From Williamsia sp. 1135 (lineage in GTDB: Bacteria; Actinomycetota; Actinomycetes; Mycobacteriales; Mycobacteriaceae), in assembly GCF_002095395.1 (NCBI RefSeq), contig NZ_MJEI01000075.1, positions 1-64,000 on the forward strand: a stretch of DNA of 64,000 nt, given 5' to 3'. Below the pieces are notes generated by a model that had not been told where the DNA came from, did no database searches, and was given only the letters and a program-made list of their open reading frames with translations. Shown here one piece after another: positions 1 through 64,000 of the stretch. The translations under genes were made by a program, and so were the position numbers. Positions within the stretch are counted from its first letter, which is position 1, and the number at the start of each line of letters is the position of its first letter.

Positions 1-76
1 CCGCCAAGCTCAGCTCGGCGTGTTGAACCAATGACCGGATCAACCGTTATTCAGACAGTCCCCGAAAAGAACCAGC

Positions 77-91
77 CCTGTCTTAGACAGG
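77..91 (-). terminator. Hairpin downstream of the luciferase-like gene
   Basis: A perfect 6-bp stem (CCTGTC/GACAGG) with a 3-nt loop lies about 50 bp past the stop of the leftward oxidoreductase gene. Read leftward it is followed by a mixed stretch containing TTCTTTTC, so it could act as a terminator. A repressor site is the alternative. No gene was found in the first 142 bases. Confidence 0.4.
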
Positions 92-142
92 TTGACAACT
101 ACCGTGCAACGTGTGCAGGTGGCTGGAGCGTGTGTCTTTGTG

Positions 143-1168
143 TCAGTTGGGTTTTGGTGACCATCCGAGCTTTGGTCCGAGATGGGTGGCGATGTCCGTG
201 ATGATCTGGAGGTAGTCGGCCTCGTCGAAGGAGAACGGCAGCGCGAAGGCGACCTCCTGCGCCCGCAGGAAGCCCGCATGGGAGAACAGGATCTCGGCGA
301 TTTCGTCGGACGATCCGACGATGTCCGGCGCGAACATCATCTGTCGCGGTCCTTGCGGCGACAATGTCCGGTCGAAGCGGGCCGCCGCGTACTCCTTGTA
401 TTTTCGGACCTGTTCCGCCGTTGCGGAGTCCGTGGGTATCACCACCAGACCCTGTGAGACGCGGGATTTTTCGGGGTGGGGATGATTGGCCCGGTACGCG
501 TCGATGTGCTGGCCTTGGATCGTCGCGAAGTCGCGAGAGTCGGTTCCCTCGGTGTTGACGACCGAACTGGTCAGATAGTTGAGCCCCTGGCGACCGGCCC
601 AGATGGCCGAGGAGAGCATGCCGCCGTACCAGAGCCGATCGATCAATCCGGGTGAGTGTGGCTGAACGATTCGGGAGAACTGCTCGATACCCACGGTGCC
701 CTCGAAGTCGCTCACCGGCACCCCACGGATGTGGTCCATCAGCCGCAGGACCCGATCCTTGCTGAAGTTCTCGAGGTCGTACGACTCCGGATACAGCTTG
801 GTCTTGAAGTCGTCGTACCGCATCGGCGTACCCACGGAGACGCCAGGATTGACCCGGCCGCCGGAGAGCAGGTCGACGGTCGCGAGGTCCTCGGCCAAGC
901 GCAGGGGGTTCTCGAGTCCGAGCGGGATGACCGCCGTGCCGAGTTCGATCCGCTTGGTGCGCTGGGTGGCAGCCGCCATGACCGCCACCGGAGACGAGAT
1001 CCCGTATTGAAGGTGCCGGTGTCGCAGCCACACGCTGTCGAAGCCGAGTTCTTCGGCCAGTTCGATGGTGCGCAGGGTCTCCTCGTGGCCGGTTCGCGGG
1101 TCCGCGGGGTCAAAGCGCCCGATGGTGAGAAAACCGAGTTTGTCGAGGGTCTGACCTGGCTGTGGCAT
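143..1168 (-). CDS. LLM-class flavin/F420-dependent oxidoreductase
   Basis: A 341-aa protein of the bacterial luciferase-like superfamily, a TIM-barrel fold that uses reduced FMN or F420 to oxidise or reduce small organic substrates. The family signature is visible in the N-terminal half: ELAEELGFDSVWLRHRH, then the strand/turn RIELGTAVIPLGLENPLRLAEDLATVDLLSGGRVNPGVSVG split over residues of about 70-115. The ATG has a good GGAGG seven bases upstream and starts 3 bp after the stop of the TetR gene, so the two are cotranscribed. The substrate cannot be read from sequence; the neighbouring phosphotransferase and 371-aa protein suggest a shared catabolic or detoxification route. FMN versus F420 is not decidable here. 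Confidence 0.9.
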   Translation of the reverse strand: MPQPGQTLDKLGFLTIGRFDPADPRTGHEETLRTIELAEELGFDSVWLRHRHLQYGISSPVAVMAAATQRTKRIELGTAVIPLGLENPLRLAEDLATVDLLSGGRVNPGVSVGTPMRYDDFKTKLYPESYDLENFSKDRVLRLMDHIRGVPVSDFEGTVGIEQFSRIVQPHSPGLIDRLWYGGMLSSAIWAGRQGLNYLTSSVVNTEGTDSRDFATIQGQHIDAYRANHPHPEKSRVSQGLVVIPTDSATAEQVRKYKEYAAARFDRTLSPQGPRQMMFAPDIVGSSDEIAEILFSHAGFLRAQEVAFALPFSFDEADYLQIITDIATHLGPKLGWSPKPN

Positions 1169-1171
1169 GTT

Positions 1172-4146
<2,975 letters not shown>

Positions 4147-4225
4147 CCGATCGGTGAGAAGTCGGGTGCCATCTGGTCTACCTCTGCGACGACGAATACC
4201 GAACCCGGTCGACGAGGAGAAGAGA

Positions 4226-4774
4226 ATGCGCACGCTCGCCATCACGCAGAACATGACCCTGGACGGATCGATCGAGATGCCCACGGATTGGTTCGATCCG
4301 ACCGTTGACGATCCAGGCCTGCGCGAGGAGATGCACCTGCAGGATGCGGCGGCGGATGCACTGCTGGTCGGCAGGCAGACGTTCGTCGACTTCCGTGGTC
4401 ACTGGCCGGCGCAGGAGAACGACACCACCGGCGTCACCGACTATCTCAACGGCGTTCAGAAGTACGTCGTGTCGTCGACTCTGACCGACCCCGAATGGCA
4501 GAACTCGACGATCGTAGCCGGAGACCCGATTGCTGCCGTCCGCGAACTCAAGCAGCAGCCGGGTGAAGACATCGTGCTCACCGGAAGCATTCGGCTCGGG
4601 CATGCACTGCTCGAGGCCGGATTGGTCGACGAGTTGCGGTTGTTCGTATATCCAGTGGTGCAGGGGCGTGGCCGGGGGTTGTTCCCGGATGGTCGCGAGG
4701 CCACCAACGTGACCCTGCTTCAGTCGCGCGCTTTCGAGTCGGGAGTGGTGCTGCTCCGATATGCGGTGGGTTGA
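4226..4774 (+). CDS. Dihydrofolate reductase / RibD C-terminal-like protein
   Basis: A 182-aa single-domain protein of the RibD_C/DHFR-like family (the YwjB/YyaP type), NADPH-binding reductases of mostly unknown substrate. Family marks are the opening MRTLAITQNMTLDGSIE, the LLVGRQTFVDFRGHWP block (about 51-66), the LTGSIRLGHALLEAGLVDELRLFVYPVVQGRG block near 120-150, and the terminal VVLLRYAV strand. The ATG follows a GAGGAGAAGAG ribosome site. The last 55 bp overlap, tail to tail, with the MarR gene on the opposite strand. It is probably not the folate enzyme itself. A second family member is at 44875-45507. Confidence 0.88.
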   Translation: MRTLAITQNMTLDGSIEMPTDWFDPTVDDPGLREEMHLQDAAADALLVGRQTFVDFRGHWPAQENDTTGVTDYLNGVQKYVVSSTLTDPEWQNSTIVAGDPIAAVRELKQQPGEDIVLTGSIRLGHALLEAGLVDELRLFVYPVVQGRGRGLFPDGREATNVTLLQSRAFESGVVLLRYAVG

Positions 4775-5241
4775 CGCGATCCCGGTGGGATTCCGTTGAT
4801 CCGCCTGCCAATGGCGGCCAGTTGACGCAGTTGCGCGCGGCTGAGCCGATCCACGACCAGCTCCCGTACGTTGGCGGCGTAACCGGGGGCCGTCTCTACG
4901 ACCTTGTCCCAACCGGCTCCGGTGAGTGACGCATTGGTGTACCGGCCGTCCTCTGGGCACGGCCTGCGCTGCACCCATTCTCTCTTCTCGAGCCGCGTCA
5001 CCACGTGAGACAGCCGCGACAACGAGCCGTTCGCCAACTCGGCGAGCGTGCTCATCCGCAGCGTGCGATCGGGGGCCTCGGACAACGAAGCGAGGACCTC
5101 GTATTCGAAATGGGTCAACTGCGCATCGCGCAGCAGCTGCGCGTCCAGGGCATGAGGCAGCCGCGACAGAAGGATCGCCACCTGGATCCAGGCATCCATC
5201 TCTTCGTCGTCGAGCCAGTTCGGCTCGGGCTCGTTGCGCAT
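4720..5241 (-). CDS. MarR family transcriptional regulator
   Basis: A 173-aa winged-helix regulator. The central segment LTHFEYEVLASLSEAPDRTLRMSTLAELANGSLSRLSHVVTRLEKREWVQRRP, about residues 43-95, contains the recognition helix and wing. It is divergent from the DoxX gene, and the 113-bp region between them carries two near-identical palindromes that are likely its operators. The C-terminal 18 codons are antisense to the end of the DHFR-like gene. MarR proteins near DoxX often respond to oxidants, thiol stress or phenolic compounds; the inducer here is unknown. Confidence 0.9.
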   Translation of the reverse strand: MRNEPEPNWLDDEEMDAWIQVAILLSRLPHALDAQLLRDAQLTHFEYEVLASLSEAPDRTLRMSTLAELANGSLSRLSHVVTRLEKREWVQRRPCPEDGRYTNASLTGAGWDKVVETAPGYAANVRELVVDRLSRAQLRQLAAIGRRINGIPPGSRQPTAYRSSTTPDSKARD

Positions 5242-5268
5242 CGCTGAAGTCTAGTCCGAGAAGTTCGC

Positions 5269-5330
5269 TTGATCCATCATTTGACGCTTCAAGTCAATAT
5301 CCCTACGATTCACTTGACACATCAAGTCAA
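5269..5330. promoter_or_regulatory. Tandem MarR-type operators
   Basis: TTGACGCTTCAAGTCAA (5281-5297) and TTGACACATCAAGTCAA (5314-5330) are 17-bp copies that differ in three central bases and are spaced 33 bp apart, about three helical turns, so they lie on one face of DNA. Each contains TTGA-N4-TCAA. A third, weaker copy (TTGATCCATCAT) begins at 5269. They fill the space between marR and doxX and are best read as sites for the MarR protein. Confidence 0.75.
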
Positions 5331-5354
5331 TCAAAGAATGAGGGCAATCGAGAC

Positions 5355-5816
5355 ATGAACAACCCCATCATCCGAAGCACCGGAATCCTGATCGCGCGCA
5401 TCGGCATCGGAATCGTGTTCCTGGCTCATGGCCTGCAAAAACTCAACACGTACGGATTCGACGGCACCAAGGCGAGCTTCGAGGGGATGGACGTACCACT
5501 GGCCCCGGTGTCGGCGTTTGCCGTCACCTGGCTCGAGATCCTGGGTGGTATCGCTTTGATCGCGGGTCTGCTGACGCCCATCGTCGGAATCCTGTTCTTC
5601 CTGGACATGCTGGGGGCGTACTTCTTCGCTCACATCGATGCCGGCCTGTGGGTCTCCGATGGCGGCTACGAATTGGTGCTGGCTCTAGGTGCGGGCGCAC
5701 TGCTCCTCGCGGTCGTCGGCGCAGGCCGCTTCAGCGCCGATGCCGTGCTCGGAACCAAGGTCGGATGGCTCGCCACCGACGGCACCCGTACCCGGGAGAC
5801 CGTCAACGCCGGTTGA
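5355..5816 (+). CDS. DoxX family membrane protein
   Basis: A 153-aa four-helix membrane protein of the DoxX family. Recognisable segments are the first helix ending FLAHGLQKL (about 22-30), the GTKASFEGMDVPL loop, the conserved helix TWLEILGGIALIAGLLTPI (about 60-78), and two more C-terminal helices with AHIDAGLWV between them. Family members associate with thiol-oxidative stress complexes in mycobacteria (with SodA and SseA) or with quinone-linked oxidation elsewhere. The divergent MarR gene and tandem operators suggest that it is the repressed target and is induced by a small-molecule or redox signal. Confidence 0.9.
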   Translation: MNNPIIRSTGILIARIGIGIVFLAHGLQKLNTYGFDGTKASFEGMDVPLAPVSAFAVTWLEILGGIALIAGLLTPIVGILFFLDMLGAYFFAHIDAGLWVSDGGYELVLALGAGALLLAVVGAGRFSADAVLGTKVGWLATDGTRTRETVNAG

Positions 5817-5908
5817 GCACGGTCGGAGGGCGCAGCCGCGGGGTTTCGTTGTCCGAAATGTGGGTATCAATCGGGGATGAATCCGCAGGCCGACGTCGGC
5901 ACACCCTG

Positions 5909-7135
5909 ATGTCCGTCGACGGCAAAGAACAGACGCCGGGCGATCGCGACGACAACGCGGGGGGACAGCAGACCCCGCTCAACGAACCTCCGCGGCTCCG
6001 CACTGACGACAACCGGGCCGCGTCCAGACTCGAACTCTTCTACGACCTCGCCTACGTGCTGGTCATCCATCAGCTCGCGATCGCGTTCACCAAGGACCTC
6101 ACCTGGCACGGAGCCGCGGTGTTTGCGGGCCTGTTCACGATCACGTGGTGGTCATGGGTGACGATGACGTTGTACGCCAACCGATTCGACACCAATGACG
6201 TCATCTATCGAGTCCTCAAACTCAGTGCGACGTTCGCGGTTGCGGTCATGGCGGCGAGTGCGGGATCGGTTCCGTCATCCGGGGTCGTGGCCTTCACGAT
6301 CGGTTATGTGGCCACCCGCATCGTCCTCGCTGTCTTGTACGCGCGGGCCTGGGTGCACATCGTCGACTCCAGGCCGACCATCAACCTGTACTTCGCGACC
6401 ACAATTGTCAGTGCACTCCTGTGGACGACGTCGCTGTTCACCCCCGGTCCGATCACGTACGGACTGTGGGCAGCCGGAATTCTCATCGAGGCGTCGGCGC
6501 CGTTCGCGGCCACCCGCTGGGGCCCGGACATCCCGCTGCACCTCGATCATCTGCCGGAGCGGTTCGGGCTCTTCGTGATCTTGGTCCTCGGGGAGTCCGT
6601 CTCCGCGATCGTCTTGGGAATGCATGACACCCACTGGGCACTGTCCTCGATCGTCGTGGCCGCGTTGGGATTCACCATCGCCGCCGCAATGTGGTGGATG
6701 TATTTCGACATCGGAGGGGCCGAAGCCAAGACGCTGCTGCAGTCCGATGACGATGCGCACAGCAGCGGCCGGGCGGACTCGTACATCTACGGTCACCTGC
6801 CTTTGACGTTGGGCGCCGCTCTGCTCGGGGTGGGCATCGAGCAGTATGTTCTGCATCCCGTCGGCGAGCTCACCTCTGGTGGTCGCTGGGCGCTGTGCGG
6901 TGGTCTGGCATTGTTCGTCGCCGGGGTCTGCATGGTGCTGGCCGGAAGCGCGCGGACGTGGCGAGCGGTCTTCCCGTGGCCTGCGGTGGCCATCCCGGCT
7001 GTCGTGGCTGTCGGATTCATCGACAACGCACTCCCGTTCGCCTCTGCCATCTTTCTGGCCATCGGATCCACCATCGCCGTGGTCACCGGCATCATCCGAC
7101 GAAGGCAGAGCGCCATGAGAACCACGGAGACCTGA
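5909..7135 (+). CDS. Low temperature requirement A (LtrA)-like membrane protein
   Basis: A 408-aa polytopic membrane protein of the LtrA family, named from Listeria but without a known biochemical activity. After a hydrophilic leader, the family start motif RLELFYDLAYVLVIHQLA (about residues 45-62) leads into roughly ten to twelve hydrophobic segments. A second family motif, HLPERFGLFVILVLGESV, is present mid-protein, along with the YIYGHLPLTLG segment. Neither candidate start (this ATG or an ATG at 5858) has a strong ribosome site; this one is closer to the usual family N terminus. It follows DoxX by about 90 bp on the same strand and may or may not share its promoter. Confidence 0.85.
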   Translation: MSVDGKEQTPGDRDDNAGGQQTPLNEPPRLRTDDNRAASRLELFYDLAYVLVIHQLAIAFTKDLTWHGAAVFAGLFTITWWSWVTMTLYANRFDTNDVIYRVLKLSATFAVAVMAASAGSVPSSGVVAFTIGYVATRIVLAVLYARAWVHIVDSRPTINLYFATTIVSALLWTTSLFTPGPITYGLWAAGILIEASAPFAATRWGPDIPLHLDHLPERFGLFVILVLGESVSAIVLGMHDTHWALSSIVVAALGFTIAAAMWWMYFDIGGAEAKTLLQSDDDAHSSGRADSYIYGHLPLTLGAALLGVGIEQYVLHPVGELTSGGRWALCGGLALFVAGVCMVLAGSARTWRAVFPWPAVAIPAVVAVGFIDNALPFASAIFLAIGSTIAVVTGIIRRRQSAMRTTET

Positions 7136-7188
7136 TGTATCGACGCACTGACCGCGTGGCGACCCGGTGAAGTGGGTAGCCTGACCCG

Positions 7189-7668
7189 GTGGGGATTCTG
7201 ACGCCGCTGGCGGTCAAGATAGGTGCGGTCTCGTGGATGCCGAAGATGCTTCCGCTCATCGAGAAGTGCGATGTGCGGCTGCAGGGCGCGACCAAGGGCC
7301 GGGTCAGCGTTCTCGACATAGCTGGGCTGCCGAACATCGTCCTGCGGGTACCCGGCCGCAAAACCGGAAACGTGCGGTCGACGCCCTTACTCTGTGTCCC
7401 ACAGGACGGTGGCTGGTTGATAGCCGGATCGTACTTCGGTAATCCCAAGCTGCCAGTGTGGGTGCTCAACCTCCGCGCGTGCGAGACGGCCGAGGTGGTC
7501 CACCGCGGGAAAACGCGCACCGTCTCGTGGCGTGAGATCACCGGGACGGAGCGCGAGCAGGCGTGGCAGACGCTACTCGACACCTGGCCGAACTTCGCCA
7601 TCTACGAGCAGCGCACGGAGCGGCTGATCCCCGTCTTCTTCCTGGCCCCCGGACTGTCCAAGTCGTAG
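7189..7668 (+). CDS. Ddn-type deazaflavin (F420)-dependent nitroreductase family protein
   Basis: A 159-aa split-beta-barrel protein of the Ddn/FDOR-B type, in which F420H2 reduces quinones or nitro compounds. The family core LRVPGRKTGNVRSTPLLCV (about residues 51-69) is followed by GWLIAGSYFGNPKLPVWVLNLRA and the C-terminal LDTWPNFAIYEQRTERLIPVFFL. The GTG start lacks a clear ribosome site, and no better in-frame start fits the conserved N terminus. It stands between LtrA and a coiled-coil gene on the same strand, and a relative is encoded at 58233-58661. Cofactor use is inferred from the family, not from residues alone. Confidence 0.87.
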   Translation: MGILTPLAVKIGAVSWMPKMLPLIEKCDVRLQGATKGRVSVLDIAGLPNIVLRVPGRKTGNVRSTPLLCVPQDGGWLIAGSYFGNPKLPVWVLNLRACETAEVVHRGKTRTVSWREITGTEREQAWQTLLDTWPNFAIYEQRTERLIPVFFLAPGLSKS

Positions 7669-7686
7669 GTCGGGCAGGACCGGGCG

Positions 7687-8532
7687 GTGGACATCAACGA
7701 GGTGACCGATGAGCTCTATGGTCTAGATCCGGGCGACTTCGTACAGGTGCGTGACGCCCACGTGAAAGAAGCGCGAGCACAGGGTGATCGAGCTCTCGCC
7801 AAGGAGATATCGCAGCTGCGCAGGCCGACGTTGGTCGCCTGGATGGTGAACGTGCTCGCCCGCGAGCACTCCGATGACGTCGAGAAGCTCCTCCAGTTGG
7901 GCGAGGCGCTGCGTGATGCCCAGCGCCACCTCGCCGGCGATGACCTGCGTTCGTTGACCACGCAGCGGCAGAAGGTGGTTCGAGCGATGGCTCGACAGGC
8001 CGGTGAGTTGGCCGTCGACCACGGCCACTCCGCGAGTGAGAACGCGCTCCGAGAGGTCGGGCAGTCGTTGCATGCCGCTCTGGCCGACCCCGACATCGCC
8101 GAACAGGTGCGAGCGGGTCGTTTGGTGACCGCAGTCAGCTACAGCGGGATGGGACCGGCTGGGATGGCGGTGGTCGGGGGACGCGCTCGGAAGCCGAAAG
8201 CCGCACCCGCAGAGAAGAAGAAGCCGGACCCGGAGGAGATCACAGCGGCGAAGGAGCAGGTCGCCGCGGCCGAGAAATCCGAGCGCGAGGCCGATGCGGC
8301 GCTCGAGACGGCCCAGGCCGACGCCGAGCACGCCGCCGATTCGGTGGCTGCCGTCGACAAGCGAGTCGACGAACTCCGGGAGCAGCTCGCGCAGGCAGAA
8401 CAGGAAAGCCAGTTTGCGAACCGGGCTCATAAGGCCGCCACCGATCAGGTCGAGGCAGCGCAGAGGGATCTGACCTCAGCGCGCGAGGAGTCCGAAAACG
8501 CACGCCGGGACCTCGAGGCTCTGGAACACTAG
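7687..8532 (+). CDS. Conserved actinobacterial coiled-coil protein, function unknown
   Basis: A 281-aa protein. The N-terminal 160 residues form a compact helical region (LYGLDPGDFVQVRDAHVKEARAQGD, then LRRPTLVAWMVNVLAREH) found in many Mycobacteriales proteins of unknown role. A lysine/proline-rich linker (RKPKAAPAEKKKPDPEE, about 168-184) precedes a C-terminal alanine/glutamate-rich coiled coil of some 95 residues. It has no signal peptide or membrane segment. The GTG start comes 18 bp after the Ddn-like stop, suggesting cotranscription. The gene ends 1 bp before the convergent SRPBCC gene ends. Confidence 0.82.
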   Translation: MDINEVTDELYGLDPGDFVQVRDAHVKEARAQGDRALAKEISQLRRPTLVAWMVNVLAREHSDDVEKLLQLGEALRDAQRHLAGDDLRSLTTQRQKVVRAMARQAGELAVDHGHSASENALREVGQSLHAALADPDIAEQVRAGRLVTAVSYSGMGPAGMAVVGGRARKPKAAPAEKKKPDPEEITAAKEQVAAAEKSEREADAALETAQADAEHAADSVAAVDKRVDELREQLAQAEQESQFANRAHKAATDQVEAAQRDLTSAREESENARRDLEALEH

Positions 8533-8533
8533 A

Positions 8534-8989
8534 TCAGCGGCCGGCAAGCGCGGCGACCTGCGTGATGGACTCGCGCATCTTGTCCGCCGACACCCGCGGC
8601 AGTTTTCGCCGGGCGAGGTACTCGGGATCTGTGACGCGCGACCAATCGCACGTCTGTGTCACGCGCGTTCCGTCCTCGGTAGCTGTCAGCTCCCACTCCC
8701 ATCGCACCCCGACGGGCGGCCGATCAGGGCGCGCAGGCATCCAGGCGATCACCCTGTCGGGTTCAAATGCCACGACGTGATTGACGACCTCGTAAGGTCT
8801 GCCCGACTCATCACGCATCGCAATGGCGAATGTCTCTCCCTCACCAGCGATCCGGGCTGGTGCGTGGGCCAGCTGTAGCATCCCGGAGCCGTCGAGTTCG
8901 ACGTGTTTCGCCGGATCGGTGAGAACGCTGAACACCGCGGACGGCGTCACAGGTACTTCGACGCTCACCGACAAGTATTTATCTGCCAC
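8534..8989 (-). CDS. SRPBCC (START/Bet v 1-like) family protein
   Basis: A 151-aa hydrophobic-ligand-cavity protein. It opens with the canonical ADKYLSVSVEVPVTPSAVFSVLTDPAKH and continues through FEPDRVIAWMP, a WEWELTATEDGTRVTQTCDWS beta-hairpin, and a C-terminal helix. The frame extends upstream to 9061 but would translate the tandem repeat lying there; I therefore chose the GTG at 8989 just before the conserved domain. Members bind or convert lipids, polyketides or aromatic compounds, and the ligand is not predictable. It is convergent with the coiled-coil gene. Confidence 0.8.
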   Translation of the reverse strand: MADKYLSVSVEVPVTPSAVFSVLTDPAKHVELDGSGMLQLAHAPARIAGEGETFAIAMRDESGRPYEVVNHVVAFEPDRVIAWMPARPDRPPVGVRWEWELTATEDGTRVTQTCDWSRVTDPEYLARRKLPRVSADKMRESITQVAALAGR

Positions 8990-9006
8990 ATCGTCGACCC
9001 TACTGT

Positions 9007-9067
9007 CACAAATCCTTCCCGGGCACAAATCCTTCCCGGGCACAATTCCTTCCCCGGGCACAACTCC
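9007..9067. repeat. Short tandem repeat, 17-18 bp units
   Basis: Two identical 17-bp units (CACAAATCCTTCCCGGG), an 18-bp variant (CACAATTCCTTCCCCGGG) and a 9-bp partial unit lie head to tail in the 78-bp gap between the antiporter stop and the SRPBCC start. Each full unit contains a CCCGGG palindrome. On the leftward strand each unit reads GGAAGGATTTGTG, a ribosome-site-like string before a GTG, but the three GTGs fall in different frames and none opens the SRPBCC protein. Confidence 0.85.
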
Positions 9068-10279
9068 CTACTGCGCGGAACTCGGGGTCGAGCGCCGTTC
9101 GTACCACTGGGCGACCAGCGTCGAACCGATGCCGTGGATCACCACACTGCCCAGCACCGTCACCGTCATCGCATACAGGGTGTCGTTGGCGATCCGGCCT
9201 TCGAGCGCGTTGTATGCCAACAGCCCGAACACGATGGACGCGGTGCCGCGCGGGCCCAGCATGCCGATCACCAGTCGGTCGGTCCGGCTCAGCGTCGTAC
9301 CCAGCAACGAGAGGTACACCGGCACGATCCGCAGGACGGTCAGCGCTGCGACCGCGAGCACGATGATCTGCCAGACAAACCCGAACTCGAGTACCAGGAC
9401 TGCAGTGCACCCGAACACAAACCACATTGCCAGAGCAGCGAGCACACTCACATCGTCGACAAGACTGAGCTCCGACTCGGTCGGCAGAGTCGACCGCGCC
9501 GCCTTGTAGGCGATACCGCAGATGAATGCAGCGACGAAACCGTTGCCTTGCAACTCGGTTGCCGAACCGTAGGCCAAAAGGGGAAAGATGACCAGGCTGA
9601 TCCGGATCGATTGTTCGGTCGCGAATCCCCGCGCCATCGATTGGTTGGTCAGCCAGGCAGCGACGACACCGACCACGCCACCGGCGACGATGGCGTAGAC
9701 CGCTGACGGCACCGCGGTTTCGAGTGCATCTACCCGACCCTCCGCATGTGAATGATCACCCGCGAGGGTCAACGCGAAGACGAACAGCGGTGCAACGATC
9801 CCGTCGTTGTAACCGCTCTCGATGTTGAGGACGTTGCGCACGCGCACGGGTATTCGTTTGTCCCGGACCATCGATGAGGTGGGCGCGAGATCGATCGGGA
9901 TGGCGATGCACGCGATGACCAGCAGGACTCCGATCGACAGACTCGGCAGCAACGCTGCTCCCGCGAGCAGGGCTGCGCCGATCGACAACGGCATCGCGAC
10001 GAGCAGCAGTCTGACCGAGGTTCGTCGTTCGCCGGCAAAATATCCGCCCTTGACCTCGGTGGCATCGACGAACAGCAGAACCGCCAGGATCAGTTCCACG
10101 ACCTTTTCGGCGGCAACGGTGTTGAGCGTCTGACCGATGTCGTTGCGAGTGCTGAGCCCGATGGCAATGCCGGCGGTGACCATCAGCAGTGGTCCCGAGA
10201 TCCGGAACCGCGCCAGGCGTCCGGCAACAAGCGACCATCCGACGATCACCACCAGGGCGATGAGTACGGAAGTGGTCAC
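9068..10279 (-). CDS. CPA1/NhaP-type cation:proton antiporter
   Basis: A 403-aa polytopic membrane protein of the sodium/hydrogen exchanger family, with about twelve hydrophobic segments. Family features include LLFVDATEVKGGYFAGERR (about 69-87), IAIPIDLAPTSSMVRDKRIPVRVRNVLNIESGYNDGIVAPLFVF, where the ESGYNDG motif holds the ion-binding Asn-Asp pair, and LGPRGTASIVFGLLAYN near the C terminus. The GTG start sits at the left-facing end of a 65-bp gap from the DUF732 lipoprotein gene. It probably exports sodium or potassium in exchange for protons. There is no C-terminal regulatory domain. Confidence 0.92.
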   Translation of the reverse strand: MTTSVLIALVVIVGWSLVAGRLARFRISGPLLMVTAGIAIGLSTRNDIGQTLNTVAAEKVVELILAVLLFVDATEVKGGYFAGERRTSVRLLLVAMPLSIGAALLAGAALLPSLSIGVLLVIACIAIPIDLAPTSSMVRDKRIPVRVRNVLNIESGYNDGIVAPLFVFALTLAGDHSHAEGRVDALETAVPSAVYAIVAGGVVGVVAAWLTNQSMARGFATEQSIRISLVIFPLLAYGSATELQGNGFVAAFICGIAYKAARSTLPTESELSLVDDVSVLAALAMWFVFGCTAVLVLEFGFVWQIIVLAVAALTVLRIVPVYLSLLGTTLSRTDRLVIGMLGPRGTASIVFGLLAYNALEGRIANDTLYAMTVTVLGSVVIHGIGSTLVAQWYERRSTPSSAQ

Positions 10280-10343
10280 GATGGTGACCCGTCTCCGTCG
10301 CCCCTGAGCACCTGACGATCGTATATGTGGTTACTCAGGCGGG

Positions 10344-10733
10344 TCAGTTGCCGGCGAGCTTGGCCGAGTTGCTCGTGCAGTACAGGGGGACACCGATGTT
10401 GATCAGAGTCCGCGACTTGGATTCGTCGAGACCTGTCTCGTCGGAGATCTTGGTGACCGTGTCATTGAGGCTGGTGCCGTTCGAGAGCTCGTCGCACGCG
10501 GTCTGCGCTGCGGCGATCTGGTCTTCCCGACTCCCGAAAGTGGCGTTCTGGGACTCCAGCGCCTGGATGTAACCGTTGTCCTTCACGTCGCCGGCGGCGG
10601 TGGAGGCGTTGTCGACGAGTTGTTCGGCACTACTCCGGGCCTGGTCGGTCGCATTCTGTACGTCTTCGCTGCTGCATGCCCCCACGAACAGCACAGTGCC
10701 CAGGAATGCGATCACTGCCACAAGCTTTTTCAT
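10344..10733 (-). CDS. DUF732-type lipoprotein
   Basis: A 129-aa exported lipoprotein. The N terminus MKKLVAVIAFLGTVLFVGACSSE gives a lipobox (VGAC, cysteine 20). The mature part, from YIQALESQNATFG to RTLINIGVPLYC, matches the small all-helical DUF732 domain with its paired cysteines, common in mycobacterial secreted proteins. The ATG begins 1 bp after the stop of the upstream membrane-protein gene, so translation is coupled; an in-frame ATG ten codons earlier lies inside that gene and would spoil the signal peptide. Function unknown. Confidence 0.85.
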   Translation of the reverse strand: MKKLVAVIAFLGTVLFVGACSSEDVQNATDQARSSAEQLVDNASTAAGDVKDNGYIQALESQNATFGSREDQIAAAQTACDELSNGTSLNDTVTKISDETGLDESKSRTLINIGVPLYCTSNSAKLAGN

Positions 10734-10734
10734 G

Positions 10735-12093
10735 TCAATCCCGTTTCGTCGTCGAGTACTCATGAGAACGATAGGCGATTGCCGGGCGGGCGACGACGTC
10801 GATCGCCAGCAGCGCGAGTACTGCGACGATTACCGTCACCATGACGACGAGCCCTGAGGGATAGTTCCAGAAGACGAGCACGATGATCGCCACCGCGACC
10901 ACGGCAACCCGCAACGGTGTCCGGAACCTCGCCGCAGCGGACTCGATCGGATGCGGAACACGGCCCGCGGCATTGCCTCTGGCCGCGTTCAGGCCACGGC
11001 CGAAGGCCTCACGCACCGCGGCAGCGGATCCGGATGACCCGGTGAGGTATCCGACCACGGCGATCACCACAGCGAGGACGGCAACTGCACGCAGCGTGGT
11101 ACGCAGCGGTACGAGGATGGTGTCGATGAGGACCCCTGCCGCTGCGGGAGAGAGCACGTCCGCGGGGACCGCATCGAGATACATCGACCGCCCGATACTG
11201 ATCGCGACGGCCAGCAGCGCCATGGCGACGGCGAGTGCGATCCCGAAGAGTGAGAACGCCTTTCTCCGGGAACCCCTGGGAGCGGCCCAGATCGCTGCAG
11301 CGCCGACCAGGAGTGTCAAGAACGGGAGGATCACCGATGCCTTGTCCAGTGCAGACACCGCTTTCTGAGCCTTGACCAGATCGGGAGACCGGAAGATGAC
11401 GAATGACTTGTTGATGTCGGGGATCTTGTCGGCAAACGAGAACCCGCGATCTTTCAAGGCATTTCGAACGTTGTCGATGATCGGGCCGAGTTCGATGCTG
11501 ACGGTGCCGTCGTCGCTGATGGCGATCTCGTCTTTCGTATCCCCGGTCAGAACCGCCGCGAGTCGTTGATGGGCGCGTCTGTTCGCCTCGATCCACAACG
11601 TTTCGAACTGATCGGACCTGACCAGCGCCGTGACTGCTTGCCGGATGAACGACTGTGCTTGTGAGGTGAGTACCGGCGCGAGACCGATGACGGCCGGCGG
11701 CACGTTGGGTGCGTTCTGGGTCAGCGCGGTCAGTGCGTCCTTGGTGACGTTCGCGATGTCGCCGCGCGCCATGATCTCCGCAGTGATCTGGTCGGCCAGT
11801 TCATCCTGCAGAACGGCGTTTCTCGCCAGCGGAGTCACGGTTGCGACGTAGCGGTCGGTGTCGAGGACCTCGCTGCGCGCAAAGCGCGCCAGCACAGCCG
11901 AGAACGCCAACACCGCAACCAAGATCAACAGCAGACCGGTCGCCGTCCACCGCAGTCCGCGCCGTTCGTTCGACGCTGCCGCCGCACCCGGGACTCCGGA
12001 CGCAGCCTGACGCTCGGCGAGTTCGCGCCTGAGACGTTCTAGTTCGGCGCGCTCGGTCGGTGTCAACGGTTCGTCGGCGCTCGGAGCCACCAT
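10735..12093 (-). CDS. Large integral membrane protein, function unknown
   Basis: A 452-aa protein not assigned to a characterised family. A short acidic cytoplasmic segment with a coiled-coil stretch (TERAELERLRRELAERQA, about 13-30) leads to a first membrane helix (about 50-70). A roughly 190-residue extracytoplasmic domain follows, beginning SEVLDTDRYVATVTPLARN. Four to five further helices come after residue 255 (ILPFLTLLVGAAAIWA onward), with a basic linker before the last two. This layout recurs in actinobacterial hypothetical membrane proteins. It is coupled to the DUF732 lipoprotein gene, so the two may act together in the envelope. Confidence 0.8.
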   Translation of the reverse strand: MVAPSADEPLTPTERAELERLRRELAERQAASGVPGAAAASNERRGLRWTATGLLLILVAVLAFSAVLARFARSEVLDTDRYVATVTPLARNAVLQDELADQITAEIMARGDIANVTKDALTALTQNAPNVPPAVIGLAPVLTSQAQSFIRQAVTALVRSDQFETLWIEANRRAHQRLAAVLTGDTKDEIAISDDGTVSIELGPIIDNVRNALKDRGFSFADKIPDINKSFVIFRSPDLVKAQKAVSALDKASVILPFLTLLVGAAAIWAAPRGSRRKAFSLFGIALAVAMALLAVAISIGRSMYLDAVPADVLSPAAAGVLIDTILVPLRTTLRAVAVLAVVIAVVGYLTGSSGSAAAVREAFGRGLNAARGNAAGRVPHPIESAAARFRTPLRVAVVAVAIIVLVFWNYPSGLVVMVTVIVAVLALLAIDVVARPAIAYRSHEYSTTKRD

Positions 12094-12247
12094 CGGTCGG
12101 CCTCATCTCATCGGTCGGATGCGCCACCGCGCGGCCGACGTCGCCGATCCGGCGGCTCCGCCGAACCCCCTCGGGAACGCGCTTCTGAACTCTGACCCAG
12201 GAGCGGCGCCGCCACATCATCCGAATCGGATGAGTAGATGGCGAGCC

Positions 12248-12727
12248 TCAGTGGCCGGGCAGCACGCAGACCGAGTCGATTCCGAGGACATGGTTCAGGC
12301 GCCCGAACGCCAGCCACGACCCCAGACACATGCTCAGTTCAACGATGTGTGTCTGGTTGTATGCCGCGGTCATCCGCGACCAGAAGTCCGTGTCGAGGCC
12401 GTGATGGTCGAGCGCATAACGTTCGGCGTATTCGGCGGCCAGTCGCGTGCGGTCGTCGAACGCGTCCGTGGTCCGCCAGTTCTGCACGGCCTCATCGAAC
12501 GTCGACTCGACCTTCTCGCCATCGCGTCCGGTCCGCCAGTCCTGACAGAACACACAACCGTTGATCTGCGCGATGCGCAGCCGCGCGGCCTCGAACTCAC
12601 GGAGACCGAGTGTGCTGTCGGAGTACACCTTCAAGGAGAAGTTGGCGGCTGCTCCGCCGATGCCGGGGACCATCTCACCCCAGACATAGTTGATGGGATC
12701 CTTGCCCTCGGGAACGTCGATGATCAT
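12248..12727 (-). CDS. AhpD/carboxymuconolactone decarboxylase family protein
   Basis: A 159-aa all-helical protein of the CMD/AhpD superfamily. The redox motif INGCVFCQDWR places a CxxC at Cys58 and Cys61, favouring an AhpD-like peroxidase or thiol-redox role over a true decarboxylase. LRIAQINGC and the later AAYNQTHIVELSMCLGSWLAFGR segment are typical. Its start overlaps the stop of the upstream dehydrogenase-like gene by 4 bp, so the pair is one operon, preceded by a KstR-like box. The partner reductase and substrate are unknown. Confidence 0.87.
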   Translation of the reverse strand: MIIDVPEGKDPINYVWGEMVPGIGGAAANFSLKVYSDSTLGLREFEAARLRIAQINGCVFCQDWRTGRDGEKVESTFDEAVQNWRTTDAFDDRTRLAAEYAERYALDHHGLDTDFWSRMTAAYNQTHIVELSMCLGSWLAFGRLNHVLGIDSVCVLPGH

Positions 12728-13818
12728 GCCGGTGCCATCCTCGTGAGTTTGCCGACCGCCGGGACGAGCGGTACGTCGAGTGCGTCATAGAGGCCGGGCC
12801 CCGCAGACCTGAGCCAGCCGATGGAGTTGACCAGACGTCCTACCGCGGTGGCGTTGCCACCCGCCGCACGGTTGCCGCCCTCATCTGTGGCCTCCACCGA
12901 GATCTCGATGCGCGGGCGGCCTTCGATGATGACCTTGTGGGCACCGTCTCCACCGTCGGGCGGCATCGGCCAGTCTGTGGCACAGGATGGATGGATCCGG
13001 GTGACGTGTTCGATGACGATCAACGGCTCACCGCCGACGATTCCCTGCACCTCGAACCGTATGGCACCCTGCGTGCCGGCCTCGAATGTCCCCATGTGCG
13101 CGGTTTCGACACCGGCCTCGAGAGGGCGCCGAAGGAGTGTCTCGCGGATTTCGTCGATCTCGACACCGAGTGCGCGGGCGATGAGCCTGATCTGCCCGCC
13201 CCACACCATGGTCGGAACCGACGGCGCCACCATCGGTGGCTCGTAGTCCATCGGTTGACCCATTCCGATGAGGTATCGGACGGAGTCGGGTTGGTCATAG
13301 GTGGTGTAGTCGAAGATCTCCTGGCAGCGAACCTGCTCTACCGTCGAGGCGAGCCCGCTCGCAAGTATGGGCAGGATGTCGTTGCCCCACCCGGGATCGA
13401 TGCCGGACACGAACAGCGAGCCACCGCCGTCGGCGATCGCCGCGAGGACCGGGTCCCGCAGTTCCGGCGGCGCAGAGGTGGGGTCGTACAGGGCATAGAG
13501 AGAAGGACTGACCACGGTGGCCCCGGCCCGGATGGCGCGGGTGATGTCGGTCAGTGCCTCATCGGGGCGGATGTCGCCGGACGCCGCGTAGACAACGGCG
13601 TCGGCGATGGCAAGTGCCTGCGAGATGTCGCCTGTCGCGGCGACTCCCAGCGTTCGTCCGACATCTGCGAGTTCACCGGCATCGCGTCCGGCCTTTGCAG
13701 TGTCGTGGACGACGACGCCGACAAGGTCGAGACCCGGATGGGCGTCGACGGCGCGAATCGCTGCGCGACCGACGTTCCCGGTACCCCAGACCACTACTCG
13801 AATCGAAGTTGAGCTCAT
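12724..13818 (-). CDS. DapB-like NAD(P)-dependent dehydrogenase
   Basis: A 364-aa protein with an N-terminal Rossmann fold, VVVWGTGNVGRAAIRAVDAHP (about residues 8-28), followed by a domain like that of dihydrodipicolinate reductase/2,4-diaminopentanoate dehydrogenase. It has the family motif GSLFVSGIDPGWGNDILPILASGL in the middle. Such proteins are frequent in Mycobacteriales (M. tuberculosis Rv1059 is a likely relative, from memory) and are distinct from the lysine-pathway DapB. The downstream AhpD-like gene overlaps it by 4 bp. The upstream region carries a perfect match to the KstR consensus 13-26 bp before the ATG, suggesting control by lipid or steroid metabolites. Confidence 0.85.
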   Translation of the reverse strand: MSSTSIRVVVWGTGNVGRAAIRAVDAHPGLDLVGVVVHDTAKAGRDAGELADVGRTLGVAATGDISQALAIADAVVYAASGDIRPDEALTDITRAIRAGATVVSPSLYALYDPTSAPPELRDPVLAAIADGGGSLFVSGIDPGWGNDILPILASGLASTVEQVRCQEIFDYTTYDQPDSVRYLIGMGQPMDYEPPMVAPSVPTMVWGGQIRLIARALGVEIDEIRETLLRRPLEAGVETAHMGTFEAGTQGAIRFEVQGIVGGEPLIVIEHVTRIHPSCATDWPMPPDGGDGAHKVIIEGRPRIEISVEATDEGGNRAAGGNATAVGRLVNSIGWLRSAGPGLYDALDVPLVPAVGKLTRMAPA

Positions 13819-13830
13819 GATCCGACGATA

Positions 13831-13844
13831 TAGAACACGTTCCA
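13831..13844. promoter_or_regulatory. KstR-type operator upstream of the dehydrogenase operon
   Basis: TAGAACACGTTCCA matches the mycobacterial KstR consensus TNNAACNNGTTNNA at every fixed position. It sits 13 bp upstream of the leftward ATG at 13818, close enough to cover the promoter. A near-identical core (AGAACACGTTCTA, reverse strand) precedes the lipid operon at 36545. Confidence 0.65.
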
Positions 13845-14216
13845 GTTTTTCCGGAAGTCGAGATTATCGGAGTCGGTGGAGGTCTGGGAGCGGGTCGACG
13901 TCCGAGTGGGACTCAGCCGGATCGGCGCGTAGCTCGTCAACGGAACAAAAAACGAAATCTGATTCAGGATCTCACCCGTTCGAGAAAAGTGCAGACGACT
14001 GAATGGAACATGTTCCCCTTTTGAACGTATTCCGACTTACGGCCGATGGGTTATTATTCCGGGGTAAGAACTATTGGTTGGAAAACTCAGCGACTTGCGC
14101 GACCTTGGATGGACTGGTGTCGAAATGCGTTCCGAAGATGCGCAGTCACTTGATCGAGTGACAGACATTGGGGCGTGGAGCATGATTGGCTGGTCGGCGT
14201 TGGGGGGACGACATTG
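13845..14216. other. AT-richer intergenic stretch
   Basis: Apart from the palindrome at 14004-14017, nothing with coding character is visible. Composition is noticeably richer in A and T than the surrounding genes, for example around 14020-14070. Short open frames in this stretch begin or end without conserved domains and look like noise. Confidence 0.6.
14004..14017. promoter_or_regulatory. Second KstR-like palindrome
   Basis: GGAACATGTTCC is a perfect 12-bp palindrome; in the 14-bp frame it matches TNNAACNNGTTNNA except for the last base. It lies between the leftward dehydrogenase operon and the rightward hypothetical gene, about 200 bp from either start, so its target is uncertain. Confidence 0.45.
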
Positions 14217-14693
14217 ATGAGATCGGATTCGGGAGCAATCGAATTGATCGCCACACTGCGCCGGTGCCAAGCTGCAGGCGACGCGGACGCCCTCTACTTC
14301 TGCGCGGCATGGCTGCACGGGTGCGGGGATCGTGACGCGAACTCTGCGCTGTCCTTGCTCGTTCACGACGGCGACCTGGGAACCGAGGCGATTGACGCCG
14401 CGCTACGTCAGCTGGCCCGACAGCGGTTTGAGGACCTGGTGCAATGGTGCATCGAGACCGCAAGCGTCCTGAACGGCGGGGTGCCTCCCGACCCGTCTGT
14501 CTGGCTTCCGGGACTCACATACGCACTTCGCCGAGACGATTTCCAACTGATCGCGGGTATACATCGGGTAGCGCTGGCGGATATGGCCCTGCTGACGTGT
14601 TCCGATGCGGTGCTGTCCCGTAATGCAACTCATATTCGGGCCTACCAGACGGTGCGAGCCGCTTTGTTGGGCCGGGCAGCTGCTCGGAACTGA
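14217..14693 (+). CDS. Hypothetical protein, no recognised domain
   Basis: A 158-aa, mostly helical, soluble protein. It contains a run of short helical blocks (IELIATLRRCQAAGDADALYFCAAW, LLVHDGDLGTEAIDAALRQLARQRFEDLVQWCIETA) that give a faint repeat-protein impression. I do not recognise it. The ATG after GGGGGGACGAC was preferred over a GTG at 14175 that lacks a ribosome site. It is a lone gene between AT-richer spacers, with a perfect 16-bp palindrome 8 bp past its stop. Its position and flanking composition are compatible with acquisition by transfer, but that is speculative. Confidence 0.55.
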   Translation: MRSDSGAIELIATLRRCQAAGDADALYFCAAWLHGCGDRDANSALSLLVHDGDLGTEAIDAALRQLARQRFEDLVQWCIETASVLNGGVPPDPSVWLPGLTYALRRDDFQLIAGIHRVALADMALLTCSDAVLSRNATHIRAYQTVRAALLGRAAARN

Positions 14694-14701
14694 TCGATAA
14701 T

Positions 14702-14717
14702 TGGGTCATATGACCCA
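14702..14717. promoter_or_regulatory. Perfect 16-bp palindrome
   Basis: TGGGTCATATGACCCA is self-complementary over all 16 bases, with no loop. It lies 8 bp after the hypothetical gene's stop. Lacking a loop and a T-run, it resembles a protein-binding site more than a terminator. Confidence 0.5.
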
Positions 14718-14992
14718 GTTCTGGAGGCGCATCTTCTTTGTCGAATACCTTCCGGATACGTGCCGAGGCATTCCTTCAAGATAGTGATTAGTCGGTCTGA
14801 CAGCGTGAATAATTCCAGATCCTGCCCAAGGACGCGTTTATCCGACTTTCTGGTCTGTGGTGGATTTGTGAAATGGTGGGGTGTTCGTGAATTCACTCAT
14901 GCGAAATCTTTTCGGAATGGCGCATCGTCGTCGCGGGGGACTGTCGGCGGTGGGTGATTGCCCGCGTACGGTGTGCGTCGGGAGGAGTCATC
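14718..14992. other. AT-richer intergenic stretch before the DUF309 gene
   Basis: No gene is apparent. It includes a second short perfect palindrome, GTGAATTCAC at 14887-14896, and a related GTGAATAATTC at about 14803, which may be paired regulator sites. Confidence 0.45.
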
Positions 14993-15424
14993 ATGACCAC
15001 CAGAGATCGTGACGATGACGGCAGGGCGCGTCAGGCGAGGCCGCGTGATGCGCTCGGTCGACCCCTCACTTATGGCGAGAAGGGCGTCGAGCCGGTCTCG
15101 GAGGAGCCGATGCCGCCTGAGCAGACCCTCGAGGTCGCGCGCGACCTGGTGTGCGCCGGCCGCCCGTTCTCCGCGCATGAGGTCCTCGAGGTTCGTTGGA
15201 AGACCGGACCCGATGGCGAGCGTCCACTGTGGCAGGGACTCGCACAATTGTGCGTCGCCCTCACCCACGCCGCGCGTGGCAACGCGGTCGGTGCCGACCG
15301 GCTCCTCAGGCGAGGCGCACGACACCTCGTCGCCTACCGCGAGTCCTCGGGACCACTCTACGGTCTCGACTTGGACGCGGTGATCGGTGAAGTACGCGCC
15401 CGAATAGGCGCCGAGTCCGACTGA
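14993..15424 (+). CDS. DUF309 domain protein
   Basis: A 143-aa protein. A charged, probably disordered N terminus of about 40 residues precedes the DUF309 helical domain, with the family core CAGRPFSAHEVLEVRWKTGP (about 59-78) and LWQGLAQLCVALTHAARGNAVGADRLLRRGARHL. The start is fixed by a strong GGGAGGAG nine bases before the ATG. The function of DUF309 proteins is unknown. It stands alone, with the convergent HugZ-like gene ending 16 bp beyond. Confidence 0.9.
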   Translation: MTTRDRDDDGRARQARPRDALGRPLTYGEKGVEPVSEEPMPPEQTLEVARDLVCAGRPFSAHEVLEVRWKTGPDGERPLWQGLAQLCVALTHAARGNAVGADRLLRRGARHLVAYRESSGPLYGLDLDAVIGEVRARIGAESD

Positions 15425-15440
15425 GGCGTGGAGCGGGAGA

Positions 15441-16241
15441 CTAGGCTCGAGTACGCGCCCGGCGCGCAAGATCAACTGTTGCCGAACGTAGTTCGGTCAA
15501 TGCGTCGATCGGTTCCGAATAGCCGACCCGGGTATACGCGATGCCCCGGGGAGTATGGACTCGTAAGTCGAGTCCATAGCGATCGGCGCCGGTGCACACG
15601 GCCGCAGTGGTATCCGGGAACCCGCCGAGAGTCTGTGCCATCGCCAGCAGCGAATCAGCATGGTCGTCGTTGAGATGGACGATCGCACCCGCAGCACCGG
15701 GCGACACCGGATCGGGTGCGGCGGCCGCGTAGTCGGCGGCGCTCGCCGAATCCATGCGTCCGTAGCCGCCGACCCAGCGGACTCTTTCCACCCGCAGTAC
15801 CCAGATCGAGAAATCACTGAAGTCGATGTAGTACTTCGCGGCCGGCACGCCGGCGAGATGGGCCTCCCGGGCGGCCGTCAATTCATCGCCGGTCGGCCGT
15901 TCGACGTGGCCGGCGAGGGTGATCCGGGCACTGGCCAGGGGATCGGCTTCGGCATTCGGCGCGACTATGGCGATACTGGCGCGGCCATCGCCTGCCAGGT
16001 TGCGGCCGTGCTCTGCCATGTGCGAAACACAGAGGACGGGAGAGCCCGCGAGCAGACCGTAGGTGATTAAGGACGCCCACGGCGAACCGTCGGACGTGAG
16101 GCTCGCGAGGGTGCCGATGTTGCTGGATCCGGCGATCGTGCGCGCCTCTTCGGCAGCGGAGGGCCGCCTGGCGTCGGCGACGTCGCTCAGGGGCGGTGGA
16201 ACGGAGGGCGCGTCGCCGGGGTCGCCGTGATCGAGAGACAT
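15441..16241 (-). CDS. HugZ-like protein (PNPOx-like barrel plus DUF2470)
   Basis: A 266-aa protein. The N-terminal half is a pyridoxamine-5-phosphate-oxidase-like split barrel (SSNIGTLASLTSDGSPWASLITYGL, about 39-63; WVLRVERVRWVGGYGRM, about 147-163). The C-terminal DUF2470 region begins AIVHLNDDHADSLLAMAQTLGG and contains YGLDLRVHTPRGIAYTRVGYSEPI. This architecture is shared with haem-degrading HugZ and with glutamyl-tRNA-reductase-binding-like proteins, so haem or flavin binding is plausible. It is convergent with DUF309 and divergent, by 44 bp, from the VOC gene. Confidence 0.88.
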   Translation of the reverse strand: MSLDHGDPGDAPSVPPPLSDVADARRPSAAEEARTIAGSSNIGTLASLTSDGSPWASLITYGLLAGSPVLCVSHMAEHGRNLAGDGRASIAIVAPNAEADPLASARITLAGHVERPTGDELTAAREAHLAGVPAAKYYIDFSDFSIWVLRVERVRWVGGYGRMDSASAADYAAAAPDPVSPGAAGAIVHLNDDHADSLLAMAQTLGGFPDTTAAVCTGADRYGLDLRVHTPRGIAYTRVGYSEPIDALTELRSATVDLARRARTRA

Positions 16242-16285
16242 GGTCGAAACGGTACTCGACCGGTCGTGCGTGGTTCGATGAACTC

Positions 16286-16971
16286 ATGACTGATCTGGCG
16301 AAGACGGCTCTGGGATCGTCGGTGCTCGTTGTGGCCTGCGATGATGTCGACCGGTCCGGCGCGGCCTACCGGCAGCTGCTCGGCGACGATCTGCGCGTGC
16401 GCAACGGATCTGTCGAGTTGACCCGCACCGCCGGGTCACACCGGGCCTTCTTCGCCGTCGACGATCACCTGGCGACGACGACACTGCTGCGTCGCCGGGG
16501 AATGGATCTCGACGAGGTGACTCCGACGCGCGCCGTATCTTCAGGTGTGCCGGCGGTGGGTGTGGTGGCTGCGTCGGAGTTGCCATCCGGGCCGGATGCC
16601 GGCGATATCGAGTCGATCGACCATCTCGTCTTCAACGCGGCCGACAGGGACGCCGCCGTAGCGTTGTTCGCCGGGTCTCTCGGGCTCGACTTTCGTCTGG
16701 AGCAGGCCATTCACGACGGAATCCACCAACTCTTCTTTCGCAGTACCCAGGTGGTGGTCGAGGTGGTGATCGGGGCACAGGGGCAGGATGAGGAGGCGAC
16801 TGCATCGCTGTGGGGAATCGCGTGGCGGTCTCGCGACATCGGCGAAACCCACCGAGATTGTCGGATGATGGGATGTCCCTGAGTGAGATCCGAGTCGGTC
16901 GCAAGCCCGGCACCAGCGTGTTCACCATCAGGGAAGCGGCGTTCGGCCTCCCGACGCTTGTCCTGGGCTGA
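16286..16971 (+). pseudogene. VOC/glyoxalase-like gene with a -1 frameshift near its 3' end
   Basis: Reads as a two-domain vicinal-oxygen-chelate protein. The first frame runs 198 codons from an ATG (MTDLAKTALGSSVLVVACDD) through IDHLVFNAADRDAAVALFAGSLGLDF and WGIAWRSRDIGETHR, then stops at 16882. The missing tail appears in another frame from about 16858: LSDDGMSLSEIRVGRKPGTS, then VFTIREAAFGLPTLVLG and stop, which is the usual end of this family. Insertion of one base near 16856-16858 would restore a roughly 228-aa protein. It is either a real mutation, leaving a product without its last beta-strands, or a sequencing error. Confidence 0.8.
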
Positions 16972-16978
16972 AGCCGGC

Positions 16979-17042
16979 GCTGCCGAGTGAGCCTGAGCCC
17001 CGGCCACTTTCGGTGGCCGCGTGGTGCACACTCGGTGGCAGC
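16979..17042. terminator. Nested double hairpin after the VOC gene
   Basis: An inner perfect 7-bp stem (CGGCCAC/GTGGCCG, 5-nt loop, 17001-17019) is enclosed by an outer inverted repeat, GCTGCCGAGTG against CACTCGGTGGCAGC with a 3-nt bulge. The structure begins 8 bp past the VOC stop. It probably ends transcription, though there is no T-run. Confidence 0.6.
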
Positions 17043-17161
17043 CCGCGAGTGATACCGCCAACGCGGCGCGCCACGAGTAAACTCAGCGCGTCTGCAGGCG
17101 GTGCACGTGTGCGGTGAGACAGCGCCTTGCGCGCAGAACTCGACATCGATACGGGGAGCGA

Positions 17162-18079
17162 ATGTTGCGGTTTGCAGGGAGTCCGACGCGGGGAGCAACG
17201 TCGCGCTGGAGCCTGCGACGGGAAATTGCGATCACCGTTCGGCTCAACGCGGACAACGTCTGGGTTGCGAGTCTGCCCCCACTGCTCTTCACGCTCACCG
17301 CTGCGCTGCGTTTCGAACTCTCGGGATTCGATCTGGCTGTCGCGCTGCTGCAGGGTCTCGTGTGGTCACTGCTCTTCATCTACGTCTTCGACACGGCCAA
17401 CCAAGCAGGTGGTTCGCAAGAGGACCACACCAACAAGCCGTACCGTCCCATCCCGGCCGGGATGGTCACGCCAGAGGGCATGTGGCGACGGAGCTATGTC
17501 AGCTCGGCGATCTTCGTGGCCCTGTCGGCGTTCCTCAGTCCGGTCACCTGCGTCATGGCGATCGTGTGGGTGGCGACCGTTCAGGTGACCCACCACCTGC
17601 TCCGGCCGCGGCACTATCGCTACTGGAAGCCCGTCACAACCTGGGTTGGGGCGATCGCGCAGCTCGCGGGCGCCTGGGCCATCGCACACCCTCTCGATGA
17701 CGTCGGGTGGTATTGGACGGTGGTGATCGCGACGATGTTCATCATCCCGCTGCCGATCGAGGACGTGCGTGACATGCCGGGCGACGAACAGTCCGGACGA
17801 GTGACCTACCCGTTGCGTTACGGGGCCGTGCCGGTCCGGCGTTGGTTCGTGGTGATGATGGCAGTGTGGCCGGTCGTGGCGTACCTGCTCTTGTTCCACG
17901 GTAGCGGGGCCTCACGCGCGGCCGTCCTCACCGCCGCCGCTCTCATGGCGGCGCTCTGCTGGCCTACCGCGGTGTTGACCGGAATCCGCGATACCTACTC
18001 GCGAAACCGGTTGGCATACAAGTTGTACAGCTTTGTCCATGTTGTGCTCGTCGGATGCGCCCTGCTCCTCCTGTCGTGA
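17162..18079 (+). CDS. UbiA family prenyltransferase
   Basis: A 305-aa intramembrane prenyltransferase with about eight helices. The first aspartate-rich region reads [20 protein letters not shown] (about 77-96), with the N-x7-D spacing and the [10 protein letters not shown] continuation typical of the family. The second is [11 protein letters not shown] (about 198-208). Such enzymes transfer an isoprenoid chain from its diphosphate to an aromatic or other acceptor in the membrane. The ATG follows GGGGAGCGA; a GTG at 17114 is less well supported. No neighbouring gene points to menaquinone synthesis, so it may serve a specialised meroterpenoid route. Confidence 0.87.
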
Positions 18080-18152
18080 GCTCGACCCTCCACCGATGAG
18101 ATCGGGCGGTCCCGGTGGTCTGATGGAGACCAGCTTCGATACGGAGATCACC

Positions 18153-18419
18153 ATGCTTGACAAGACATTCACCGAGACGCTGCAAAAGAGTCCGGCCAAA
18201 GGCGGTTGGACCTACATCGTCTGGCCGGACTCGGCGACGTTCTTCGGAACCCGCGGATTGGTGAAGGTGCGCGGCACCGTCGACGGTCACCCGTTCACGA
18301 GTTCGTTCATGGCGTTGGGGGATGGCCGGCACAAGCTGCCCATCAGAGCTGACCTCCGCGCTGTACTCGGCAAGGAGGCCGGAGCTACGGTGACCATCCA
18401 TTTGACGGAGGGGCTCTGA
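18153..18419 (+). CDS. DUF1905 protein
   Basis: An 88-aa protein covering one DUF1905 domain, a small beta-barrel. Family features are [20 protein letters not shown] (about 5-24), then [20 protein letters not shown] and the closing [10 protein letters not shown]. The ATG with GGAG seven bases upstream was chosen over ATG 18123, which would add residues outside the domain. DUF1905 is often fused to a YdeI-like domain, which is absent here. Function unknown; it stands between UbiA and the DUF1295 gene on the same strand. Confidence 0.85.
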
Positions 18420-18488
18420 GCCGTCCGCGGCGAGCACGCCCGCGAAGGCGCCGCGAAAACCGGTGAGCAGCTGGCAGTATCAGGAGTC

Positions 18489-19370
18489 GTGACCAAGAAC
18501 GCATCCTTCGTCCGTGTCGGCGTCGCCTACCTCCTGGCCTTTCTCGTGGCCGCAGTGTGGCTTGCTGTCGGCCCCGACACGTCCTGGCTGTGGCTCGACA
18601 CCCTCATCGCAGACCTGCTGGCCACGCTGGTGATCTTCACATTCAGTCGGTTACACAAGAACTCGAGCTTCTACGATGCCTACTGGAGCGTGGTGCCACC
18701 GGTCCTGATGATCTATTGGTGGGCGGCTGGCGATGTCGGGCTCGACGCGGTGCACTGCTGGTTGATACTCGTCGTGGTCCTCCTGTGGGCAGTTCGATTG
18801 ACGGCGAACTGGGCGTACGCCTTTCCCGGTCTCCACCATGAGGACTGGCGCTATGGAATGCTCCGGGGCCGTGCCGGGCGCTGGGAGTTCCTCACCGATC
18901 TTGCTGCCATCCATCTGATCTCCACGCTGCAGGTGTTCCTCGGGATGCTCCCGGTCTATGTGGCCGTCACCCGAACGGGTGACCAGCTGATCTGGCTCGC
19001 GGGCCTCGCGTTCGTCGTCGGAACAGCGGCCGTGATCCTCGAATACGTCGCCGATGGGCAGATGCACCGGTTCGTCCGCGATCGAAGTCCCGGGGAGGTG
19101 ATGGACCAGGGTCTGTGGAGCTGGTCTCGTCATCCCAACTACTTCGGTGAGTTCGGTTTCTGGTTCTCTTTGGCGCTCTTCGGGGTCGCCGCAGCTCCCG
19201 CCGACGCATGGTGGCTGTTCGCAGGTGCTGCAGCGATGCTGGCGATGTTCCTCGGGGCCAGCATCCCGATGATGGAGCAGCGCAGCCTCGAGCGGCGGCC
19301 CGACTACCAATCCGTCATCGACCGGGTGTCACGATTCGTGCCCCGGCCGCCGCGCAAGGTGACGGTGTGA
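18489..19370 (+). CDS. DUF1295 / steroid 5-alpha-reductase-like membrane enzyme
   Basis: A 293-aa membrane protein with about seven helices. The DUF1295 core is recognisable: RLHKNSSFYDAYWSVVPP near residue 54, WAYAFPGLHHEDWRYG, LEYVADGQMHRFV, and the C-terminal WSRHPNYFGEFGFWFSLALFGVA, whose HPNYFGE motif is the NADPH-binding signature of this reductase and methyltransferase fold. GTG start with AGGAG just upstream. Its stop overlaps the start of the FAD oxidoreductase gene by 4 bp, so the two form an operon, suggesting that the oxidoreductase handles electrons for, or a product of, this enzyme. Substrate unknown. Confidence 0.88.
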   Translation: MTKNASFVRVGVAYLLAFLVAAVWLAVGPDTSWLWLDTLIADLLATLVIFTFSRLHKNSSFYDAYWSVVPPVLMIYWWAAGDVGLDAVHCWLILVVVLLWAVRLTANWAYAFPGLHHEDWRYGMLRGRAGRWEFLTDLAAIHLISTLQVFLGMLPVYVAVTRTGDQLIWLAGLAFVVGTAAVILEYVADGQMHRFVRDRSPGEVMDQGLWSWSRHPNYFGEFGFWFSLALFGVAAAPADAWWLFAGAAAMLAMFLGASIPMMEQRSLERRPDYQSVIDRVSRFVPRPPRKVTV

Positions 19371-20509
19371 GACGTGCACGCGTCGTCGTGGCGGGTCTGG
19401 GCGACACGGGAGTGCTCACCGCGATGCATCTGGCGCGGCACACCGACGTCGTCGGGATCTCGGTCAAACCCGGTCTCGTCAGCGGTCAGGAACTGGGGGT
19501 CCGGCTGTCGCGCCCCGATGACTGGAGCCGGGACTACTGGACGTCGTTCGAGCGTTTTCGCCGACTCGATCGGGTACGAACCGTCCACGGGGAACTGACG
19601 GGTGTCGATCTGGAGGCGCGGGTGGTCAAAGTCCGGCACGACGACGATTCCGAGTCCACACAGGAGTACGACACCCTGGTCATCTCGACCGGGGTGACCA
19701 ACGGGTTCTGGCGGCGCCCGACGATGCAGTCATCGGCCGAGGTGGACGCGGAGCTACGAGGCGTACACGATCGACTGGCCGACGCCGAGTCGGTGACCGT
19801 GATCGGGGGCGGGGCGGCCGCGGTGAGCAGCGCGGCCAATCTGGCCGCCCGATGGCCCGCCAAGCGGATCGACCTCTACTTTCCGGGCGCCCGAGCGCTA
19901 CCGCGGCATCACCCACGGGTGTGGCAACGAGTACGGCATCGGCTCGACGACCTCGGAGTCATCTGTCACCCGGATCACCGAGCTGTGACCTGGGCCGGCC
20001 CGACGTCCGCGGGCAGTGGCTCGATCACCGACCATCTGACGAGTGGGACGGTGGAGTGGACAACAGGACAGAAACCGGCGACGGCAGACGCCGTCCTCTG
20101 GGCGATCGGCCGCGTGGTTCCCAACACCGCTTGGTTACCACCCGACATTCTCGATGAGCGGGGATTCGTCCGTGTCTCGGCTGATCTCCGCGTGCCGGGC
20201 CATGAACACGTGTTCGCCATCGGAGATGTCGCGGCCACTGACGAGTTCCGGACATCGGCCCGCAACCGGGCCGACAAATTGCTGGCGCGGAACATCCGGG
20301 CAGATCTGGGTGGCCGGAAACTTCATGACTTCCGCGGGAGGCAAACCCTCTGGGGCTCCGTGCTCGGCGCGCAGCCCGACGGACTCGAGGTGTTCAGCCC
20401 GGGTGGGCGAAGGTTCCGGTTTCCGGTGTGGTCGGTCGAGCGCGTGCTGCAACCACTGATCGTGAGACGAGGTATCTACGGGGGAGTACGACCGGGGACA
20501 CGGGGGTGA
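19367..20509 (+). CDS. NDH-2-like FAD-dependent pyridine nucleotide oxidoreductase
   Basis: A 380-aa protein of the pyridine-nucleotide-disulfide oxidoreductase class II (AIF/NDH-2-like) type. The FAD-binding Rossmann motif is VVVAGLGDTGVLTAMHLARH (about 6-25), the NAD motif is VTVIGGGAAAVSSAANLAARW (about 144-164), and the second FAD motif is HEHVFAIGDVAAT. There are no CxxC redox cysteines and no C-terminal membrane anchor is obvious. The first FAD motif has GLGDTG rather than GxGxxG in its commonest form, still compatible. Coupled by a 4-bp overlap to DUF1295. Confidence 0.88.
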   Translation: MRRARVVVAGLGDTGVLTAMHLARHTDVVGISVKPGLVSGQELGVRLSRPDDWSRDYWTSFERFRRLDRVRTVHGELTGVDLEARVVKVRHDDDSESTQEYDTLVISTGVTNGFWRRPTMQSSAEVDAELRGVHDRLADAESVTVIGGGAAAVSSAANLAARWPAKRIDLYFPGARALPRHHPRVWQRVRHRLDDLGVICHPDHRAVTWAGPTSAGSGSITDHLTSGTVEWTTGQKPATADAVLWAIGRVVPNTAWLPPDILDERGFVRVSADLRVPGHEHVFAIGDVAATDEFRTSARNRADKLLARNIRADLGGRKLHDFRGRQTLWGSVLGAQPDGLEVFSPGGRRFRFPVWSVERVLQPLIVRRGIYGGVRPGTRG

Positions 20510-20960
20510 GACAAAACCGCGACCCGGCGATCGTCACGGCAATCCGGCCAGGAAGAAGCTCAGCACTTCGACAGCCCATGGATTCGAGTTGAGAAAACCG
20601 TCGATGGCGACGTCTATTGGAGACACTTCGAAGACCCACTTTCCTCATTTTGTTCCCGGACCCACAACATACTAGTGAGTAACATCCCGCGGGACGAGCG
20701 GCGGCCGACGGGGAGCCCCCGCTGGTAGGAATCGAAAGGTCCGGTTCTCCGATCGCCCGGGCAATGGTCTTCCGTGTATGAACGCCGGCCGAGCAATACT
20801 GCCGTCGTTATCGATTCGTGACCGGGTAGTCACGGTTGCGCGCCGAAGCGCGTTTGCGGATTGTCTTGTGCGCGTGGGTTTCCTAAGGTCTAAACAGACC
20901 GTGTCAGGACGCGGCGGAGTGCTCATCAGTCTGCAGTCAACCCATAGAAGGGCGCCGATC
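20510..20960. other. 451-bp intergenic region
   Basis: No convincing gene on either strand. Near its right end GGTCTAAACAGACC (20887-20900) is a small stem-loop, 60 bp before the STAS start, and may mark an operator or leader of that gene. Otherwise nothing stands out. Confidence 0.55.
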
Positions 20961-21350
20961 ATGACCCTCGATTCTCTGCGCACCAGGACCGACCTCGGCC
21001 CAGCCGTGGCGTTCCACCCCGCCAAGTGGTCGTTCGCGATCTCCGTCGAACCCGTCACAGAGACGCATGCGCTGGTGCGCGTCCGCGGCGATGTCGACAT
21101 GGTGACGGCCCCGCGACTACTGGCCGGCATCAACGAGGCAATCGCCGACCACACCGACATCACCGTCGATCTCTCCGACGTCAACTTCTTCTCCTGCGCT
21201 GCGGCCGAAATCGTCTTGGCCGCCTACGCACGGCGACCGGACAGCTTTCGCATCCTGGCCCCGTCCCGAGCAGCGCGTCGAGTGCTCGACCTGTTCGCCG
21301 ATGACCGCCTCATCTACGACATCGGCGTGGACGCGGCTGCTGTGCACTGA
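20961..21350 (+). CDS. STAS-domain protein (anti-sigma-factor antagonist-like)
   Basis: A 129-aa STAS protein. The body HALVRVRGDVDMVTAPRLLAGINEAI (about 36-61) is typical, followed by ITVDLSDVNFFSCAAAEIVL. In functional antagonists this last block reads D-x-S-G, where the Ser is phosphorylated by the anti-sigma kinase. Here the four positions are Ser78-Cys79-Ala80-Ala81, so the phosphoacceptor and glycine are missing. Either it binds its partner constitutively or it has another role. No kinase or sigma factor gene is adjacent. The start was placed at the ATG after AGAAGGGCG rather than at 20778. Confidence 0.8.
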   Translation: MTLDSLRTRTDLGPAVAFHPAKWSFAISVEPVTETHALVRVRGDVDMVTAPRLLAGINEAIADHTDITVDLSDVNFFSCAAAEIVLAAYARRPDSFRILAPSRAARRVLDLFADDRLIYDIGVDAAAVH

Positions 21351-21353
21351 CTC

Positions 21354-22529
21354 TCACTCGGGCTGTACCAGGGTCAGGATCGTGATCTCCGGGGGCGCAC
21401 CGACGCGGACCGGCGGGCCCCACGCCCCGGCGCCGCGGGTGGTGTAGAGCGTGGTGTTCCCGACACGATCAAGGCCCTGGAGAGAGGGCTGCTGCAGAGG
21501 CACGAGATACCGGATGGGCCACATCTGACCACCGTGTGTGTGGCCTGAGAGCTGTAGGTCGACGCCGAGGTCCGATGCTTCCAAGGCCTGCCGGGGCTCG
21601 TGGGCGAGCAGGAGGGCGAAAGTGTTCGGATCCCGTCCGGCGAGCGCGGCGTCGAGATCTGGCTCGTAGGGCTTCGGCGACGAGTAATCGTGGATGCCGA
21701 CGAGGTCGATGGACGCGCCATCCCTGGCTATGGACACGCGTTCGTTTCGAAGGGTGCGCACGCCGAGCCGATCCCAGACATCCAGCCAGCGGCCGCCGTC
21801 ATCGGCGTAGAACTCGTGGTTTCCGCTGACACCGAAGACTCCCAGCGGTGCATCGAGTTCGGCGAGCGGTGCGAGATCGGCAGCGACTTTCGCGACGGTG
21901 CCGTCGACCAGGTCACCGGCGATGACAATGAGATCAGGACGCTGCTCGTTGACCTGATCGACGACCCGCTGAGTGAACTCACGCCCGCGAGTGGGGCCGA
22001 CATGCAGGTCGGAGACGAGTGCGACTGTCAGCCCGACGAATTCTGGGGGCAGACGTCGCAGCGGAACGCGGACCCGGACGATACGTGGTCGAGCCGCCTC
22101 CACCACGCCGTATCCGGCGGTGGCGATCGCGCCGACCGCGACCACGGCGGTGGCGACCTGCAGAACGCGTCGTCGACTTGTCCCCGCCGGCTCATCCGCT
22201 GGTTCCGCGGCGGATTCCGGTCCGCGGTGCCGCGCGCGCTGCACCAGACGGACGAGGAGGCAGACCACGGCAATGACGAGGAGGCCGAGAATCAAATAGA
22301 ACACGGCGGCCAACCACACCATGCCGACAAAGCCGGGGATCCGCGCCCAGCCAGGATCGAAGACCTCGCCGCTACCGGTGCCGATGACGACAAGCGCCCA
22401 CAATGAGACCAGTGCGGTGTCGACGATGATCGACCACGGACGCCCGAGGCCGGGGGCGCGCACGAGGCGGCGGTGCAACCAGAACGTCACCAGGGCCAGG
22501 ACCGCCCCGAACATCAGCAAGCGCGTCAT
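21354..22529 (-). CDS. Membrane-anchored metallophosphoesterase
   Basis: A 391-aa protein. The first 140 residues contain four hydrophobic helices and an arginine-rich turn. The catalytic calcineurin-like domain follows with all its metal-binding motifs in order: VSDLHVG, IAGDLVDG, GVSGNHEFYAD, LLAHEP and SGHTHGGQMWP. This is the YkuE/YaeI-like group, proposed to act on UDP-diacylglucosamine or related phospholipid headgroups at the membrane; the substrate here is unproven. It is convergent with the STAS gene, with 3 bp between stops. Confidence 0.92.
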   Translation of the reverse strand: MTRLLMFGAVLALVTFWLHRRLVRAPGLGRPWSIIVDTALVSLWALVVIGTGSGEVFDPGWARIPGFVGMVWLAAVFYLILGLLVIAVVCLLVRLVQRARHRGPESAAEPADEPAGTSRRRVLQVATAVVAVGAIATAGYGVVEAARPRIVRVRVPLRRLPPEFVGLTVALVSDLHVGPTRGREFTQRVVDQVNEQRPDLIVIAGDLVDGTVAKVAADLAPLAELDAPLGVFGVSGNHEFYADDGGRWLDVWDRLGVRTLRNERVSIARDGASIDLVGIHDYSSPKPYEPDLDAALAGRDPNTFALLLAHEPRQALEASDLGVDLQLSGHTHGGQMWPIRYLVPLQQPSLQGLDRVGNTTLYTTRGAGAWGPPVRVGAPPEITILTLVQPE

Positions 22530-22601
22530 GAAACCAGGATCTTCGGGACTGTCATTGGATCCATGGTGGCAGAAGGACGCCAGAGGAATCGATTCGGCCG
22601 A

Positions 22602-23807
22602 TCAGCCGGCTGTGGCCTGGGCCCGCATCGTGGTGGGTGGAGCGTTGTCGACCATCTCGTGGGTCACCCGATAGTTGGTCCTCATCCGCGTCATCTCCTC
22701 ATCGCGCTCACGGTACGCGCGCTTCGAAAGCCGCTCTGGGCCACCGGCAAGGAGTACTCGGCCGCGTCCGGCGACAGCAAGCGCCGGACCGACCCGGGAC
22801 ATCACATGCTTGAGGGGGGTGTCGGGGATCTGCAATTCGTCGGCCGCTGTGTCCCCGATGAAGACCCGCTGCAGGGATTGCATGAGCTTCGACGCCAGCT
22901 TCAGTCGGACGGCGTACGGTCCGGGCAGCACGTTGGCCAGCTCTGGGATCAAGTAGTCGTACGTGAGGGCCTGCACGAACTCACGGTCGTCCTGGCCGGG
23001 ACCGGGAGAGGTGAGGCGGTACAACTCTTCGATCCGAATGTGATCGGCCTCGTCGTGGGGATTGAGGCGTTCGTCCATGCCGATGACGTGTCCCACGTAC
23101 CGCCACAGGTGGTAGATGTCAGCGAGTTCGCGATCGGAGAAGCGGACGCCCACCTTGTACATCGCTTCGATGGCGATGTGACCGAACTCGGCGAGGGTGA
23201 AGGCCATGTAGGGCTGCGGGATGGGAACCCCCCACGCGGCCTCGTCCCAGAACCCGCCGCTCACCAGGGCTCGGCGGACATGGGCGTGGATCACCCTGAC
23301 GCGAACAGTATAGGTGAAACCGTATCCGTCCCTGCGCATTCCGCCGGGGGAGATGACCTTACGCAGCCACTCGCCGACCTCGACCGAGCGAACCGCGGGC
23401 TGCGAGACGTATCGACCGGTGAGTGACAGAGGCTTCCCGGCGATCGTGTTGGCGGCCCCCCGAACCAGGGAGGCTGCGCCCAAGACGATCCCGAGTGCGG
23501 CGGTGTGCTGGACGAGCGCATCGGCTGCTCGGTCCAATCGGTCGTGATCGACCCAGTCGGGCTCGGCGTCGAGGACGGCGAACAACGCCCGCAACGATTG
23601 CGGCGCATCCGTCACCGCATCGACCCCGCCGGCCAGGGCCGCCCCGACAGCCGCGGTCGCAGAGGAATCCGGGAAAGAGTCGCTCACCACCGCGTCTGCG
23701 AGCGGATCAGCGCTCCACATCGCCTCGAGCCACAGCCGTCCCTTGTCTCCGTGATCGGCGACAGCTCGGTCGCCATTCACGAGCTCGGTCGGTATCGGTT
23801 TCTTCAT
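22602..23807 (-). CDS. MpaB/DUF2236 family oxygenase-like protein
   Basis: A 401-aa protein of the DUF2236 family, which includes fungal MpaB and the rubber oxygenase Lcp; several members are haem proteins that cleave isoprenoid chains. The family core is visible in the middle, PQPYMAFTLAEFGHIAIEAM, then RFSDRELADIYHLWRYVGHVIGMDERLNPHD, whose His residues are candidates for haem ligation. The ATG at 23807 is divergent by 44 bp from a TetR gene, the probable regulator. No signal peptide is seen, so it is likely intracellular, unlike secreted Lcp. Substrate not predictable. Confidence 0.87.
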   Translation of the reverse strand: MKKPIPTELVNGDRAVADHGDKGRLWLEAMWSADPLADAVVSDSFPDSSATAAVGAALAGGVDAVTDAPQSLRALFAVLDAEPDWVDHDRLDRAADALVQHTAALGIVLGAASLVRGAANTIAGKPLSLTGRYVSQPAVRSVEVGEWLRKVISPGGMRRDGYGFTYTVRVRVIHAHVRRALVSGGFWDEAAWGVPIPQPYMAFTLAEFGHIAIEAMYKVGVRFSDRELADIYHLWRYVGHVIGMDERLNPHDEADHIRIEELYRLTSPGPGQDDREFVQALTYDYLIPELANVLPGPYAVRLKLASKLMQSLQRVFIGDTAADELQIPDTPLKHVMSRVGPALAVAGRGRVLLAGGPERLSKRAYRERDEEMTRMRTNYRVTHEMVDNAPPTTMRAQATAG

Positions 23808-23823
23808 GTCTTCAGTGAAACAC

Positions 23824-23834
23824 GAGGAATCCTC
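23824..23834. promoter_or_regulatory. Inverted repeat in the mpaB-like/tetR divergent promoter
   Basis: GAGGA-A-TCCTC is a perfect 5-bp inverted repeat centred between the two start codons in a 44-bp gap. It is a candidate site for the adjacent TetR protein. Given the short spacer, the TetR transcript may be leaderless. Confidence 0.45.
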
Positions 23835-23851
23835 ACTTACTATTCACTTTT

Positions 23852-24478
23852 GTGGCGAACTATAGAAGCGGTGCCGACCGCGTTCATGCGCGGGCCAAAC
23901 CGCGGCAGCAACGTGGAGTCGAGATGCGTGCAAGGTTGCTCGAGACCACCGTCGAACTCCTCGAACGACACCCTGGTGTTCGGCCCAGTACACAAGAGCT
24001 GGCGGACCATGGGAACGTCAGTATCGGAACGGTCTACCGCTACTTCGCCGACATGGACTCGATCATCGAGGAACTGCGTGGGTCGGCAATACGTGACATC
24101 ACGACCGAATTGGCGACAGGTGTAGGTCGCGCGATGGACTTGGAGCCGTTGGTCTCCGTGACCACGATCGTCGAGACCCTCACTTTTGCGTTCGAAAAAC
24201 ATGCCGCGGTGCTGAGGGCTTCTTTCACGTCCGACGAGGCGGAGTTCGGTGACGCCTGGCGCGACGTCGGGGGACCGGTCGCGGCGCTTGCGCGCATTCT
24301 GCCCAGCCGACTGCGACCGGATCTCGGGGACGCCGAACTCGATGATCTCGTATTCCTCACGATGGGCGCGACCGCGAGTCTGTGTTTGCGGATCGCATTG
24401 CTGCGGTCGCCGACATCGGACCGCCAGGCCCTCATCGGCACCGCGGCGCGCATGCTGCTGGCGGCGTTCGCGCCCTGA
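23852..24478 (+). CDS. TetR family regulator beside the MpaB-like gene
   Basis: A 208-aa TetR protein. After a basic N terminus the HTH reads LLERHPGVRPSTQELADHGNVSIGTVYRYFADMDSIIEEL (about 36-76), with the usual TVYRYF recognition end. The GTG start has no ribosome site, so either the mRNA is leaderless or translation starts at the ATG at 23924, just before the domain (MRARLLETT). It is divergent from the MpaB-like gene and presumably controls it. Confidence 0.87.
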   Translation: MANYRSGADRVHARAKPRQQRGVEMRARLLETTVELLERHPGVRPSTQELADHGNVSIGTVYRYFADMDSIIEELRGSAIRDITTELATGVGRAMDLEPLVSVTTIVETLTFAFEKHAAVLRASFTSDEAEFGDAWRDVGGPVAALARILPSRLRPDLGDAELDDLVFLTMGATASLCLRIALLRSPTSDRQALIGTAARMLLAAFAP

Positions 24479-24488
24479 GCTCGCGCAT

Positions 24489-25067
24489 CTATTCCGGTCT
24501 CGGCCACCAGGGAGGCATCTGGTCTCGAACGGAGTCCGCCCATCGGACCTCGTCGTCGCCGTCCCCGCACACCCATGCCTCCATCGATGCGGTCAGACCG
24601 CCGGCAGCGAACGGAATCGCCACGTCCGCATCGACCTCGGCCGCCACCCCATGCGAGATCCAGATCGCCAGCGCCACCCGGAGTCGACGGGTGAACATGT
24701 CCGTCAGGGCCCGTCGTAGCGACGACGATCCGTTGGACATGAATCCCGCCCGGAACAACTCCCGGTCCCGGGTGGCGACCCCGTAGGCGGAGGTCAGGGT
24801 TCGCTGGAACTCCACCGCGACCTCACTGATCGAGAGTCCCGTCATGTCGGGCGTATCAAGTGGCTCCTCGACCGCCTCGACGAGCATCGCGGTGAGGAGA
24901 TCGCCAACGCTGGGGTAGTGCGTGTAGAAACTGGTGCGCTGTACGCCTGCGGCCCGACACAGTTCGCTGACCGAGATCTCGTCCAGCGGAGCGGAGTTGA
25001 CGCTTTCACGCAGAGCGGCGCGCAGTCCCTCGACGGTGCGGACGGTGCGCGGATCCCGAGTTGCCAT
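24489..25067 (-). CDS. TetR family regulator of the alcohol dehydrogenase operon
   Basis: A 192-aa TetR-like protein. The HTH is LDEISVSELCRAAGVQRTSFYTHYPSVGDLLTAML (about 28-62), with YTHYPS in place of the more common YYHFPS. It begins 7 bp after the stop of the zinc alcohol dehydrogenase gene on the same strand and is therefore the distal gene of that operon; autoregulation through the palindrome upstream of the dehydrogenase is likely. It is convergent with the preceding TetR gene, with 10 bp between stops. Confidence 0.88.
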   Translation of the reverse strand: MATRDPRTVRTVEGLRAALRESVNSAPLDEISVSELCRAAGVQRTSFYTHYPSVGDLLTAMLVEAVEEPLDTPDMTGLSISEVAVEFQRTLTSAYGVATRDRELFRAGFMSNGSSSLRRALTDMFTRRLRVALAIWISHGVAAEVDADVAIPFAAGGLTASMEAWVCGDGDDEVRWADSVRDQMPPWWPRPE

Positions 25068-25074
25068 CAGCGAG

Positions 25075-26178
25075 TCACGGCATGGTCAGAACGGCCTTGA
25101 CCGTGACGCCCGATTGAGTGTCGGCAATGGCCTTCTCGATGTCGTCGAACGCGTACCGCGTGATGAGCTGGTCGAAAGGGAACCGGCCAGCACGGTAGAG
25201 CGCCAGCAACTCCGGGATGAAGACCTGTGGAACCGAGTCGCCCTCGATGCCGCCCACGAGCGTCTTACCCGCTCCGGAGATCAACCCGAGTGGCAGTACC
25301 GCATCCGGTTTTGGCACTCCGAGCAGTGCGATGGTCGCGCCGAAGCGCGTGGAGTTGATCGCATCGGCGACCACCGACGGGATCGCCGTCGTGTCGATCG
25401 CGTATGCGGCACCACCGCCAGTGATCGAGTGAATCGTCGCGACGACATCGTCGGAGGCCCCGTTGACCGTGTGGGTCGCACCCAGTTTCGTCGCGAACTC
25501 CAATCGCTGGTCGAGGACGTCGACAGCGATGATCGTGGTGGCGCCCGCGATCTGTGCGGCCATGATGGCGGAGAGCCCGACAGCCCCGGCCCCGGTCACC
25601 ACCACGCTCGCCCCGGCGGGGACGTTCAGTGAGTTCAGAACTGTTCCGGCTCCCGTCTGGATGCCACAGCCGAGTGGTCCGACGATGTCGAGGGGAACAT
25701 CGTCGGGGATCTTGACGGCGTTGTGCGCGCTGACGATCGCGTGGGTTGCGAACGAGGACTGCCCGAAGAAGGATCCCCGAATCACCTCTCCGTCCGAACC
25801 TTTGATCGTGGTGGTCCCGTCCTCGCGGACGCCGGCGACGTTCAGCAGTAGGAAGTTGACGCAGTAGGCCGCTCGGCCGGTGAGGCAGTTGTCGCAGTGG
25901 CCGCAGGCGGCGAACGACAGCCCCACGTGGTCGCCGACCACGAATCCGGTGACCGCTGCGCCGACCTGTTCGACGATGCCTGCACCCTCGTGTCCGAGGA
26001 CCATCGGCAGCGCTGCCGGGATGTGGCCGTGAACCACCGCGAGGTCGGTGTGGCAGAGCCCCGTCGCCACGATTTTCACCAAGACCTCGGTCGGCTCGAG
26101 TTCGTCGAGCACCACCTGTTCGAACGTGAACGGGGAATCGACACCGCGCAGGACAGCAGCGTTGGCGGAGGTGGTCAT
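25075..26178 (-). CDS. Zinc-dependent alcohol dehydrogenase (aryl/terpene alcohol type)
   Basis: A 367-aa medium-chain dehydrogenase. The catalytic zinc site starts with GLCHTDLAVVHG (Cys42 region) and GHEGAGIVEQVG. The structural zinc loop CGHCDNCLTGRAAYC has all four cysteines, and LGCGIQTGAGTVLNSLNVPAGASVVVTGAGAVGLSAI gives the third zinc ligand and the NAD-binding motif. The GIQTGAG pattern is that of benzyl-alcohol and geraniol dehydrogenases. It oxidises alcohols to aldehydes with NAD; the exact alcohol is uncertain. It is followed by its TetR gene. Confidence 0.92.
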   Translation of the reverse strand: MTTSANAAVLRGVDSPFTFEQVVLDELEPTEVLVKIVATGLCHTDLAVVHGHIPAALPMVLGHEGAGIVEQVGAAVTGFVVGDHVGLSFAACGHCDNCLTGRAAYCVNFLLLNVAGVREDGTTTIKGSDGEVIRGSFFGQSSFATHAIVSAHNAVKIPDDVPLDIVGPLGCGIQTGAGTVLNSLNVPAGASVVVTGAGAVGLSAIMAAQIAGATTIIAVDVLDQRLEFATKLGATHTVNGASDDVVATIHSITGGGAAYAIDTTAIPSVVADAINSTRFGATIALLGVPKPDAVLPLGLISGAGKTLVGGIEGDSVPQVFIPELLALYRAGRFPFDQLITRYAFDDIEKAIADTQSGVTVKAVLTMP

Positions 26179-26240
26179 GAGGATCTGCCTTTCTGACTAC
26201 AGGGGGCCGCAGCAGTGCGGCTCCCCGAGTTTGGACCCAC

Positions 26241-26260
26241 TTTCCGACAGATGTCGAAAA
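26241..26260. promoter_or_regulatory. Candidate TetR operator for the alcohol dehydrogenase operon
   Basis: CGACA-GA-TGTCG (26245-26256) is a perfect inverted repeat flanked by T-rich and A-rich arms, about 65 bp upstream of the adh ATG. It is the only clear dyad in the gap between adh and the UvrA-like gene. Confidence 0.55.
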
Positions 26261-26288
26261 GTCTGTGAACCCGCGAATGCCGGGTTGA

Positions 26289-28673
26289 TCAAGCTCCGAC
26301 ATACGCAGCGAGGTGCTGCCCGGTGAGGGTCGACTCATCGGCCACGAGGTCGGCAGGAGTGCCCTCGAACACGATTCGGCCACCGTCATGGCCGGCTCCG
26401 GGACCGAGATCGATGATCCAGTCGGCATGCGCCATCACTGCCTGGTGATGCTCGATGACGATCACCGATTTCCCGGACTCGACGAGGCGGTCGAGCAGCC
26501 CGAGCAGATTCTCGACATCGGCGAGGTGTAAACCGGTCGTTGGTTCGTCGAGGACGTAGATCTCGCCCTTACCTGCCATCTGGGTCGCCAATTTGATCCG
26601 TTGCCGCTCGCCGCCCGACAGTGTGGTGAGGGGCTGGCCCAGTTTGATGTACCCCAGGCCGACGTCAGCGAGACGTTCCAAGATCTTGTGCGCGGCGGGA
26701 AGTTTTGCTTCACCGTCACCGAAGAACACCTCGGCCTCGGCGACGGACATGCCGAGCACCTCGCTGATGTCGCGACCACCGAAGGTGAACTCCAACACGG
26801 CCGCCTGAAACCGTTTGCCGTCGCACTCCTCACATCTGCTCGCGACCCCGGCCATCATCGCAAGGTCTGAGTAGATGACTCCTGCGCCGTTACACGTCGG
26901 GCAGGCGCCCTCTGAATTGGCACTGAACAGGGCCGGCTTGACCCCGTTGGCTTTTGCAAAGGCTTTGCGGATCGGCTCCAGCAGTCCGGTATAGGTTGCC
27001 GGATTGCTACGCCGAGAACCCTTGATCGGCGTCTGATCGACCGACACGACCTCGTCCAGGCCGGTCACCGACCCTTGGATCAGCGAACTCTTTCCAGATC
27101 CGGCGACGCCCGTCAGCACGACCAGAACGCCCAAGGGGATGTCCACGTCGACGTCTTGCAGATTGTGCGAGTCAGCACCGCGCACCTCCAGCGATCCACT
27201 GGGCTCGCGGACCGATTCCTTCAGGGCCGCCCGATCATCGAGGTGGTGCCCTGTCAGGGTGTCACTGGCCCGCAGGCCCTCCACCGTGCCCTCGAACATC
27301 ACCTCTCCGCCCTCGGAGCCCGCGCGCGGGCCGAGGTCGACGACGTGGTCGCCGATCGCGATCGTCTCCGGCTTGTGCTCGACCACCAAGACAGTGTTGC
27401 CCTTGTCGCGCAGCCGGAGCAGCAGGTCGTTCATCCGCTCGATATCGTGTGGATGCAGTCCGATCGTCGGTTCGTCGAAGACGTAGGTGACGTCGGTCAA
27501 GGACGATCCGAGGTGTCGGATCATCTTGGTGCGCTGGGCTTCGCCACCCGAGAGGGTGCCCGAGGGGCGATCGAGTGAGAGGTAGCCCAGACCGATCTCC
27601 ACAAAGGAGTCGAGGGTCTGCTGCAGCGTGGACACGAGGCCGGCCACCGATGGTTGGTCAAGTCCACGCACCCACTCCGCGAGATCGCTGATCTGCATTG
27701 CGCAAGCGTCGGCGATGCTGACTTTCCCTATCTTCGACGAGCGGGCTGCTTCGCTGAGCCGTGTCCCGTTGCACTCCGGGCAGGTCGCGAACATGACCGC
27801 CCGCTCCACGAATGCCCTGATGTGAGGCTGCATCGCATCGACATCTTTGGAGAGAAAAGACTTTTGAATCTGCGGGATCAGACCCGAATAGGTCAGGTTG
27901 ATGCCATCCACCTGGATTTTGGTGGGCTCGCGATACAGCAGATCGTTCAGTTGCTTCTTCGTGAACTTGCTGATCGGTTTGTCGGGGTCGAAATATCCGC
28001 AGCCACGGAAGATGCGCCCATACCAGCCCTCCATGCTGTAACCCGGGATGGTGATCGCGCTCTCGTTGAGCGATTTGTTCGCGTCATACAAAGCGGTGAG
28101 GTCGATGTCGGAGACCGAACCCCGGCCCTCGCAGCGCGGACACATGCCGCCCGTGATGCTGAACTCTCGACGTTCCTTTGTCTCCCGGCCACCGCGCTCG
28201 ATGGTCACAGCACCGGCGCCAGAGATCGAGGCGACGTTGAACGAGTACGCCTGCGGTGAGCCGATGTGCGGTTTTCCGAGGCGGCTGAACAGGATTCGCA
28301 ACATTGCGTTGGCGTCGGTGGCCGTGCCGACGGTGGAACGCGGATCCGCGCCCATCCGTTGCTGGTCGACGATGATCGCTGTCGTCAGTCCGTCCATGAC
28401 GTCGACTTCAGGGCGCGCGAGCGTGGGCATGAACCCCTGGACGAACGCACTGTAGGTCTCGTTGATCATGCGTTGCGACTCGGCGGCGATTGTGCTGAAC
28501 ACCAGTGAGCTCTTTCCCGACCCGGACACGCCGGTGAACACCGTCAGTCGCCGCTTCGGTATCTCGACGCTGATGTCCTTCAGATTGTTCACCCGTGCTC
28601 CCTGGACACGGATCAGATCGTGACTGTCGGCGACGTGCACTTGAGTCGGTGAGATCTTCTTGGTGGTGGCCAT
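26289..28673 (-). CDS. UvrA-like ABC ATPase (short UvrA paralogue, DrrC type)
   Basis: A 794-aa tandem ABC ATPase of the UvrA family. Domain one has Walker [10 protein letters not shown] (about 48-56), a zinc module starting CPRCEGRG, signature LSGGEAQR and Walker [15 protein letters not shown]. Domain two has GVAGSGKSS, zinc pairs CPTCNGAG and [16 protein letters not shown] and [16 protein letters not shown]. It is about 150 residues shorter than housekeeping UvrA, which agrees with the shorter class that includes DrrC of the daunorubicin producer, linked to DNA-intercalator resistance. It is therefore probably not the main excision-repair UvrA. A long dyad lies upstream. Confidence 0.88.
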
Positions 28674-28729
28674 GACGTCCGGAGGTCTCCATCTGTGTCG
28701 GCGGGGGAGCGAACATCGCTCCGCGGCGA

Positions 28730-28769
28730 GGTCGCACTGCTCGATCTAACCAGTTCGAACAGTGCGACC
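28730..28769. promoter_or_regulatory. 40-bp dyad upstream of the UvrA-like gene
   Basis: GGTCGCACTG and CAGTGCGACC are perfect 10-bp inverted arms separated by 20 bp, which itself contains the palindrome GTTCGAAC. On the leftward strand TTAGAT within the spacer could serve as a -10 element. It may be a large operator over the promoter or an RNA stem in the leader. Confidence 0.55.
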
Positions 28770-28783
28770 AGGGGTGGCTCGCA

Positions 28784-28798
28784 GCGGTTTCGAACCGC
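28784..28798 (-). terminator. Hairpin after the VOC gene
   Basis: GCGGTT-TCG-AACCGC is a perfect 6-bp stem with a 3-nt loop, 28 bp downstream of the leftward VOC stop. There is no T-run, so the terminator role is tentative. Confidence 0.45.
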
Positions 28799-28825
28799 CG
28801 GTGAACAGATCGGTGTCGCGATCGA

Positions 28826-29236
28826 TCAGCGCTGTTCCTGGATTCGGATCATGTTCCCAGCAGGATCGCGTAGGGCGCAATCGCGAACGCCGTACGGCTG
28901 CTCTGTCGGCTCCTGGACGATCTCGGTACCGCCCGCCTGGACCTTCTCGAAGGTGCTGTCGAGGTCGTTGGTGGCCAGCAGGATGCTGGCGTAGGTCCCC
29001 TTTGCCATCATCTCCTCGATGGTGCGACGTTCGGCGTCGGTGGTACCGGGATCGGCGGCGGGCGGGTGCAGCACGATCGACACATCGGGCTGGCCGACGG
29101 GACCGACAGTGAGCCAACGCAACCCGTTGTAGCCCACGTCGTTGCGTAGTTCGAAGCCCAGGGTGTCGCGGTAAAACGAAAGAGCGGCCTCGGGATCGTT
29201 CTGAGGAAGGAAGCTGGAGTGGATGCTGATGTTCAT
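28826..29236 (-). CDS. VOC family (glyoxalase-like) protein
   Basis: A 136-aa single-domain VOC protein. Typical features are DPEAALSFYRDTLGFELRNDVG (about 14-35), VSIVLHPP, ILLATNDLDSTFEKVQAGGTEIVQ, and the C-terminal RDCALRDPAGNMIRIQ, which supplies a metal-binding Asp/Glu region in family enzymes. It starts 5 bp after the AraC gene's stop on the same strand, so the AraC protein is its likely regulator or operon partner. Such pairs often concern resistance or modification of small electrophiles; nothing more specific can be said. Confidence 0.88.
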   Translation of the reverse strand: MNISIHSSFLPQNDPEAALSFYRDTLGFELRNDVGYNGLRWLTVGPVGQPDVSIVLHPPAADPGTTDAERRTIEEMMAKGTYASILLATNDLDSTFEKVQAGGTEIVQEPTEQPYGVRDCALRDPAGNMIRIQEQR

Positions 29237-29241
29237 GCCGG

Positions 29242-29709
29242 TCACGTTAGTTGCGGTGAGGTGGCCGACGCTTCTCGATTCCTGATCGGTCTCGTCACCT
29301 GTTTCGCAACACACGAGGGCATCCCTGCCGTCGCGAGTGCCGCGTCGCGCCGATAGACGCTCGGCGGGACGCCGACCAGCTCCGTGAATCGGGTGCTGAA
29401 CGTGCCCAGCGAGGAGCAGCCCACCGTGAAGCACACCTCGGTGACACTGAGATCGCCGCGGCGCAGCAATGCCATGGCCCGCTCGATCCGTCGGGTCATC
29501 AGGTACGCATAGGGGGATTCCCCGTATGCCCTCTTGAACTCGCGACTGAGGTGCCCGGCAGACATGTTCACACCGCGCGCGAGCGCCTCGACGTCGAGGG
29601 GTTGGGCATGCTCGCGGTCGATCCGATCTCGGACGCGGCGCAGCAGAGCGAGATCGCGCAACTGTTGGGCGTCGCGCAACCGCTGAGCGTCGGGGGGTCT
29701 GCTGGTCAT
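29242..29709 (-). CDS. AraC family regulator, HTH domain only
   Basis: A 155-aa protein consisting almost entirely of the AraC DNA-binding domain: two helix-turn-helix units, LDVEALARGVNMSAGHLSREFKRAYGESPYAYL and MALLRRGDLSVTEVCFTVGCSSLGTFSTRFTELVGVPPSVYRR. No ligand-binding domain precedes it. I started it at the ATG giving MTSRPPDAQRL; an upstream in-frame ATG at 29790 adds residues without similarity. It is cotranscribed with the VOC gene immediately downstream. Confidence 0.87.
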   Translation of the reverse strand: MTSRPPDAQRLRDAQQLRDLALLRRVRDRIDREHAQPLDVEALARGVNMSAGHLSREFKRAYGESPYAYLMTRRIERAMALLRRGDLSVTEVCFTVGCSSLGTFSTRFTELVGVPPSVYRRDAALATAGMPSCVAKQVTRPIRNREASATSPQLT

Positions 29710-30068
29710 CTCATTGATCGTGCCACCTGGTACCGATCGGTGGCCAGTGCCGAACGCTCCAAAGTCCTCGATAACGCCAGGTGTGGACACCCCCTCCTGA
29801 GTCGAGCGTGTCGTTTCGGTGAAGGTACCTCGCGCGATGTCGCGACAACTACACGCTCGATATGCAGGCGCTCATCTGAATTGTCTTGTATTACCACCTT
29901 CGAAGGGGCGAATATTGTGCAGCCGCGTTTATATGTATAGTTGACAATGTCGACGCATATACCGCGACGCGGGATATGCGAATATGGAATTGGTGGATGG
30001 GTCGACGGGACACGTCATTGCTGATGACGAATACCAATCGGGCAATTCGGGATGGACGGGGATCAGAC
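29710..30068. other. AT-richer intergenic region
   Basis: No supported gene. From about 29870 the composition becomes clearly AT-richer than the flanking genes (for example TTATATGTATAGTTGACAATG near 29930). This change continues into the start of the methyltransferase gene and suggests that segment has a different origin. Confidence 0.5.
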
Positions 30069-30797
30069 GTGAGCAATTTTTCGTGGCCGCTGACACGGGT
30101 TCAGCACACCGAAAATGTACATTCGCTTAATTCTGGACGAAGAATCGACAATAGTGATCGTGACAAATCGTTGTTCGATCTGAAAACTTGGGATGGCCAT
30201 TCGGCGCCCGATTCTGACCGCTGGAACTACAACACCCACTACTATCGGCTGACCGACAGGCTGATGCCTGGTACCGATTCCGTCCTGGACTTCGGATGCG
30301 GGGAAGGGATGCTGGCCCGGCGATTGCGGGGTCAATCAGCTCATGTCGTGGGCATCGACCCTGACGAGGACAGTATCCGAGCAGCTCGCGAGCAGTCGGG
30401 CGACGACATCGACTACATCTGCGGCGATGCACTCGAGTATCCGTTCGAACCAGAATCATTTGACGCAGTCGTCTCCGTCGCGGTTCTACATCACATCGAT
30501 GCCGCACGTGGACTTCTACGTATGGCGGAACTCGTCAGACCGGGTGGCACCGTGGTCGTGATCGGTTGTGCGAGCAGTGAACGACCTCGCGATTTGATCA
30601 TCGACCTCACATCGACCGTCTCTGCGCTCGCGGTACTCAGTCGACACAAATTATGGAAGCACCCCTGCCCCGTTGTCTGGCCGCCACCTGTCAGCTATCG
30701 AGAAATGAAGAAGCTCGCCCACGAGTTGCTGCCTGGATCGCAATTTCGGCGGCACCTGCTGTTTCGCTATTCGATCTCGTGGACCAAACCCCTGTGA
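30069..30797 (+). CDS. Class I SAM-dependent methyltransferase
   Basis: A 242-aa methyltransferase of the UbiE/Methyltransf_11 type. Motif I is VLDFGCGEGMLARRL (about 75-89), the acidic loop is VVGIDPDEDSI, and motif IV is FDAVVSVAVLHHID with motif V RPGGTVVVIGC. The C-terminal part (WKHPCPVVWPPPVSYREMKKLAHELLPG) gives a substrate lid common to small-molecule methyltransferases. The start is uncertain: I chose the GTG after GGGGATC, but several upstream in-frame ATGs exist. It is isolated, the upstream spacer is AT-rich, and the target is unknown. Confidence 0.82.
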   Translation: MSNFSWPLTRVQHTENVHSLNSGRRIDNSDRDKSLFDLKTWDGHSAPDSDRWNYNTHYYRLTDRLMPGTDSVLDFGCGEGMLARRLRGQSAHVVGIDPDEDSIRAAREQSGDDIDYICGDALEYPFEPESFDAVVSVAVLHHIDAARGLLRMAELVRPGGTVVVIGCASSERPRDLIIDLTSTVSALAVLSRHKLWKHPCPVVWPPPVSYREMKKLAHELLPGSQFRRHLLFRYSISWTKPL

Positions 30798-30811
30798 CAT
30801 GAACTGGTAGT

Positions 30812-31792
30812 TCAGTAGGAGTACTGTTCCCGAATCTCGGGATCGATCCTGCCGATCACGTTCTCGGCGGCCTCCACGAACGTCGGTACCCAGTTTGTGG
30901 CTCCGAGCACGATGGCCGCGTGACCGCCTGCCGCGGAGAACACTTGAGCGCCCGTGATCGACGCGGCCAGCCGGCGCTGTCGGCGACTGGGGATGATCCG
31001 GTCCCGAGTGGTCACGACGACGGCGGTCGGCACGTCCACGTCGCCGATCCACGCCGCCGAGTCGAAACGCCCCAGTTCGGCGAGCGCGTGAGGGATCGAC
31101 CACGCACTGGTGCTGCGGAACTCGACTCGCGTCCAGGCGGCCGAGTCGGCAACCTCGATGGACGGCAGCTCAGGGAGTGTCTGAGCCAGCTGATCCACGT
31201 GAGCCAGCGCGAAGCCGGTCAGGGGCATCATGGTCGCGGTCATGAGCGGAAAAAAGAGGCGCTCCCCATGTTTGCCACGGAAGTTTCTCGCTGTCGAGCA
31301 CAAGACGAGGCCCGAGACCCTGTGCGGGTGACGCCGCCAGGTGAGCTGCGCGACGGCGCCGCCCATCGAATACCCGGCGATCACCGCGCGATCGACACCC
31401 AGCGCGTCCAGGACTGCGGCCACGTCGTCGGCGCAATCATCGAACTCGAACTTCGACGACCGGATGCCCCGACCATGCCATCGTTGGTCGAAAGTGACCA
31501 CCCGATAGTGGTTCGACAGGGCCCCGAACGTCGCCATCCAGCTCAGGTACGCGGTGCAACCCAGGGCGTGCAGAAGCACTATGGTCGGCGCCTCCGGGGT
31601 CGGGCCGGGCACGTCGACGACAAAAGTCTGTCCGCGACCCGGCAATTCGAGAATCTGGCCTTCGGGCACACTGTCGACCTCAGGCGGTGAAGGAAGTGCC
31701 GCACGAAGTCCGGCTGCGGCTCCCTGGCGTAGGAGGTCGACGCCGGGGCCGGACAGGCGTTGCGCTGCGGTCATCACTGTGCGGACAGTCAT
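30812..31792 (-). CDS. Alpha/beta hydrolase
   Basis: A 326-aa alpha/beta-hydrolase-fold protein. The oxyanion region is VLLHALGCTAYLSWMATFG, the nucleophile elbow is IAGYSMGGAVAQL (Ser in GYSMG), the acid follows near VVTTRDRIIPSRRQ, and the catalytic His is in AAGGHAAIVLG. It is the last gene of the lipid operon starting at 36545 and follows the WS/DGAT gene by 25 bp. It may release fatty acids from an ester made or used by its neighbours. The ATG after AAAGGGTGAG was chosen over one at 31864, which overlaps the upstream gene. Confidence 0.87.
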   Translation of the reverse strand: MTVRTVMTAAQRLSGPGVDLLRQGAAAGLRAALPSPPEVDSVPEGQILELPGRGQTFVVDVPGPTPEAPTIVLLHALGCTAYLSWMATFGALSNHYRVVTFDQRWHGRGIRSSKFEFDDCADDVAAVLDALGVDRAVIAGYSMGGAVAQLTWRRHPHRVSGLVLCSTARNFRGKHGERLFFPLMTATMMPLTGFALAHVDQLAQTLPELPSIEVADSAAWTRVEFRSTSAWSIPHALAELGRFDSAAWIGDVDVPTAVVVTTRDRIIPSRRQRRLAASITGAQVFSAAGGHAAIVLGATNWVPTFVEAAENVIGRIDPEIREQYSY

Positions 31793-31817
31793 TGGTCTCA
31801 CCCTTTCTGGTGTTGCG

Positions 31818-33212
31818 TCACAGGTTGCGCAATTGCTCGAGGGCCGGCTCCAGCGCGGCGACAAGCGACGGGAGATCGGGCAGTAGGTCAGGGCAGCTCA
31901 GGGCCGCGATGTTGAGGCGACCGGCGTACGACCACGCCGTGATGTTGAGACCGATGCCCTCGATGATCGGCCCGACACTGTAGAGGTCGTGTAGGCGAGA
32001 TCCTGCGATACGGATCTCGGCGGGCGGACCTTTCACATTGGACACGATCACGTTGAAGGGCGGCGCATGTCGCGCCGCCATCCGCGCATGTGAATACCAC
32101 CGCAGGAGAGCGCTGAACGGAGCCGGTGGGGTGAACTGGACCCAGTCGGCGAGCATGCTCGGGCCGAGGGTGCGTTGCAGATCTTTCGAGGCACTCGTGA
32201 TGTTCGAGATCGTATGCAACCGTTCGATCGGATCGTCGACATCGGTTGCGAGCGTGGTGAACAGGTTGGATACCCGGTTGCCGCTGAGCCGCGGTGAACT
32301 GCCCACCTCTTCGGTGGAGACCGGCACGCCGGCCAGCAGGGCAGTCGCCGGATGTTCGTCGCGTGCGTCCAACCACGTTCGGAGCGCACCGCCCACGACC
32401 GCCAGGACGACGTCATTGACGGTGACTCCGTTGGCCTTGCGAACCTGCTTGACGTGAGCCAGATCAAGCGTGCAGGTGGCGAAGTTCCGCCGCGGGGTCA
32501 ACGCCCCGTTGAAAGAGGTGCGCGGGGCATCGAGAATCGGGCGGGGGACACTCACGTCGTGCTCACGCCGTCGACTACCAGCAGCAACAGCGCCGCTCGT
32601 CGTTCGACCGAGCAGACCATGGATTGTCCCGATCTGCACGGTCGCGTCGCGAAGCGCCAGTTTGATCTGGGTGCCCTTCGCCGGGACGGCGTCGAAGTGC
32701 CAGTCCGCGGGGCGGCCGGATCGCCGATCTGCGGTGGGGGTGCCTTCCCGGGGGTCGGCGATGTTGGCGATCAGGGCGTTGGCTGCGCCACCGTCGGCGA
32801 GCGCATGATGCAGTTTTCCGATCACCGCGACCAGTCCACCGGCCATCCCTTCGCACACGTGCACCTCCCAGAGTGGGATGTCCCGGTCGAGGGGGGTGCT
32901 GCACACCTGCCCGATCAGTGCTTCGAGTTCTGTATGACCACCAGGTGAGGGTAGGTCATGCCGAAATATGTGTCGGCCCGGCTCGAAGGGTCCGTCTGAG
33001 ATCCACATCGGATGGTTGAGAGCGAATGGAACCGGTAATGGACGCTGTTTCAGAGGCGGCAGGTCGTTCATCCGGGACAGCAGTTGTCGCTGGAGCCCGG
33101 CAAATGTGTAGCTGTCGCTGGGCTCCATGATGGCGATCTTGAGCGTGTGCATGTGCATGGTGGGCGTTTCCATGTACAGGTACCCGGCGTCGACGCCCTC
33201 CATGCGTTCCAT
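31818..33212 (-). CDS. Wax ester synthase / diacylglycerol acyltransferase (WS/DGAT)
   Basis: A 464-aa bifunctional acyltransferase using acyl-CoA to form wax esters or triacylglycerol. The active-site motif HHALADG is at residues 135-141. The opening GVDAGYLYMETPTMHMHTL and the later VTVNDVVLAVVGGALRTWL, SGNRVSNLFTTLATD and PPFNVIVSNVKGP segments are diagnostic. The ATG at 33212 fits the family N terminus and lies 28 bp after the FadD stop, so it is third last in the operon flow from acyl activation to ester formation. Expected to act at the membrane or lipid-droplet surface. Confidence 0.92.
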   Translation of the reverse strand: MERMEGVDAGYLYMETPTMHMHTLKIAIMEPSDSYTFAGLQRQLLSRMNDLPPLKQRPLPVPFALNHPMWISDGPFEPGRHIFRHDLPSPGGHTELEALIGQVCSTPLDRDIPLWEVHVCEGMAGGLVAVIGKLHHALADGGAANALIANIADPREGTPTADRRSGRPADWHFDAVPAKGTQIKLALRDATVQIGTIHGLLGRTTSGAVAAGSRRREHDVSVPRPILDAPRTSFNGALTPRRNFATCTLDLAHVKQVRKANGVTVNDVVLAVVGGALRTWLDARDEHPATALLAGVPVSTEEVGSSPRLSGNRVSNLFTTLATDVDDPIERLHTISNITSASKDLQRTLGPSMLADWVQFTPPAPFSALLRWYSHARMAARHAPPFNVIVSNVKGPPAEIRIAGSRLHDLYSVGPIIEGIGLNITAWSYAGRLNIAALSCPDLLPDLPSLVAALEPALEQLRNL

Positions 33213-33240
33213 CAGGTATGACCCGGCAGCGCAGCGGTGG

Positions 33241-34902
33241 TCATGAGGCAGGACCTGTTGGTACACCCGGGTCGCGTACCTCGGGCAGTTCACGTTTGAC
33301 CACCTTGCCTGTGGCATTACGCGGCAAACTGTCGAGGAAGACCACGTCGCGAGGAGCCTTGAACCCCGCGAGTTGGGCTTTCACATGGGCCTTGAGCTCA
33401 TCGGCTCCCGCCGACTGTCCTGGACGCAGGACCACGAAGGCCGCCAGACGCTGGCCGTACTGCGCATCGTCGACCCCGAGGACCGCGGCCTCGAGCACCG
33501 ACGGGTGTTGGTGCAGCGTCTCCTCGACCTCGAGTGGGAAGACGTTCTCTCCGCCCGAGACGATCATGTCGTCGTCGCGTCCGACGACGAACAGCCGGCC
33601 TGCTCGGTCCAACGTCCCCATATCGCCGGTGAGCATGAAGGCCCCGTGAAAATCCTTCGTCTCGCCCGAGCTGTATCCCTCGAAATGCGAGTTGCTCAAC
33701 ACAGCGATCTTTCCGACATCTCCGGCGGCCAGCTCCTCGAAGTTCTCGTCGAGTATCCGAACATCGGTGCCTGCTGCCGGACGCCCCGCGGTGTCCGGCG
33801 CCGCGCGCAGATCGGCCGGGACGGCCGTGCTGATCAGCCCGGCTTCGGTCGCGTTGTAGCTGTTGTACACCACGTCACCGAAGCGATCCATGAAGTCGCG
33901 TACTGCATCTGCCCTCATCCGGGAACCACTGATCGTTGCGAACCGCAGTGTCGCCATCTGATGGTTGTCCAGCACCTCGCCGGGCAGATCCATGATCCGT
34001 TCCAGCATCACAGGAACGAGTGCGAGCCCACGCGCCCCGTGCTCGTCGACCATCGCCAACGTCGCCTCTGGATCGAAGCGGCGCCGCATCACCATCGTGC
34101 AGGTCATCGAGGCCGCCACCGCCATCTGACCAAAACCCCAGGCGTGGAACATCGGAGCGGCAATGACCACTGTCTGCTCGGCGCGCCACGGGATTCGCTC
34201 GAACATGGCTGCGAGGGCGCCCGCGCCGCCGCCGCCAGATCTGCGCGCCCCTTTCGGCGTGCCCGTGGTGCCGGAGGTGAGCAGAATGATGCGCCCGGCC
34301 TTCTTGGGCTTCGGAGGTCGGTTCCCGGAGTTGACGGTGATGATCTCATCGATGGTCTTGCCCGCGGAGGTGTCCTCGCACCAGGCGATCAACTCGATCA
34401 ATCCCTCGATCTTGTCTCGCGCATGCGCAACCAGCCCCGAGAACTCCTCGTCGTACACGATTGTCGTCGCACCCTCGCGCACAAGGACTTCCGCGAGCTG
34501 GGGCCCCGAGAACCCGGTGTTGAGCAAGAGAGCGTCGGCACCGGTCTTCGTGGCTGCAGCCAGCGATTCGACCAACCCTCGGTGGTTTCGGCACAAGATC
34601 CCGATGGTCGCGGGTTCCCTGGTGTTGCTGTTGGCGAGTGCGTCGCTGCGGTTCTCCAACGCGGCCCAGCTCAGCGACCCGCGCTCGTCGATGATCGCCG
34701 TTGCACGCGGACTGCGGGCGGCAGACAGGCCGATACCCGTCAAGGGTGAGGCGCCCAGTCGCAGCAGCGCTGCAATCATCCGTACATACTTGTCAGGGCG
34801 TAGCAGCGCGAGAAAACCTGCGCTGCAGAGTATCCGAACCATCCAGATCGTGTGCTTCACCCCATGCGCACCGGTGATGGCAAGGTGCTTCACGCGATTC
34901 AT
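33241..34902 (-). CDS. Long-chain fatty-acid-CoA ligase (FadD12-like)
   Basis: A 553-aa AMP-forming ligase. The P-loop reads LLTSGTTGTPKGARR, the substrate-binding motif YNSYNATEAG, the hinge LTGDMGTLDRAGRLFVVGRDDDMIVSGGENVFPLEVE, and the C-terminal catalytic lysine is in RNATGKVVKREL. A hydrophobic N-terminal segment (IWMVRILCSAGFLALL) suggests membrane association, as in mycobacterial FadD12. Its start overlaps the PlsC-like gene's stop by 4 bp. The surrounding order recalls M. tuberculosis Rv1425-Rv1428c, where FadD12 is Rv1427c; this orthology is from memory and untested. Confidence 0.9.
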   Translation of the reverse strand: MNRVKHLAITGAHGVKHTIWMVRILCSAGFLALLRPDKYVRMIAALLRLGASPLTGIGLSAARSPRATAIIDERGSLSWAALENRSDALANSNTREPATIGILCRNHRGLVESLAAATKTGADALLLNTGFSGPQLAEVLVREGATTIVYDEEFSGLVAHARDKIEGLIELIAWCEDTSAGKTIDEIITVNSGNRPPKPKKAGRIILLTSGTTGTPKGARRSGGGGAGALAAMFERIPWRAEQTVVIAAPMFHAWGFGQMAVAASMTCTMVMRRRFDPEATLAMVDEHGARGLALVPVMLERIMDLPGEVLDNHQMATLRFATISGSRMRADAVRDFMDRFGDVVYNSYNATEAGLISTAVPADLRAAPDTAGRPAAGTDVRILDENFEELAAGDVGKIAVLSNSHFEGYSSGETKDFHGAFMLTGDMGTLDRAGRLFVVGRDDDMIVSGGENVFPLEVEETLHQHPSVLEAAVLGVDDAQYGQRLAAFVVLRPGQSAGADELKAHVKAQLAGFKAPRDVVFLDSLPRNATGKVVKRELPEVRDPGVPTGPAS

Positions 34903-35723
34903 CCGATCACCGGGAATCGGCGAGTCCGCGCCATCTCGTCGAGCGCCTGTTGCATCCGATCTCTGACGACCCGATCGACCTCCTCGATGTCGGGATCGTC
35001 TCCGAACTCTTCCGTGATGTGAACCGGGTCGAGCACACGGGTCGCGATCTTCGTCGGCAGTGGCAGGTTCGGAGGAAGCCCCAACGAGAACCCGAATGGG
35101 AAGCCGAACGTCACCGGTACGAACTTCATCCGGGTGAGGCGATCGAGTTGCAGCAATTTGGCAAGACCTTCACCGCGCGAGAGAAACAGTTGTGCTTCAT
35201 GCCCTCCGATGCTGACCACCGGCACCAGTGGAACGCCCGCCTCGAGCGCGGTGCGCACGTAACCGGTCCGGCCCTCGAAATCGATCCGGTTGGCGGATGT
35301 CGTCGGCCGGAAAACGTCGTAGTCGCCCCCGGGGAACACGATGGTGACGCCGCCTGATTGCAGGATGTCCTGCGCATTCTTTCGGTTGGCGGGGACGAAA
35401 CCGGTACGGGAGAAGACTTCTTTGGCCGGTCCCAGAAACAGGATGTCGTGGGCCAATACGTACAGCGGTCGTTCGGTGCCGAAGTGATCCCAGAAGGCCA
35501 CCGCGATGACCGGCACATCCATCGCCATCACACCGCCGGAGTGATTGCTGACCAGCAGCGCGCCACCTTCGGGGATCTTGTCGACACCACGAACGTCTGA
35601 TCGGAACCACGCCTTGACGGCCACTTTGAGCAAGGGCAGCACCCGCGCCACCCACGTGGGATCCCGCTGGGTCCACAGCGATGCACTATCGGGTTCGTTG
35701 ACGACGATCGCCTTGTCAGCCAT
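34899..35723 (-). CDS. PlsC-like lysophospholipid acyltransferase
   Basis: A 274-aa acyltransferase of the LPLAT superfamily. LLVSNHSGGVMAMDVP carries the catalytic His61, with Asp69 at a wider spacing than the classic H-x4-D, as in DGAT/MGAT-like members. The second block, GFVPANRKNAQDIL, and the third, VTIVFPGGDYDVFRP, correspond to the glycerol-phosphate-binding and FPEG motifs. It likely acylates a lysolipid or glycerol backbone using acyl-CoA made by the next gene, which it overlaps by 4 bp. Its ATG directly abuts the upstream hydrolase stop. Confidence 0.88.
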   Translation of the reverse strand: MADKAIVVNEPDSASLWTQRDPTWVARVLPLLKVAVKAWFRSDVRGVDKIPEGGALLVSNHSGGVMAMDVPVIAVAFWDHFGTERPLYVLAHDILFLGPAKEVFSRTGFVPANRKNAQDILQSGGVTIVFPGGDYDVFRPTTSANRIDFEGRTGYVRTALEAGVPLVPVVSIGGHEAQLFLSRGEGLAKLLQLDRLTRMKFVPVTFGFPFGFSLGLPPNLPLPTKIATRVLDPVHITEEFGDDPDIEEVDRVVRDRMQQALDEMARTRRFPVIG

Positions 35724-36545
35724 TCATGACCTCACGGTTGGTGTACGGGGCTGGTGTCCGAACAGCGAACGGTGCAGACATCGTCGCCATAGGAACGCTG
35801 CATCGGCCGGGTGCTCGTGCGCGAGGCGGTCGGACACCACCGCCAGCGAGAGCGGGTTCGAGACAAGACCTATATGGCTACTCACCACCGCAATGTTCTG
35901 CTGGTCCTGGGCATCATCAAGCGCGCAACTGCGCCAGTTCACGACCCCGTCGGTCTTCGAATAGACCGCAGTGCAGGGGACGGGCGTGGGTTGTCGGAGC
36001 GTGTCGACGATGTCCCTGGCTTCGGGGGAGAGGCCGTACTTGCGGGCTGCTCTCTCGAACAATGCGGTGGTGCGGGTGATCTCCCCCTGTGGCCGCCAGG
36101 GTGACCCCAAGGTGATGACGCGGTCGACCTGATCGGGCCGGAGATGGCCGAGCCATCGCGCCAGCAGTCCTCCGAAACTCCAGCCGACCACGCTGACCGG
36201 CCGGCCGTACCGTTCGTGGATGGTGTCGAGCCGGGCGGGCAGGCCCGCGACGATCTCGTCTGTCAGACCGTGGTTGGTTCCGAGCCCCCACCCGTGTACC
36301 CGGTAGTCCTGTCTTCTCAGATGTGCGCGCAGCCGTCGGGTCAGAGAATCCGAAGCAGAGAACCCGGGGAGCACCAGGACCGGGCGGCCGCCGCCGACAC
36401 GTCGTACGGGCAACACGGCATCCAATCCGACCGATACGGGGTATTCGACAGCGACCCGGACCACCTCGAGGGCGGTGAGGGCGATCATCGGTTTGGGCAG
36501 CGGAGGGCCGCTTGTACGGTCGCGCGAATCCTCGAAGTCGTACAT
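35724..36545 (-). CDS. Alpha/beta hydrolase, first gene of the lipid operon
   Basis: A 273-aa alpha/beta hydrolase of the PGAP1/esterase-lipase kind. LVLPGFSASDSLTRRLRAHL gives the oxyanion loop, VSVVGWSFGGLLARWLG the nucleophile elbow (Ser in GWSFG), AVYSKTDGVVNW the acid and VVSSHIGLVSNPLSL the catalytic His. A long open frame continues upstream to 37016, but it is antisense to an SRPBCC gene; the ATG after GGGGGATGGGTGG is the sensible start. The upstream gap contains a KstR-like operator 37-50 bp away. Esterase or thioesterase activity on a lipid is inferred. Confidence 0.85.
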   Translation of the reverse strand: MYDFEDSRDRTSGPPLPKPMIALTALEVVRVAVEYPVSVGLDAVLPVRRVGGGRPVLVLPGFSASDSLTRRLRAHLRRQDYRVHGWGLGTNHGLTDEIVAGLPARLDTIHERYGRPVSVVGWSFGGLLARWLGHLRPDQVDRVITLGSPWRPQGEITRTTALFERAARKYGLSPEARDIVDTLRQPTPVPCTAVYSKTDGVVNWRSCALDDAQDQQNIAVVSSHIGLVSNPLSLAVVSDRLAHEHPADAAFLWRRCLHRSLFGHQPRTPTVRS

Positions 36546-36581
36546 CCACCCATCCCCCGTTGGCCGAGCTGCCTCCGATAC

Positions 36582-36595
36582 TAGAACGTGTTCTC
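36582..36595. promoter_or_regulatory. KstR-like operator upstream of the lipid operon
   Basis: TAGAACGTGTTCTC matches TNNAACNNGTTNNA except for the last base; its reverse strand (AGAACACGTTCTA) agrees with the box at 13831 in 12 of 13 positions. It lies 37 bp upstream of the leftward hydrolase start. Confidence 0.6.
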
Positions 36596-36728
36596 GTTTT
36601 GCGTGACCAGGCTGACTGAATTGCTCCGATCGCGCAAGTCGAACCGCGACGATCGAAATCGACACAGCGTCGGGCCGGCGCTCCGACGGCTGGGTACCGG
36701 GTGCGTTTGAACCAGCGCCACGGTGGCT

Positions 36729-37148
36729 ATGGCTGCACTCATGCGCCTGCGATTGCGTCATCGAATGCCCAGCGTCGAGCTCGCCATCGCCGCCCCTGCC
36801 GCAGCAGTGTGGGAGGTGTTGGTGGATCTGAAAGTGTGGCCCGAGTGGGGGCCCACGGTCTCCGGCGCCGAACTCGACGGACCAGGACCCTTGACCTTCG
36901 GTAGCCGTGGCAAGGTATTGACGCCCGTGGGAGTACCACTGCCATTCGAGATCGACGAGTTCGTCGATGGCCGGGCGTGGGGCTGGCGGGTGGCGGGCGT
37001 GCCTGCCACCCGGCACGAGGTGATTCCGACGCGCGACGGTTGCGTCCTGAGTTTCGGCGTGCCCGTGTGGGCCCCGGCCTACCTCCCGGTCATGGCGGTC
37101 GCACTGCCGCGCATCGCGCGGCTCGCGACGGCCCGCCGCTCGGCGTAA
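36729..37148 (+). CDS. SRPBCC / polyketide cyclase-like protein
   Basis: A 139-aa SRPBCC protein: MPSVELAIAAPAAAVWEVLVDLKVWPEWGPTV forms the start of the fold, followed by GPLTFGSRGKVLTPVGVPLPFEI, RAWGWRVAGVPATRHEV and a C-terminal helix (LPVMAVALPRIARLA). A hydrophobic-ligand cavity is expected; the ligand is unknown. Three starts within 18 bp are possible (GTG 36723, ATG 36729, ATG 36741), none with a strong ribosome site. It is divergent from the lipid operon and may share the KstR-like control region. Confidence 0.82.
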   Translation: MAALMRLRLRHRMPSVELAIAAPAAAVWEVLVDLKVWPEWGPTVSGAELDGPGPLTFGSRGKVLTPVGVPLPFEIDEFVDGRAWGWRVAGVPATRHEVIPTRDGCVLSFGVPVWAPAYLPVMAVALPRIARLATARRSA

Positions 37149-37187
37149 TCATGGGTCGGGGATCCGTCCCGGTTTCGGAGACTGGCG

Positions 37188-38171
37188 TCAGGCGTTCAGA
37201 AGCACCGTCGAGCCTGCACCCTGCGCAATCGCGGCGTCCAGGAGCGTGCGGGCAGTGACGAGATCTTGCAAACCGATCCCGACCGAATTGAAGAGCGTCA
37301 CCTCGTCGTCCGAGCGTCGACCGGTCTGAGGCGCCACGATGACGTCGCCGAGCTCGACGCGCACGTCGGCGGCGGTCAGATACCCCTCGGCGATGGCCAA
37401 GAGCACCTCACCCGATTTGCTCAGTGCCGTTGCGGTGCTGTCCACGATCAGGCGACATTCAGCCATGCCAGGTCCGTCGATCTCTCTGTGGTCCGGTCGC
37501 GGCGGTGCCCCCACCGCGTTGAGATGGAGACCGGGCCGGAACCAGGCGCCTTCGATGATCGGGGTCTGCGACGGAGTGAGGGTGCACACGATGTCGGCGG
37601 CGGAGACCACTCGCCGTGGGGACTCGGCGTACTCGATCTGTACGTCCAAACCTGTTGTCCGATAGCGGAATCGGTCCACTGTTGCTGCCGACCGCGACCA
37701 CACGAGAACCTTCTCGATCGGCCTGACGGCACAGATCGCGCGGGCATGCTCGACGGCCAGTGTGCCTGCACCGATCAATCCCAGGGTCGAGGACTCCTGC
37801 CGGGCAAGGTGAGCGGTCGCAACCGCGCTCGCGGCGGCCGTGCGGATCGCGGTGATCAGCCTGCCGTCGAGTACCGCTTCACACTCGCCGGTTCGTGCCG
37901 ACAACAACATGATCGTCGACCGCTGACTGGGTAGTCCGCGGGCTCCGTTAAGGGGCATGTCGGACAGCATCTTGACGACGCTGGCGCCCGATCGGTGGGA
38001 GGACGCGACCATCGGAAGAGCTGTGCCACCGTCGATCAGTGGGAGTTGAGCGGGTGCCGGATTGACCGCGTCGCCGGTGGTGAGATCGATGTGGGCCTGT
38101 TCGATCACGCGGTAGACCGCAGCGCGGTCGATCAGGGCGTCGATGTCGGAATGGGTGAGGATCAGAGTCAT
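37188..38171 (-). CDS. Ornithine cyclodeaminase / mu-crystallin family enzyme
   Basis: A 327-aa protein of the OCD/mu-crystallin family. The substrate domain includes VVKMLSDMPLNGARGLPSQRSTIMLL, with the conserved Lys, and LDGRLITAIRTAAASAVA. The NAD-binding motif is LGLIGAGTLAVEHARAI (about 129-145), followed by VLVWSRSAATVDRF. Members cyclise ornithine to proline, reduce imines or dehydrogenate amino acids, so the reaction here is open. It is the last gene of the BMP-transporter operon, 25 bp after the second permease, suggesting that it acts on the imported compound or its breakdown product. Confidence 0.9.
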   Translation of the reverse strand: MTLILTHSDIDALIDRAAVYRVIEQAHIDLTTGDAVNPAPAQLPLIDGGTALPMVASSHRSGASVVKMLSDMPLNGARGLPSQRSTIMLLSARTGECEAVLDGRLITAIRTAAASAVATAHLARQESSTLGLIGAGTLAVEHARAICAVRPIEKVLVWSRSAATVDRFRYRTTGLDVQIEYAESPRRVVSAADIVCTLTPSQTPIIEGAWFRPGLHLNAVGAPPRPDHREIDGPGMAECRLIVDSTATALSKSGEVLLAIAEGYLTAADVRVELGDVIVAPQTGRRSDDEVTLFNSVGIGLQDLVTARTLLDAAIAQGAGSTVLLNA

Positions 38172-38196
38172 GACAGTGCCTTAGAGGTGATGGAGG

Positions 38197-39123
38197 TCAG
38201 GAGCGACCGGCGTAAGGAACGGTGAGGCAGGTCGGTGCGCGTCTGCCGCCGACGACGCCGCTGATGGCGACGATGGCGATGACGTAGGGCAGCATCACGA
38301 GTACGGCATAGGGGATGTCCACACCGACCGCGGGAAGGGCGAACTGCAGCGCACGGGCGACGCCGAAAAAGACGCAGGCCCAGACGATGCCCAGCACCTT
38401 CCAGCGGCCGGCGATGACCGCGACCACGGCGAGGTATCCGAGTCCGGCGGTCATGTTCTCGCTGAACGACTGCACCTCGGACAAAGCCAACTGCGCGCCG
38501 GCGAGGCCACCCGTCGCAGAGGCGAGTAGCACGCACAGTGCGCGGATCTTGTTGACGGACAGTCCGGTCCAGCCGGCGGAGATGGCATCCTCGCCGACGG
38601 CGTCGACCCGGACGCCTGCCATGGTCTGTCCCGAGAACACCAATGCGATGGCGATCACGACGGCCACGCACAGATACCCGAGCAGCGACTGCCCGAACAA
38701 TGCGGGTCCGACGACAGGAATGTCGGTGAGAACGGGAATGTCGACTCCGGAGAAGCCGGCCACACCCTGTCCCTTTCCGTCGTCGAGCAAGATCCTGGCA
38801 CCGTAGGTGGTCAGGCCGAGGGCAAGCGCATTTGCGGCTATGCCGACGACGATCTGATCAGCGCGGAATCGCACGGTGAGCAGTGCCTGCACCACACCGA
38901 AGAGCAGGGCCGCCAGCACCCCGGCGGCCACGCCGAGGACTGCGGACTCGGTAGTCGCGGAGGCCAGGACACTGGCGAAGGCACCGGTGAGCATCATTCC
39001 CTCCATGCTGAGGTTGAGCACCCCGGCCCGTTCGCTGATGGACTCGCCGGTGGCGGCGACGATCAGCAAGATCGCGAAAGCGACGCCACTGGTGAAGATC
39101 TGGGTGAGCATGTCGATGTTCAC
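38197..39123 (-). CDS. ABC transporter permease, BMP/nucleoside type (second)
   Basis: A 308-aa inner-membrane permease with about eight to ten helices. It opens MLTQIFTSGVAFAILLIVAATGESISERAGVLNLSMEGMM, where ERAGVLNLSMEG is the signature of this permease class (YufQ/NupQ type), and later has VDAVGEDAISAGWTGLSVNKIRAL. The GTG start overlaps the previous permease stop by 4 bp. It pairs with that permease to form the channel of a BMP-dependent importer. Confidence 0.93.
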   Translation of the reverse strand: MNIDMLTQIFTSGVAFAILLIVAATGESISERAGVLNLSMEGMMLTGAFASVLASATTESAVLGVAAGVLAALLFGVVQALLTVRFRADQIVVGIAANALALGLTTYGARILLDDGKGQGVAGFSGVDIPVLTDIPVVGPALFGQSLLGYLCVAVVIAIALVFSGQTMAGVRVDAVGEDAISAGWTGLSVNKIRALCVLLASATGGLAGAQLALSEVQSFSENMTAGLGYLAVVAVIAGRWKVLGIVWACVFFGVARALQFALPAVGVDIPYAVLVMLPYVIAIVAISGVVGGRRAPTCLTVPYAGRS

Positions 39124-40262
39124 AGGCGTACCTCTTCAGCGGCCTCATCGGTGGCGGCCGCGGGGGAGACGGCCGACGTCTTCTTTCGGGAGGTCGTGGT
39201 CCAGAGTGTTGCTCCGGCAATCACGATTATCAGTACGCTCTGCACCACCGTGACGGTGGACGACGGAACTCCGGCTGCCAGTTGCAGATTGATCCCGCCG
39301 GCGACGAGAAAGCCGAGGAACACCGAGACCGCCGCCACCGCAACCATCGAGCCGCGGGCCAGCAGGCCGACCACCAGGCCGGTGAAGCCGAACCCTGAAG
39401 AGAATCCCTCTGCGAGTACGAAGGGCGCCGAGGTCACCAGGATGCCGCCGGCCAGCCCGGAGAATCCACCGGCAGTGGCCAGACCTACGAAACGAACCTT
39501 GTCGACGCCGATCCCGAGTCGCGCCGATGCGCTGGGTGACAGGCCGACCGATCGAAGCCGCAGACCGATGGCACTGTGCCGCAGTACGATTCCGACCGCT
39601 GTGATCCCGATGAGGGCGAGAACGATGGCGATGGTGGCCGGGGATCTTGTCAGACCCAGCAACGGCAGATGACTCGCCTCGCCCAAGGCTTCGGACTGGG
39701 GGAGTGTCTCGGACGAGGTCACGGGCTGTCGCAGCAGAGCGGGCTCATGGACCACCAGTACGACCAGCGCGAGACCGACGAAGTTCAGCAGCAGAGTGGT
39801 GATGATCTCGCTGGTTCCGCGGCGCACATACAGCCACGCCGCGATCGCCGCCCAGCAGCCGCCGGCGAACACAGCCGCCACGAGGGCGAGAACGACACCG
39901 AGCCAGACCGGCATCGCGTCACCGACAGTGACGCCGACCGTGGTGGCTGCGATACCGCCGAGGCACATCTGACCTTCTCCACCCACATTGACCAGTCCTG
40001 CGCGGTAGGCGACGGTGAATCCGGCGGCGACGAACATGATGATGGCCGCATTGTTCAGTGACGTTCCGATGGCGAAGGGTGAACCCAGGGTTCCTTCGAC
40101 GAGGGCGTCGATCACCTCGGCAGGACCCGCTCCGGCGCCGGCCGCCAGGGCGAGACCGACGGCGGCGGCGGGCAGTAGTGCCATCGCTGCCACCGCGAGC
40201 GGATTGCGAAGCCAGGCCCGCGCGGGTATTGCCCGGCGGCCGAGGGTGCTCATGACGGTCAT
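39120..40262 (-). CDS. ABC transporter permease, BMP/nucleoside type (first)
   Basis: A 380-aa permease of the YufP/NupP type. NNAAIIMFVAAGFTVAYRAGLVNVGGEGQM holds the class motif AGLVNVGGEGQ (about 83-93); the later LRSVGLSPSASARLGIGVDKVRFVGLATAGGFSGLAGG is the cytoplasmic coupling region. About ten membrane helices are seen, and the C terminus is a short charged tail. Its ATG overlaps the ATPase stop by 4 bp; this overlap decides the start between two nearby ATGs. Works with the next gene's product. Confidence 0.92.
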   Translation of the reverse strand: MTVMSTLGRRAIPARAWLRNPLAVAAMALLPAAAVGLALAAGAGAGPAEVIDALVEGTLGSPFAIGTSLNNAAIIMFVAAGFTVAYRAGLVNVGGEGQMCLGGIAATTVGVTVGDAMPVWLGVVLALVAAVFAGGCWAAIAAWLYVRRGTSEIITTLLLNFVGLALVVLVVHEPALLRQPVTSSETLPQSEALGEASHLPLLGLTRSPATIAIVLALIGITAVGIVLRHSAIGLRLRSVGLSPSASARLGIGVDKVRFVGLATAGGFSGLAGGILVTSAPFVLAEGFSSGFGFTGLVVGLLARGSMVAVAAVSVFLGFLVAGGINLQLAAGVPSSTVTVVQSVLIIVIAGATLWTTTSRKKTSAVSPAAATDEAAEEVRL

Positions 40263-41779
40263 GCGGCCACTCCCATCATCAGTTCGCCGATGGTGGTGGC
40301 TGCCGTTGTGGATCCGGCGTCGACCGAGCCCTCCAGTGTGCCCCGGTACGCGACCACGATGCGCGAACACAGCGCGAGAAGTTCGTCGACCTCGCTGGAG
40401 ATCACAAGGACCGCAGCGCCGGCGGCAGCGGTTTCGCGCAGGCGCTCGAGGACGAAGGACACCGCGCCGACGTCGAGTCCGCGTGTCGGTTGAGCCGCGA
40501 CGACCACCCGCAGACCAGGGATCGACAACTCACGTGCCAACACGACTTTCTGCTGGTTTCCACCTGAGAGCGAACCGACCGGGGTATCAAAGCCGTCCGC
40601 ACGAATTGAGTACTCCGAGATCGCATTCATCGCATCGGCATTCATGGTTCGCCGATTCAGAAGACCCCACCGGCGGTAGGCATGCAGCCTCGCCAGTGCC
40701 ATGTTCTCCGCGATGGAGAGCTCCGGGATGACGCCTTCGGCATGGCGGTCTTCAGGGACGACACCCACTCCCATCGCAGTGCGCTGGGCGGGGGTGAGTC
40801 CTGTGATGTCCGCGCCATCGAGGTGCACAGCACCGCTGTCCACACCGATCGAACCAGCCAGGATCGCTGCCAACTCCGATTGACCGTTGCCTTCGACGCC
40901 CGCAATCCCGACGATCTCGCCGGGCCGCACGGACAAGCTCACCTCCGACAGCGCGATGCTGCCGTCAGCTCTGGTCAAGTTGATCCCCTCGAGAGTCAGG
41001 CAGGCCGCGTCGGAAGTCGGCCGCGGCGGCGGGACATGCTCAGAGTCGATCGGTTGCGCACCGCCCAACATCAGTTCCAGCAAGGTGCTCAGCGGCGTCT
41101 GGGACAGTCGCCCACCGCCGACAACAGCGCCGCCACGCAGCACGGTCGCCGAGTCGGCCGCTCGGCTGACCTCGCCGAGCTTGTGGGTGATGAGAACCAC
41201 CGACTTCCCGTCTGCTGCGAGGGCGCCGCAGGTGCCGATCAGTGCATCGATTTCTGCGGGGTCCAGAACGGCAGTCGGTTCGTCGAGCAGGATGAGCGAC
41301 GGTTCACGAAGTAGAGCCTTGACGATCTCGACACGCTGGCGGGCACCGATCGGCAAATCACGCACCCGTGCCTTCGTGTCGACGGTGAGGCCGTAGGTGT
41401 CGGCGATACGGTCGAGGCCGCGCCTGATGGCGTCGTGGGGTGGACGGAATCCGTTCCGCCCCAGCAGCAGGTTGTCCTCGACGGTCATCGTGGGTATCAG
41501 TGAGAAGTGCTGATGGACCATCGCCACCCCGGCATCGAGGGCAGCCGCGGGCGTTCTCGGACTGTACGTTTCGCCGTCGATGGTCATCTGGCCCTCATCG
41601 GCCGCGACCGTTCCGTAGACCACGTTGCACAGTGTCGATTTGCCTGCGCCGTTCTCACCCAGAATGCAGTGCACGGAGCCCCGCTCGACCGTCAAGCTGA
41701 CCTCGTCGAGTGCGCGAACATTGCCGTACGACTTTCCGATTCCGTCGAGGATCAGCAACGGACTTGTAGCCGGTGTCAT
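40259..41779 (-). CDS. ABC transporter ATP-binding protein (two cassettes), BMP type
   Basis: A 506-aa dual-cassette ATPase. Cassette one has Walker A GENGAGKST (about 41-49) and Walker B LILLDEPTAVLDP, but its signature loop reads LPIGARQRVEI rather than LSGGxxQ, usual for this class. Cassette two has GVEGNGQSEL in place of a full Walker A, a normal LSGGNQQK signature, and a Walker B region reading RVVVAAQPTRGLDVGA, typical of sugar/nucleoside-type importers with one degenerate site. It energises the two permeases encoded downstream and starts 15 bp after the binding-protein gene. Confidence 0.92.
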   Translation of the reverse strand: MTPATSPLLILDGIGKSYGNVRALDEVSLTVERGSVHCILGENGAGKSTLCNVVYGTVAADEGQMTIDGETYSPRTPAAALDAGVAMVHQHFSLIPTMTVEDNLLLGRNGFRPPHDAIRRGLDRIADTYGLTVDTKARVRDLPIGARQRVEIVKALLREPSLILLDEPTAVLDPAEIDALIGTCGALAADGKSVVLITHKLGEVSRAADSATVLRGGAVVGGGRLSQTPLSTLLELMLGGAQPIDSEHVPPPRPTSDAACLTLEGINLTRADGSIALSEVSLSVRPGEIVGIAGVEGNGQSELAAILAGSIGVDSGAVHLDGADITGLTPAQRTAMGVGVVPEDRHAEGVIPELSIAENMALARLHAYRRWGLLNRRTMNADAMNAISEYSIRADGFDTPVGSLSGGNQQKVVLARELSIPGLRVVVAAQPTRGLDVGAVSFVLERLRETAAAGAAVLVISSEVDELLALCSRIVVAYRGTLEGSVDAGSTTAATTIGELMMGVAA

Positions 41780-41793
41780 CGTCTGGACCGATC

Positions 41794-42792
41794 TCAGTAG
41801 GGCTCGACGGCGCCGGAAGTGAGCGCTGCCTTTGCATCGGTCAGGGCCTTCGTGACCGCGGGGTCGTCGGAGCACGGGATGAAGTCGCTGCCGCCTTTGT
41901 CCGTGGTCAGGCCGAACGGCACCTGCGCCGCCGTCCAGGTGCCGTCGAGTGTCGCGTTGACGGCGTACTCGATCTCGGTGCCGATGTCGGTACGAACGAA
42001 CCCGGCGTAGACGGGGTTCGCGCAATCGCCCGGAATCGGCCCTCCGACCATGCGATTGCCTGAATCCCTGGCCGCCTGTTCGATACCCTGCTTACCCAGA
42101 TTGACGATCTGTCCGAGGATGTTCGCGCCGCCTGCGTAGGCGGTCCCGGCAGCCTGTTTGGCCTTGGCCGGGTCGTTGAAGTCGCCGACGTACTGCGGGT
42201 TCAAGACCTTGACATCCGGTCGGGCGAACGTCGCGCCATTGGAGAAGGCCTGCGCGGCATTGACGATCGCGGGCAACTCGACACCGCCGACGAACCCGAC
42301 GACACCATTGGGCGACGACGCGGCCGCCACCGCGCCGGACAGGAATTCGGCTTCCGCCTGTTGGGGATCGTAGTAGGCGAGGTTGTCCATCGGCTCGGCA
42401 TCCGACGGGCCGCCGATTTCCACGAAGTCGACGTCGGGGAACTGTGGGGCGACCTTGCGCACGTCGGCGTCGGTCTGGCCACCGACGGAGATGACGAGTT
42501 CGTTCTCGGATGCGAAGCGCTGCAGGGCTTGCTGGTAGTCCGCGGGTGCGACCTGCTCCACATAACTCAGGTCGACCCGGTCGCCGAGCGCCTGCTCGAG
42601 CCGCTGGTAACCGAGGTAGCCCGACTCCATGAAACCGGTGTCGGTGACGGACCCGGGGAAGAAGACTCCGACAGAAAGACTTCCGTCACCGGAGTCCGCC
42701 CCTGAGGTCCCGCACGCTGACATCCCGATGGTCATGGTGGCGGCCGCAACCAGCGTCAAGGACGCCCGCACCGCGTTGTTTCGGATCTTCAC
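41794..42792 (-). CDS. BMP family substrate-binding lipoprotein
   Basis: A 332-aa exported lipoprotein of the basic membrane protein (BMP/PnrA, Med) family, periplasmic-binding-protein fold. The signal peptide ends in a lipobox (GMSAC, Cys27). The mature chain has LSVGVFFPGSVTDTGFMESGYLGYQRLEQALG, VISVGGQTDADVRKVAPQFPDVDFVEIGG and VVGFVGGVELPAIVNAAQAF, standard for the family. GTG start after AGGAGAA. Characterised members bind purine nucleosides, but the ligand pocket cannot be read from here and the OCD-type partner leaves other amines possible. First gene of the operon. Confidence 0.92.
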   Translation of the reverse strand: MKIRNNAVRASLTLVAAATMTIGMSACGTSGADSGDGSLSVGVFFPGSVTDTGFMESGYLGYQRLEQALGDRVDLSYVEQVAPADYQQALQRFASENELVISVGGQTDADVRKVAPQFPDVDFVEIGGPSDAEPMDNLAYYDPQQAEAEFLSGAVAAASSPNGVVGFVGGVELPAIVNAAQAFSNGATFARPDVKVLNPQYVGDFNDPAKAKQAAGTAYAGGANILGQIVNLGKQGIEQAARDSGNRMVGGPIPGDCANPVYAGFVRTDIGTEIEYAVNATLDGTWTAAQVPFGLTTDKGGSDFIPCSDDPAVTKALTDAKAALTSGAVEPY

Positions 42793-42820
42793 GTTCTTCT
42801 CCTGTCGCCGGCCGCCGATT

Positions 42821-42901
42821 TAGCGGTATACCGTTAGGAGAAGACTCCGGTAGACGTGTTTCCATTCGATTACGGTTCCGTTAGTTATTGGTATACCGCT
42901 A
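42821..42901. promoter_or_regulatory. Paired GntR operators in the bmp/gntR divergent promoter
   Basis: Two copies of GGTATACC occur, at 42825-42832 and 42890-42897, in opposite orientation: TAGCGGTATACCGTTA and the reverse of TTGGTATACCGCTA share TAGCGGTATACC. The GT-N2-AC core fits the FadR-subfamily GntR consensus. Between them ACGG-TT-CCGT (42872-42881) is a third small dyad. These sites flank the likely promoters of both genes. Confidence 0.75.
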
Positions 42902-42959
42902 TCCGGGCTCGGGATAGACTCGCTGGAACTGATCGAACCTGGAATGAGGAGCTGGACAC

Positions 42960-43691
42960 GTGACCGTGGCACAGGGACCGGAATACTCCGGGCAAGATTC
43001 AAAATCCCTACGCCAGCGCGCCTATGAAGAACTTCGGCAACAGATCGTCGATCTGAGGTTGGCGCCGGGTTCGCGGCTGGTGGAACGGGACCTCGCAGCG
43101 GAACTCGACGTGTCCCGTATCCCGCTCCGCGAAGCCTTGCAATTGCTGCAACAGGACGGGCTGGTGGTGCTCGTTCCAAGGCAGGGCGCCGTCGTGTCAC
43201 CGTTCGGTGAGAACGATGTGCGCGATCTGTTCGACGTGCGCGAAAGTCTCGAGGTCCTCGCCGCCCGACTCGCCGCCGAACGCGCAGATGACGTCGGCCT
43301 GGCGCGGTTGTCCGATCAACTCGAAGCGGCACGAGCAGCTACCGCTCGCAAGGACCGTCCGGCAATTGCGCTCGCGAACGCGCGGTTTCATCAGATGATC
43401 GTCGATCTCGCGGCAAACCCGTTGCTCGAGTCCATGTTGCGTCCGCTCGAAGCCCGCACACAATGGCTTTTTCACCTCACCAAGGACCGAGACCCCGGTC
43501 GGCAATGTCAGGAACACGAGGAGATACTCGCTGCCATCGCCGCTCGTGATGCGCATCGTGCAGCCGAATCAGCCTTCCACCACGTGCATTCGGGCCGCGA
43601 GGCCAGTCTCGCCATGGCGGCGGAGTGGTCGAGCGGGACCATTGATCCCGTCGAAGCGACGAAGAGCCGCCGACGCACCAGGGTGACCTGA
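42960..43691 (+). CDS. GntR family regulator, FadR (FCD) subfamily
   Basis: A 243-aa regulator. The winged helix, SLRQRAYEELRQQIVDLRLAPGSRLVERDLAAELDVSRIPLREALQLLQQDGLVVLVPRQGAVV, spans about residues 18-80. The FCD effector domain follows, with the metal-binding pattern D..R (VRDLFDVRESLEVLAARLAAE), N..FH (ALANARFHQMIVDLAANPLL) and H residues near EHEEILAAIAARD and HHVHSG. GTG start with a GAGGAG site. It is divergent from the BMP-transporter operon, which it presumably represses until an organic acid or related effector binds. Confidence 0.92.
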   Translation: MTVAQGPEYSGQDSKSLRQRAYEELRQQIVDLRLAPGSRLVERDLAAELDVSRIPLREALQLLQQDGLVVLVPRQGAVVSPFGENDVRDLFDVRESLEVLAARLAAERADDVGLARLSDQLEAARAATARKDRPAIALANARFHQMIVDLAANPLLESMLRPLEARTQWLFHLTKDRDPGRQCQEHEEILAAIAARDAHRAAESAFHHVHSGREASLAMAAEWSSGTIDPVEATKSRRRTRVT

Positions 43692-43698
43692 GGATCAA

Positions 43699-43722
43699 CC
43701 GCCCAGCTACGTTAGCTGGCGG
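43699..43722. terminator. Bidirectional terminator between gntR and the deaminase
   Basis: CCGCCCAGCT and AGCTGGCGG pair over nine bases with a single bulged C and a 5-nt loop. The hairpin lies 8 bp past the gntR stop and includes the TAA of the convergent deaminase gene. No T-run is seen, as is common in high-GC actinobacteria. Confidence 0.7.
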
Positions 43723-44200
43723 TGGACTTGAACCTCTCCCAATGCAGCGCCTTCATCTCAGCTTCGAGTGGGCCCGCAGGACCATCCACAACAAGCCCTG
43801 GCGCGACCGTGTTGATCGACAATCCAGCAACCGGAGATGGGGGAGCGCCCCACTCGTGCAGCCAGGTCGACAATTGAGTCGACGACACTGCGTAGACGAT
43901 GCGTCCGAGTCCCACCCACGCATGAGCTGCGCTGCACATAGGGCAATGTTCCCCCGAGGTGTACACGGTTGCGCGAGCACGATCCTCGGGCGCCACGTTG
44001 TGGACGGCCCACAATGCGATTGTCAGTTCCGGATGTCGGGTGTTGTCACCGTCTTTGACGCGGTTGCGATCCTCGAAGAGGATCCGGCCCGCGTCGTCTA
44101 TCAGCACGGATCCGAACGGCTCGTCGCCCGCGATCAGGGCTTCGCGCGCCAGCTCGACGCAGCGCCGCAGGTATTCGAGGTCGTCATCAGAAACACTCAC
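43712..44200 (-). CDS. Nucleoside/guanine deaminase-like zinc enzyme
   Basis: A 162-aa cytidine-deaminase-fold protein. The zinc site is HPELTIALWA (His56, Glu58; the usual HAE is HPE) and SGEHCPMCSAA (Cys86, Cys89). This is the nucleoside-deaminase/guanine-deaminase branch, which hydrolytically removes ammonia from a purine or pyrimidine base; tRNA adenosine deaminase is less likely because the C-terminal tail differs and HAE is altered. GTG start. It converges on gntR and lies next to a nucleoside-type importer, so a role on the imported compound is attractive but unproven. Confidence 0.87.
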   Translation of the reverse strand: MSVSDDDLEYLRRCVELAREALIAGDEPFGSVLIDDAGRILFEDRNRVKDGDNTRHPELTIALWAVHNVAPEDRARATVYTSGEHCPMCSAAHAWVGLGRIVYAVSSTQLSTWLHEWGAPPSPVAGLSINTVAPGLVVDGPAGPLEAEMKALHWERFKSTAS

Positions 44201-44297
44201 TGCGCGAGCCTACGACACACAGATCGACACCGCCCGGCGCTCGGGGCTTAGGCTGGAACTCGACATCACGTCGCCTATCCGAGATCCGGGGAATCCA

Positions 44298-44753
44298 TTG
44301 ACCATCAAAGAAAATGTCGTCGCACTGTTGACGTCGAAGTCGCCTGCAGCAGAAGCGACCCCGCGCACGCTCGGTCGGGTCATCCTCGGTGCAGCGATGG
44401 TGTTCGCCGGTGTAGGGCACCTGACCTTCGCCCGGCAGGACTTTCAGGCTCAGGTACCGGACTTCGTTCCCCTTGATCCGGATGTGACCGTGCTGGCCTC
44501 GGGAGTGGTGGAGATCGCCCTCGGCTCGTCACTCATTCTGCTGAAGAGCCGCCGCGCTGCGATCGGTCTCGTAGTCGCGGTGTTCTTCGTGGCTGTCTTC
44601 CCCGGCAACGTCGCGCAATGGGCCAACCACCGTGATGCGTTCGGCCTCGACACCGACCAGGCCCGCGCCACTCGGCTGATCTTCCAACCTGTCCTCATCG
44701 CGTGGGCCTTGTGGTCGACGGGAGCATGGGACGCGCTACGCGGACGTCGATAG
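44298..44753 (+). CDS. DoxX-like membrane protein (second)
   Basis: A 151-aa protein with four hydrophobic helices: VILGAAMVFAGVGHLTF (about 33-49), VTVLASGVVEIALGSSLIL, AAIGLVVAVFFVAVFPGNVAQW and a last helix with LIAWALWSTGAW. The motif AGVGHLTFARQDFQAQVPDFVPLDP is that of the DoxX/YphA-like group of Mycobacteriales. The start is set at a TTG after GGGGAATCC; no ATG or GTG fits before the first helix in this frame, though the choice is uncertain. Function unknown; it precedes the second DHFR-like gene. Confidence 0.82.
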   Translation: MTIKENVVALLTSKSPAAEATPRTLGRVILGAAMVFAGVGHLTFARQDFQAQVPDFVPLDPDVTVLASGVVEIALGSSLILLKSRRAAIGLVVAVFFVAVFPGNVAQWANHRDAFGLDTDQARATRLIFQPVLIAWALWSTGAWDALRGRR

Positions 44754-44874
44754 GTTTCTCCTGACCGTTGTGCCATCGACCCCGAGTGTGGGGTCCACCT
44801 TGTGTCGATTACTTTTTCGGCGGGGCGGGGTCTACCTCTCGACCAGCAAAAAGTCGAACCGGTAGGAGCACACC

Positions 44875-45507
44875 GTGGGACTCATTCACATCGAGATGTT
44901 CGCGACTCTCGACCTCGTCGGGCAGGCGCCGGGCGGACCCGACGAGGATCCGGAGGGATTCCCGTTCGGGGGCTGGCAGGCGCCGTTGATGGACGAGCTC
45001 ACCGGTGCGCAGATCGCCGCCTCGTACGAGGGCACCGATGCGCTGTTGCTCGGTCGGCGAACATACGACATTTTCGCTGCGTACTGGCCCTATCAGGAAG
45101 GCGGACCGGACAACAGCATCGCCACACTCTTCAACAGCGTCCCGAAGTATGTTGCGTCCCGCGGTTCTGCCGACCTGTCATGGGACGGCTCGAGACAACT
45201 CGGTCCCGACCTGGCGGGTGCGGTGCGCGAGATCCGCGAGCGGCACGAACACGTCAAGGTGGTGGGGAGTCTCGATCTGGTGCAGACGCTGTTTCGTGAG
45301 AAACTCTTTGACCGCCTGAATCTGTGGGTCCACCCCATCGTGCTCGGCGTGGGCAAGAAAGTGTTCGACGACGGCGCGGTACCAACCAATCTCAGGCTCC
45401 TCGAGCCGCCGGCAGCGGCTCCGACCGGCACCGTGCTCTTGCGGTACGGGCGAGCCGAAGGCACGCCGGCTACGGGGGACATGACCGTCGACCACGGCGC
45501 TGGTTGA
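44875..45507 (+). CDS. Dihydrofolate reductase-like (RibD C-terminal) protein, second copy
   Basis: A 210-aa RibD_C/DHFR-like protein, longer than the copy at 4226. It begins GLIHIEMFATLDLVGQAPGGPDEDPEG, then has the family block DALLLGRRTYDIFAAYWP (about 55-72), KVVGSLDLVQTLFREKLFDRLNLWVHPIVLGVGKKVF (about 125-160), and the final VLLRYG strand. Only modest resemblance to the first copy, so an old duplication or separate acquisition. GTG start with TAGGAG eight bases before. NADPH-dependent reduction of an unknown substrate is expected. Confidence 0.88.
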   Translation: MGLIHIEMFATLDLVGQAPGGPDEDPEGFPFGGWQAPLMDELTGAQIAASYEGTDALLLGRRTYDIFAAYWPYQEGGPDNSIATLFNSVPKYVASRGSADLSWDGSRQLGPDLAGAVREIRERHEHVKVVGSLDLVQTLFREKLFDRLNLWVHPIVLGVGKKVFDDGAVPTNLRLLEPPAAAPTGTVLLRYGRAEGTPATGDMTVDHGAG

Positions 45508-45548
45508 GGCTGCGCCACCACGCTATCCGCAAGGGCTGGTGACATCAA

Positions 45549-46733
45549 TCAGGGCACAGGCGGCGGATTGTCGGGAAGCAAGAGCTTGCCGATCTCCGTA
45601 CCGATCGGCACTGCGTTGTTGGTGTTTGCGTTGGCCGTCGGCCCGAGTGTGGCGTAGACGATGATCGTCGTCTTCGAGGTCTTCTCGTAGAGGACGACAC
45701 CGTTGTAGCCGCCGAACGACGGGTTCATGAACAGCCAGCTGTCCAGGTGAACAGTCCCGAAGGCGAAGAACTTCTCAACCGTCAGGGGCCCGATCCCCGC
45801 GGTCGAGGGCGCCATCATCTCTTTGAACGCGTTGTCGGACAACACTTCGCCGGTGGCCAGCGCACGGACCCACCGAGCGATGTCGGAAACGGTGGAGTTG
45901 GTGTTGCCACTGTTGAGAAACGCCGTCGGATTCCAGAATGCGGAGTCCTCGAACATTCCTCGTTCATTGGTGTAACCGTGCAGGATCGGTTCGGACATCT
46001 GCGGCGTCAGCATCACCGTGCTCGCATTCATCCCCAGCGGTGTGAAAATCCGTTCCTTCAGGAGGTCCCCGAGCGGTTTGCCCGATGCCTTCTCGAGCAC
46101 CAGGCCCAGCAGGCACAGATCGCTGTGGGAGTAGGCGAAGTTGGTCCCCGGCTCGAACAGAGGCGGGCGGGCGTTCGCCAGGTCCAAGATCTCCTGGGCG
46201 GTGAAACCCTTCATCGGGTTCTCGTAAAAGATCTTGAGGAACTCGGGGTTGGTCACATAGTCCGAGATGCCTGATGTGCTGTTCGCGAGCATCCGTGAGG
46301 TGATCACGTCAGCGCGAGGAAAATCGGGCACCCACTTGGCGATCGGCTCGTCAAGGTCCAGCGTCCCGGCGTCATCGAGTTGAAGCAGGACCGTCGAGAG
46401 CATCGGTTCCATCGGCTGTCCGACCCGTAACTGCATGGCAGGCGTGGCTGCTACCCCGATCGGAGAGTCACCGGCAGCCTCGACGACGACCTCTTCGTCG
46501 CCGCGCCACACGCCGAATACAGCACCGGTGAGATCGAGTTCGGTGAGCTTGGCACGAACAATGTCCGCGATCTTCGCTGCGTCGGCGTTCACGGCGGGTG
46601 TATTCGGCGCCGTCGAGTTCGTAGCTGCGCCGTCGTTGCCGTTTGATCCGCACGAGAGACTCGCCGAAGCGATGACAACGCCGACAGCAACGGCCACCCC
46701 TCGGTGAAGCCGGCAACGAGTCGACACACCCAT
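45549..46733 (-). CDS. Serine hydrolase / beta-lactamase-fold lipoprotein lacking catalytic residues
   Basis: A 394-aa exported protein. The signal peptide ends ASLSCGSNG, giving a probable lipidated Cys28. The fold is that of class C beta-lactamases and esterases: GTLDLDEPIAKWVPDFPRADVITSRMLANSTSGI and FAYSHSDLCLLGLVLEKASGKPLGDLLKERIFTPLGM are characteristic. However, where SxxK should stand (after the R-V-G) the sequence is Gln106-Pro-Met-Glu109, and the YxN motif is Tyr201-Ser-His203. It is therefore unlikely to be an active serine enzyme and may bind a peptide or lipid instead. It is convergent with the DHFR-like gene. Confidence 0.87.
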   Translation of the reverse strand: MGVSTRCRLHRGVAVAVGVVIASASLSCGSNGNDGAATNSTAPNTPAVNADAAKIADIVRAKLTELDLTGAVFGVWRGDEEVVVEAAGDSPIGVAATPAMQLRVGQPMEPMLSTVLLQLDDAGTLDLDEPIAKWVPDFPRADVITSRMLANSTSGISDYVTNPEFLKIFYENPMKGFTAQEILDLANARPPLFEPGTNFAYSHSDLCLLGLVLEKASGKPLGDLLKERIFTPLGMNASTVMLTPQMSEPILHGYTNERGMFEDSAFWNPTAFLNSGNTNSTVSDIARWVRALATGEVLSDNAFKEMMAPSTAGIGPLTVEKFFAFGTVHLDSWLFMNPSFGGYNGVVLYEKTSKTTIIVYATLGPTANANTNNAVPIGTEIGKLLLPDNPPPVP

Positions 46734-46945
46734 GAGTTCGGTCCCTTCGTGCGCACAACGCGATCGGGGTCGTTGCCAACCGCAATGTCAGCTACGAGTA
46801 GTTGATTTTAGATCGTGGCCACACGCCGCAGGGACACTACGGCCAAAACTGCAGCACCCCATGGTTTCTGCTTGTTCTCGGGATATCGCAGGCCGAAGTT
46901 GATGGAATGATTTCAGTCATCGAGTACCCAGATGTTGGAGGCACC

Positions 46946-48571
46946 ATGCTCAGCACGATGCAGGACGTTCCGCTGTCGATCGCCCAGATTCTGCGGCACG
47001 GGAGCACGGTACATCGCGGTGCGACGGTCACGACCTGGACTGATTCGGGTCCACAACACCGGACCTATGCCGAGGTGGGTCAGCGCTGCGGAGCATTGGC
47101 GCATGCTCTACGGGGATTAGGAGTCACGGGTGACCAGCGCGTGGCAACCTTCATGTGGAACAACGCCGAGCACCTGGAGTGCTACCTCGCAGTCCCGGCG
47201 ATGGGCGCGGTACTCCACACCCTCAACATCAGGCTTTTTCCAGAGCAGTTGATTCACGTCGTCAATCACGCAGAAGACCATGTGATCATCGTGGATCCAT
47301 CGCTGATCCCGCTTCTACAGCCGCATCTTCCACGACTGAACACGGTCCGGCACGTCGTCGTGACAGGATCGTCCACGGCCGGACTCGACGTGCCGGACGG
47401 CGTGCAGGTCCACGCGTACGAGACTCTGCTCGCCGAGCAATCGGCTGAGTTCGAGTGGCCCGATGTCGACGAACGTAGCGCAGCGGCGATGTGCTACACA
47501 TCCGGCACGACAGGTGACCCGAAAGGTGTTGTGTATTCGCACCGTTCGATTTACCTGCACTCGATGCAGGTGTGCATGAGCGACGGTCCGAACCTCAGGC
47601 AAGGTGATCGTGCGCTCGCCGTGGTGCCGCAATTTCACGCCATGGCCTGGGGTTTGCCCTACGCCGCTTTCATGATCGGTGCCTCTCTGATCATGCCCGA
47701 TCGATTCCTGCAACCGGAGCCACTGGCCACGATCATCGAATCGGAACAGCCGACTCTGGCCGCAGCAGTGCCGACCATCTGGCAGGGCTTGCACCTTCAT
47801 CTCGAACAGAATCCGCAGGACATCTCGTTCATCCGCGAGGTGCTGGTCGGCGGTTCGGCCGTACCTCCTTCGATGATGCACAGTTTCGAAAACGATCACC
47901 AGGTGACTGTGCTGCATGCCTGGGGGATGACCGAGACATCGCCGCTCGGCTCGGTGGCACGCCCACCCGCCGGCGTCTCCGGAGATGAGATGTGGCGATA
48001 TCGGTACTCGCAGGGTCGTTTTCCTGCTTCAGTGCAGGCGCGGCTGATCGGTGATGACGGTGCCACCATTCCGCACGACGGCCGTGGTGTCGGCGAACTC
48101 GAGGTCCGTGGGCCGTGGATCGCCGGGGCGTATTACGGTGTCGCCACGCCGGAGAAGTTCAACGACGGCTGGCTACGCACCGGAGACGTCGGATCCATCA
48201 CTTCGGACGGCTACCTCACGCTGACAGACCGGACCAAAGACATCATCAAATCTGGCGGCGAGTGGATCTCGTCAGTAGATCTCGAGAACGCGGTGATGGG
48301 CCATCCGGCGGTCGCAGAAGCTGCCGTCATCGGCGTACCCGACGAGAAGTGGGACGAGCGACCGCTGGTTGCAGTGGTGCTCCGACATGACAGCACGTCC
48401 GTCACAGTCGACGAGCTCAAGGAGTTCCTGACAGACAAGGTGGCCGGCTGGCAGTTGCCCGAGAACTGGGCGCTGATCGACGAAGTGCCGAAGACCAGTG
48501 TCGGCAAGTTCGACAAGAAGCGCCTGCGTGCGTCCTACCGAGACGGCGATCTGGACGTGGTCCGGGTCTAG
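46946..48571 (+). CDS. Fatty-acid-CoA ligase (AMP-binding, medium/long chain type)
   Basis: A 541-aa acyl-CoA synthetase. P-loop CYTSGTTGDPKGVVYSHRS (about 179-197), AWGMTETSPLGSVARPP, the hinge DGWLRTGDVGSITSDGYLTLTDRTKDIIKSGGEWISSVDLE and the C-terminal SVGKFDKKRLR with the catalytic Lys. The SGGEWISS form is that of the AlkK-like group. The ATG is preceded by GGAGG; upstream ATGs in frame lack one. It is monocistronic, or followed by the nitrilase-type gene after 108 bp. Confidence 0.92.
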   Translation: MLSTMQDVPLSIAQILRHGSTVHRGATVTTWTDSGPQHRTYAEVGQRCGALAHALRGLGVTGDQRVATFMWNNAEHLECYLAVPAMGAVLHTLNIRLFPEQLIHVVNHAEDHVIIVDPSLIPLLQPHLPRLNTVRHVVVTGSSTAGLDVPDGVQVHAYETLLAEQSAEFEWPDVDERSAAAMCYTSGTTGDPKGVVYSHRSIYLHSMQVCMSDGPNLRQGDRALAVVPQFHAMAWGLPYAAFMIGASLIMPDRFLQPEPLATIIESEQPTLAAAVPTIWQGLHLHLEQNPQDISFIREVLVGGSAVPPSMMHSFENDHQVTVLHAWGMTETSPLGSVARPPAGVSGDEMWRYRYSQGRFPASVQARLIGDDGATIPHDGRGVGELEVRGPWIAGAYYGVATPEKFNDGWLRTGDVGSITSDGYLTLTDRTKDIIKSGGEWISSVDLENAVMGHPAVAEAAVIGVPDEKWDERPLVAVVLRHDSTSVTVDELKEFLTDKVAGWQLPENWALIDEVPKTSVGKFDKKRLRASYRDGDLDVVRV

Positions 48572-48679
48572 ACCCCAGGGACACTGTCACCATTTGCCGT
48601 CTCAGCGGCTAACGTCGCGGGTGGGCAAATACACCATGCGGCTGCGGCAAGTACCGGCCGCCAGGACGATGGACATGTC

Positions 48680-49408
48680 ATGACAGTGCAAACTCCGACG
48701 TTGCGGGTGGCCGCGTCGCAACCTGTCACTGTCGCAGGTGACGTCGCGGCAAACGCGGTCGCTCACTCCGAGGCCATTCGACGTTGTGCAGCAAGGCTTG
48801 TCGTGTTCCCGGAGATGTCGCTGACCGGATACAGCATGGATGCGACGAGTGTCGAGGTCGATGACGCTGCGCTCGATCCTCTCGTCGACGCCTGCCGGGA
48901 CAAGGGATCGGTCGCACTGGTCGGTGCCGCTGTCCGGTACGGATCGGGACGGGCCATCGGCGTGCTGGCGGTGAGTGAGGGCGGCGCAGAGATCGTCTAC
49001 CGCAAGATGAGTCTCGGGAGCCAAGAAACCCGGGTGTACGCCCCCGGGTCGACGGCGGCCGTGGTCGAGATCGAGGGCTGGCGAGTCGGTCTCGGGGTGT
49101 GCAAGGACACCCGCGACGACGATCACCTGACCGCCACGATCGAGGCAGGAATCGACTTGTACGTCGCCGGCCTGGTGCACCGGCCAGACGAGGTGGCCGA
49201 GTTCGACGTCCGCGCGCGGCGCATCGCCGCTCTGGCCGCGGTCCCGGTGGTATTCGCTGGATTCGCTGGTCCCACCGGTGGGGGATACACGCAGACATCC
49301 GGGGGGTCGGCCGTGTGGGATGCGGACGGTGCACGCCTGGTGCAGGCGGGTCATCGACCCGGATGCAGCGTTGTCGCTGACCTTCCGGCTCGCGATGCGT
49401 TCAGATGA
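48680..49408 (+). CDS. Carbon-nitrogen hydrolase (nitrilase superfamily)
   Basis: A 242-aa amidohydrolase with the complete Glu-Lys-Cys triad: Glu45 in VVFPEMSLTGYS, Lys109 in VYRKMSLG and Cys141 in LGVCKDTRDDD. It is shorter than most nitrilases and fits the Nit/omega-amidase-like branch acting on linear amides. Its activity is on a small amide or nitrile; substrate unknown. It is convergent with the CGNR gene. Confidence 0.9.
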   Translation: MTVQTPTLRVAASQPVTVAGDVAANAVAHSEAIRRCAARLVVFPEMSLTGYSMDATSVEVDDAALDPLVDACRDKGSVALVGAAVRYGSGRAIGVLAVSEGGAEIVYRKMSLGSQETRVYAPGSTAAVVEIEGWRVGLGVCKDTRDDDHLTATIEAGIDLYVAGLVHRPDEVAEFDVRARRIAALAAVPVVFAGFAGPTGGGYTQTSGGSAVWDADGARLVQAGHRPGCSVVADLPARDAFR

Positions 49409-49446
49409 TCGTCGCGCGCGAGGGGTGATTCCTCCTGTGGCGATCA
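49406..49446. terminator. Inverted repeat between convergent genes
   Basis: TGATCG and CGATCA, each containing one of the two genes' stop codons, flank an inner GAGG/CCTC pair. It may form a weak bidirectional terminator. Confidence 0.4.
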
Positions 49447-50010
49447 GTGATTCTCGGCCGCGTTCTTGGCGTGGAAGCGCGCTTTCTTGTGACGATTCCC
49501 GCACGTGTTCATATCGCACCATTTGCGGCTACGGCTCTGGCTCGTGTCGAAGAAAGCGGCTCGGCATGTCGGCGATGCGCATAGAGCCAGTTTTCCGTCC
49601 CGCTCGCCCGCGATGATGCTGATCGCGTCGGCGGCGATGACGCCCAGGGCGTCTTCCACACAGGACGCCGAACTGAGCCGCCATTGGCGGTGGCGGTCGG
49701 GCGTCAGGGTGGCCGCCGCGCGGCCTTGCACGCTCCGGCCATTGATGACCTCGACTGCGGACGTGGACAGAGGCTCGCCGATCGCAGCCGCGGTCGCGGT
49801 TGCGTGAATTGATTCCCTGAGTTCGCGGGCGAGGTCGAGTTGCGCGGCGGTGCAGGAGTCCACGGCGAGGCCGTTCACAGTCAGCCAATCGACGAGTCGC
49901 CTCGGCGTGGGAATGCGCTCGACAGGCTCGCCATGTCGCTCCGACAACGTCCCTGTGAAGGAGGTCGCCAGCACGCTACCGAGGCGGAAATCAGGAAACT
50001 CAGCGGGCAT
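49444..50010 (-). CDS. CGNR zinc-finger (ABATE) regulator
   Basis: A 188-aa protein. The N-terminal ABATE-type domain contains LATSFTGTLSERHGEPVERIPTPRRLVDWL. The C-terminal zinc finger reads LCASPTCRAAFFDTSQSRSRKWCDMNTCGNRHKKARF, with the CGNR signature and four zinc cysteines. Such proteins are thought to regulate transcription, in some cases with the N domain as a ligand sensor. It is divergent from the epoxide-hydrolase gene across a 101-bp gap containing an inverted repeat, so it may control that gene. Confidence 0.9.
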   Translation of the reverse strand: MPAEFPDFRLGSVLATSFTGTLSERHGEPVERIPTPRRLVDWLTVNGLAVDSCTAAQLDLARELRESIHATATAAAIGEPLSTSAVEVINGRSVQGRAAATLTPDRHRQWRLSSASCVEDALGVIAADAISIIAGERDGKLALCASPTCRAAFFDTSQSRSRKWCDMNTCGNRHKKARFHAKNAAENH

Positions 50011-50051
50011 GGAACCACCTTAGCCGGTTGCGGGGCATTGGCCCGCGTGTT

Positions 50052-50072
50052 AGAACCGTCTTAGCTGGTTCT
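50052..50072. promoter_or_regulatory. Inverted repeat between the CGNR and epoxide hydrolase genes
   Basis: AGAACC-N9-GGTTCT is a perfect 6-bp inverted repeat, extended outward by TT and CAA matches. It is 41 bp from the CGNR start and 39 bp from the hydrolase start, centred in the divergent promoter. A plausible site for the CGNR protein. Confidence 0.5.
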
Positions 50073-50111
50073 CAATATTGCGAACTGGTCCACTGACGAT
50101 CAGGAGCGCCC

Positions 50112-51284
50112 ATGCCCCAACCCACCGACGTGCAGCCGTTCGAAGCGCGCGCGACCGACGCAGAGCTCGATGACTTGCGTACGCGATTGACCTCGGCACG
50201 CCTACCAGAGGCTGAAACGGTCAATCGCGCAGCGCCCGACCCTCGCCGATGGGATCAGGGTGTTCCGCTCACCGACCTCGTCGAGGTCGCCGACTACTGG
50301 CGCACCGGATACGACTGGCGGTCGTTCGAAGCGCGCCTGCACGGAATCGGCCAGTTCCGCACGGTCATCGACGGTTTGGGAATCCACTTCCTGCACCGCC
50401 GATCCTCGCGCCCAGACGCCACGGCTCTGATCGTGACGCACGGCTGGCCCGGAAGCATCACTGAGTTCATCGATGTGGTGGACGAGCTGGCGGATCCGAT
50501 GGACGCCGCCGCGCCCGCCTTCCACGTCGTGATCCCGTCCCTGCCCGGCTTCGGGTACAGCGACAAGCCGGCCACCACCGGCTGGGGCACCGAGAAGATC
50601 GCGGCAGCATGGGTCGAACTCATGGACAGGCTCGGCTACCGCAAATTCGTTGCCCACGGCGGCGACTGGGGAGGTGTGATCACCACGATCCTCGGTGGCA
50701 GATTCCCGTCACACGTTCTCGGCATCCACACAACGACCGCGCAGGCACCGCCTGGGTTGTCGATGGACGGGCTGACGGCGGCCGAACGCACATGGACTGA
50801 GGAAACCTCCGAGTTCAAACGGCATCGGGTGGCGTACGCAAAGCAGCAGGCGACCCGGCCGCAGACGATCGGCTACTCGCTTGTCGACTCGCCCGTTGGA
50901 CTCCTGGCCTGGATCCTCGACAAGTTCGCCGAGTGGACAGATACCCGAGACAGTCCATTCGAGACAATTTCCAGGGACCGGATTCTCGACAACGTCACTC
51001 TGTATTGGCTGACGCGGACAGGTGCGTCGTCGGCCCGCATCTACTACGAGAGCCACAATTCTCTCGATCCCGAACTACGGGTAGATGTTCCCTCCGCAAT
51101 CACTACGTATCCCCGCGACATCGAGAAGTCTCCGCGCCCGTGGGCGCAAGAGCGATTCCGGCAGATCGTTCGATGGAGGGCGCCCGAGACCGGGGGACAC
51201 TTCCCGTCACTCGAGGTTCCCGAGTATTTCGTCAAGGATCTACAGGAAGGTCTCGCAACAGTGTTGGCGGCCAACGGTCGGTGA
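50112..51284 (+). CDS. Epoxide hydrolase family protein
   Basis: A 390-aa alpha/beta hydrolase of the microsomal-type epoxide hydrolase family. The N-terminal EHN region (RATDAELDDLRTRLTSARLPE and DYWRTGYDWRSFEARLHGIGQF) is complete. LIVTHGWPGSITEFIDVV is the HGWPGS oxyanion motif, and KFVAHGGDWGGVITT holds the nucleophile Asp. The Tyr pair and the closing GGHFPSLEVPEYFVKDL provide lid and catalytic His. Opens epoxides to diols, for example from terpenoid or lipid oxidation. AGGAG precedes the ATG. The 3' end overlaps the convergent TetR gene by 53 bp. Confidence 0.92.
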   Translation: MPQPTDVQPFEARATDAELDDLRTRLTSARLPEAETVNRAAPDPRRWDQGVPLTDLVEVADYWRTGYDWRSFEARLHGIGQFRTVIDGLGIHFLHRRSSRPDATALIVTHGWPGSITEFIDVVDELADPMDAAAPAFHVVIPSLPGFGYSDKPATTGWGTEKIAAAWVELMDRLGYRKFVAHGGDWGGVITTILGGRFPSHVLGIHTTTAQAPPGLSMDGLTAAERTWTEETSEFKRHRVAYAKQQATRPQTIGYSLVDSPVGLLAWILDKFAEWTDTRDSPFETISRDRILDNVTLYWLTRTGASSARIYYESHNSLDPELRVDVPSAITTYPRDIEKSPRPWAQERFRQIVRWRAPETGGHFPSLEVPEYFVKDLQEGLATVLAANGR

Positions 51285-51858
51285 TCATCTCGGTCATCTC
51301 GGTCACCCATGTTTCGTCGAGGGCCGCATCTCGGCGAATCAGGATGCGGAAAATCGCCGTGCCCGCGACCACCTCGGCGAGCATCGGCAGCTGGTCATCG
51401 CCGCGGCGCTCCTGACCGAAGCGAGATTCGAAAGCTGTCAGGTTCCCGCCCAGTCTCGCGATCATCATGTTGTGGAGCTCCGGGTCGGCAACGGTGTCAG
51501 CGATCAGGCCCGGAAGAGCCAACCGCACCTCGGGTCGGTCGAAGATCACCCGGACGGTCTCGACCAAACCCCTTATCTCAGTGCGGATATCACCGGAACC
51601 GTCCGGCGTGGGGATCGCTTCGGCGAACAACACCGCTTCGTGAACGAGTTGCGCCTTGCCTGACCACCTCCGGTAGATCGCAGCTGTGGTCGTTCCGGCG
51701 CGGGCAGCGATCGCCGACAATGACAACGCGGAGTAACCCGTCTCGAGGATCAGTTCGCGAGTGGCCGCGATGATCGCGGCATCGATCCTGCCGTCGCGTG
51801 GCCGCCCCGGCGCGGACTGCGCCGACCTCTTGCCTTCGTTGCGGCTTTCTGCTGTCAT
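51232..51858 (-). CDS. TetR family regulator (paralogue of the 1172-1801 gene)
   Basis: A 208-aa TetR protein. HTH core [34 protein letters not shown] is nearly the same as in the TetR at 1172-1801, and both start with a charged tail ending in GRPRD. It is divergent from the second 371-aa gene, with a small dyad between, and so most likely represses that operon. Its last 17 codons are antisense to the end of the epoxide hydrolase gene. Confidence 0.9.
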   Translation of the reverse strand: MTAESRNEGKRSAQSAPGRPRDGRIDAAIIAATRELILETGYSALSLSAIAARAGTTTAAIYRRWSGKAQLVHEAVLFAEAIPTPDGSGDIRTEIRGLVETVRVIFDRPEVRLALPGLIADTVADPELHNMMIARLGGNLTAFESRFGQERRGDDQLPMLAEVVAGTAIFRILIRRDAALDETWVTEMTEMITDRWPPTLLRDLPVDP

Positions 51859-51865
51859 GACTCCA

Positions 51866-51880
51866 GTATAGTTCCAATAC
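51866..51880. promoter_or_regulatory. Weak dyad in the tetR/371-aa promoter (locus B)
   Basis: GTAT-AGTTCCA-ATAC has 4-bp inverted ends (GTAT/ATAC) in the 50-bp divergent gap, 8 bp before the tetR start. It is weaker than the operator in locus A and does not obviously share its sequence. Confidence 0.35.
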
Positions 51881-51908
51881 AGTGTGCATCGTATTTGAGG
51901 GAGAGCTT

Positions 51909-53024
51909 GTGAACCTGAGCGCGCTCGACGAGTATCCAATCCATCAGACGCCCGCGCCACTGACCTGGCCGGCCACCTCCGATCGAAACTTCTACGACCG
52001 GTCGTACTTCAACGTGCTCGACCGAGCCGGCCGCTTCATGGCGTTGACCGGAATCGGTTACTACCCGCGCCTCGGCGTCAAGGACGCCTATTTCGTCGTC
52101 CGCCGCGGGGACACGCAGACCGCCGTACACCTGAGTGACGCCATCGACGACGACCGCCTTCATCAGAACGTCAACGGTTACCGTCTCGACGTCATCGAGC
52201 CTTTGCAGCAGATGCACCTGACACTCGCGCCGACCGAGGGCATTTCCGCGGATCTCACCTGGCGCGGTCTGTTTCCCGCCGCACTGGAGAAGCCGCACGA
52301 AATGCTCACCGACCGGCGAGTGACGCTGCAGGCGAGTCGATTCGCCCAGGTCGGATCATGGCAGGGCTGGATCGACGTCGACGGCGAACGGCTGGAAGTC
52401 GACCATGACAGCAGTGTGGCGAGCCGCGACCGCTCATGGGGGATCCGACCTGTCGGTGAGGCCGAGCCGGCCGGTCGGCCGGATACCGCATTCCGCGGAA
52501 TGTGGTGGCTCTACCTACCGCTCGCTTTTGACGATTACCAACTGTTCTTGATCCTGCAAGAAGATCCCGACGGCCACCGTAGCCTCTATGACTGCACCCG
52601 CCGCTGGCGAGACGGCCGCGTCGAACAGCTCGACGGGGTGCGCGCCACCATCGACTATGCACCCGGAACGAGGATTCCTCGGGGCGCCCATGTGGATTTC
52701 ATGAACCGTGCAGGGGACCAGATCTCGTTGGACGTCGAATCGAAGTTGTTTGCACCCATCGCTTTCGGATCGGGCTACGGTGGCGACTCCTCGTGGGCGC
52801 ACGGAAGCTGGAAGGGCGGTCCGTTCGCCGAACGCGTGAGCTTCGACCTGACGGACCCGGAGGTGATGGCCCGAGCGCCGTTCAGTCTCATCGACCATAT
52901 CGGCGAGGCCGTGTGCACTGAAGCCGACGGAACGGTCAGCAAAGGCGCGGGTTTGTTCGAGCATGGCCTGATCGGCCCACACCACCCGTCGGGATTCTCC
53001 GACTGGACCGACGTGGCCAATTAG
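51909..53024 (+). CDS. 371-aa RDRSWGIRP protein, possibly lipocalin-like (copy B)
   Basis: Paralogue of 3031-4146: same length (371 aa) and roughly half the residues identical by eye, with DEYPIHQTP, SDRNFYDRSYFN, RRGD-QTAVHLSDAID, RFAQVG, RDRSWGIRP (173-181), GMWWLYLPL, SGYGGD and LFEHGLIGPHHPSGFSDW. GTG start with GAGGGAG just upstream fixes the N terminus; an upstream ATG would add nine residues absent in copy A. The beta-rich pattern and RDRSWGIRP recall AttH/CrtC double lipocalins, an unverified resemblance. The next gene follows after 10 bp, so it is the first gene of an operon with the oxidoreductase and PEP-synthase-like enzyme. Confidence 0.87.
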   Translation: MNLSALDEYPIHQTPAPLTWPATSDRNFYDRSYFNVLDRAGRFMALTGIGYYPRLGVKDAYFVVRRGDTQTAVHLSDAIDDDRLHQNVNGYRLDVIEPLQQMHLTLAPTEGISADLTWRGLFPAALEKPHEMLTDRRVTLQASRFAQVGSWQGWIDVDGERLEVDHDSSVASRDRSWGIRPVGEAEPAGRPDTAFRGMWWLYLPLAFDDYQLFLILQEDPDGHRSLYDCTRRWRDGRVEQLDGVRATIDYAPGTRIPRGAHVDFMNRAGDQISLDVESKLFAPIAFGSGYGGDSSWAHGSWKGGPFAERVSFDLTDPEVMARAPFSLIDHIGEAVCTEADGTVSKGAGLFEHGLIGPHHPSGFSDWTDVAN

Positions 53025-53034
53025 GCGCCCGGGG

Positions 53035-54030
53035 ATGAAAATCATGACAGCGCTGTTCGGTCCCACCGATGCGGTCGAACGCGCAGAAGTGCTCAAAGAA
53101 GCCGGCGCAGCCGGGGTGTTCACGTTCGAAGGACCGTTCGACGTTTTCACGCCGCTGGTGCTGGCGTCGTCCGTGAAGGGTCTCGACGTGATGTCGAATG
53201 TCGCGATCGCGTTTCCCCGCAACCCGATTCAGCTCGCACACCAAGCGAACGATCTGCAACTGCTGAGCGAAGGGCGTTTCATCCTGGGGCTGGGCACGCA
53301 GGTACGCGCACAGATCGAGAAGCGCTACGGGGCGGAGTTCGATCATCCGGTCGCCCGGATGAAAGAGATGGTGGGAGCGTTGCGAGCGATCTTCGCCACG
53401 TGGAATGAGGGGGAGCGGCTGGACTTCCGCGGAGAGTACTACCGCCACACCTTGATGACGCCCACCTTCGTGCCCGGGCCGAACCCGTTCGGACCGCCGC
53501 CGATCTATCTCGGCGCGCTCGGGCCTCGGTTGACCAAAGCCACGGCCGAAGTGGCCGACGGTCTGTTGGTGATGCCCTTCGGGACCAAGCGGTTCCTGCA
53601 CGAGACGACGCTCCCCGCCGTTCGCGACGGACTGTCTGCGGCCGGCCGCAGCGAAGATGACTTCGAAGTGGTGCCTGAGATCATCGTGTCGGTCGGAACC
53701 GGGCGAGACGACGACCACGCCTCGACTCGGATGTTGCTGGCGTTCTACGGCTCCACACCGGCCTACCGGCCGGTGCTCGACGCCCACGGCTGGGGCGATC
53801 TGCAGCCCGAACTCAACGCGATGTCCAAACAGGGCCGCTGGCAGGAGATGGCCGGCTTGATCGACGACGACATCCTGCACACCATCGCCGCATGCGGCAC
53901 GCCGTCCGAGGTGGCCTCGCACATCCGCGACCGTGTCGACGGGGTGTCGGACCGGATCTGCCTCTACCAACCGGGTCCCATTGAGGTTGAGGCCCTGGCC
54001 GAGATCGTGGACGCTTTGGGTGGATCATGA
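53035..54030 (+). CDS. LLM-class F420-dependent oxidoreductase (TIGR03617-like)
   Basis: A 331-aa luciferase-like oxidoreductase, F420-dependent by resemblance to the actinobacterial TIGR03617 group. It starts MKIMTALFGPTDAVERAEVLKEAGAAGVFTFEGPFDVFTPLVLA and contains VAIAFPRNPIQLAHQANDLQLLSEGRFILGLGTQVRAQIEKRYG (about 62-105), PIYLGALGPRLTKATAEVADGLLVMP, and the tail DGVSDRICLYQPG. It differs in subfamily from the oxidoreductase at 143-1168. The ATG is 10 bp after the 371-aa stop, and its own stop overlaps the next gene by 4 bp, so the three are one operon. Confidence 0.92.
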   Translation: MKIMTALFGPTDAVERAEVLKEAGAAGVFTFEGPFDVFTPLVLASSVKGLDVMSNVAIAFPRNPIQLAHQANDLQLLSEGRFILGLGTQVRAQIEKRYGAEFDHPVARMKEMVGALRAIFATWNEGERLDFRGEYYRHTLMTPTFVPGPNPFGPPPIYLGALGPRLTKATAEVADGLLVMPFGTKRFLHETTLPAVRDGLSAAGRSEDDFEVVPEIIVSVGTGRDDDHASTRMLLAFYGSTPAYRPVLDAHGWGDLQPELNAMSKQGRWQEMAGLIDDDILHTIAACGTPSEVASHIRDRVDGVSDRICLYQPGPIEVEALAEIVDALGGS

Positions 54031-56408
54031 TGCCGCTGCGATTGATCGAGTTCGACGACGTCAGCGACAACCGCTACGGCGGCAAAGCATCCGGTCTCGC
54101 CGAATTGCGCCGCCTCGGACTTCCGGTGCCGGTGGGATTTGTCATCGCCTACGCTTCCGAGCAGGTGACCGCCGGTGACGCCGGGGACTGGTTCGCGCGG
54201 ATGACCGCCGTCGGCGCTACTCCGGTGGCCGTCAGGTCCTCGGCAGTCGGTGAAGATGGTGACGATCAATCCTTTGCCGGGCAATACGATTCCGTGCTCG
54301 GTGTCGACTCCGTCGATCACTTCGTCCGAGCCATTCGCGCGTGCGCCGCCTCTGTGCATTCTCGGCGAGTCTCGTCGTACAGCGGACAACAGACCGCCAC
54401 CATGCATCTGGTGGTTCAGCAGATGGTGGACGCGCGCGCCGCGGGGGTGGTGTTCACCGCGGATCCGGCCACCGGCCGGCGCGACCTCATGGTCATCGAC
54501 GCCATTGCCGGACTCGGCGAAGCGCTCGTCGACGGCACCGCATCCCCGGACCATCTCGTCCTCGATATCGACGGCAGCCCCGCAGTCCGTGAGGTCGGTG
54601 GAACGCCGGTGTTGTCGACCGACGAGATCGCCGACATCCGGGCCGGTGCTTTACGTGCCGCAGAACACTGGGGCAGGCCCATGGACCTCGAGTGGGCGAT
54701 CGACCAATCCGGGACACTGTGGTGGCTGCAGGCCCGTCCGATCACCACGCTGCCCGGCGATCTGAACGAGATGGATTCGCCTCTCGCAGGGGAAGATCAC
54801 GTCTACACGCGCTGCAACATCGGAGAGATGATGCCGGGGGCATTCTGCCCGTTGACCGCATCGGTTTCCGGCTTCGCCATCGACTACGCGATGCAGATGA
54901 CCCAGGTGGTGGCGCGGGCGCAGCAGAGTTATCAGAAGCCATGGCTGCAGGTCGGCTATTTCCAAGGACACATGTTCTTGAACATGACCGAGGGGACAGG
55001 ACTGAGCTCAGGCCTCCTCGGCAACTCTCTAGAGCAGTTCTCGATTTCGATCTGCGGTCGGGTTGTCGACGAGCTGAAGCCCAAACCGCCGAAACCGTTC
55101 ATTGCGAAACTGATCAACACGGTTCGGCTCAGCACATACGCATTGTCCGCCGGTCCCGCGATCCGGCGCCTGCAGGACCAAATTGCCGAGTTCCGCATCC
55201 CGACCAGTGACGATCCGCGACTTGTGTTGCATGAGTTGGAATCTGGCGTCGAGCGGTATTGCGACATCACGCTGACTCACGTGCGGTCTTCGTCGCGCGC
55301 GGCAGTCGCGGCCAACATCCTCGAAGGCGTCTTGATGAAACAGGCGGTCAAGGCGGGACGTGGCGAGGACGAGGGGCGAGCCGACGCAACCCGGCTCATG
55401 GCCGGAGCATCCGAGGTCGAGAGTGCCCTCATGCTCGAAGAGCTCGACGCGGTGGTACACGCCGTGGCCGCCGACGCGGTGGCCGCCGAGATGTTCTTGG
55501 CCGCGACGCCGGGCACCGCCATCTCCGAGTTGCGAACCTCGGGCGACTCGATCAGTCAGGCGTTGGAGCAGTTCCTTGCTCGTCACGGCCACCGCGGGTA
55601 TCGAGAACTGTGTATGCGTGACCCATCGTGGGCGGAGGATCCAGAAGGGCTCGGTGCCATGATGCAGGTGATGGTGCGGTCGGCGCTCGATCCGACTACG
55701 ACCAGGCCGACCAGCATCGACGTCGAGGCGTCCACATCGTCTACCGTCAGGCTTCTTGCACGGTTGGCGCAGGGTGGCGCCCGCGGGCGCGAGGAGACCA
55801 AATCGAAGATGGCGCTGATGGCGCACTCGCTCAAGCTCGGTTACCGGCACCTCGGTGAGGTGCTGGCGAAGGAGGGACGACTGCCCGACTCGGATCTGGT
55901 GTTCTTCTTCGACCGTGCGGAACTGACCCGCATCGTCGGTTCGGAAGACGTCACCGGACTCGTCCAGAGCGCGGTGAAGCGTCGCGAAGCGCTGGCATTT
56001 CAGAGCTCTCTCGAGTTCGCCGATGTTTCTGTCGGGCGGCCCACCCCGCTGATCGCCCGTCCGCAACTTAGTGTCACCGGCGATGAGATCGTCGGCAGGC
56101 CCGCCAGCCGTGGTTCCGTGGAAGGCGTGGTGCGCGTGGCGAAATCGATCGTCGACGCGCGCCAAGTGCAGCGTGGTGAGATCCTGGTGGCCCCGGTCAC
56201 CGACGTGGGGTGGACGCCGTACTTCACGGTCATCGCTGCACTCGTCACCGATATCGGCAGCTCTGTGTCCCACGGTGCTGTGGTGGCGCGCGAGTACGGT
56301 CTGCCCTGCGTCGTGAACACCCTGGTCGCCACGCAGGCGCTCAAGACGGGCGATCGAGTTCGAGTGGACGGTGACCGAGGTGTGATCACGCGTCTCGATC
56401 GGCCCTGA
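54027..56408 (+). CDS. PEP-synthase / rifampicin-phosphotransferase-like enzyme
   Basis: A 793-aa three-part enzyme. Residues 1-250 are the ATP-grasp PEP/pyruvate-binding domain (NRYGGKASGLAELRRLGLPVP, VAVRSSAVGEDGDDQSFAGQY, PMDLEWAIDQSGTLWWLQARP). A long middle region of about 400 residues resembles the substrate domain of Rph rather than the PEP synthase barrel. The C-terminal swivelling phosphohistidine domain has GSSVSHGAVVAREYGLPCVV with His749. Such enzymes use ATP to phosphorylate the His and pass beta-phosphate to an acceptor, rifampicin in Rph or pyruvate in PpsA. The acceptor here is unknown. Coupled by 4-bp overlap to the F420 oxidoreductase. Confidence 0.87.
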   Translation: MMPLRLIEFDDVSDNRYGGKASGLAELRRLGLPVPVGFVIAYASEQVTAGDAGDWFARMTAVGATPVAVRSSAVGEDGDDQSFAGQYDSVLGVDSVDHFVRAIRACAASVHSRRVSSYSGQQTATMHLVVQQMVDARAAGVVFTADPATGRRDLMVIDAIAGLGEALVDGTASPDHLVLDIDGSPAVREVGGTPVLSTDEIADIRAGALRAAEHWGRPMDLEWAIDQSGTLWWLQARPITTLPGDLNEMDSPLAGEDHVYTRCNIGEMMPGAFCPLTASVSGFAIDYAMQMTQVVARAQQSYQKPWLQVGYFQGHMFLNMTEGTGLSSGLLGNSLEQFSISICGRVVDELKPKPPKPFIAKLINTVRLSTYALSAGPAIRRLQDQIAEFRIPTSDDPRLVLHELESGVERYCDITLTHVRSSSRAAVAANILEGVLMKQAVKAGRGEDEGRADATRLMAGASEVESALMLEELDAVVHAVAADAVAAEMFLAATPGTAISELRTSGDSISQALEQFLARHGHRGYRELCMRDPSWAEDPEGLGAMMQVMVRSALDPTTTRPTSIDVEASTSSTVRLLARLAQGGARGREETKSKMALMAHSLKLGYRHLGEVLAKEGRLPDSDLVFFFDRAELTRIVGSEDVTGLVQSAVKRREALAFQSSLEFADVSVGRPTPLIARPQLSVTGDEIVGRPASRGSVEGVVRVAKSIVDARQVQRGEILVAPVTDVGWTPYFTVIAALVTDIGSSVSHGAVVAREYGLPCVVNTLVATQALKTGDRVRVDGDRGVITRLDRP

Positions 56409-56551
56409 CCTGTTGTACTGAGCGGCGTTTCGATCGAGCGGCGCGCGTGATCAGATTTCCGGGCGGACTTCGATCGCACCCTCTACAGTGAGACTGAGGT
56501 CACAGCCGAAGGCTGAGACCGCCACGTCCGACGACACCAGGGGATACGCCA

Positions 56552-58156
56552 ATGACAGTCGCTGCAGACTCGACCAGCGAGGTCCTCCTCGAACCGATGC
56601 GCTCGAGTCGAAATACCTGGAACACCCAGGTACGACGACACGCTCTGATGACACCAGATGAGATCGCCGTCAAATATCTCGGTGCCGCAACCACCTGGCG
56701 TGACCTCGACGACCGATCGCACCGCTTTGCCGCGGCTCTGCAACACCGCGGCGTCCATTTCGGCGACCGTATCTTGATCGCGTTGCTCAATCGAACCGAA
56801 TACGTCGAGGCGGTGCTCGGAGCGAATCTGATCGGCGCGATCCCGGTCCCTGTCAACATCCGCATGAGCCCGGCCGAGGTGGGCTACCTGGTTCAGGACA
56901 GTGGCGCCAGGATCATTCTCACCGAACGACTTCTTGCACCGCTCGCAGATGCGGTGCGAGCGTCCACGGGCACCATCGACACCACCATCGTCGTAGACGC
57001 CGGAGACAGCGCCGATCACCTCGACTACGAGACGTTCCTCGCGCAGGATCCCGTTGAGCCGGCAGAAGTCGATATTCCTGAAGACACCGTGGCCCTCATC
57101 ATGTACACCTCGGGAACCACCGGAAAGCCCAAGGGCGCCATGCTGACCCACGCCAACCTGCAATCGCAGGCGATGACGACGATTAATGCATCTGATGGCA
57201 AGCCGGGTGACATTGCCTCGGTCGTGCCCCCGATCTTCCATATCGCGGGCATCGCCGCCTTCGCTCCGGTCTTCTATCGCGGCATCCGGGCGGTCATCCA
57301 TCCACTCGGCGCGTTCGACCCGGACGACATGCTCGACACCTTGGAGCGTGAAGGCACGACATCGGTATTCATGGTGCCCGCCCAGTGGCAGGCGGTCTGC
57401 GCTGCCCAAAGGGCCAAGCCCCGCCACCTGAAGCTGCGGACTATCAGTTGGGGAGCTGCGCCGGCTCCCGATACCGTGCTCGAAGAGATGAATGAACTGT
57501 TCCCCGAAGCACTCAACATGACTGCATTCGGGCAAACCGAGATGTCGCCGGTCACAACCCTTCTCGAGGGTCAGGACGCCATTCGGAAGATTGGGTCGAT
57601 CGGCAAAGTGGTGCCCGCGGTGACTGCCCGAATCGTCGATCCTCTGATGGAGGACGTCAAACCCGGCGAGGTCGGCGAAATCGTCTATCGCGGGCCCAAT
57701 CTGATGAAAGGCTACTGGCGGAATCCACAGGCGACGGCAGATGCGTTCCGGGGCGGCTGGTTCCATTCCGGCGATCTGGTTCGGCAAGACGACGAGGGTT
57801 TTCTGTACGTGGTCGACAGAGCCAAAGACATGATCATCTCCGGTGGAGAGAACATCTACTGCGCCGAAGTCGAGAACGTGCTCTACAGCCATCCTGCCAT
57901 CGCCGAAGCCGCCATCATCGGCCGGGCGCATCCGAAATGGGGTGAGGTGCCGGTTGCAGTAGTCGTTTTGGCTGAGGGCACCAACTCGCTCACACTCGAC
58001 GACCTGGGACCTCACCTCGACGAGAACTTGGCGCGCTTCAAACACCCCAAGGACCTCATCGTCGTCGACGAACTACCACGCAATCCCGGTGGCAAGGTCG
58101 TCAAACCCAAACTCCGCGATGCGTACGGCAGTAAGGACGCCGGTCTGACTCATTGA
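56552..58156 (+). CDS. Acyl-CoA synthetase (AMP-binding)
   Basis: A 534-aa AMP-forming ligase. P-loop IMYTSGTTGKPKGAMLTHAN (about 184-203), FGQTEMSPVTTLLEG, hinge GGWFHSGDLVRQDDEGFLYVVDRAKDMIISGGENIYCAEVE and catalytic Lys in NPGGKVVKPKLRD. The N terminus (NTWNTQVRRHALMTPDEIAVKYLG) is that of FadD-type aliphatic or aromatic acid CoA ligases. It begins 143 bp after the PEP-synthase-like gene, with GGGGAT before the ATG; it may belong to the same pathway by activating the carboxylic acid product. Confidence 0.92.
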   Translation: MTVAADSTSEVLLEPMRSSRNTWNTQVRRHALMTPDEIAVKYLGAATTWRDLDDRSHRFAAALQHRGVHFGDRILIALLNRTEYVEAVLGANLIGAIPVPVNIRMSPAEVGYLVQDSGARIILTERLLAPLADAVRASTGTIDTTIVVDAGDSADHLDYETFLAQDPVEPAEVDIPEDTVALIMYTSGTTGKPKGAMLTHANLQSQAMTTINASDGKPGDIASVVPPIFHIAGIAAFAPVFYRGIRAVIHPLGAFDPDDMLDTLEREGTTSVFMVPAQWQAVCAAQRAKPRHLKLRTISWGAAPAPDTVLEEMNELFPEALNMTAFGQTEMSPVTTLLEGQDAIRKIGSIGKVVPAVTARIVDPLMEDVKPGEVGEIVYRGPNLMKGYWRNPQATADAFRGGWFHSGDLVRQDDEGFLYVVDRAKDMIISGGENIYCAEVENVLYSHPAIAEAAIIGRAHPKWGEVPVAVVVLAEGTNSLTLDDLGPHLDENLARFKHPKDLIVVDELPRNPGGKVVKPKLRDAYGSKDAGLTH

Positions 58157-58232
58157 TTTCGAGTTGACGGCGATGTTCGCACCAGGTTGGTGCCGCGACG
58201 GGTGTGAATGCAATTTCTCGGTGGGGGAGCAG

Positions 58233-58661
58233 ATGGAATCAGCTGCGCTGGTGGCGCGCGTCGCCGCACGCATCGCAACAGTCACGGGCGGGCGCGGCAT
58301 GCGATCAATCGCCCGATTCAACAAGTATGTGACTAACCGCGTGACTCTTGTCTGGGCGAAGCGAGTGCCGCACATGGCCGTGATCGAGCACCTCGGACGC
58401 AGAAGCGGGCGGTCATACGAAACGCCCGTGATGGTGTTCGTATCGGAGTCGACAATCTCGATCGTGCTCAATTACGGGACTGCGTCGGACTGGGTTCGAA
58501 ATGTGGTGGCTGCCGGTCACGCGGAAGTCGTGCATCTCAATCGTCGTTTCCGCCTCGACGAACCCCGACTCGTTCCGGCGTCGCAATCACAGGTACCGCT
58601 ACGCACTGAGGACACCTCGGCCAAACAGGTGCTCACCGCTGTGTTGAGACCGGAGAGCTGA
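58233..58661 (+). CDS. Ddn-type deazaflavin nitroreductase family protein (second)
   Basis: A 142-aa split-barrel protein. After a short helix the family core reads HMAVIEHLGRRSGRSYETPVMVFVSESTISIVLNYG, followed by SDWVRNVVAAGHAEVVHLNRRFRLDEPRLV. This is the FDOR-B/nitroreductase group, in which F420 or haem may bind. GGGGGAGCAG before the ATG fixes the start. It comes after the acyl-CoA synthetase gene by about 75 bp on the same strand. Confidence 0.87.
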   Translation: MESAALVARVAARIATVTGGRGMRSIARFNKYVTNRVTLVWAKRVPHMAVIEHLGRRSGRSYETPVMVFVSESTISIVLNYGTASDWVRNVVAAGHAEVVHLNRRFRLDEPRLVPASQSQVPLRTEDTSAKQVLTAVLRPES

Positions 58662-58728
58662 CCCGCACTTCGGCGTACAGACTGTGCGCGTGGGGTTGAT
58701 AGCGACGGTGTTCGGGTATGAGACTTCC

Positions 58729-58890
58729 ATGACCGACAAAAAGACCGACCCCCATACCGAAGACGCCGGCACCGGACCAGAGGGCGCGAACTCCGACGTA
58801 CAGTCCGATCCCGCCGAAGGCGAGACGTCCGGCGACTGGTCCGGAGAAGGTGGGGCCACCCAGGAGGGACCCGCAACAGACAACGACTGA
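58729..58890 (+). CDS. Small acidic, disordered protein
   Basis: A 53-aa protein rich in Asp, Glu, Gly, Thr and Pro, with no predicted fold: it starts MTDKKTDPHTEDAGTGPEG and ends GDWSGEGGATQEGPATDND. I do not recognise a function. Such short acidic proteins occur in this lineage, but coding status rests mainly on codon bias and on its isolation between two real genes. No strong ribosome site is seen. Confidence 0.5.
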   Translation: MTDKKTDPHTEDAGTGPEGANSDVQSDPAEGETSGDWSGEGGATQEGPATDND

Positions 58891-58964
58891 TCGCGAGCCC
58901 GCAGTCCGAAAGTGGGCAGGCGATGTAGGTGCGGGTCGAGCAGACGTCGGGGATCATGGGGCTC

Positions 58965-59852
58965 ATGAGAACCGAACACGACGCTTGGCCCGCACTTCCG
59001 CTGGATTCGTGGGTAAGCACCAGGGATACGCTGCAGCTGTGGACCCAGATTGTCGGAAAGACACGCATGGCTCTGGGGCCGCAGATCAATCATTGGTGGG
59101 GCGTTCCGCTCTATGTGGACGCACGAGGACTCACCACGTCCCTGATGCCAGCCGGAAGTCGCGGCCTGGAAATCCGCTTCGACTTCGTGGATCACGAGCT
59201 ACTCATCCTCGCCACCGACGGCAGTATTCGCCGCATGAAGCTCAAGCCGCGAACTGTTGCTGACTTCTATGCCGAGTACACCGGCCACCTGACCGATCTC
59301 GGGTTCGACATCGCAATCGTCGGAACTCCCGTCGAACTGCCCGACGCCACCCCATTCTCCGAAGACACCACGCACGCGTCGTACGACGCGGACGCCGTTC
59401 CTCGCTTCTGGCTGTCGCTCGTGTCTGCGCACGGTGTCTTCTCGAAGTTCCGTGGTGAGTTTCGCGGAAAATCGTCACCCGTCCATTTCTTCTGGGGCGC
59501 ATTCGATCTGGCCGTCACCCGGTTCTCGGGACGGCCGGCGCCCCAGCATCCCGGTGGCGTTCCGAACTGTCCCGACTGGGTCATGCACGAGGCATACAGC
59601 GACGAGGTCTCCAGCGCGGGTTACTGGCCCGGTGGCGTCGAAGAAGGCGTTTTCTACGCATACGCGTACCCCCATCCCGACGGGTACGACACCCATCCAG
59701 CCGTCGAGGCCCCCGCGCACTGGGACTCCACGCTGGGGGAGTACGTGCTGCCCTATCATCTGGTGCGACGAGCGGCGGATCCGGACGCCATGGTGCTGGC
59801 GTTCCTCGAGCAGACCCACCGCGCGGCGGTGGAGACGGCGGGCTGGAACTAG
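58965..59852 (+). CDS. DUF5996 family protein
   Basis: A 295-aa protein recognisable as DUF5996: AWPALPLDSWVSTRDTLQLWTQIVGKTRMALGPQINHWWGVPLYV (about 6-50), then HELLILATDGSIRRMKLKPRTVADFY, HFFWGAFDLAVTRFSGRPAP and YPHPDGYD. It is likely cytosolic, with unknown biochemistry. Two ATGs are close (58956 and 58965); neither has a strong ribosome site, and I used the one nearest the conserved start. It is convergent with the ZapE-like gene, with 10 bp between stops. Confidence 0.88.
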   Translation: MRTEHDAWPALPLDSWVSTRDTLQLWTQIVGKTRMALGPQINHWWGVPLYVDARGLTTSLMPAGSRGLEIRFDFVDHELLILATDGSIRRMKLKPRTVADFYAEYTGHLTDLGFDIAIVGTPVELPDATPFSEDTTHASYDADAVPRFWLSLVSAHGVFSKFRGEFRGKSSPVHFFWGAFDLAVTRFSGRPAPQHPGGVPNCPDWVMHEAYSDEVSSAGYWPGGVEEGVFYAYAYPHPDGYDTHPAVEAPAHWDSTLGEYVLPYHLVRRAADPDAMVLAFLEQTHRAAVETAGWN

Positions 59853-59862
59853 TCGCGGCTGT

Positions 59863-60900
59863 TCACCCGTGGTTCGGGGAGTCGAGACCGGTCTTGCTGC
59901 GCAGCAGTTGCATGCGGCTGGCCATGCGAAACGCGTCGGGGCGGTGGACAGCGCTTTCGAGGAACGTCGTGAGTTCGTGGGGGGATATGAAGTGGAGGCG
60001 CACGTCGGCATCGACAAGTACGTCGATGAGATTGATAAACCGTTGCTGCGCCTCAGGATTGGTGTCCCGAAGTAACGGAACGCCGGTGACCGTCCAGGTG
60101 GAGAAGGTGCGGGCCCACTCCAGGTACTCAATTGTCGATGTCGGGGCGTTGCAGATCTGGTCGAACGTAGCCCACAGGTGACCGGAGCGCGCCGCGAGAA
60201 TCGGGAAACGGCGACCGCGAACGGTCACAGTCGTTTCCTGGACGCAGTCAGGCAGCACGGCCGATGTTTTCGTCGTCCAGGTGCCGGACGCGAAGCCGAA
60301 TGAATGGTCGATCCGGAGTGAGCGGTAGTCGTCGGGACCCTCGAGATGGAATATGCCCATGTTGGTCTTGTTCAAATCTATCCCGGGCTCAAAGGTGTGG
60401 TGCCAGATCGGGTTGGGCAACAGATCGTCCGGGGCATAGTTGGACGTCGCGAGCACCAACACCCCTTGGCGGAAGGCGTGATCGAGCAACCGGGTGAGCA
60501 AACGTGCGTCGCCGGAGTCGTGGACGTGCAACTCATCGAAGAACAGCAACCTGCCGGTACCGGTTACCGCCTCGATGGCCCGATCAACTGCTTCTCGCTC
60601 GGTCCGGTGATCATGAATGCTGCGGTGCAGTTCGTCGAAGAAGCCGTGGAAGTGGACGCGAGTCTTCCGGTTCGTCGGCAATGCCGAATAAAAGGCATCG
60701 GTCAGCCATGACTTCCCTCGACCTGCCTCGCCATAGATATACAGTCCGCGAGATGTCGACCGCCGTTTCGGCTTTTCATCGAGGTTTGCCGCGAAATCGG
60801 CCAGCCGGTCGAGTAGTCGGCGCTGGCCGACGTCCAAGGAGAATCCAGCCTGAGTCGCTGCTGCATCTACCGCCGCAACGAGCTGTTGCTTCGTGTGCAC
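59863..60900 (-). CDS. zapE: ZapE/AFG1-like ATPase
   Basis: A 345-aa AAA-related P-loop ATPase of the AFG1/LACE1 family, named ZapE in E. coli for its role at the division ring. Walker A is GLYIYGEAGRGKSWLTDAF (about 52-70) and Walker B is RLLFFDELHVHDSGDARLLTRLL. The segments LVLATSNYAPDDLLPNPIWHH and GIFHLEGPDDYR, with the C-terminal DADVRLHFISPHELTTFL, are characteristic. GTG start. It may link membrane or division status to protein handling; in actinobacteria the role is not established. Divergent from the membrane protein by 99 bp. Confidence 0.87.
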   Translation of the reverse strand: MHTKQQLVAAVDAAATQAGFSLDVGQRRLLDRLADFAANLDEKPKRRSTSRGLYIYGEAGRGKSWLTDAFYSALPTNRKTRVHFHGFFDELHRSIHDHRTEREAVDRAIEAVTGTGRLLFFDELHVHDSGDARLLTRLLDHAFRQGVLVLATSNYAPDDLLPNPIWHHTFEPGIDLNKTNMGIFHLEGPDDYRSLRIDHSFGFASGTWTTKTSAVLPDCVQETTVTVRGRRFPILAARSGHLWATFDQICNAPTSTIEYLEWARTFSTWTVTGVPLLRDTNPEAQQRFINLIDVLVDADVRLHFISPHELTTFLESAVHRPDAFRMASRMQLLRSKTGLDSPNHG

Positions 60901-60999
60901 TCAGGCAGCATCCCATGTTGGTTCGGTGCATTCTCAATCCGAGGTCCGGACGTTTGTCGATCGAGGGTGAAGGGTAACTCTGCCTCGGAAGGGGGAGAA

Positions 61000-62016
61000 A
61001 TGCCATCCATTTTGCTGATCGCCGACCCAGGGGCCCCGGCAACGATCGCGGAACACCTGAGCGACTCACTGTCACACCCGCTCGCGGACGACACCGAGCA
61101 CGACCGTTGGAGAGTGTCCACCCGAGAGTACGCATACCCGATCGATGAACAGTCTGAATTTGCAGAGGTCATAGGCACCGTCGAACCCGAGGCCGAGGCC
61201 GAGGACGTCGTCATCTACCTCACCGACATGCCTCGACGGCAGGGAACGACTCCCGTGATCGCCGACCTCAGCGTGGCGGATCACTTCGGGATGATATCGA
61301 TTCCCGGGCTGGGCGGGGCGTTCACCGAGCGTCGGGTGAGAGACCTGACGCGAACAGTTGTGGCCGAGGTGACGCACCAACCGGATACACCTGACGTGCC
61401 AGGGCGAATGCGAAGGATTGAGGACCACGGCAACGTCCACTATGTCGCACCGTCTGCTCTCTCGCGGCTCCGACTGCTTGCGGGCATGGTGTATGCCAAT
61501 CGGCCGTGGCGATTGGTAACCGGCATGTCAAAGGTGATGATGGCGGCGTTCGCCACCGGGGCGGTGAGTCTCGCATACCCGACGATGTGGCAGCTTTCTG
61601 CCACCATGGGGCCTTGGCGTCTGAGCGCTGCCACCGTATTGGCGACCGTCGCGATGATCGCGTGGCTCGTCGTTGAACACAATTTGTGGGAAAAGCCGCC
61701 GGCAACCGGCGACCGCGAACGCGCGGTTCTGTACAACGCATCGACCCTCGTCACCCTGACAATCGGAGTGGTTGTCTTCCATGCCGGGGTGTTCATCCTG
61801 CTGCTGTTGACAGCGTGGTGGACCATACCGCCGCAGATGGTCACCGAAAACATCGGTCATCCGATGGACTTCTCGTCACTGTTACTGATGGCCTGGTTGG
61901 TGGCTGCTATCGCCACGCTGGGCGGCGCACTGGGGTCGGGCATGGAGGACGACGAGGCCGTGAAGGCCGCGGCATATGGGGTTCGGCAACGCCAGCGATT
62001 CGACCGAGGGAACTGA
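61000..62016 (+). CDS. Four-helix membrane protein with soluble N-terminal domain
   Basis: A 338-aa protein that I do not recognise. The first 160 residues form a soluble alpha/beta domain (SILLIADPGAPATIAEHLSDSL; VVIYLTDMPRRQGTTPVIADLS), which looks like a nucleotide- or metabolite-binding fold. Four hydrophobic helices follow between about residues 190 and 320 (LVTGMSKVMMAAFATGAVSLA, LSAATVLATVAMIAWLVVE, LTIGVVVFHAGVFILLLLTAWW, LLLMAWLVAAIATLGGALG), then a short basic tail. GGGGGAGAA precedes the ATG. Found in actinobacterial genomes as a hypothetical protein, as far as I recall. Confidence 0.82.
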   Translation: MPSILLIADPGAPATIAEHLSDSLSHPLADDTEHDRWRVSTREYAYPIDEQSEFAEVIGTVEPEAEAEDVVIYLTDMPRRQGTTPVIADLSVADHFGMISIPGLGGAFTERRVRDLTRTVVAEVTHQPDTPDVPGRMRRIEDHGNVHYVAPSALSRLRLLAGMVYANRPWRLVTGMSKVMMAAFATGAVSLAYPTMWQLSATMGPWRLSAATVLATVAMIAWLVVEHNLWEKPPATGDRERAVLYNASTLVTLTIGVVVFHAGVFILLLLTAWWTIPPQMVTENIGHPMDFSSLLLMAWLVAAIATLGGALGSGMEDDEAVKAAAYGVRQRQRFDRGN

Positions 62017-62088
62017 CCCTGTTCGCCCGCGACCTATCCAATCGGCGGCTGAGTCGGTTCGCCGACAAGAACTCATAACTGCAAGTAC

Positions 62089-62795
62089 TCACATGTCATC
62101 GTTATTCAGCGCGCCCAGGTCGACTTGCCGCCGCGAGTTCGCGATAGCGGTAACGGTGCAGTTGCCGACGTATCCGTCTCGGTCGAACATGGTGGCGGTG
62201 CCGACCGAGATCCCGGCGTTCGAGCGTTGATTGTCTGCTCGCAGACCCAGCCCCGTCCCACGGGGGAGGCGAATCAACGCGAGGGTGGTGTCGATGTTGA
62301 TGAATCCGGCCCCAGCTGACCCCCAATGACACACCAGACTCGTTGTCTCGGCCATTACCGCGGCGCGCACGAATGGCGACATCTCCTCGCCGGCTACCAG
62401 AGGTGGGAAGTTCTGCCACGCGGTTTTACGGTGAGAGTTCTGGTGGGAGGCGAAGTCGCCGCTCCAGCCTCCGTCTGTGCTGCTGAACAGGGGCGGGGAC
62501 GGTTGATCCACGCAGTCGGGGGGAGTGGGTAGCGGCTCGTCACCGTCGCCTCCGCGCAGACGCCGTCGACTCCGACCGGGGCACACAGATCCACCGTGAG
62601 TCGGACCGGAACGAAATCCCGCGACTCCGCTGCATGCTCGATCGCCCGGGCGAGCACGCCGCATACCGCGTATCCGCCGACCTGCCGGTTCGACCAGGGG
62701 CTGACCGAGAGTGCTTGCGGCACCAAGGTTCCGTCAACGCCACTCAAGAAAAACGACTGTACGGCCGAGGTTGACGCAGCTTTCGCCATACACAA
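62089..62795 (-). pseudogene. Acyl-CoA thioesterase-like gene, broken
   Basis: Two frames together give one TesB-like thioesterase. The first (from about 62789) reads VQSFFLSGVDGTLVPQALSV, SPWSNRQVGGYAVCGVLARA and up to VCAEATVTSRYPL; the second continues DCVDQPSPPLFSSTDGGWSG, then the double-hotdog C-terminal half with TTSLVCHWGSAGAGFINIDT, LALIRLPRGTGLGLRADNQ and AGISVGTATMFDRDGY. The frames change near 62510-62545, and the middle hotdog strands expected between them are missing, so both a frameshift and a deletion of some 40 codons are implied. The IS21-type element begins about 35 bp upstream of its start, probably separating it from its promoter. Confidence 0.78.
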
Positions 62796-62832
62796 AAGTG
62801 AAACACGTTCGCCGCCGGCGCGCGAGGATGTC

Positions 62833-62950
62833 GGCGGACATGAAAAACTGCCCGTAGGCGGACATGAAAGTGCCCACTGACGGCCAATAAGAACTGCTCA
62901 CTGGCGGGCACGAATGTGCCCGTTGCCGGCCATGAATCTGCCCAGTCCTG
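62833..62950. repeat. Five subterminal repeats of the IS21-type element
   Basis: Degenerate units of 23-24 bp, beginning at 62833, 62857, 62881, 62904 and 62927, share the pattern GGCSGNCATGAANNTGCCC (for example GGCGGACATGAAAGTGCCC). IS21 elements carry such repeats as transposase binding sites. Confidence 0.8.
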
Positions 62951-63043
62951 TTGATCCCAGTGCGGCGCGTCTGCGCCGTGGGGGCCTCTCCCGAGGTTCG
63001 ATGTCGATGCCTAGTCGATTCGAATCACCCGGGAGAGACCACA

Positions 63044-64000
63044 TTGAAGTCTGACGGAGAACTCATGGAAATACTCAATGCCTACGATCTGACTGGGTCG
63101 TATCGCGCGGCAGCCGAACTTTGCGGGTGCTCGCATCACACGGTCAAGAAGGCGGTCGAGGACCGCGATGCCGGCCTGCCGCCGCAGGTTCGCCGGGCCC
63201 GACTGATCGACGACTTCACCCCGAACCTGGAGAAGTGGGTGCAGGATTCGCACGGCAAGATCCGCGGCGACAAAGCCCACGAACGCTTGGCCGCGTTGGG
63301 GTACACCGGCAACGAACGCACCACCCGCCGGGCACTGGCGGAGATCAAAGCTCAATGGCGCCTGGGCAATACGCGAGTGCACCGACCGTGGGTCACCGAA
63401 CCCGGATTGTGGCTGCAGTACGACTTCGGTGACGGCCCGATCGTGAACGGCCGAAAGGTGGTGCTGCTGGTCGCGTGGTTGGCGTGGTGCCGCTTTCGGA
63501 TCGTCATCGCCCTGCACGACCGGACCGGGCCGAGCGTGTTCGCCGGCCTCGACCGTGTATTTCGCATCGTCGGCGGCGCTCCGACGTACCTGCTGACCGA
63601 CAACGAGAAAACGGTCACGACCGGGCACGTGGCGGGGGTTCCGGTCCGCAACCGTCATGCGGTGACCTTCGGCCGCTACTACGGCATCTCCGTCCTGACG
63701 TGTGAGCCGGCCGACCCGGCCTCCAAAGGCGGGGTGGAGAACGCCGTCAAACTCGCTAAAGCCGACATCGTGCCGACCGAGACGAACCTGCTAGGCGAGT
63801 ACGCGAGTTTCGTCGACGTCGAGACCGCGTGCGGCGAGTTCATGACGCTTGTCAACAACCGGGTCCACAGGGCCACCGGCCGGGTACCGGCCGAGATGCT
63901 CGAGATCGAACGCACCCAGCTCCATGCGGTGCCCGATCTGCCGCACACCGCGGGCCTGGGGGTGACCCGCAAAGTACCGGACAACACTCCGATGATCACT
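63044..64000 (+). CDS. istA: IS21 family transposase IstA (3' end outside the window)
   Basis: The frame is open for 319 codons to the window edge. It begins KSDGELMEILNAYDLTGSYR with an N-terminal helix-turn-helix (LTGSYRAAAELCGCSHHTVK). The retroviral-integrase-type catalytic core has Asp127 (LQYDFGDGP), Asp186 (LLTDNEKT) and Glu232 (SKGGVENAVKLAKADIV), a complete DDE triad. A TTG start preceded by GGGAGAG is supported by the family N terminus; an ATG at 63065 is an alternative. Together with IstB it would cut and join the element's ends. Confidence 0.9.
   Translation, partial: MKSDGELMEILNAYDLTGSYRAAAELCGCSHHTVKKAVEDRDAGLPPQVRRARLIDDFTPNLEKWVQDSHGKIRGDKAHERLAALGYTGNERTTRRALAEIKAQWRLGNTRVHRPWVTEPGLWLQYDFGDGPIVNGRKVVLLVAWLAWCRFRIVIALHDRTGPSVFAGLDRVFRIVGGAPTYLLTDNEKTVTTGHVAGVPVRNRHAVTFGRYYGISVLTCEPADPASKGGVENAVKLAKADIVPTETNLLGEYASFVDVETACGEFMTLVNNRVHRATGRVPAEMLEIERTQLHAVPDLPHTAGLGVTRKVPDNTPMIT

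Follow-up and report, generated by a model that had tools for sequence, protein, structure and literature searches.

Two Rv3169-family loci of Williamsia sp. 1135 predicted to couple a phospholyase with alternative kinases in ATP-driven alcohol dehydration

Two gene clusters in the window, the whole analysed stretch of 64,000 nucleotides from Williamsia sp. 1135, each encode a 371-aa protein preceded by a divergent TetR regulator and thereby raise the question of which reaction this recurring gene set serves. A sequence-only reading had combined the TetR, the 371-aa protein and a luciferase-like oxidoreductase (LLM) into a candidate undescribed pathway. Its equation of the two 371-aa proteins, based on identical length and shared motif blocks, is borne out: the proteins of locus A (3031–4146, forward strand) and locus B (51909–53024, forward strand), both with a GTG start, are 56% identical over their whole length (E 1e-155), the RDRSWGIRP stretch included. 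The family itself is, however, already named by NCBIfam, whose NF053593 profile ('Rv3169 family') covers both proteins full-length over positions 1–350 with 481 bits (locus A) and 443 bits (locus B) at a curated cut-off of 150 bits. Likewise, the statement that the family has no known function is invalid because a solved and named relative exists, the 25-phosphosteroid lyase (25-PSL). The Rv3169-family profile matches the 25-PSL entries 9fzn, 9g2i and 9g4c with E 3.5e-133, and the single sequences of the locus A and locus B proteins match 9fzn with E 4.4e-70 and 5.9e-60, respectively. A fold search with the AlphaFold model of the locus B protein gave 9g4c, 9g2i and 9fzn as best matches (E 2.8e-29); the top five were all 25-PSL and included complexes whose titles name phosphate and desmost-1,4-diene-3-one. 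A literature search on DUF7064/DUF7065, 'Rv3169 family' and the 25-PSL structure found no paper; a structure of an Rv3169-family member was released in January 2026.

Full-length homology, a common fold and the conserved Asp of the RDRSWG motif connect the 371-aa proteins with 25-PSL. This Asp, encoded at 3547–3549 in locus A (Asp173) and at 52428–52430 in locus B (Asp174), both on the forward strand and checked at the codon level, is invariant in 191 homologues, as are H11/H12, D6/D7, R179/R180 and Y290. At the corresponding position 9fzn has D and the product-bound entry 9g4c has N, and from this sequence difference together with the entry title we infer a key catalytic role of the Asp. Homology and residue conservation indicate that both 371-aa proteins most likely eliminate phosphate, in preference to the role of binder or hydratase suggested for them before. 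With no more than about 32% of residues identical to 25-PSL in the structure alignment, the substrate may differ.

Because the 371-aa family includes 25-PSL, both clusters probably encode the ATP-consuming dehydration of an alcohol. We consider it probable that each locus encodes a two-step dehydration, in which a kinase acts first and the 371-aa phospholyase second, most likely on a tertiary alcohol of a hydrophobic substrate; for locus A the likely overall scheme is R3C-OH + ATP -> phosphoester -> alkene + phosphate. The hydroxyl group would be phosphorylated by an APH-fold kinase in locus A or by an unrelated dikinase of the rifampin phosphotransferase (RPH) type in locus B, and the Rv3169-family enzyme would subsequently eliminate phosphate to yield the alkene, with the RDRSWG Asp as key catalytic residue. 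Candidate substrates are a sterol side chain or a terpenoid-like alcohol, and the earlier proposal of a conserved enzymatic module is supported, its probable substrate being a lipid or an alcohol of the terpenoid kind. In Sterolibacterium, an ATP-dependent 25-hydroxysteroid kinase is followed by a C–O lyase (PMC8449060; PMC11061730). The system of Sterolibacterium denitrificans (PMC8449060; 9fzn, 9g2i, 9g4c) has the lyase family and the invariant motif in common with both loci. It differs in that no lyase candidate lies near its kinase gene (PMC8449060), whereas the kinase and lyase genes of locus A overlap within a TetR operon; moreover, the host here is an actinobacterium, the locus B kinase is of another kind and the substrate is proposed by homology.

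Since its 371-aa protein matches 25-PSL and retains the RDRSWG Asp, locus A is, as judged from sequence, a TetR/APH-type kinase/phospholyase operon equivalent to Rv3167c-Rv3168-Rv3169 of Mycobacterium tuberculosis. The Rv3168-like kinase of the APH superfamily (1898–3034, forward strand; PF01636; ATG, start codon uncertain) was left out of the gene set named in the title of the sequence-only reading, although it is the key partner of the 371-aa protein, the gene of which it overlaps by 4 bp. The kinase matches the Rv3168-type entry 3ats with E 1.5e-174 and 9fsg with E 1e-78, and carries the motifs WGDARFGN and LDWE of the Rv3168/9fsg subfamily, where WGDAR.GN and LDWEM are conserved. Its accession neighbours suggest that 9fsg is the Sterolibacterium kinase, the entry name saying only 'aminoglycoside phosphotransferase-like'; the locus A kinase is probably of the same 25-hydroxysteroid-kinase type. 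The same genome also encodes a fusion protein, found in relatives as well, in which an EcKL/APH domain is joined to a lyase-like part, DUF7065-DUF7064 with an RDHSWG motif (L033).

The APH domains of the locus A kinase and the fusion protein also match the kinase domain of ACAD11 (8v3v/8v3u; E 2e-11 and 1e-5), as would be expected if the substrate were, like that of the ACAD10/11 kinase domain, a hydroxy fatty acid or a hydroxyacyl-CoA and the module served lipid beta-oxidation and not sterols or terpenoids. A FadD5-type acyl-CoA ligase encoded after locus B (56552–58156, forward strand; NF005857, 763 bits, cut-off 733) points in the same direction, as does the result for HsaD, which we dropped as an indicator of steroid ring breakdown: its best match in this genome reaches 260 bits, below the curated cut-off of 400, and steroid ring degradation is therefore unsupported in this genome. 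The matches of the kinase to Rv3168 and 9fsg are, however, far stronger than those to ACAD11, the lyase is a relative of 25-PSL and not of an acyl-CoA dehydrogenase, and the FadD5-type ligase is only loosely associated with locus B, being retained chiefly in near relatives according to the neighbour tables and absent beside locus B in most genera. Overall, an acyl substrate appears unlikely, albeit with a real chance of being correct.

Locus B retains the predicted lyase, while its APH kinase is replaced by a dikinase which by homology belongs to the rifampin-phosphotransferase type (54027–56408, forward strand) and consists of an ATP-grasp domain, a substrate domain and a C-terminal swivel His domain. 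The lyase gene is separated from the following LLM gene by 10 bp, and the LLM and dikinase genes overlap by 4 bp; of the tight overlaps of 4, 10 and 4 bp reported earlier, the two of 4 bp in loci A and B are real and the 10 bp are a gap. Only PPDK_N and PEP-utilizers domains were found in the dikinase. An assignment as PEP synthase or PPDK was rejected, as the C-terminal PEP/pyruvate-binding barrel is absent and the mobile domain ends the protein; an AlphaFold model, built from six sequences with a pLDDT of 39.7, was discarded. The best solved matches are the RPH entries 5hv2 and 5fbs (E 1e-53), and His749 (codon at 56271–56273, forward strand, checked) aligns with His825 of RPH, the phosphorylated His of RPH-Lm (PMC4844700). 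In the proposed mechanism, His749 would carry the beta-phosphate of ATP, with release of AMP and Pi. ATP-grasp domain, C-terminal swivel domain and aligned catalytic His are shared with RPH (PMC4844700) and with the dikinases HpeHI, CreHI and PpsAB (PMC12167813). In contrast to HpeHI, the locus B dikinase is a single chain and would have a phospholyase as partner instead of activating phenol; in contrast to RPH, it lies far under the family cut-off (229 bits versus a curated 999), the stretch of the rifampin site is unaligned, and it would pair with a phospholyase instead of inactivating a drug.

How regularly a kinase accompanies the lyase was surveyed in 174 lyase loci from a sample rich in Mycobacteriales. 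A kinase, the phosphoryl-transfer gene whose recurrence had earlier been put forward for checking, adjoins the lyase gene in 165 of them: 114 loci have an APH kinase, 51 a dikinase, none has both and nine have neither. The objection that the 371-aa gene might lie next to unrelated genes consequently fails in Mycobacteriales. In the rest of the phylum it has some force, since outside the family of the window a phylum-wide sample, which served as contrast for the kinase linkage in the family sample, showed an adjacent kinase beside five of 20 lyase genes and none of either type beside the other 15. Viewed from the dikinase side, by our own count, 47 of its 55 orthologues in the family adjoin a lyase gene. 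In two loci (L183/L184) the dikinase occupies the exact usual position of the APH kinase, and in the lyase tree it appears in at least three separate places, as forced by the starred branches. This alternation suggests that two unrelated kinase folds feed one lyase family, a clear example of non-homologous replacement.

Alternatively, the locus B dikinase could modify an antibiotic or another small molecule like RPH and have no more than its regulation in common with the lyase and the LLM. RPH indeed provides its best solved matches, and seven of the 55 dikinase orthologues do not adjoin a lyase gene, including three lone genes and three in TetR-LLM-dikinase clusters devoid of a lyase, so the dikinase may act independently. 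Nevertheless, we regard such an RPH-like function as improbable, given the low RPH score, the position of the rifampin-phosphate site residues Arg666, Glu667 and Lys670 of RPH (PMC4844700) within an alignment gap of 17 residues, the mutual exclusion of dikinase and APH kinase beside the lyase, and a dikinase-lyase pairing which arose at least three times. The dikinase would rather serve the locus B lyase.

That the 371-aa protein binds lipid as a calycin without catalytic activity, or acts as a hydratase, is very improbable, as the calycin-type pericyclases and kievitone hydratase that follow 25-PSL in the fold search match with E values of about 1e-7 to 1e-10 at about 10% identity, compared with 1e-28 and about 32% for 25-PSL, and the polar residues D173, H11, R179 and Y290 are invariant, as expected for an active site. 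The fold relationship to AttH and CrtC suspected earlier is nonetheless real: the 371-aa proteins have the overall fold of CrtC/AttH-like calycin enzymes (kievitone hydratase 7a0q; pericyclases Fsa2, Phm7 and CghA), with a different chemistry and a probable role as phospholyase.

The lyase family is present in 275 of 401 sampled Mycobacteriales genomes (E 1e-20). The kinase-phospholyase reaction thus offers a testable function for a family found in most of these genomes, including the uncharacterised M. tuberculosis operon Rv3168-Rv3169, for which no enzyme function is assigned in the literature found. Phosphorylation-elimination, known from anaerobic sterol breakdown, may be common in aerobes as well. 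Tentatively, and with some doubt, we extend the proposal to a general aerobic actinobacterial module for alcohol dehydration, including Rv3168-Rv3169, whose kinase slot was taken over on at least three occasions by an unrelated dikinase of the RPH type; tertiary oxysterols, for instance 25-hydroxycholesterol of the host, could be among its natural substrates in host-associated mycobacteria.

The LLM, previously taken as a conserved element, was rejected as part of the core. Each locus does encode a luciferase-like protein, but the two belong to different subfamilies and could not be aligned meaningfully with each other (31 aa, E 0.034). The locus B protein (53035–54030, forward strand) is an F420-type oxidoreductase of the TIGR03617/MSMEG_2256 subfamily (455 bits, cut-off 278) and the sole member above cut-off in this genome. 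Unlike it, the locus A protein (143–1168, reverse strand; PF00296, E 3e-28) is a lineage-specific accessory, which within the set read adjoins the module in close relatives of this genome and nowhere else; it exceeds the cut-off of no LLM subfamily, its best among the matches listed being TIGR04027 (110 bits, cut-off 413), and TIGR03617 is absent among the 24 matches listed. Some B-type loci (L122-L124) possess the dikinase but no LLM. The LLM is an optional accessory of the kinase-lyase module; that of locus B might act on the substrate or product, and the core would work without it.

The near identity of the TetR helix-turn-helix regions was confirmed (GYSAL(T/S)L..(A/V)A.RAGTT..A(L/I)), at 45% overall identity. 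The locus A regulator (1172–1801, reverse strand; PF00440/PF16859) resembles Rv3167c in position and orientation and is divergent to the kinase gene in most A loci of the neighbour tables; that of locus B (51232–51858, reverse strand; PF00440) is divergent to the lyase gene in B-clade loci. Rv3167c represses Rv3168-Rv3169 in M. tuberculosis and has been linked to PDIM and phagosomal escape (PMC5340868). That system (PMC5340868) has the three-gene order and orientation of locus A, with a divergent TetR and a palindrome in the promoter region, but locus A contains the additional lineage-specific LLM after the TetR. By analogy, the divergent TetR would repress each set, with the substrate or the product presumably acting as the releasing ligand. 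In locus A the candidate operator is ATTACGCTACCAACCGTATCGTAAT (1800–1824), which overlaps the tetR start and has nine of ten arm positions paired; its core ACGCTAC..(GTA)NCGT is present in 49 of the 81 A-type loci and has a single occurrence in the window. The candidate operator of locus B, AATACAGTGTGCATCGTATT (51876–51895), is a conserved upstream palindrome, the relaxed form of which, AATAC-N10-GTATT, occurs once in the window and is shared by 36 of the 49 B-clade upstream regions, in most cases at equal distance from the lyase start.

The 371-aa proteins of locus A (143–4146) and locus B (51232–56408), which the sequence-only reading had regarded as a related pair, indeed align over 369 residues with 56% identity (E 1e-155, pairwise alignment) and belong to the Rv3169 family of NCBIfam (NF053593). 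Searching all solved structures with a 24-sequence profile retrieved 9fzn/9g2i/9g4c, named '25-phosphosteroid lyase', at E 3.5e-133, the runner-up reaching E 0.002; the single sequences matched the same lyase at E 4e-70 and 6e-60. When the locus B protein was modelled with AlphaFold (pLDDT 80.7, pTM 0.84) and the model was used for a fold search, five chains of this lyase ranked on top, with E values between roughly 1e-28 and 1e-29; the title of one of these entries mentions phosphate and desmost-1,4-diene-3-one. Calycin-type pericyclases and kievitone hydratase followed at ca. 10% identity, a shared fold that explains the previously suspected CrtC/AttH-like resemblance. The Asp of the RDRSWG motif (173 in A, 174 in B), D6, H11, R179 and Y290 are invariant across 191 distinct homologues, and the only difference between 9fzn and 9g4c in the aligned region is RDRSWG versus RNRSWG. 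From these sequence comparisons we infer that this Asp is catalytic.

A phosphotransferase gene accompanies the 371-aa gene in both loci, the two belonging to unrelated families. In locus A, the stop codon of an APH-family kinase gene overlaps the lyase start by 4 bp. This kinase matches 3ats (E 1.5e-174), which we take to be Rv3168 although the entry's own name is only 'uncharacterized protein', and 9fsg (E 1e-78). Gene order and orientation are the same as in Rv3167c-Rv3168-Rv3169 of M. tuberculosis; there Rv3167c acts as the repressor of Rv3168-Rv3169, with a binding palindrome in the Rv3167c–Rv3168 interval (PMC5340868). A palindrome of locus A, a candidate operator, overlaps the TetR start, and its core is present in 49 of 81 loci with the lyase–APH pair, mostly mycobacterial; locus B has a distinct one, found in relaxed form in 36/49 loci of its clade. 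The TetRs, each encoded divergently on the upstream side of its 371-aa gene, share a nearly identical HTH, as noted before, and 45% identity overall.

In Sterolibacterium an ATP-dependent 25-hydroxysteroid kinase acts before a separate C-O lyase, which eliminates phosphate to give an alkene; the lyase gene was unknown in 2021, with no candidate close to the kinase gene (PMC8449060). In a comparable way, the enzymes of loci A and B most likely dehydrate a hydrophobic and probably tertiary alcohol at the expense of ATP, by way of a phosphoester. Locus A is the predicted actinobacterial operon form of the known reaction, and locus B a predicted variant with a non-homologous kinase. The proposed conserved enzymatic module for a lipid or terpenoid thus persists as a predicted hydrophobic-alcohol module, while the statement that the family has no known function does not. 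A joint two-step reaction is supported by single-chain fusions of kinase and lyase-like domains: in the same genome, L033:5865-7721 (contig C28, minus strand) encodes an ecdysteroid-kinase-like (EcKL)/APH domain fused to DUF7065-DUF7064 with the motif QRDHSWG, and relatives encode the same fusion (L036, L037). Since a profile search found no HsaD above cut-off in this genome, complete steroid breakdown is not to be assumed.

In locus B a 10-bp gap, previously read as an overlap, is followed by a 4-bp overlap into the gene of a 793-aa dikinase; both 4-bp overlaps were correctly recognized. The dikinase has an ATP-grasp domain and, at its C-terminal end, a swivel domain, the domain search detecting no PEP/pyruvate barrel. 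Its closest solved relatives are rifampin phosphotransferases, whose phosphorylated His825 and Arg117 align with H749 and R70; assignment as such an enzyme fails the curated score (229 bits versus 999). Small-molecule dikinases of this kind are known from actinobacterial catabolism, e.g. HpeHI (PMC12167813).

The recurrence of a phosphoryl-transfer gene, suggested earlier as a check, was surveyed around 174 distinct lyase genes with sufficient flank, a sample deliberately rich in Mycobacteriales and B-clade loci. An adjacent kinase was found in 165 (same-strand APH 114, dikinase 51, both 0) and neither kind in 9, whereas among 20 further loci from a phylum-wide search only five had one (4 APH, 1 dikinase); kinase linkage is therefore strong in the family of the window but loose in the rest of the phylum. 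In a tree built from 70 lyases, those partnered by the dikinase occupy at least three separate places, and the well-supported branches allow no fewer. One is the B clade, next to its APH-bearing sister L174; another is L183 (with L184), in which the dikinase sits where the APH kinase would otherwise be; the third is formed by the distant L032/L209. Dikinase orthologues occur in 55 of 401 family genomes, and by our count 47 adjoin a lyase gene; seven do not (three alone, three in TetR-LLM-dikinase clusters lacking a lyase, one in a decayed cluster), and in one further genome a contig break separates the two genes. In the TetR-LLM-dikinase clusters L219, L222 and L229 the lyase was lost or never present. 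At L218:6482-13982 and L220:2709-10204, identically arranged in two genomes, a locus-B-type dikinase without lyase lies between 226-aa and ~1395-aa genes that by eye look sensor or regulatory. Two APH kinases, one per strand, flank the lyase gene at L203:6782-10164. Lyase genes are split across two frames in L049/L030 and in L228, where the LLM is broken too, likely by frameshifts or decay.

Each locus does contain a luciferase-like protein (LLM), but the two are not equivalent: their pairwise alignment is limited to 31 residues, and of the two just the locus B protein is a TIGR03617 member, the sole one above cut-off in the genome. The LLM had been counted as part of the shared module, a view contradicted by this difference and by L122-L124, which keep TetR, lyase and dikinase and lack it. 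Of 80 APH-type modules, 24 have a TIGR03617-type LLM no more than 5 kb away, and for 10 of them the distance is at most 300 bp; such an LLM is a recurring accessory outside the module core, and might reduce or oxidise the product.

Immediately upstream of locus B, an epoxide-hydrolase-like alpha/beta hydrolase (50112-51284) overlaps the tetR 3' end on the opposite strand. The small protein at 49444-50010, with a C-terminal Cys-rich CGNR-like motif (CASPTCRAAFFDTSQSRSRKWCDMNTCGNRHKKARFH), is probably a zinc-finger regulator.

Follow-up and report, generated by a model that had tools for sequence, protein, structure and literature searches.

Background

Dehydration at the expense of ATP by a kinase and a lyase has a precedent, with an equilibrium constant of 0.34 for the kinase, in a 2021 study (PMC8449060), and the closest described pair is the 25-hydroxysteroid kinase and 25-phosphosteroid lyase of Sterolibacterium denitrificans. 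In that study no candidate for the lyase was seen in the vicinity of the kinase gene. "25-Phosphosteroid lyase" is the molecule name in the PDB, and our literature search found no paper describing the purified enzyme. A related gene set exists in Mycobacterium tuberculosis, where the Rv3168-Rv3169 operon is strongly derepressed in an Rv3167c mutant that also has increased PDIM (PMC5340868); a function for Rv3169 was not found in the literature. Relatives of Rph, in turn, have been described as forming a large group of dikinases still to be explored (PMC4844700), and dikinase chemistry on small catabolic substrates is also found in HpeHI, CreHI and phenylphosphate synthase, which have two subunits and act on phenolic compounds. 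We found no published link between an Rph-type dikinase and a phosphosteroid lyase; the parts are known, and their combination is apparently unreported.

Two operons with a common lyase homologue

The window, by which we mean the whole 64,000-nucleotide stretch of Williamsia sp. 1135 analysed here, contains two loci, A and B, each encoding a 371-aa protein of the same family (Table 1).

Table 1. Features of loci A and B, with coordinates in the window
Locus	Feature	Position	Strand	Remarks
A	TetR-type regulator, divergent	1172..1801	-	ATG 1801; ORF and tblastn
A	Inverted repeat between TetR and kinase genes	1800..1824	.	sequence
A	APH-fold kinase, Rv3168 type	1871..3034	+	PF01636; PDB 3ats E 1.6e-174, 9fsg E 5.2e-79
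A	371-aa Rv3169-family protein, lyase homologue	3031..4146	+	4-base overlap with APH-fold kinase gene
B	TetR-family regulator, divergent	51235..51858	-	PF00440; likely ATG 51858
B	Candidate operator AATAC-N10-GTATT in the gap between TetR and lyase genes	51876..51895	.	function inferred; read by eye, accurate to a few bases
B	371-aa Rv3169-family protein, 25-phosphosteroid lyase homologue	51909..53024	+	GTG start
B	LLM-class (F420-type) oxidoreductase, TIGR03617 family	53035..54030	+	455 bits vs cut-off 278
B	793-aa single-chain Rph-type dikinase	54027..56408	+	ATG start, internal stops absent
B	FadD5-like acyl-CoA ligase	56552..58156	+	NF005857 763 bits vs 733

Judged by sequence, both 371-aa proteins are members of the Rv3169 family and homologues of 25-phosphosteroid lyase. 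Against NF053593 (Rv3169 family, cut-off 150 bits) the locus A and locus B proteins score 481 and 443 bits, and their matches to PDB 9fzn (the lyase), with E-values of 4.4e-70 and 5.9e-60 respectively, cover most of the length of each. The Asp of the SRDRSWG motif, which is Asn in PDB 9g4c and corresponds in the locus B protein to Asp174 (175 in a 372-residue reading from 51906), is kept in both proteins and in all 106 ungapped Rv3169-family rows of an alignment restricted to copies spanning more than 85% of the profile.

The three genes of locus A correspond in type and arrangement to Rv3167c-Rv3168-Rv3169. Its kinase, correctly recognised as APH-fold by the sequence-only reading, is a close homologue of PDB 3ats, which we take to be Rv3168 (the PDB table names it a putative uncharacterized protein), and its regulator owes the name TetR to tblastn matches, in relatives, with the TetR of locus B. 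The inverted repeat may be an operator, as the Rv3167c palindrome (PMC5340868) suggests by analogy. TetR and Rv3169 types occur also in locus B, which carries a dikinase and an LLM-class enzyme in place of an APH-fold protein such as Rv3168. Only 10 bases separate its 371-aa gene from the LLM gene, the end of which overlaps the dikinase gene by 4 bases, and from such spacing we infer cotranscription in both operons. The candidate operator of locus B is exact in seven of 12 other loci compared and has one or two changes in the remaining five; it has only a short ATCGTA stretch in common with the candidate in locus A.

The compound on which dikinase and lyase would act is probably also the substrate of the LLM-class enzyme, at an earlier or later step. 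The FadD5-like ligase, 143 bases downstream of the dikinase, is a lineage-specific neighbour that follows it directly in only some Williamsia-type loci. Twenty further ORFs in the window include acyl-CoA ligases, a wax-ester synthase, transporters and others; no steroid-ring cluster was recognised among them, and steroid catabolism was rejected as a proven context.

A single-chain dikinase outside the Rph clade

The 793-aa protein consists of an ATP-grasp domain (about residues 1-245), a middle substrate domain (about 250-680) and a swivelling phospho-His domain (about 687-793) that carries His749; Pfam matches are to PPDK_N and, at 715-785, to the C-terminal PEP-utilizers domain. Neither His749 nor the ATP-grasp residues vary among 45 aligned relatives, and a second alignment, with 26 family members and 11 true Rph proteins, likewise shows them unchanged throughout, so the view that both domains are intact holds for this complete ORF. 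The nearest solved structures by sequence as well as by fold are those of RPH-Lm, with which the predicted fold superimposes end to end (5hv1, Z 28.8, rmsd 4.7, 716 residues).

The protein had been labelled PEP-synthase/Rph-like, and of this only the Rph architecture stands: ATP-grasp, middle domain and C-terminal swivel His, with no pyruvate barrel. PpsA is excluded by architecture and score rather than by a tree, since the barrel is missing, the swivel domain comes last in the chain (715-785 of 793) and TIGR01418 gives 206 bits against a cut-off of 740. Thus neither a PpsA-type protein with its barrel nor loss of the His or ATP-grasp residues, the two findings that would have contradicted that reading, was observed. 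Membership of Rph itself was rejected on three counts. The NCBIfam model NF041857 (Rph) gives 229 bits, below its 999-bit cut-off; the family of the 793-aa protein and true Rph form separate clades, each at 100*, in quick ML trees that carried long-branch warnings and left out PpsA and the characterised PigC, HpeH and zearalenone kinase sequences; and in block 1 the Gln that contacts the RIF-P phosphate, present in all 11 Rph, is replaced by Glu in all 26 family members. The proposed phylogeny therefore places the family in a clade of its own, and the middle-domain alignment is divided, the block-1 Gln being replaced and the block-9 Arg/Glu/Lys retained; the latter, the swivel His and the equivalents of Lys22 and Arg117 are common to the same 26 and 11 sequences. 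Compared with RPH-Lm of Rph clade A, domain order, end-to-end fold, catalytic His and the Arg/Glu/Lys block are alike, whereas identity is only about 22-26%, the N-terminus of the ATP-grasp domain is shorter and the gene is linked to a lyase operon. The scores for PigC (275 of 1300 bits) and RedH (278 of 1350) fall far below the NCBIfam equivalog cut-offs, and a two-component type such as HpeHI/CreHI was rejected, the ATP-grasp domain being part of the same 793-aa chain; in contrast to those systems, locus B has one chain and a lyase partner.

Linkage of the dikinase to the lyase

The dikinase clade spans Actinomycetota and Gammaproteobacteria; of 244 relatives detected, the best 80 were used. 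Rv3169-family matches occur in 36 of 40 regions around the dikinase gene, and a full-span lyase adjoins it in 48 of 59 named actinobacterial loci (regions and loci share genomes). Of these 59, 48 have an LLM-class gene no more than 4 kb from the dikinase and 56 a divergent TetR-like match, while an APH gene beside the dikinase was found in none. One of the 48 adjacent lyases is not intact: the copy at L143 passes the >85% span test, yet fills only 45% of the tree columns, its middle having been lost. Several loci lack Rv3169 next to the dikinase or have a damaged copy there (L109, L143, L159, L177), and at some the lyase has been lost while LLM enzyme and dikinase are retained; 21 of 22 genomes whose dikinase is without an intact adjacent copy have a lyase elsewhere. 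In the Proteobacteria none of 21 loci has a recognised lyase directly beside the dikinase. In Zhongshania and Neomelitea (L199, L202) a divergent DUF7065-like gene containing RDHSWG lies between dikinase and LLM genes; its match to the Rv3169 profile is weak (hhalign probability 87.8, E 3.3e-6, 148 columns), a sequence search of the PDB with its product gave zero matches, and the predicted model was unusable (pLDDT 33).

Co-occurrence extends to both phyla, although the counts are uncorrected for shared ancestry: in Halieaceae a lyase is present in 33 of 34 genomes with the dikinase vs 32 of 106 without it, and in the host's own family in 39 of 41 vs 168 of 260. The dikinase is present, with no match to Rv3169 at 1e-40, in two Dietzia-type genomes (G169, G247).

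The two kinases had been thought to occupy equivalent positions. This is not so in the window, where the kinase gene is first in operon A and third in operon B, but it is in other genera, in which a PPDK-like gene occupies the APH slot (L101, L102, L168, L169, L170, L173). Parsimony on the Rv3169 tree gives three kinase switches, at least two of them forced by starred branches, a lower-confidence count from a tree of 79 rows (near-identical rows removed) with long-branch warnings. An orthologue of the locus B LLM enzyme lies beside the APH-lyase pair in seven of 30 A-type loci, these being the best-scoring loci and not a random sample.

Alternative explanations

The sequence-only reading also offered inactivation of an antibiotic, and one may consider that the 793-aa protein phosphorylates a rifamycin or another drug as Rph does, given the three-domain architecture in common, RPH-Lm as nearest structure and the retained block-9 residues. 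We regard this as very improbable in view of the score far below the Rph cut-off, the separate clade with its block-1 Glu, and the conserved operon with a lyase homologue and LLM enzyme; moreover, the Rph authors report that a distant clade member conferred no rifampicin resistance (PMC4844700). Equally remote is a PigC/RedH-type ligase, in which phosphorylation would drive a condensation and the phosphoester would not be released: RedH and PigC score slightly above Rph, but remain far under their own cut-offs, three sub-cut-off RedH-like rows have Arg where the dikinase family and Rph have Lys592, and the neighbouring genes include none recognised as encoding a condensation partner.

More weight, although we still think it unlikely, is due to a dikinase of the same pathway that acts at another step or on another substrate, such as a phenol or enol, the lyase being fed by the APH kinase of locus A. 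Related two-component dikinases use phenols (PMC12167813), the lyase has been lost at some loci that keep LLM enzyme and dikinase, and seven of 12 dikinase carriers, picked by hand and not at random, also have an APH-type kinase; many carriers have the APH-type pair too, so each kinase may have a compound of its own. Against this, in four genomes (G051, G111, G094, G481) the dikinase has the only lyase as its neighbour and a search for APH (Rv3168-type) kinases gave no match at 1e-40, and in several genera the dikinase itself sits in the APH slot.

Proposed reaction

We consider it likely that the dikinase phosphorylates a hydroxyl of a lipophilic metabolite, that its Rv3169-family partner eliminates the phosphate to leave an alkene, and that the APH kinase performs the equivalent step in locus A. 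Lyase homology of both partners, replacement in the APH slot, APH-less genomes and co-occurrence in two phyla all support the original suggestion that non-homologous kinases carry out an equivalent hydroxyl phosphorylation. The substrate would be a small molecule, most likely a tertiary isoprenoid or steroid-type alcohol. ATP would charge His749 in the ATP-grasp site, and the swivel domain would bring the phosphate to the middle domain (Arg588/Glu589/Lys592), giving phospho-substrate, AMP and Pi; the lyase homologue of the same operon would then eliminate phosphate, so that the pair would amount to an ATP-dependent dehydratase. The corresponding step in locus A and in Rv3168-Rv3169 would fall to an APH-fold kinase, unrelated and ADP-forming. 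The resemblance to S. denitrificans thus lies in the lyase homologue with its motif and in the APH-like kinase of locus A, whereas the kinase of locus B is an unrelated dikinase, predicted to form AMP, and here, in contrast to the 2021 study, kinase and lyase genes adjoin.

Implications

A soil actinobacterium appears to remove a stubborn hydroxyl in two steps: phosphate is added by an enzyme that resembles in build the rifampicin-inactivating kinase, and is then eliminated by a partner. A wider reading, to which we give somewhat less than an even chance, is that a widespread aerobic dikinase-lyase pathway removes tertiary hydroxyls, that an AMP-forming step replaced the APH kinase, and that the same chemistry is the function of Rv3169. 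The reason for the replacement would be the energy content of a tertiary phosphoester, which equals that of ATP (Keq 0.34 for the ADP-forming kinase); the second phosphate released by AMP-forming chemistry would pull phosphorylation forward. It would offer a clear example of unrelated kinases being swapped before one conserved lyase, possibly for thermodynamic reasons. A job is thereby suggested both for a kinase family that is widespread but uncharacterised and for a gene pair shared with the tuberculosis bacterium: a concrete, testable reaction for one large dikinase clade of Actinomycetota and Gammaproteobacteria, and a testable function for M. tuberculosis Rv3168-Rv3169.

The 793-aa dikinase and its relation to Rph

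The third gene of locus B, an uninterrupted frame by ORF call and translation, encodes a protein in which Pfam recognises PPDK_N and a C-terminal PEP-utilizers domain, in agreement with the sequence-only reading, which had described a PEP-synthase/Rph-like enzyme. It matches the NCBIfam Rph, PigC, RedH and PEP-synthase models, every one far below the cut-off. The top Foldseek match of its predicted model (pLDDT 85.5, pTM 0.83) is RPH-Lm, with which VIA-align 2 aligns it end to end (5hv1; Z 28.8, rmsd 4.7, 716 residues); with PEP synthase only 232 residues align. The swivel His and ATP-grasp domain had looked intact, and in a 45-row alignment of dikinase relatives every key residue is indeed invariant. 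When 26 family members are aligned with Rph, the equivalents of Lys22, Arg117, Arg666, Glu667, Lys670 and His825, whose roles in Rph are described in PMC4844700, are all retained, whereas at the site of block-1 Gln337 all 26 family members have Glu and all 11 true Rph have Gln. The 17 rows of the actinobacterial dikinase family and the 11 of Rph form separate, fully supported clades in a 46-row tree. In the Dietzia-type loci L035, L040 and L146 the dikinase match exceeds that in the window by about 90 to 140 bases.

The lyase homologues and locus A

Both 371-aa proteins belong to the NCBIfam Rv3169 family (481 and 443 bits; cut-off 150) and match 25-phosphosteroid lyase among PDB sequences (9fzn/9g2i, 9g4c; E 4.4e-70 and 5.9e-60). 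The Asp of the SRDRSW motif is retained in all 106 ungapped rows of the Rv3169-family alignment; in the printed alignments it is Asp in 9fzn and Asn in 9g4c, presumably a catalytic variant. The PDB sequences matched by the locus A kinase include 3ats, which we take to be Rv3168 (E 1.6e-174), 9fsg, another APH-like structure and presumably the Sterolibacterium kinase (E 5.2e-79), and ACAD11. These matches of kinase and 371-aa protein make locus A the counterpart of Rv3167c-Rv3168-Rv3169, an operon that in M. tuberculosis is repressed by its regulator (PMC5340868). In one relative (L062) a fragment of LLM_A, the LLM-class enzyme near locus A, adjoins the locus A counterpart.

Gene order in relatives

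The lyase-type gene, LLM and dikinase of locus B overlap or almost abut, which suggests an arrangement as in an operon.

Features of locus B and the second LLM-class gene of the window
Feature	Position	Context
Lyase-type gene	51909-53024	operon-like run of locus B
LLM	53035-54030	locus B, between lyase-type gene and dikinase
Dikinase	54027-56408	locus B, third of the run
TetR gene, divergent	start ~51858	locus B, upstream of lyase-type gene
Different, second LLM-class enzyme	143-1168 (-)	past the locus A TetR gene

Among the 301 genomes of the window's own family, 41 carry a dikinase orthologue (E at most 1e-100), and 36 of 40 regions fetched around the dikinase contain an Rv3169-family match, 37 a match to LLM_B, the locus B LLM. 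The dikinase is adjoined by a full-span lyase in 48 of 59 named actinobacterial loci, upstream in 44 and downstream in 4; of these 48 lyases the one in L143 lacks its middle. In 48 loci LLM_B is no more than 4 kb away; a divergent TetR-like gene is present in 56 and an APH-type kinase in none. In the best-scoring 30 A-type loci, counterparts of locus A elsewhere, APH is always directly upstream of the lyase, and an LLM_B orthologue adjoins the pair in seven. The two kinases had been said to occupy equivalent positions; this is so in L101, L102, Nocardioides, Actinomadura, Spirillospora and a Propionibacteriales MAG, where the order TetR, dikinase, lyase places the dikinase exactly in the APH slot, but not in the window, where it comes third, after the lyase-type gene and the LLM. 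G481, which belongs to a different family within the phylum, carries a distant dikinase (41% identity) that likewise has a lyase homologue immediately downstream. Mapped onto the lyase tree, the label for a dikinase partner requires three changes, of which starred branches force at least two.

The lyase gene beside the dikinase has been lost or broken in several loci. The Rv3169-type gene is absent or broken, with LLM and dikinase kept, in L143, L159, L172, L177, L104, L109 (where the LLM itself is also cut short) and L110, and most such genomes that were checked hold a copy elsewhere. The name of L131, Kitasatospora arboriphila NRRL B-24581, is probably wrong.

None of 21 proteobacterial loci has a recognised lyase adjoining the dikinase, and two have one within 6 kb. 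In two Spongiibacteraceae (L199:8353-9345, L202:8363-9364) the dikinase and an LLM_B homologue are separated by a DUF7065-like gene of 331-333 aa with an RDHSWG motif, which may encode a highly divergent lyase; in Halioglobus pacificus (L190) sulfatase-like genes, as judged by eye from translations, flank the dikinase on both sides.

Co-occurrence of kinases and lyase

At 1e-40, five of 12 genomes searched had no match to the Rv3168-type kinase. Four of them (G051, G111, G094, G481) carry a single lyase gene each, and a lyase homologue adjoins the dikinase in their fetched regions; the fifth, G169, is without a lyase, and both it and G247 have the dikinase with no Rv3169 match at 1e-40. Where the dikinase has no intact adjacent lyase, 21 of 22 genomes encode one elsewhere, a count that leaves L192 outside the search and in which the L196 lyase is one already seen about 3 kb from the dikinase. 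With shared ancestry ignored, the lyase is found in 33/34 Halieaceae genomes with the dikinase versus 32/106 without (Fisher p 7e-13), and in the window's own family in 39/41 versus 168/260 (p 1.5e-5).

A proposed second route to a phosphorylated intermediate

In Sterolibacterium denitrificans the tertiary C25 is phosphorylated by 25-hydroxysteroid kinase, in an ADP-forming, fully reversible reaction (Keq 0.34), and a lyase then eliminates the phosphate to give an alkene (PMC8449060; PMC7411048). The enriched kinase fraction included luciferase-type and acyl-CoA synthetase proteins (PMC8449060), classes to which two neighbours in the window also belong; this may be coincidence. The comparative evidence lends good support to the proposal that the APH-fold kinase and the dikinase, though unrelated, would carry out an equivalent step, phosphorylation of a hydroxylated intermediate. 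Counting against it are the proteobacterial loci, the genomes G169 and G247, and the loci whose lyase gene beside the dikinase is lost or broken. The LLM could act on either side of this step, reducing the alkene or forming the alcohol.

The component parts are of known kinds; the combination of dikinase and lyase appears to be unreported in the literature searched. AMP-forming chemistry may supply a thermodynamic reason for replacing APH by a dikinase, the ADP-forming reaction being near equilibrium.
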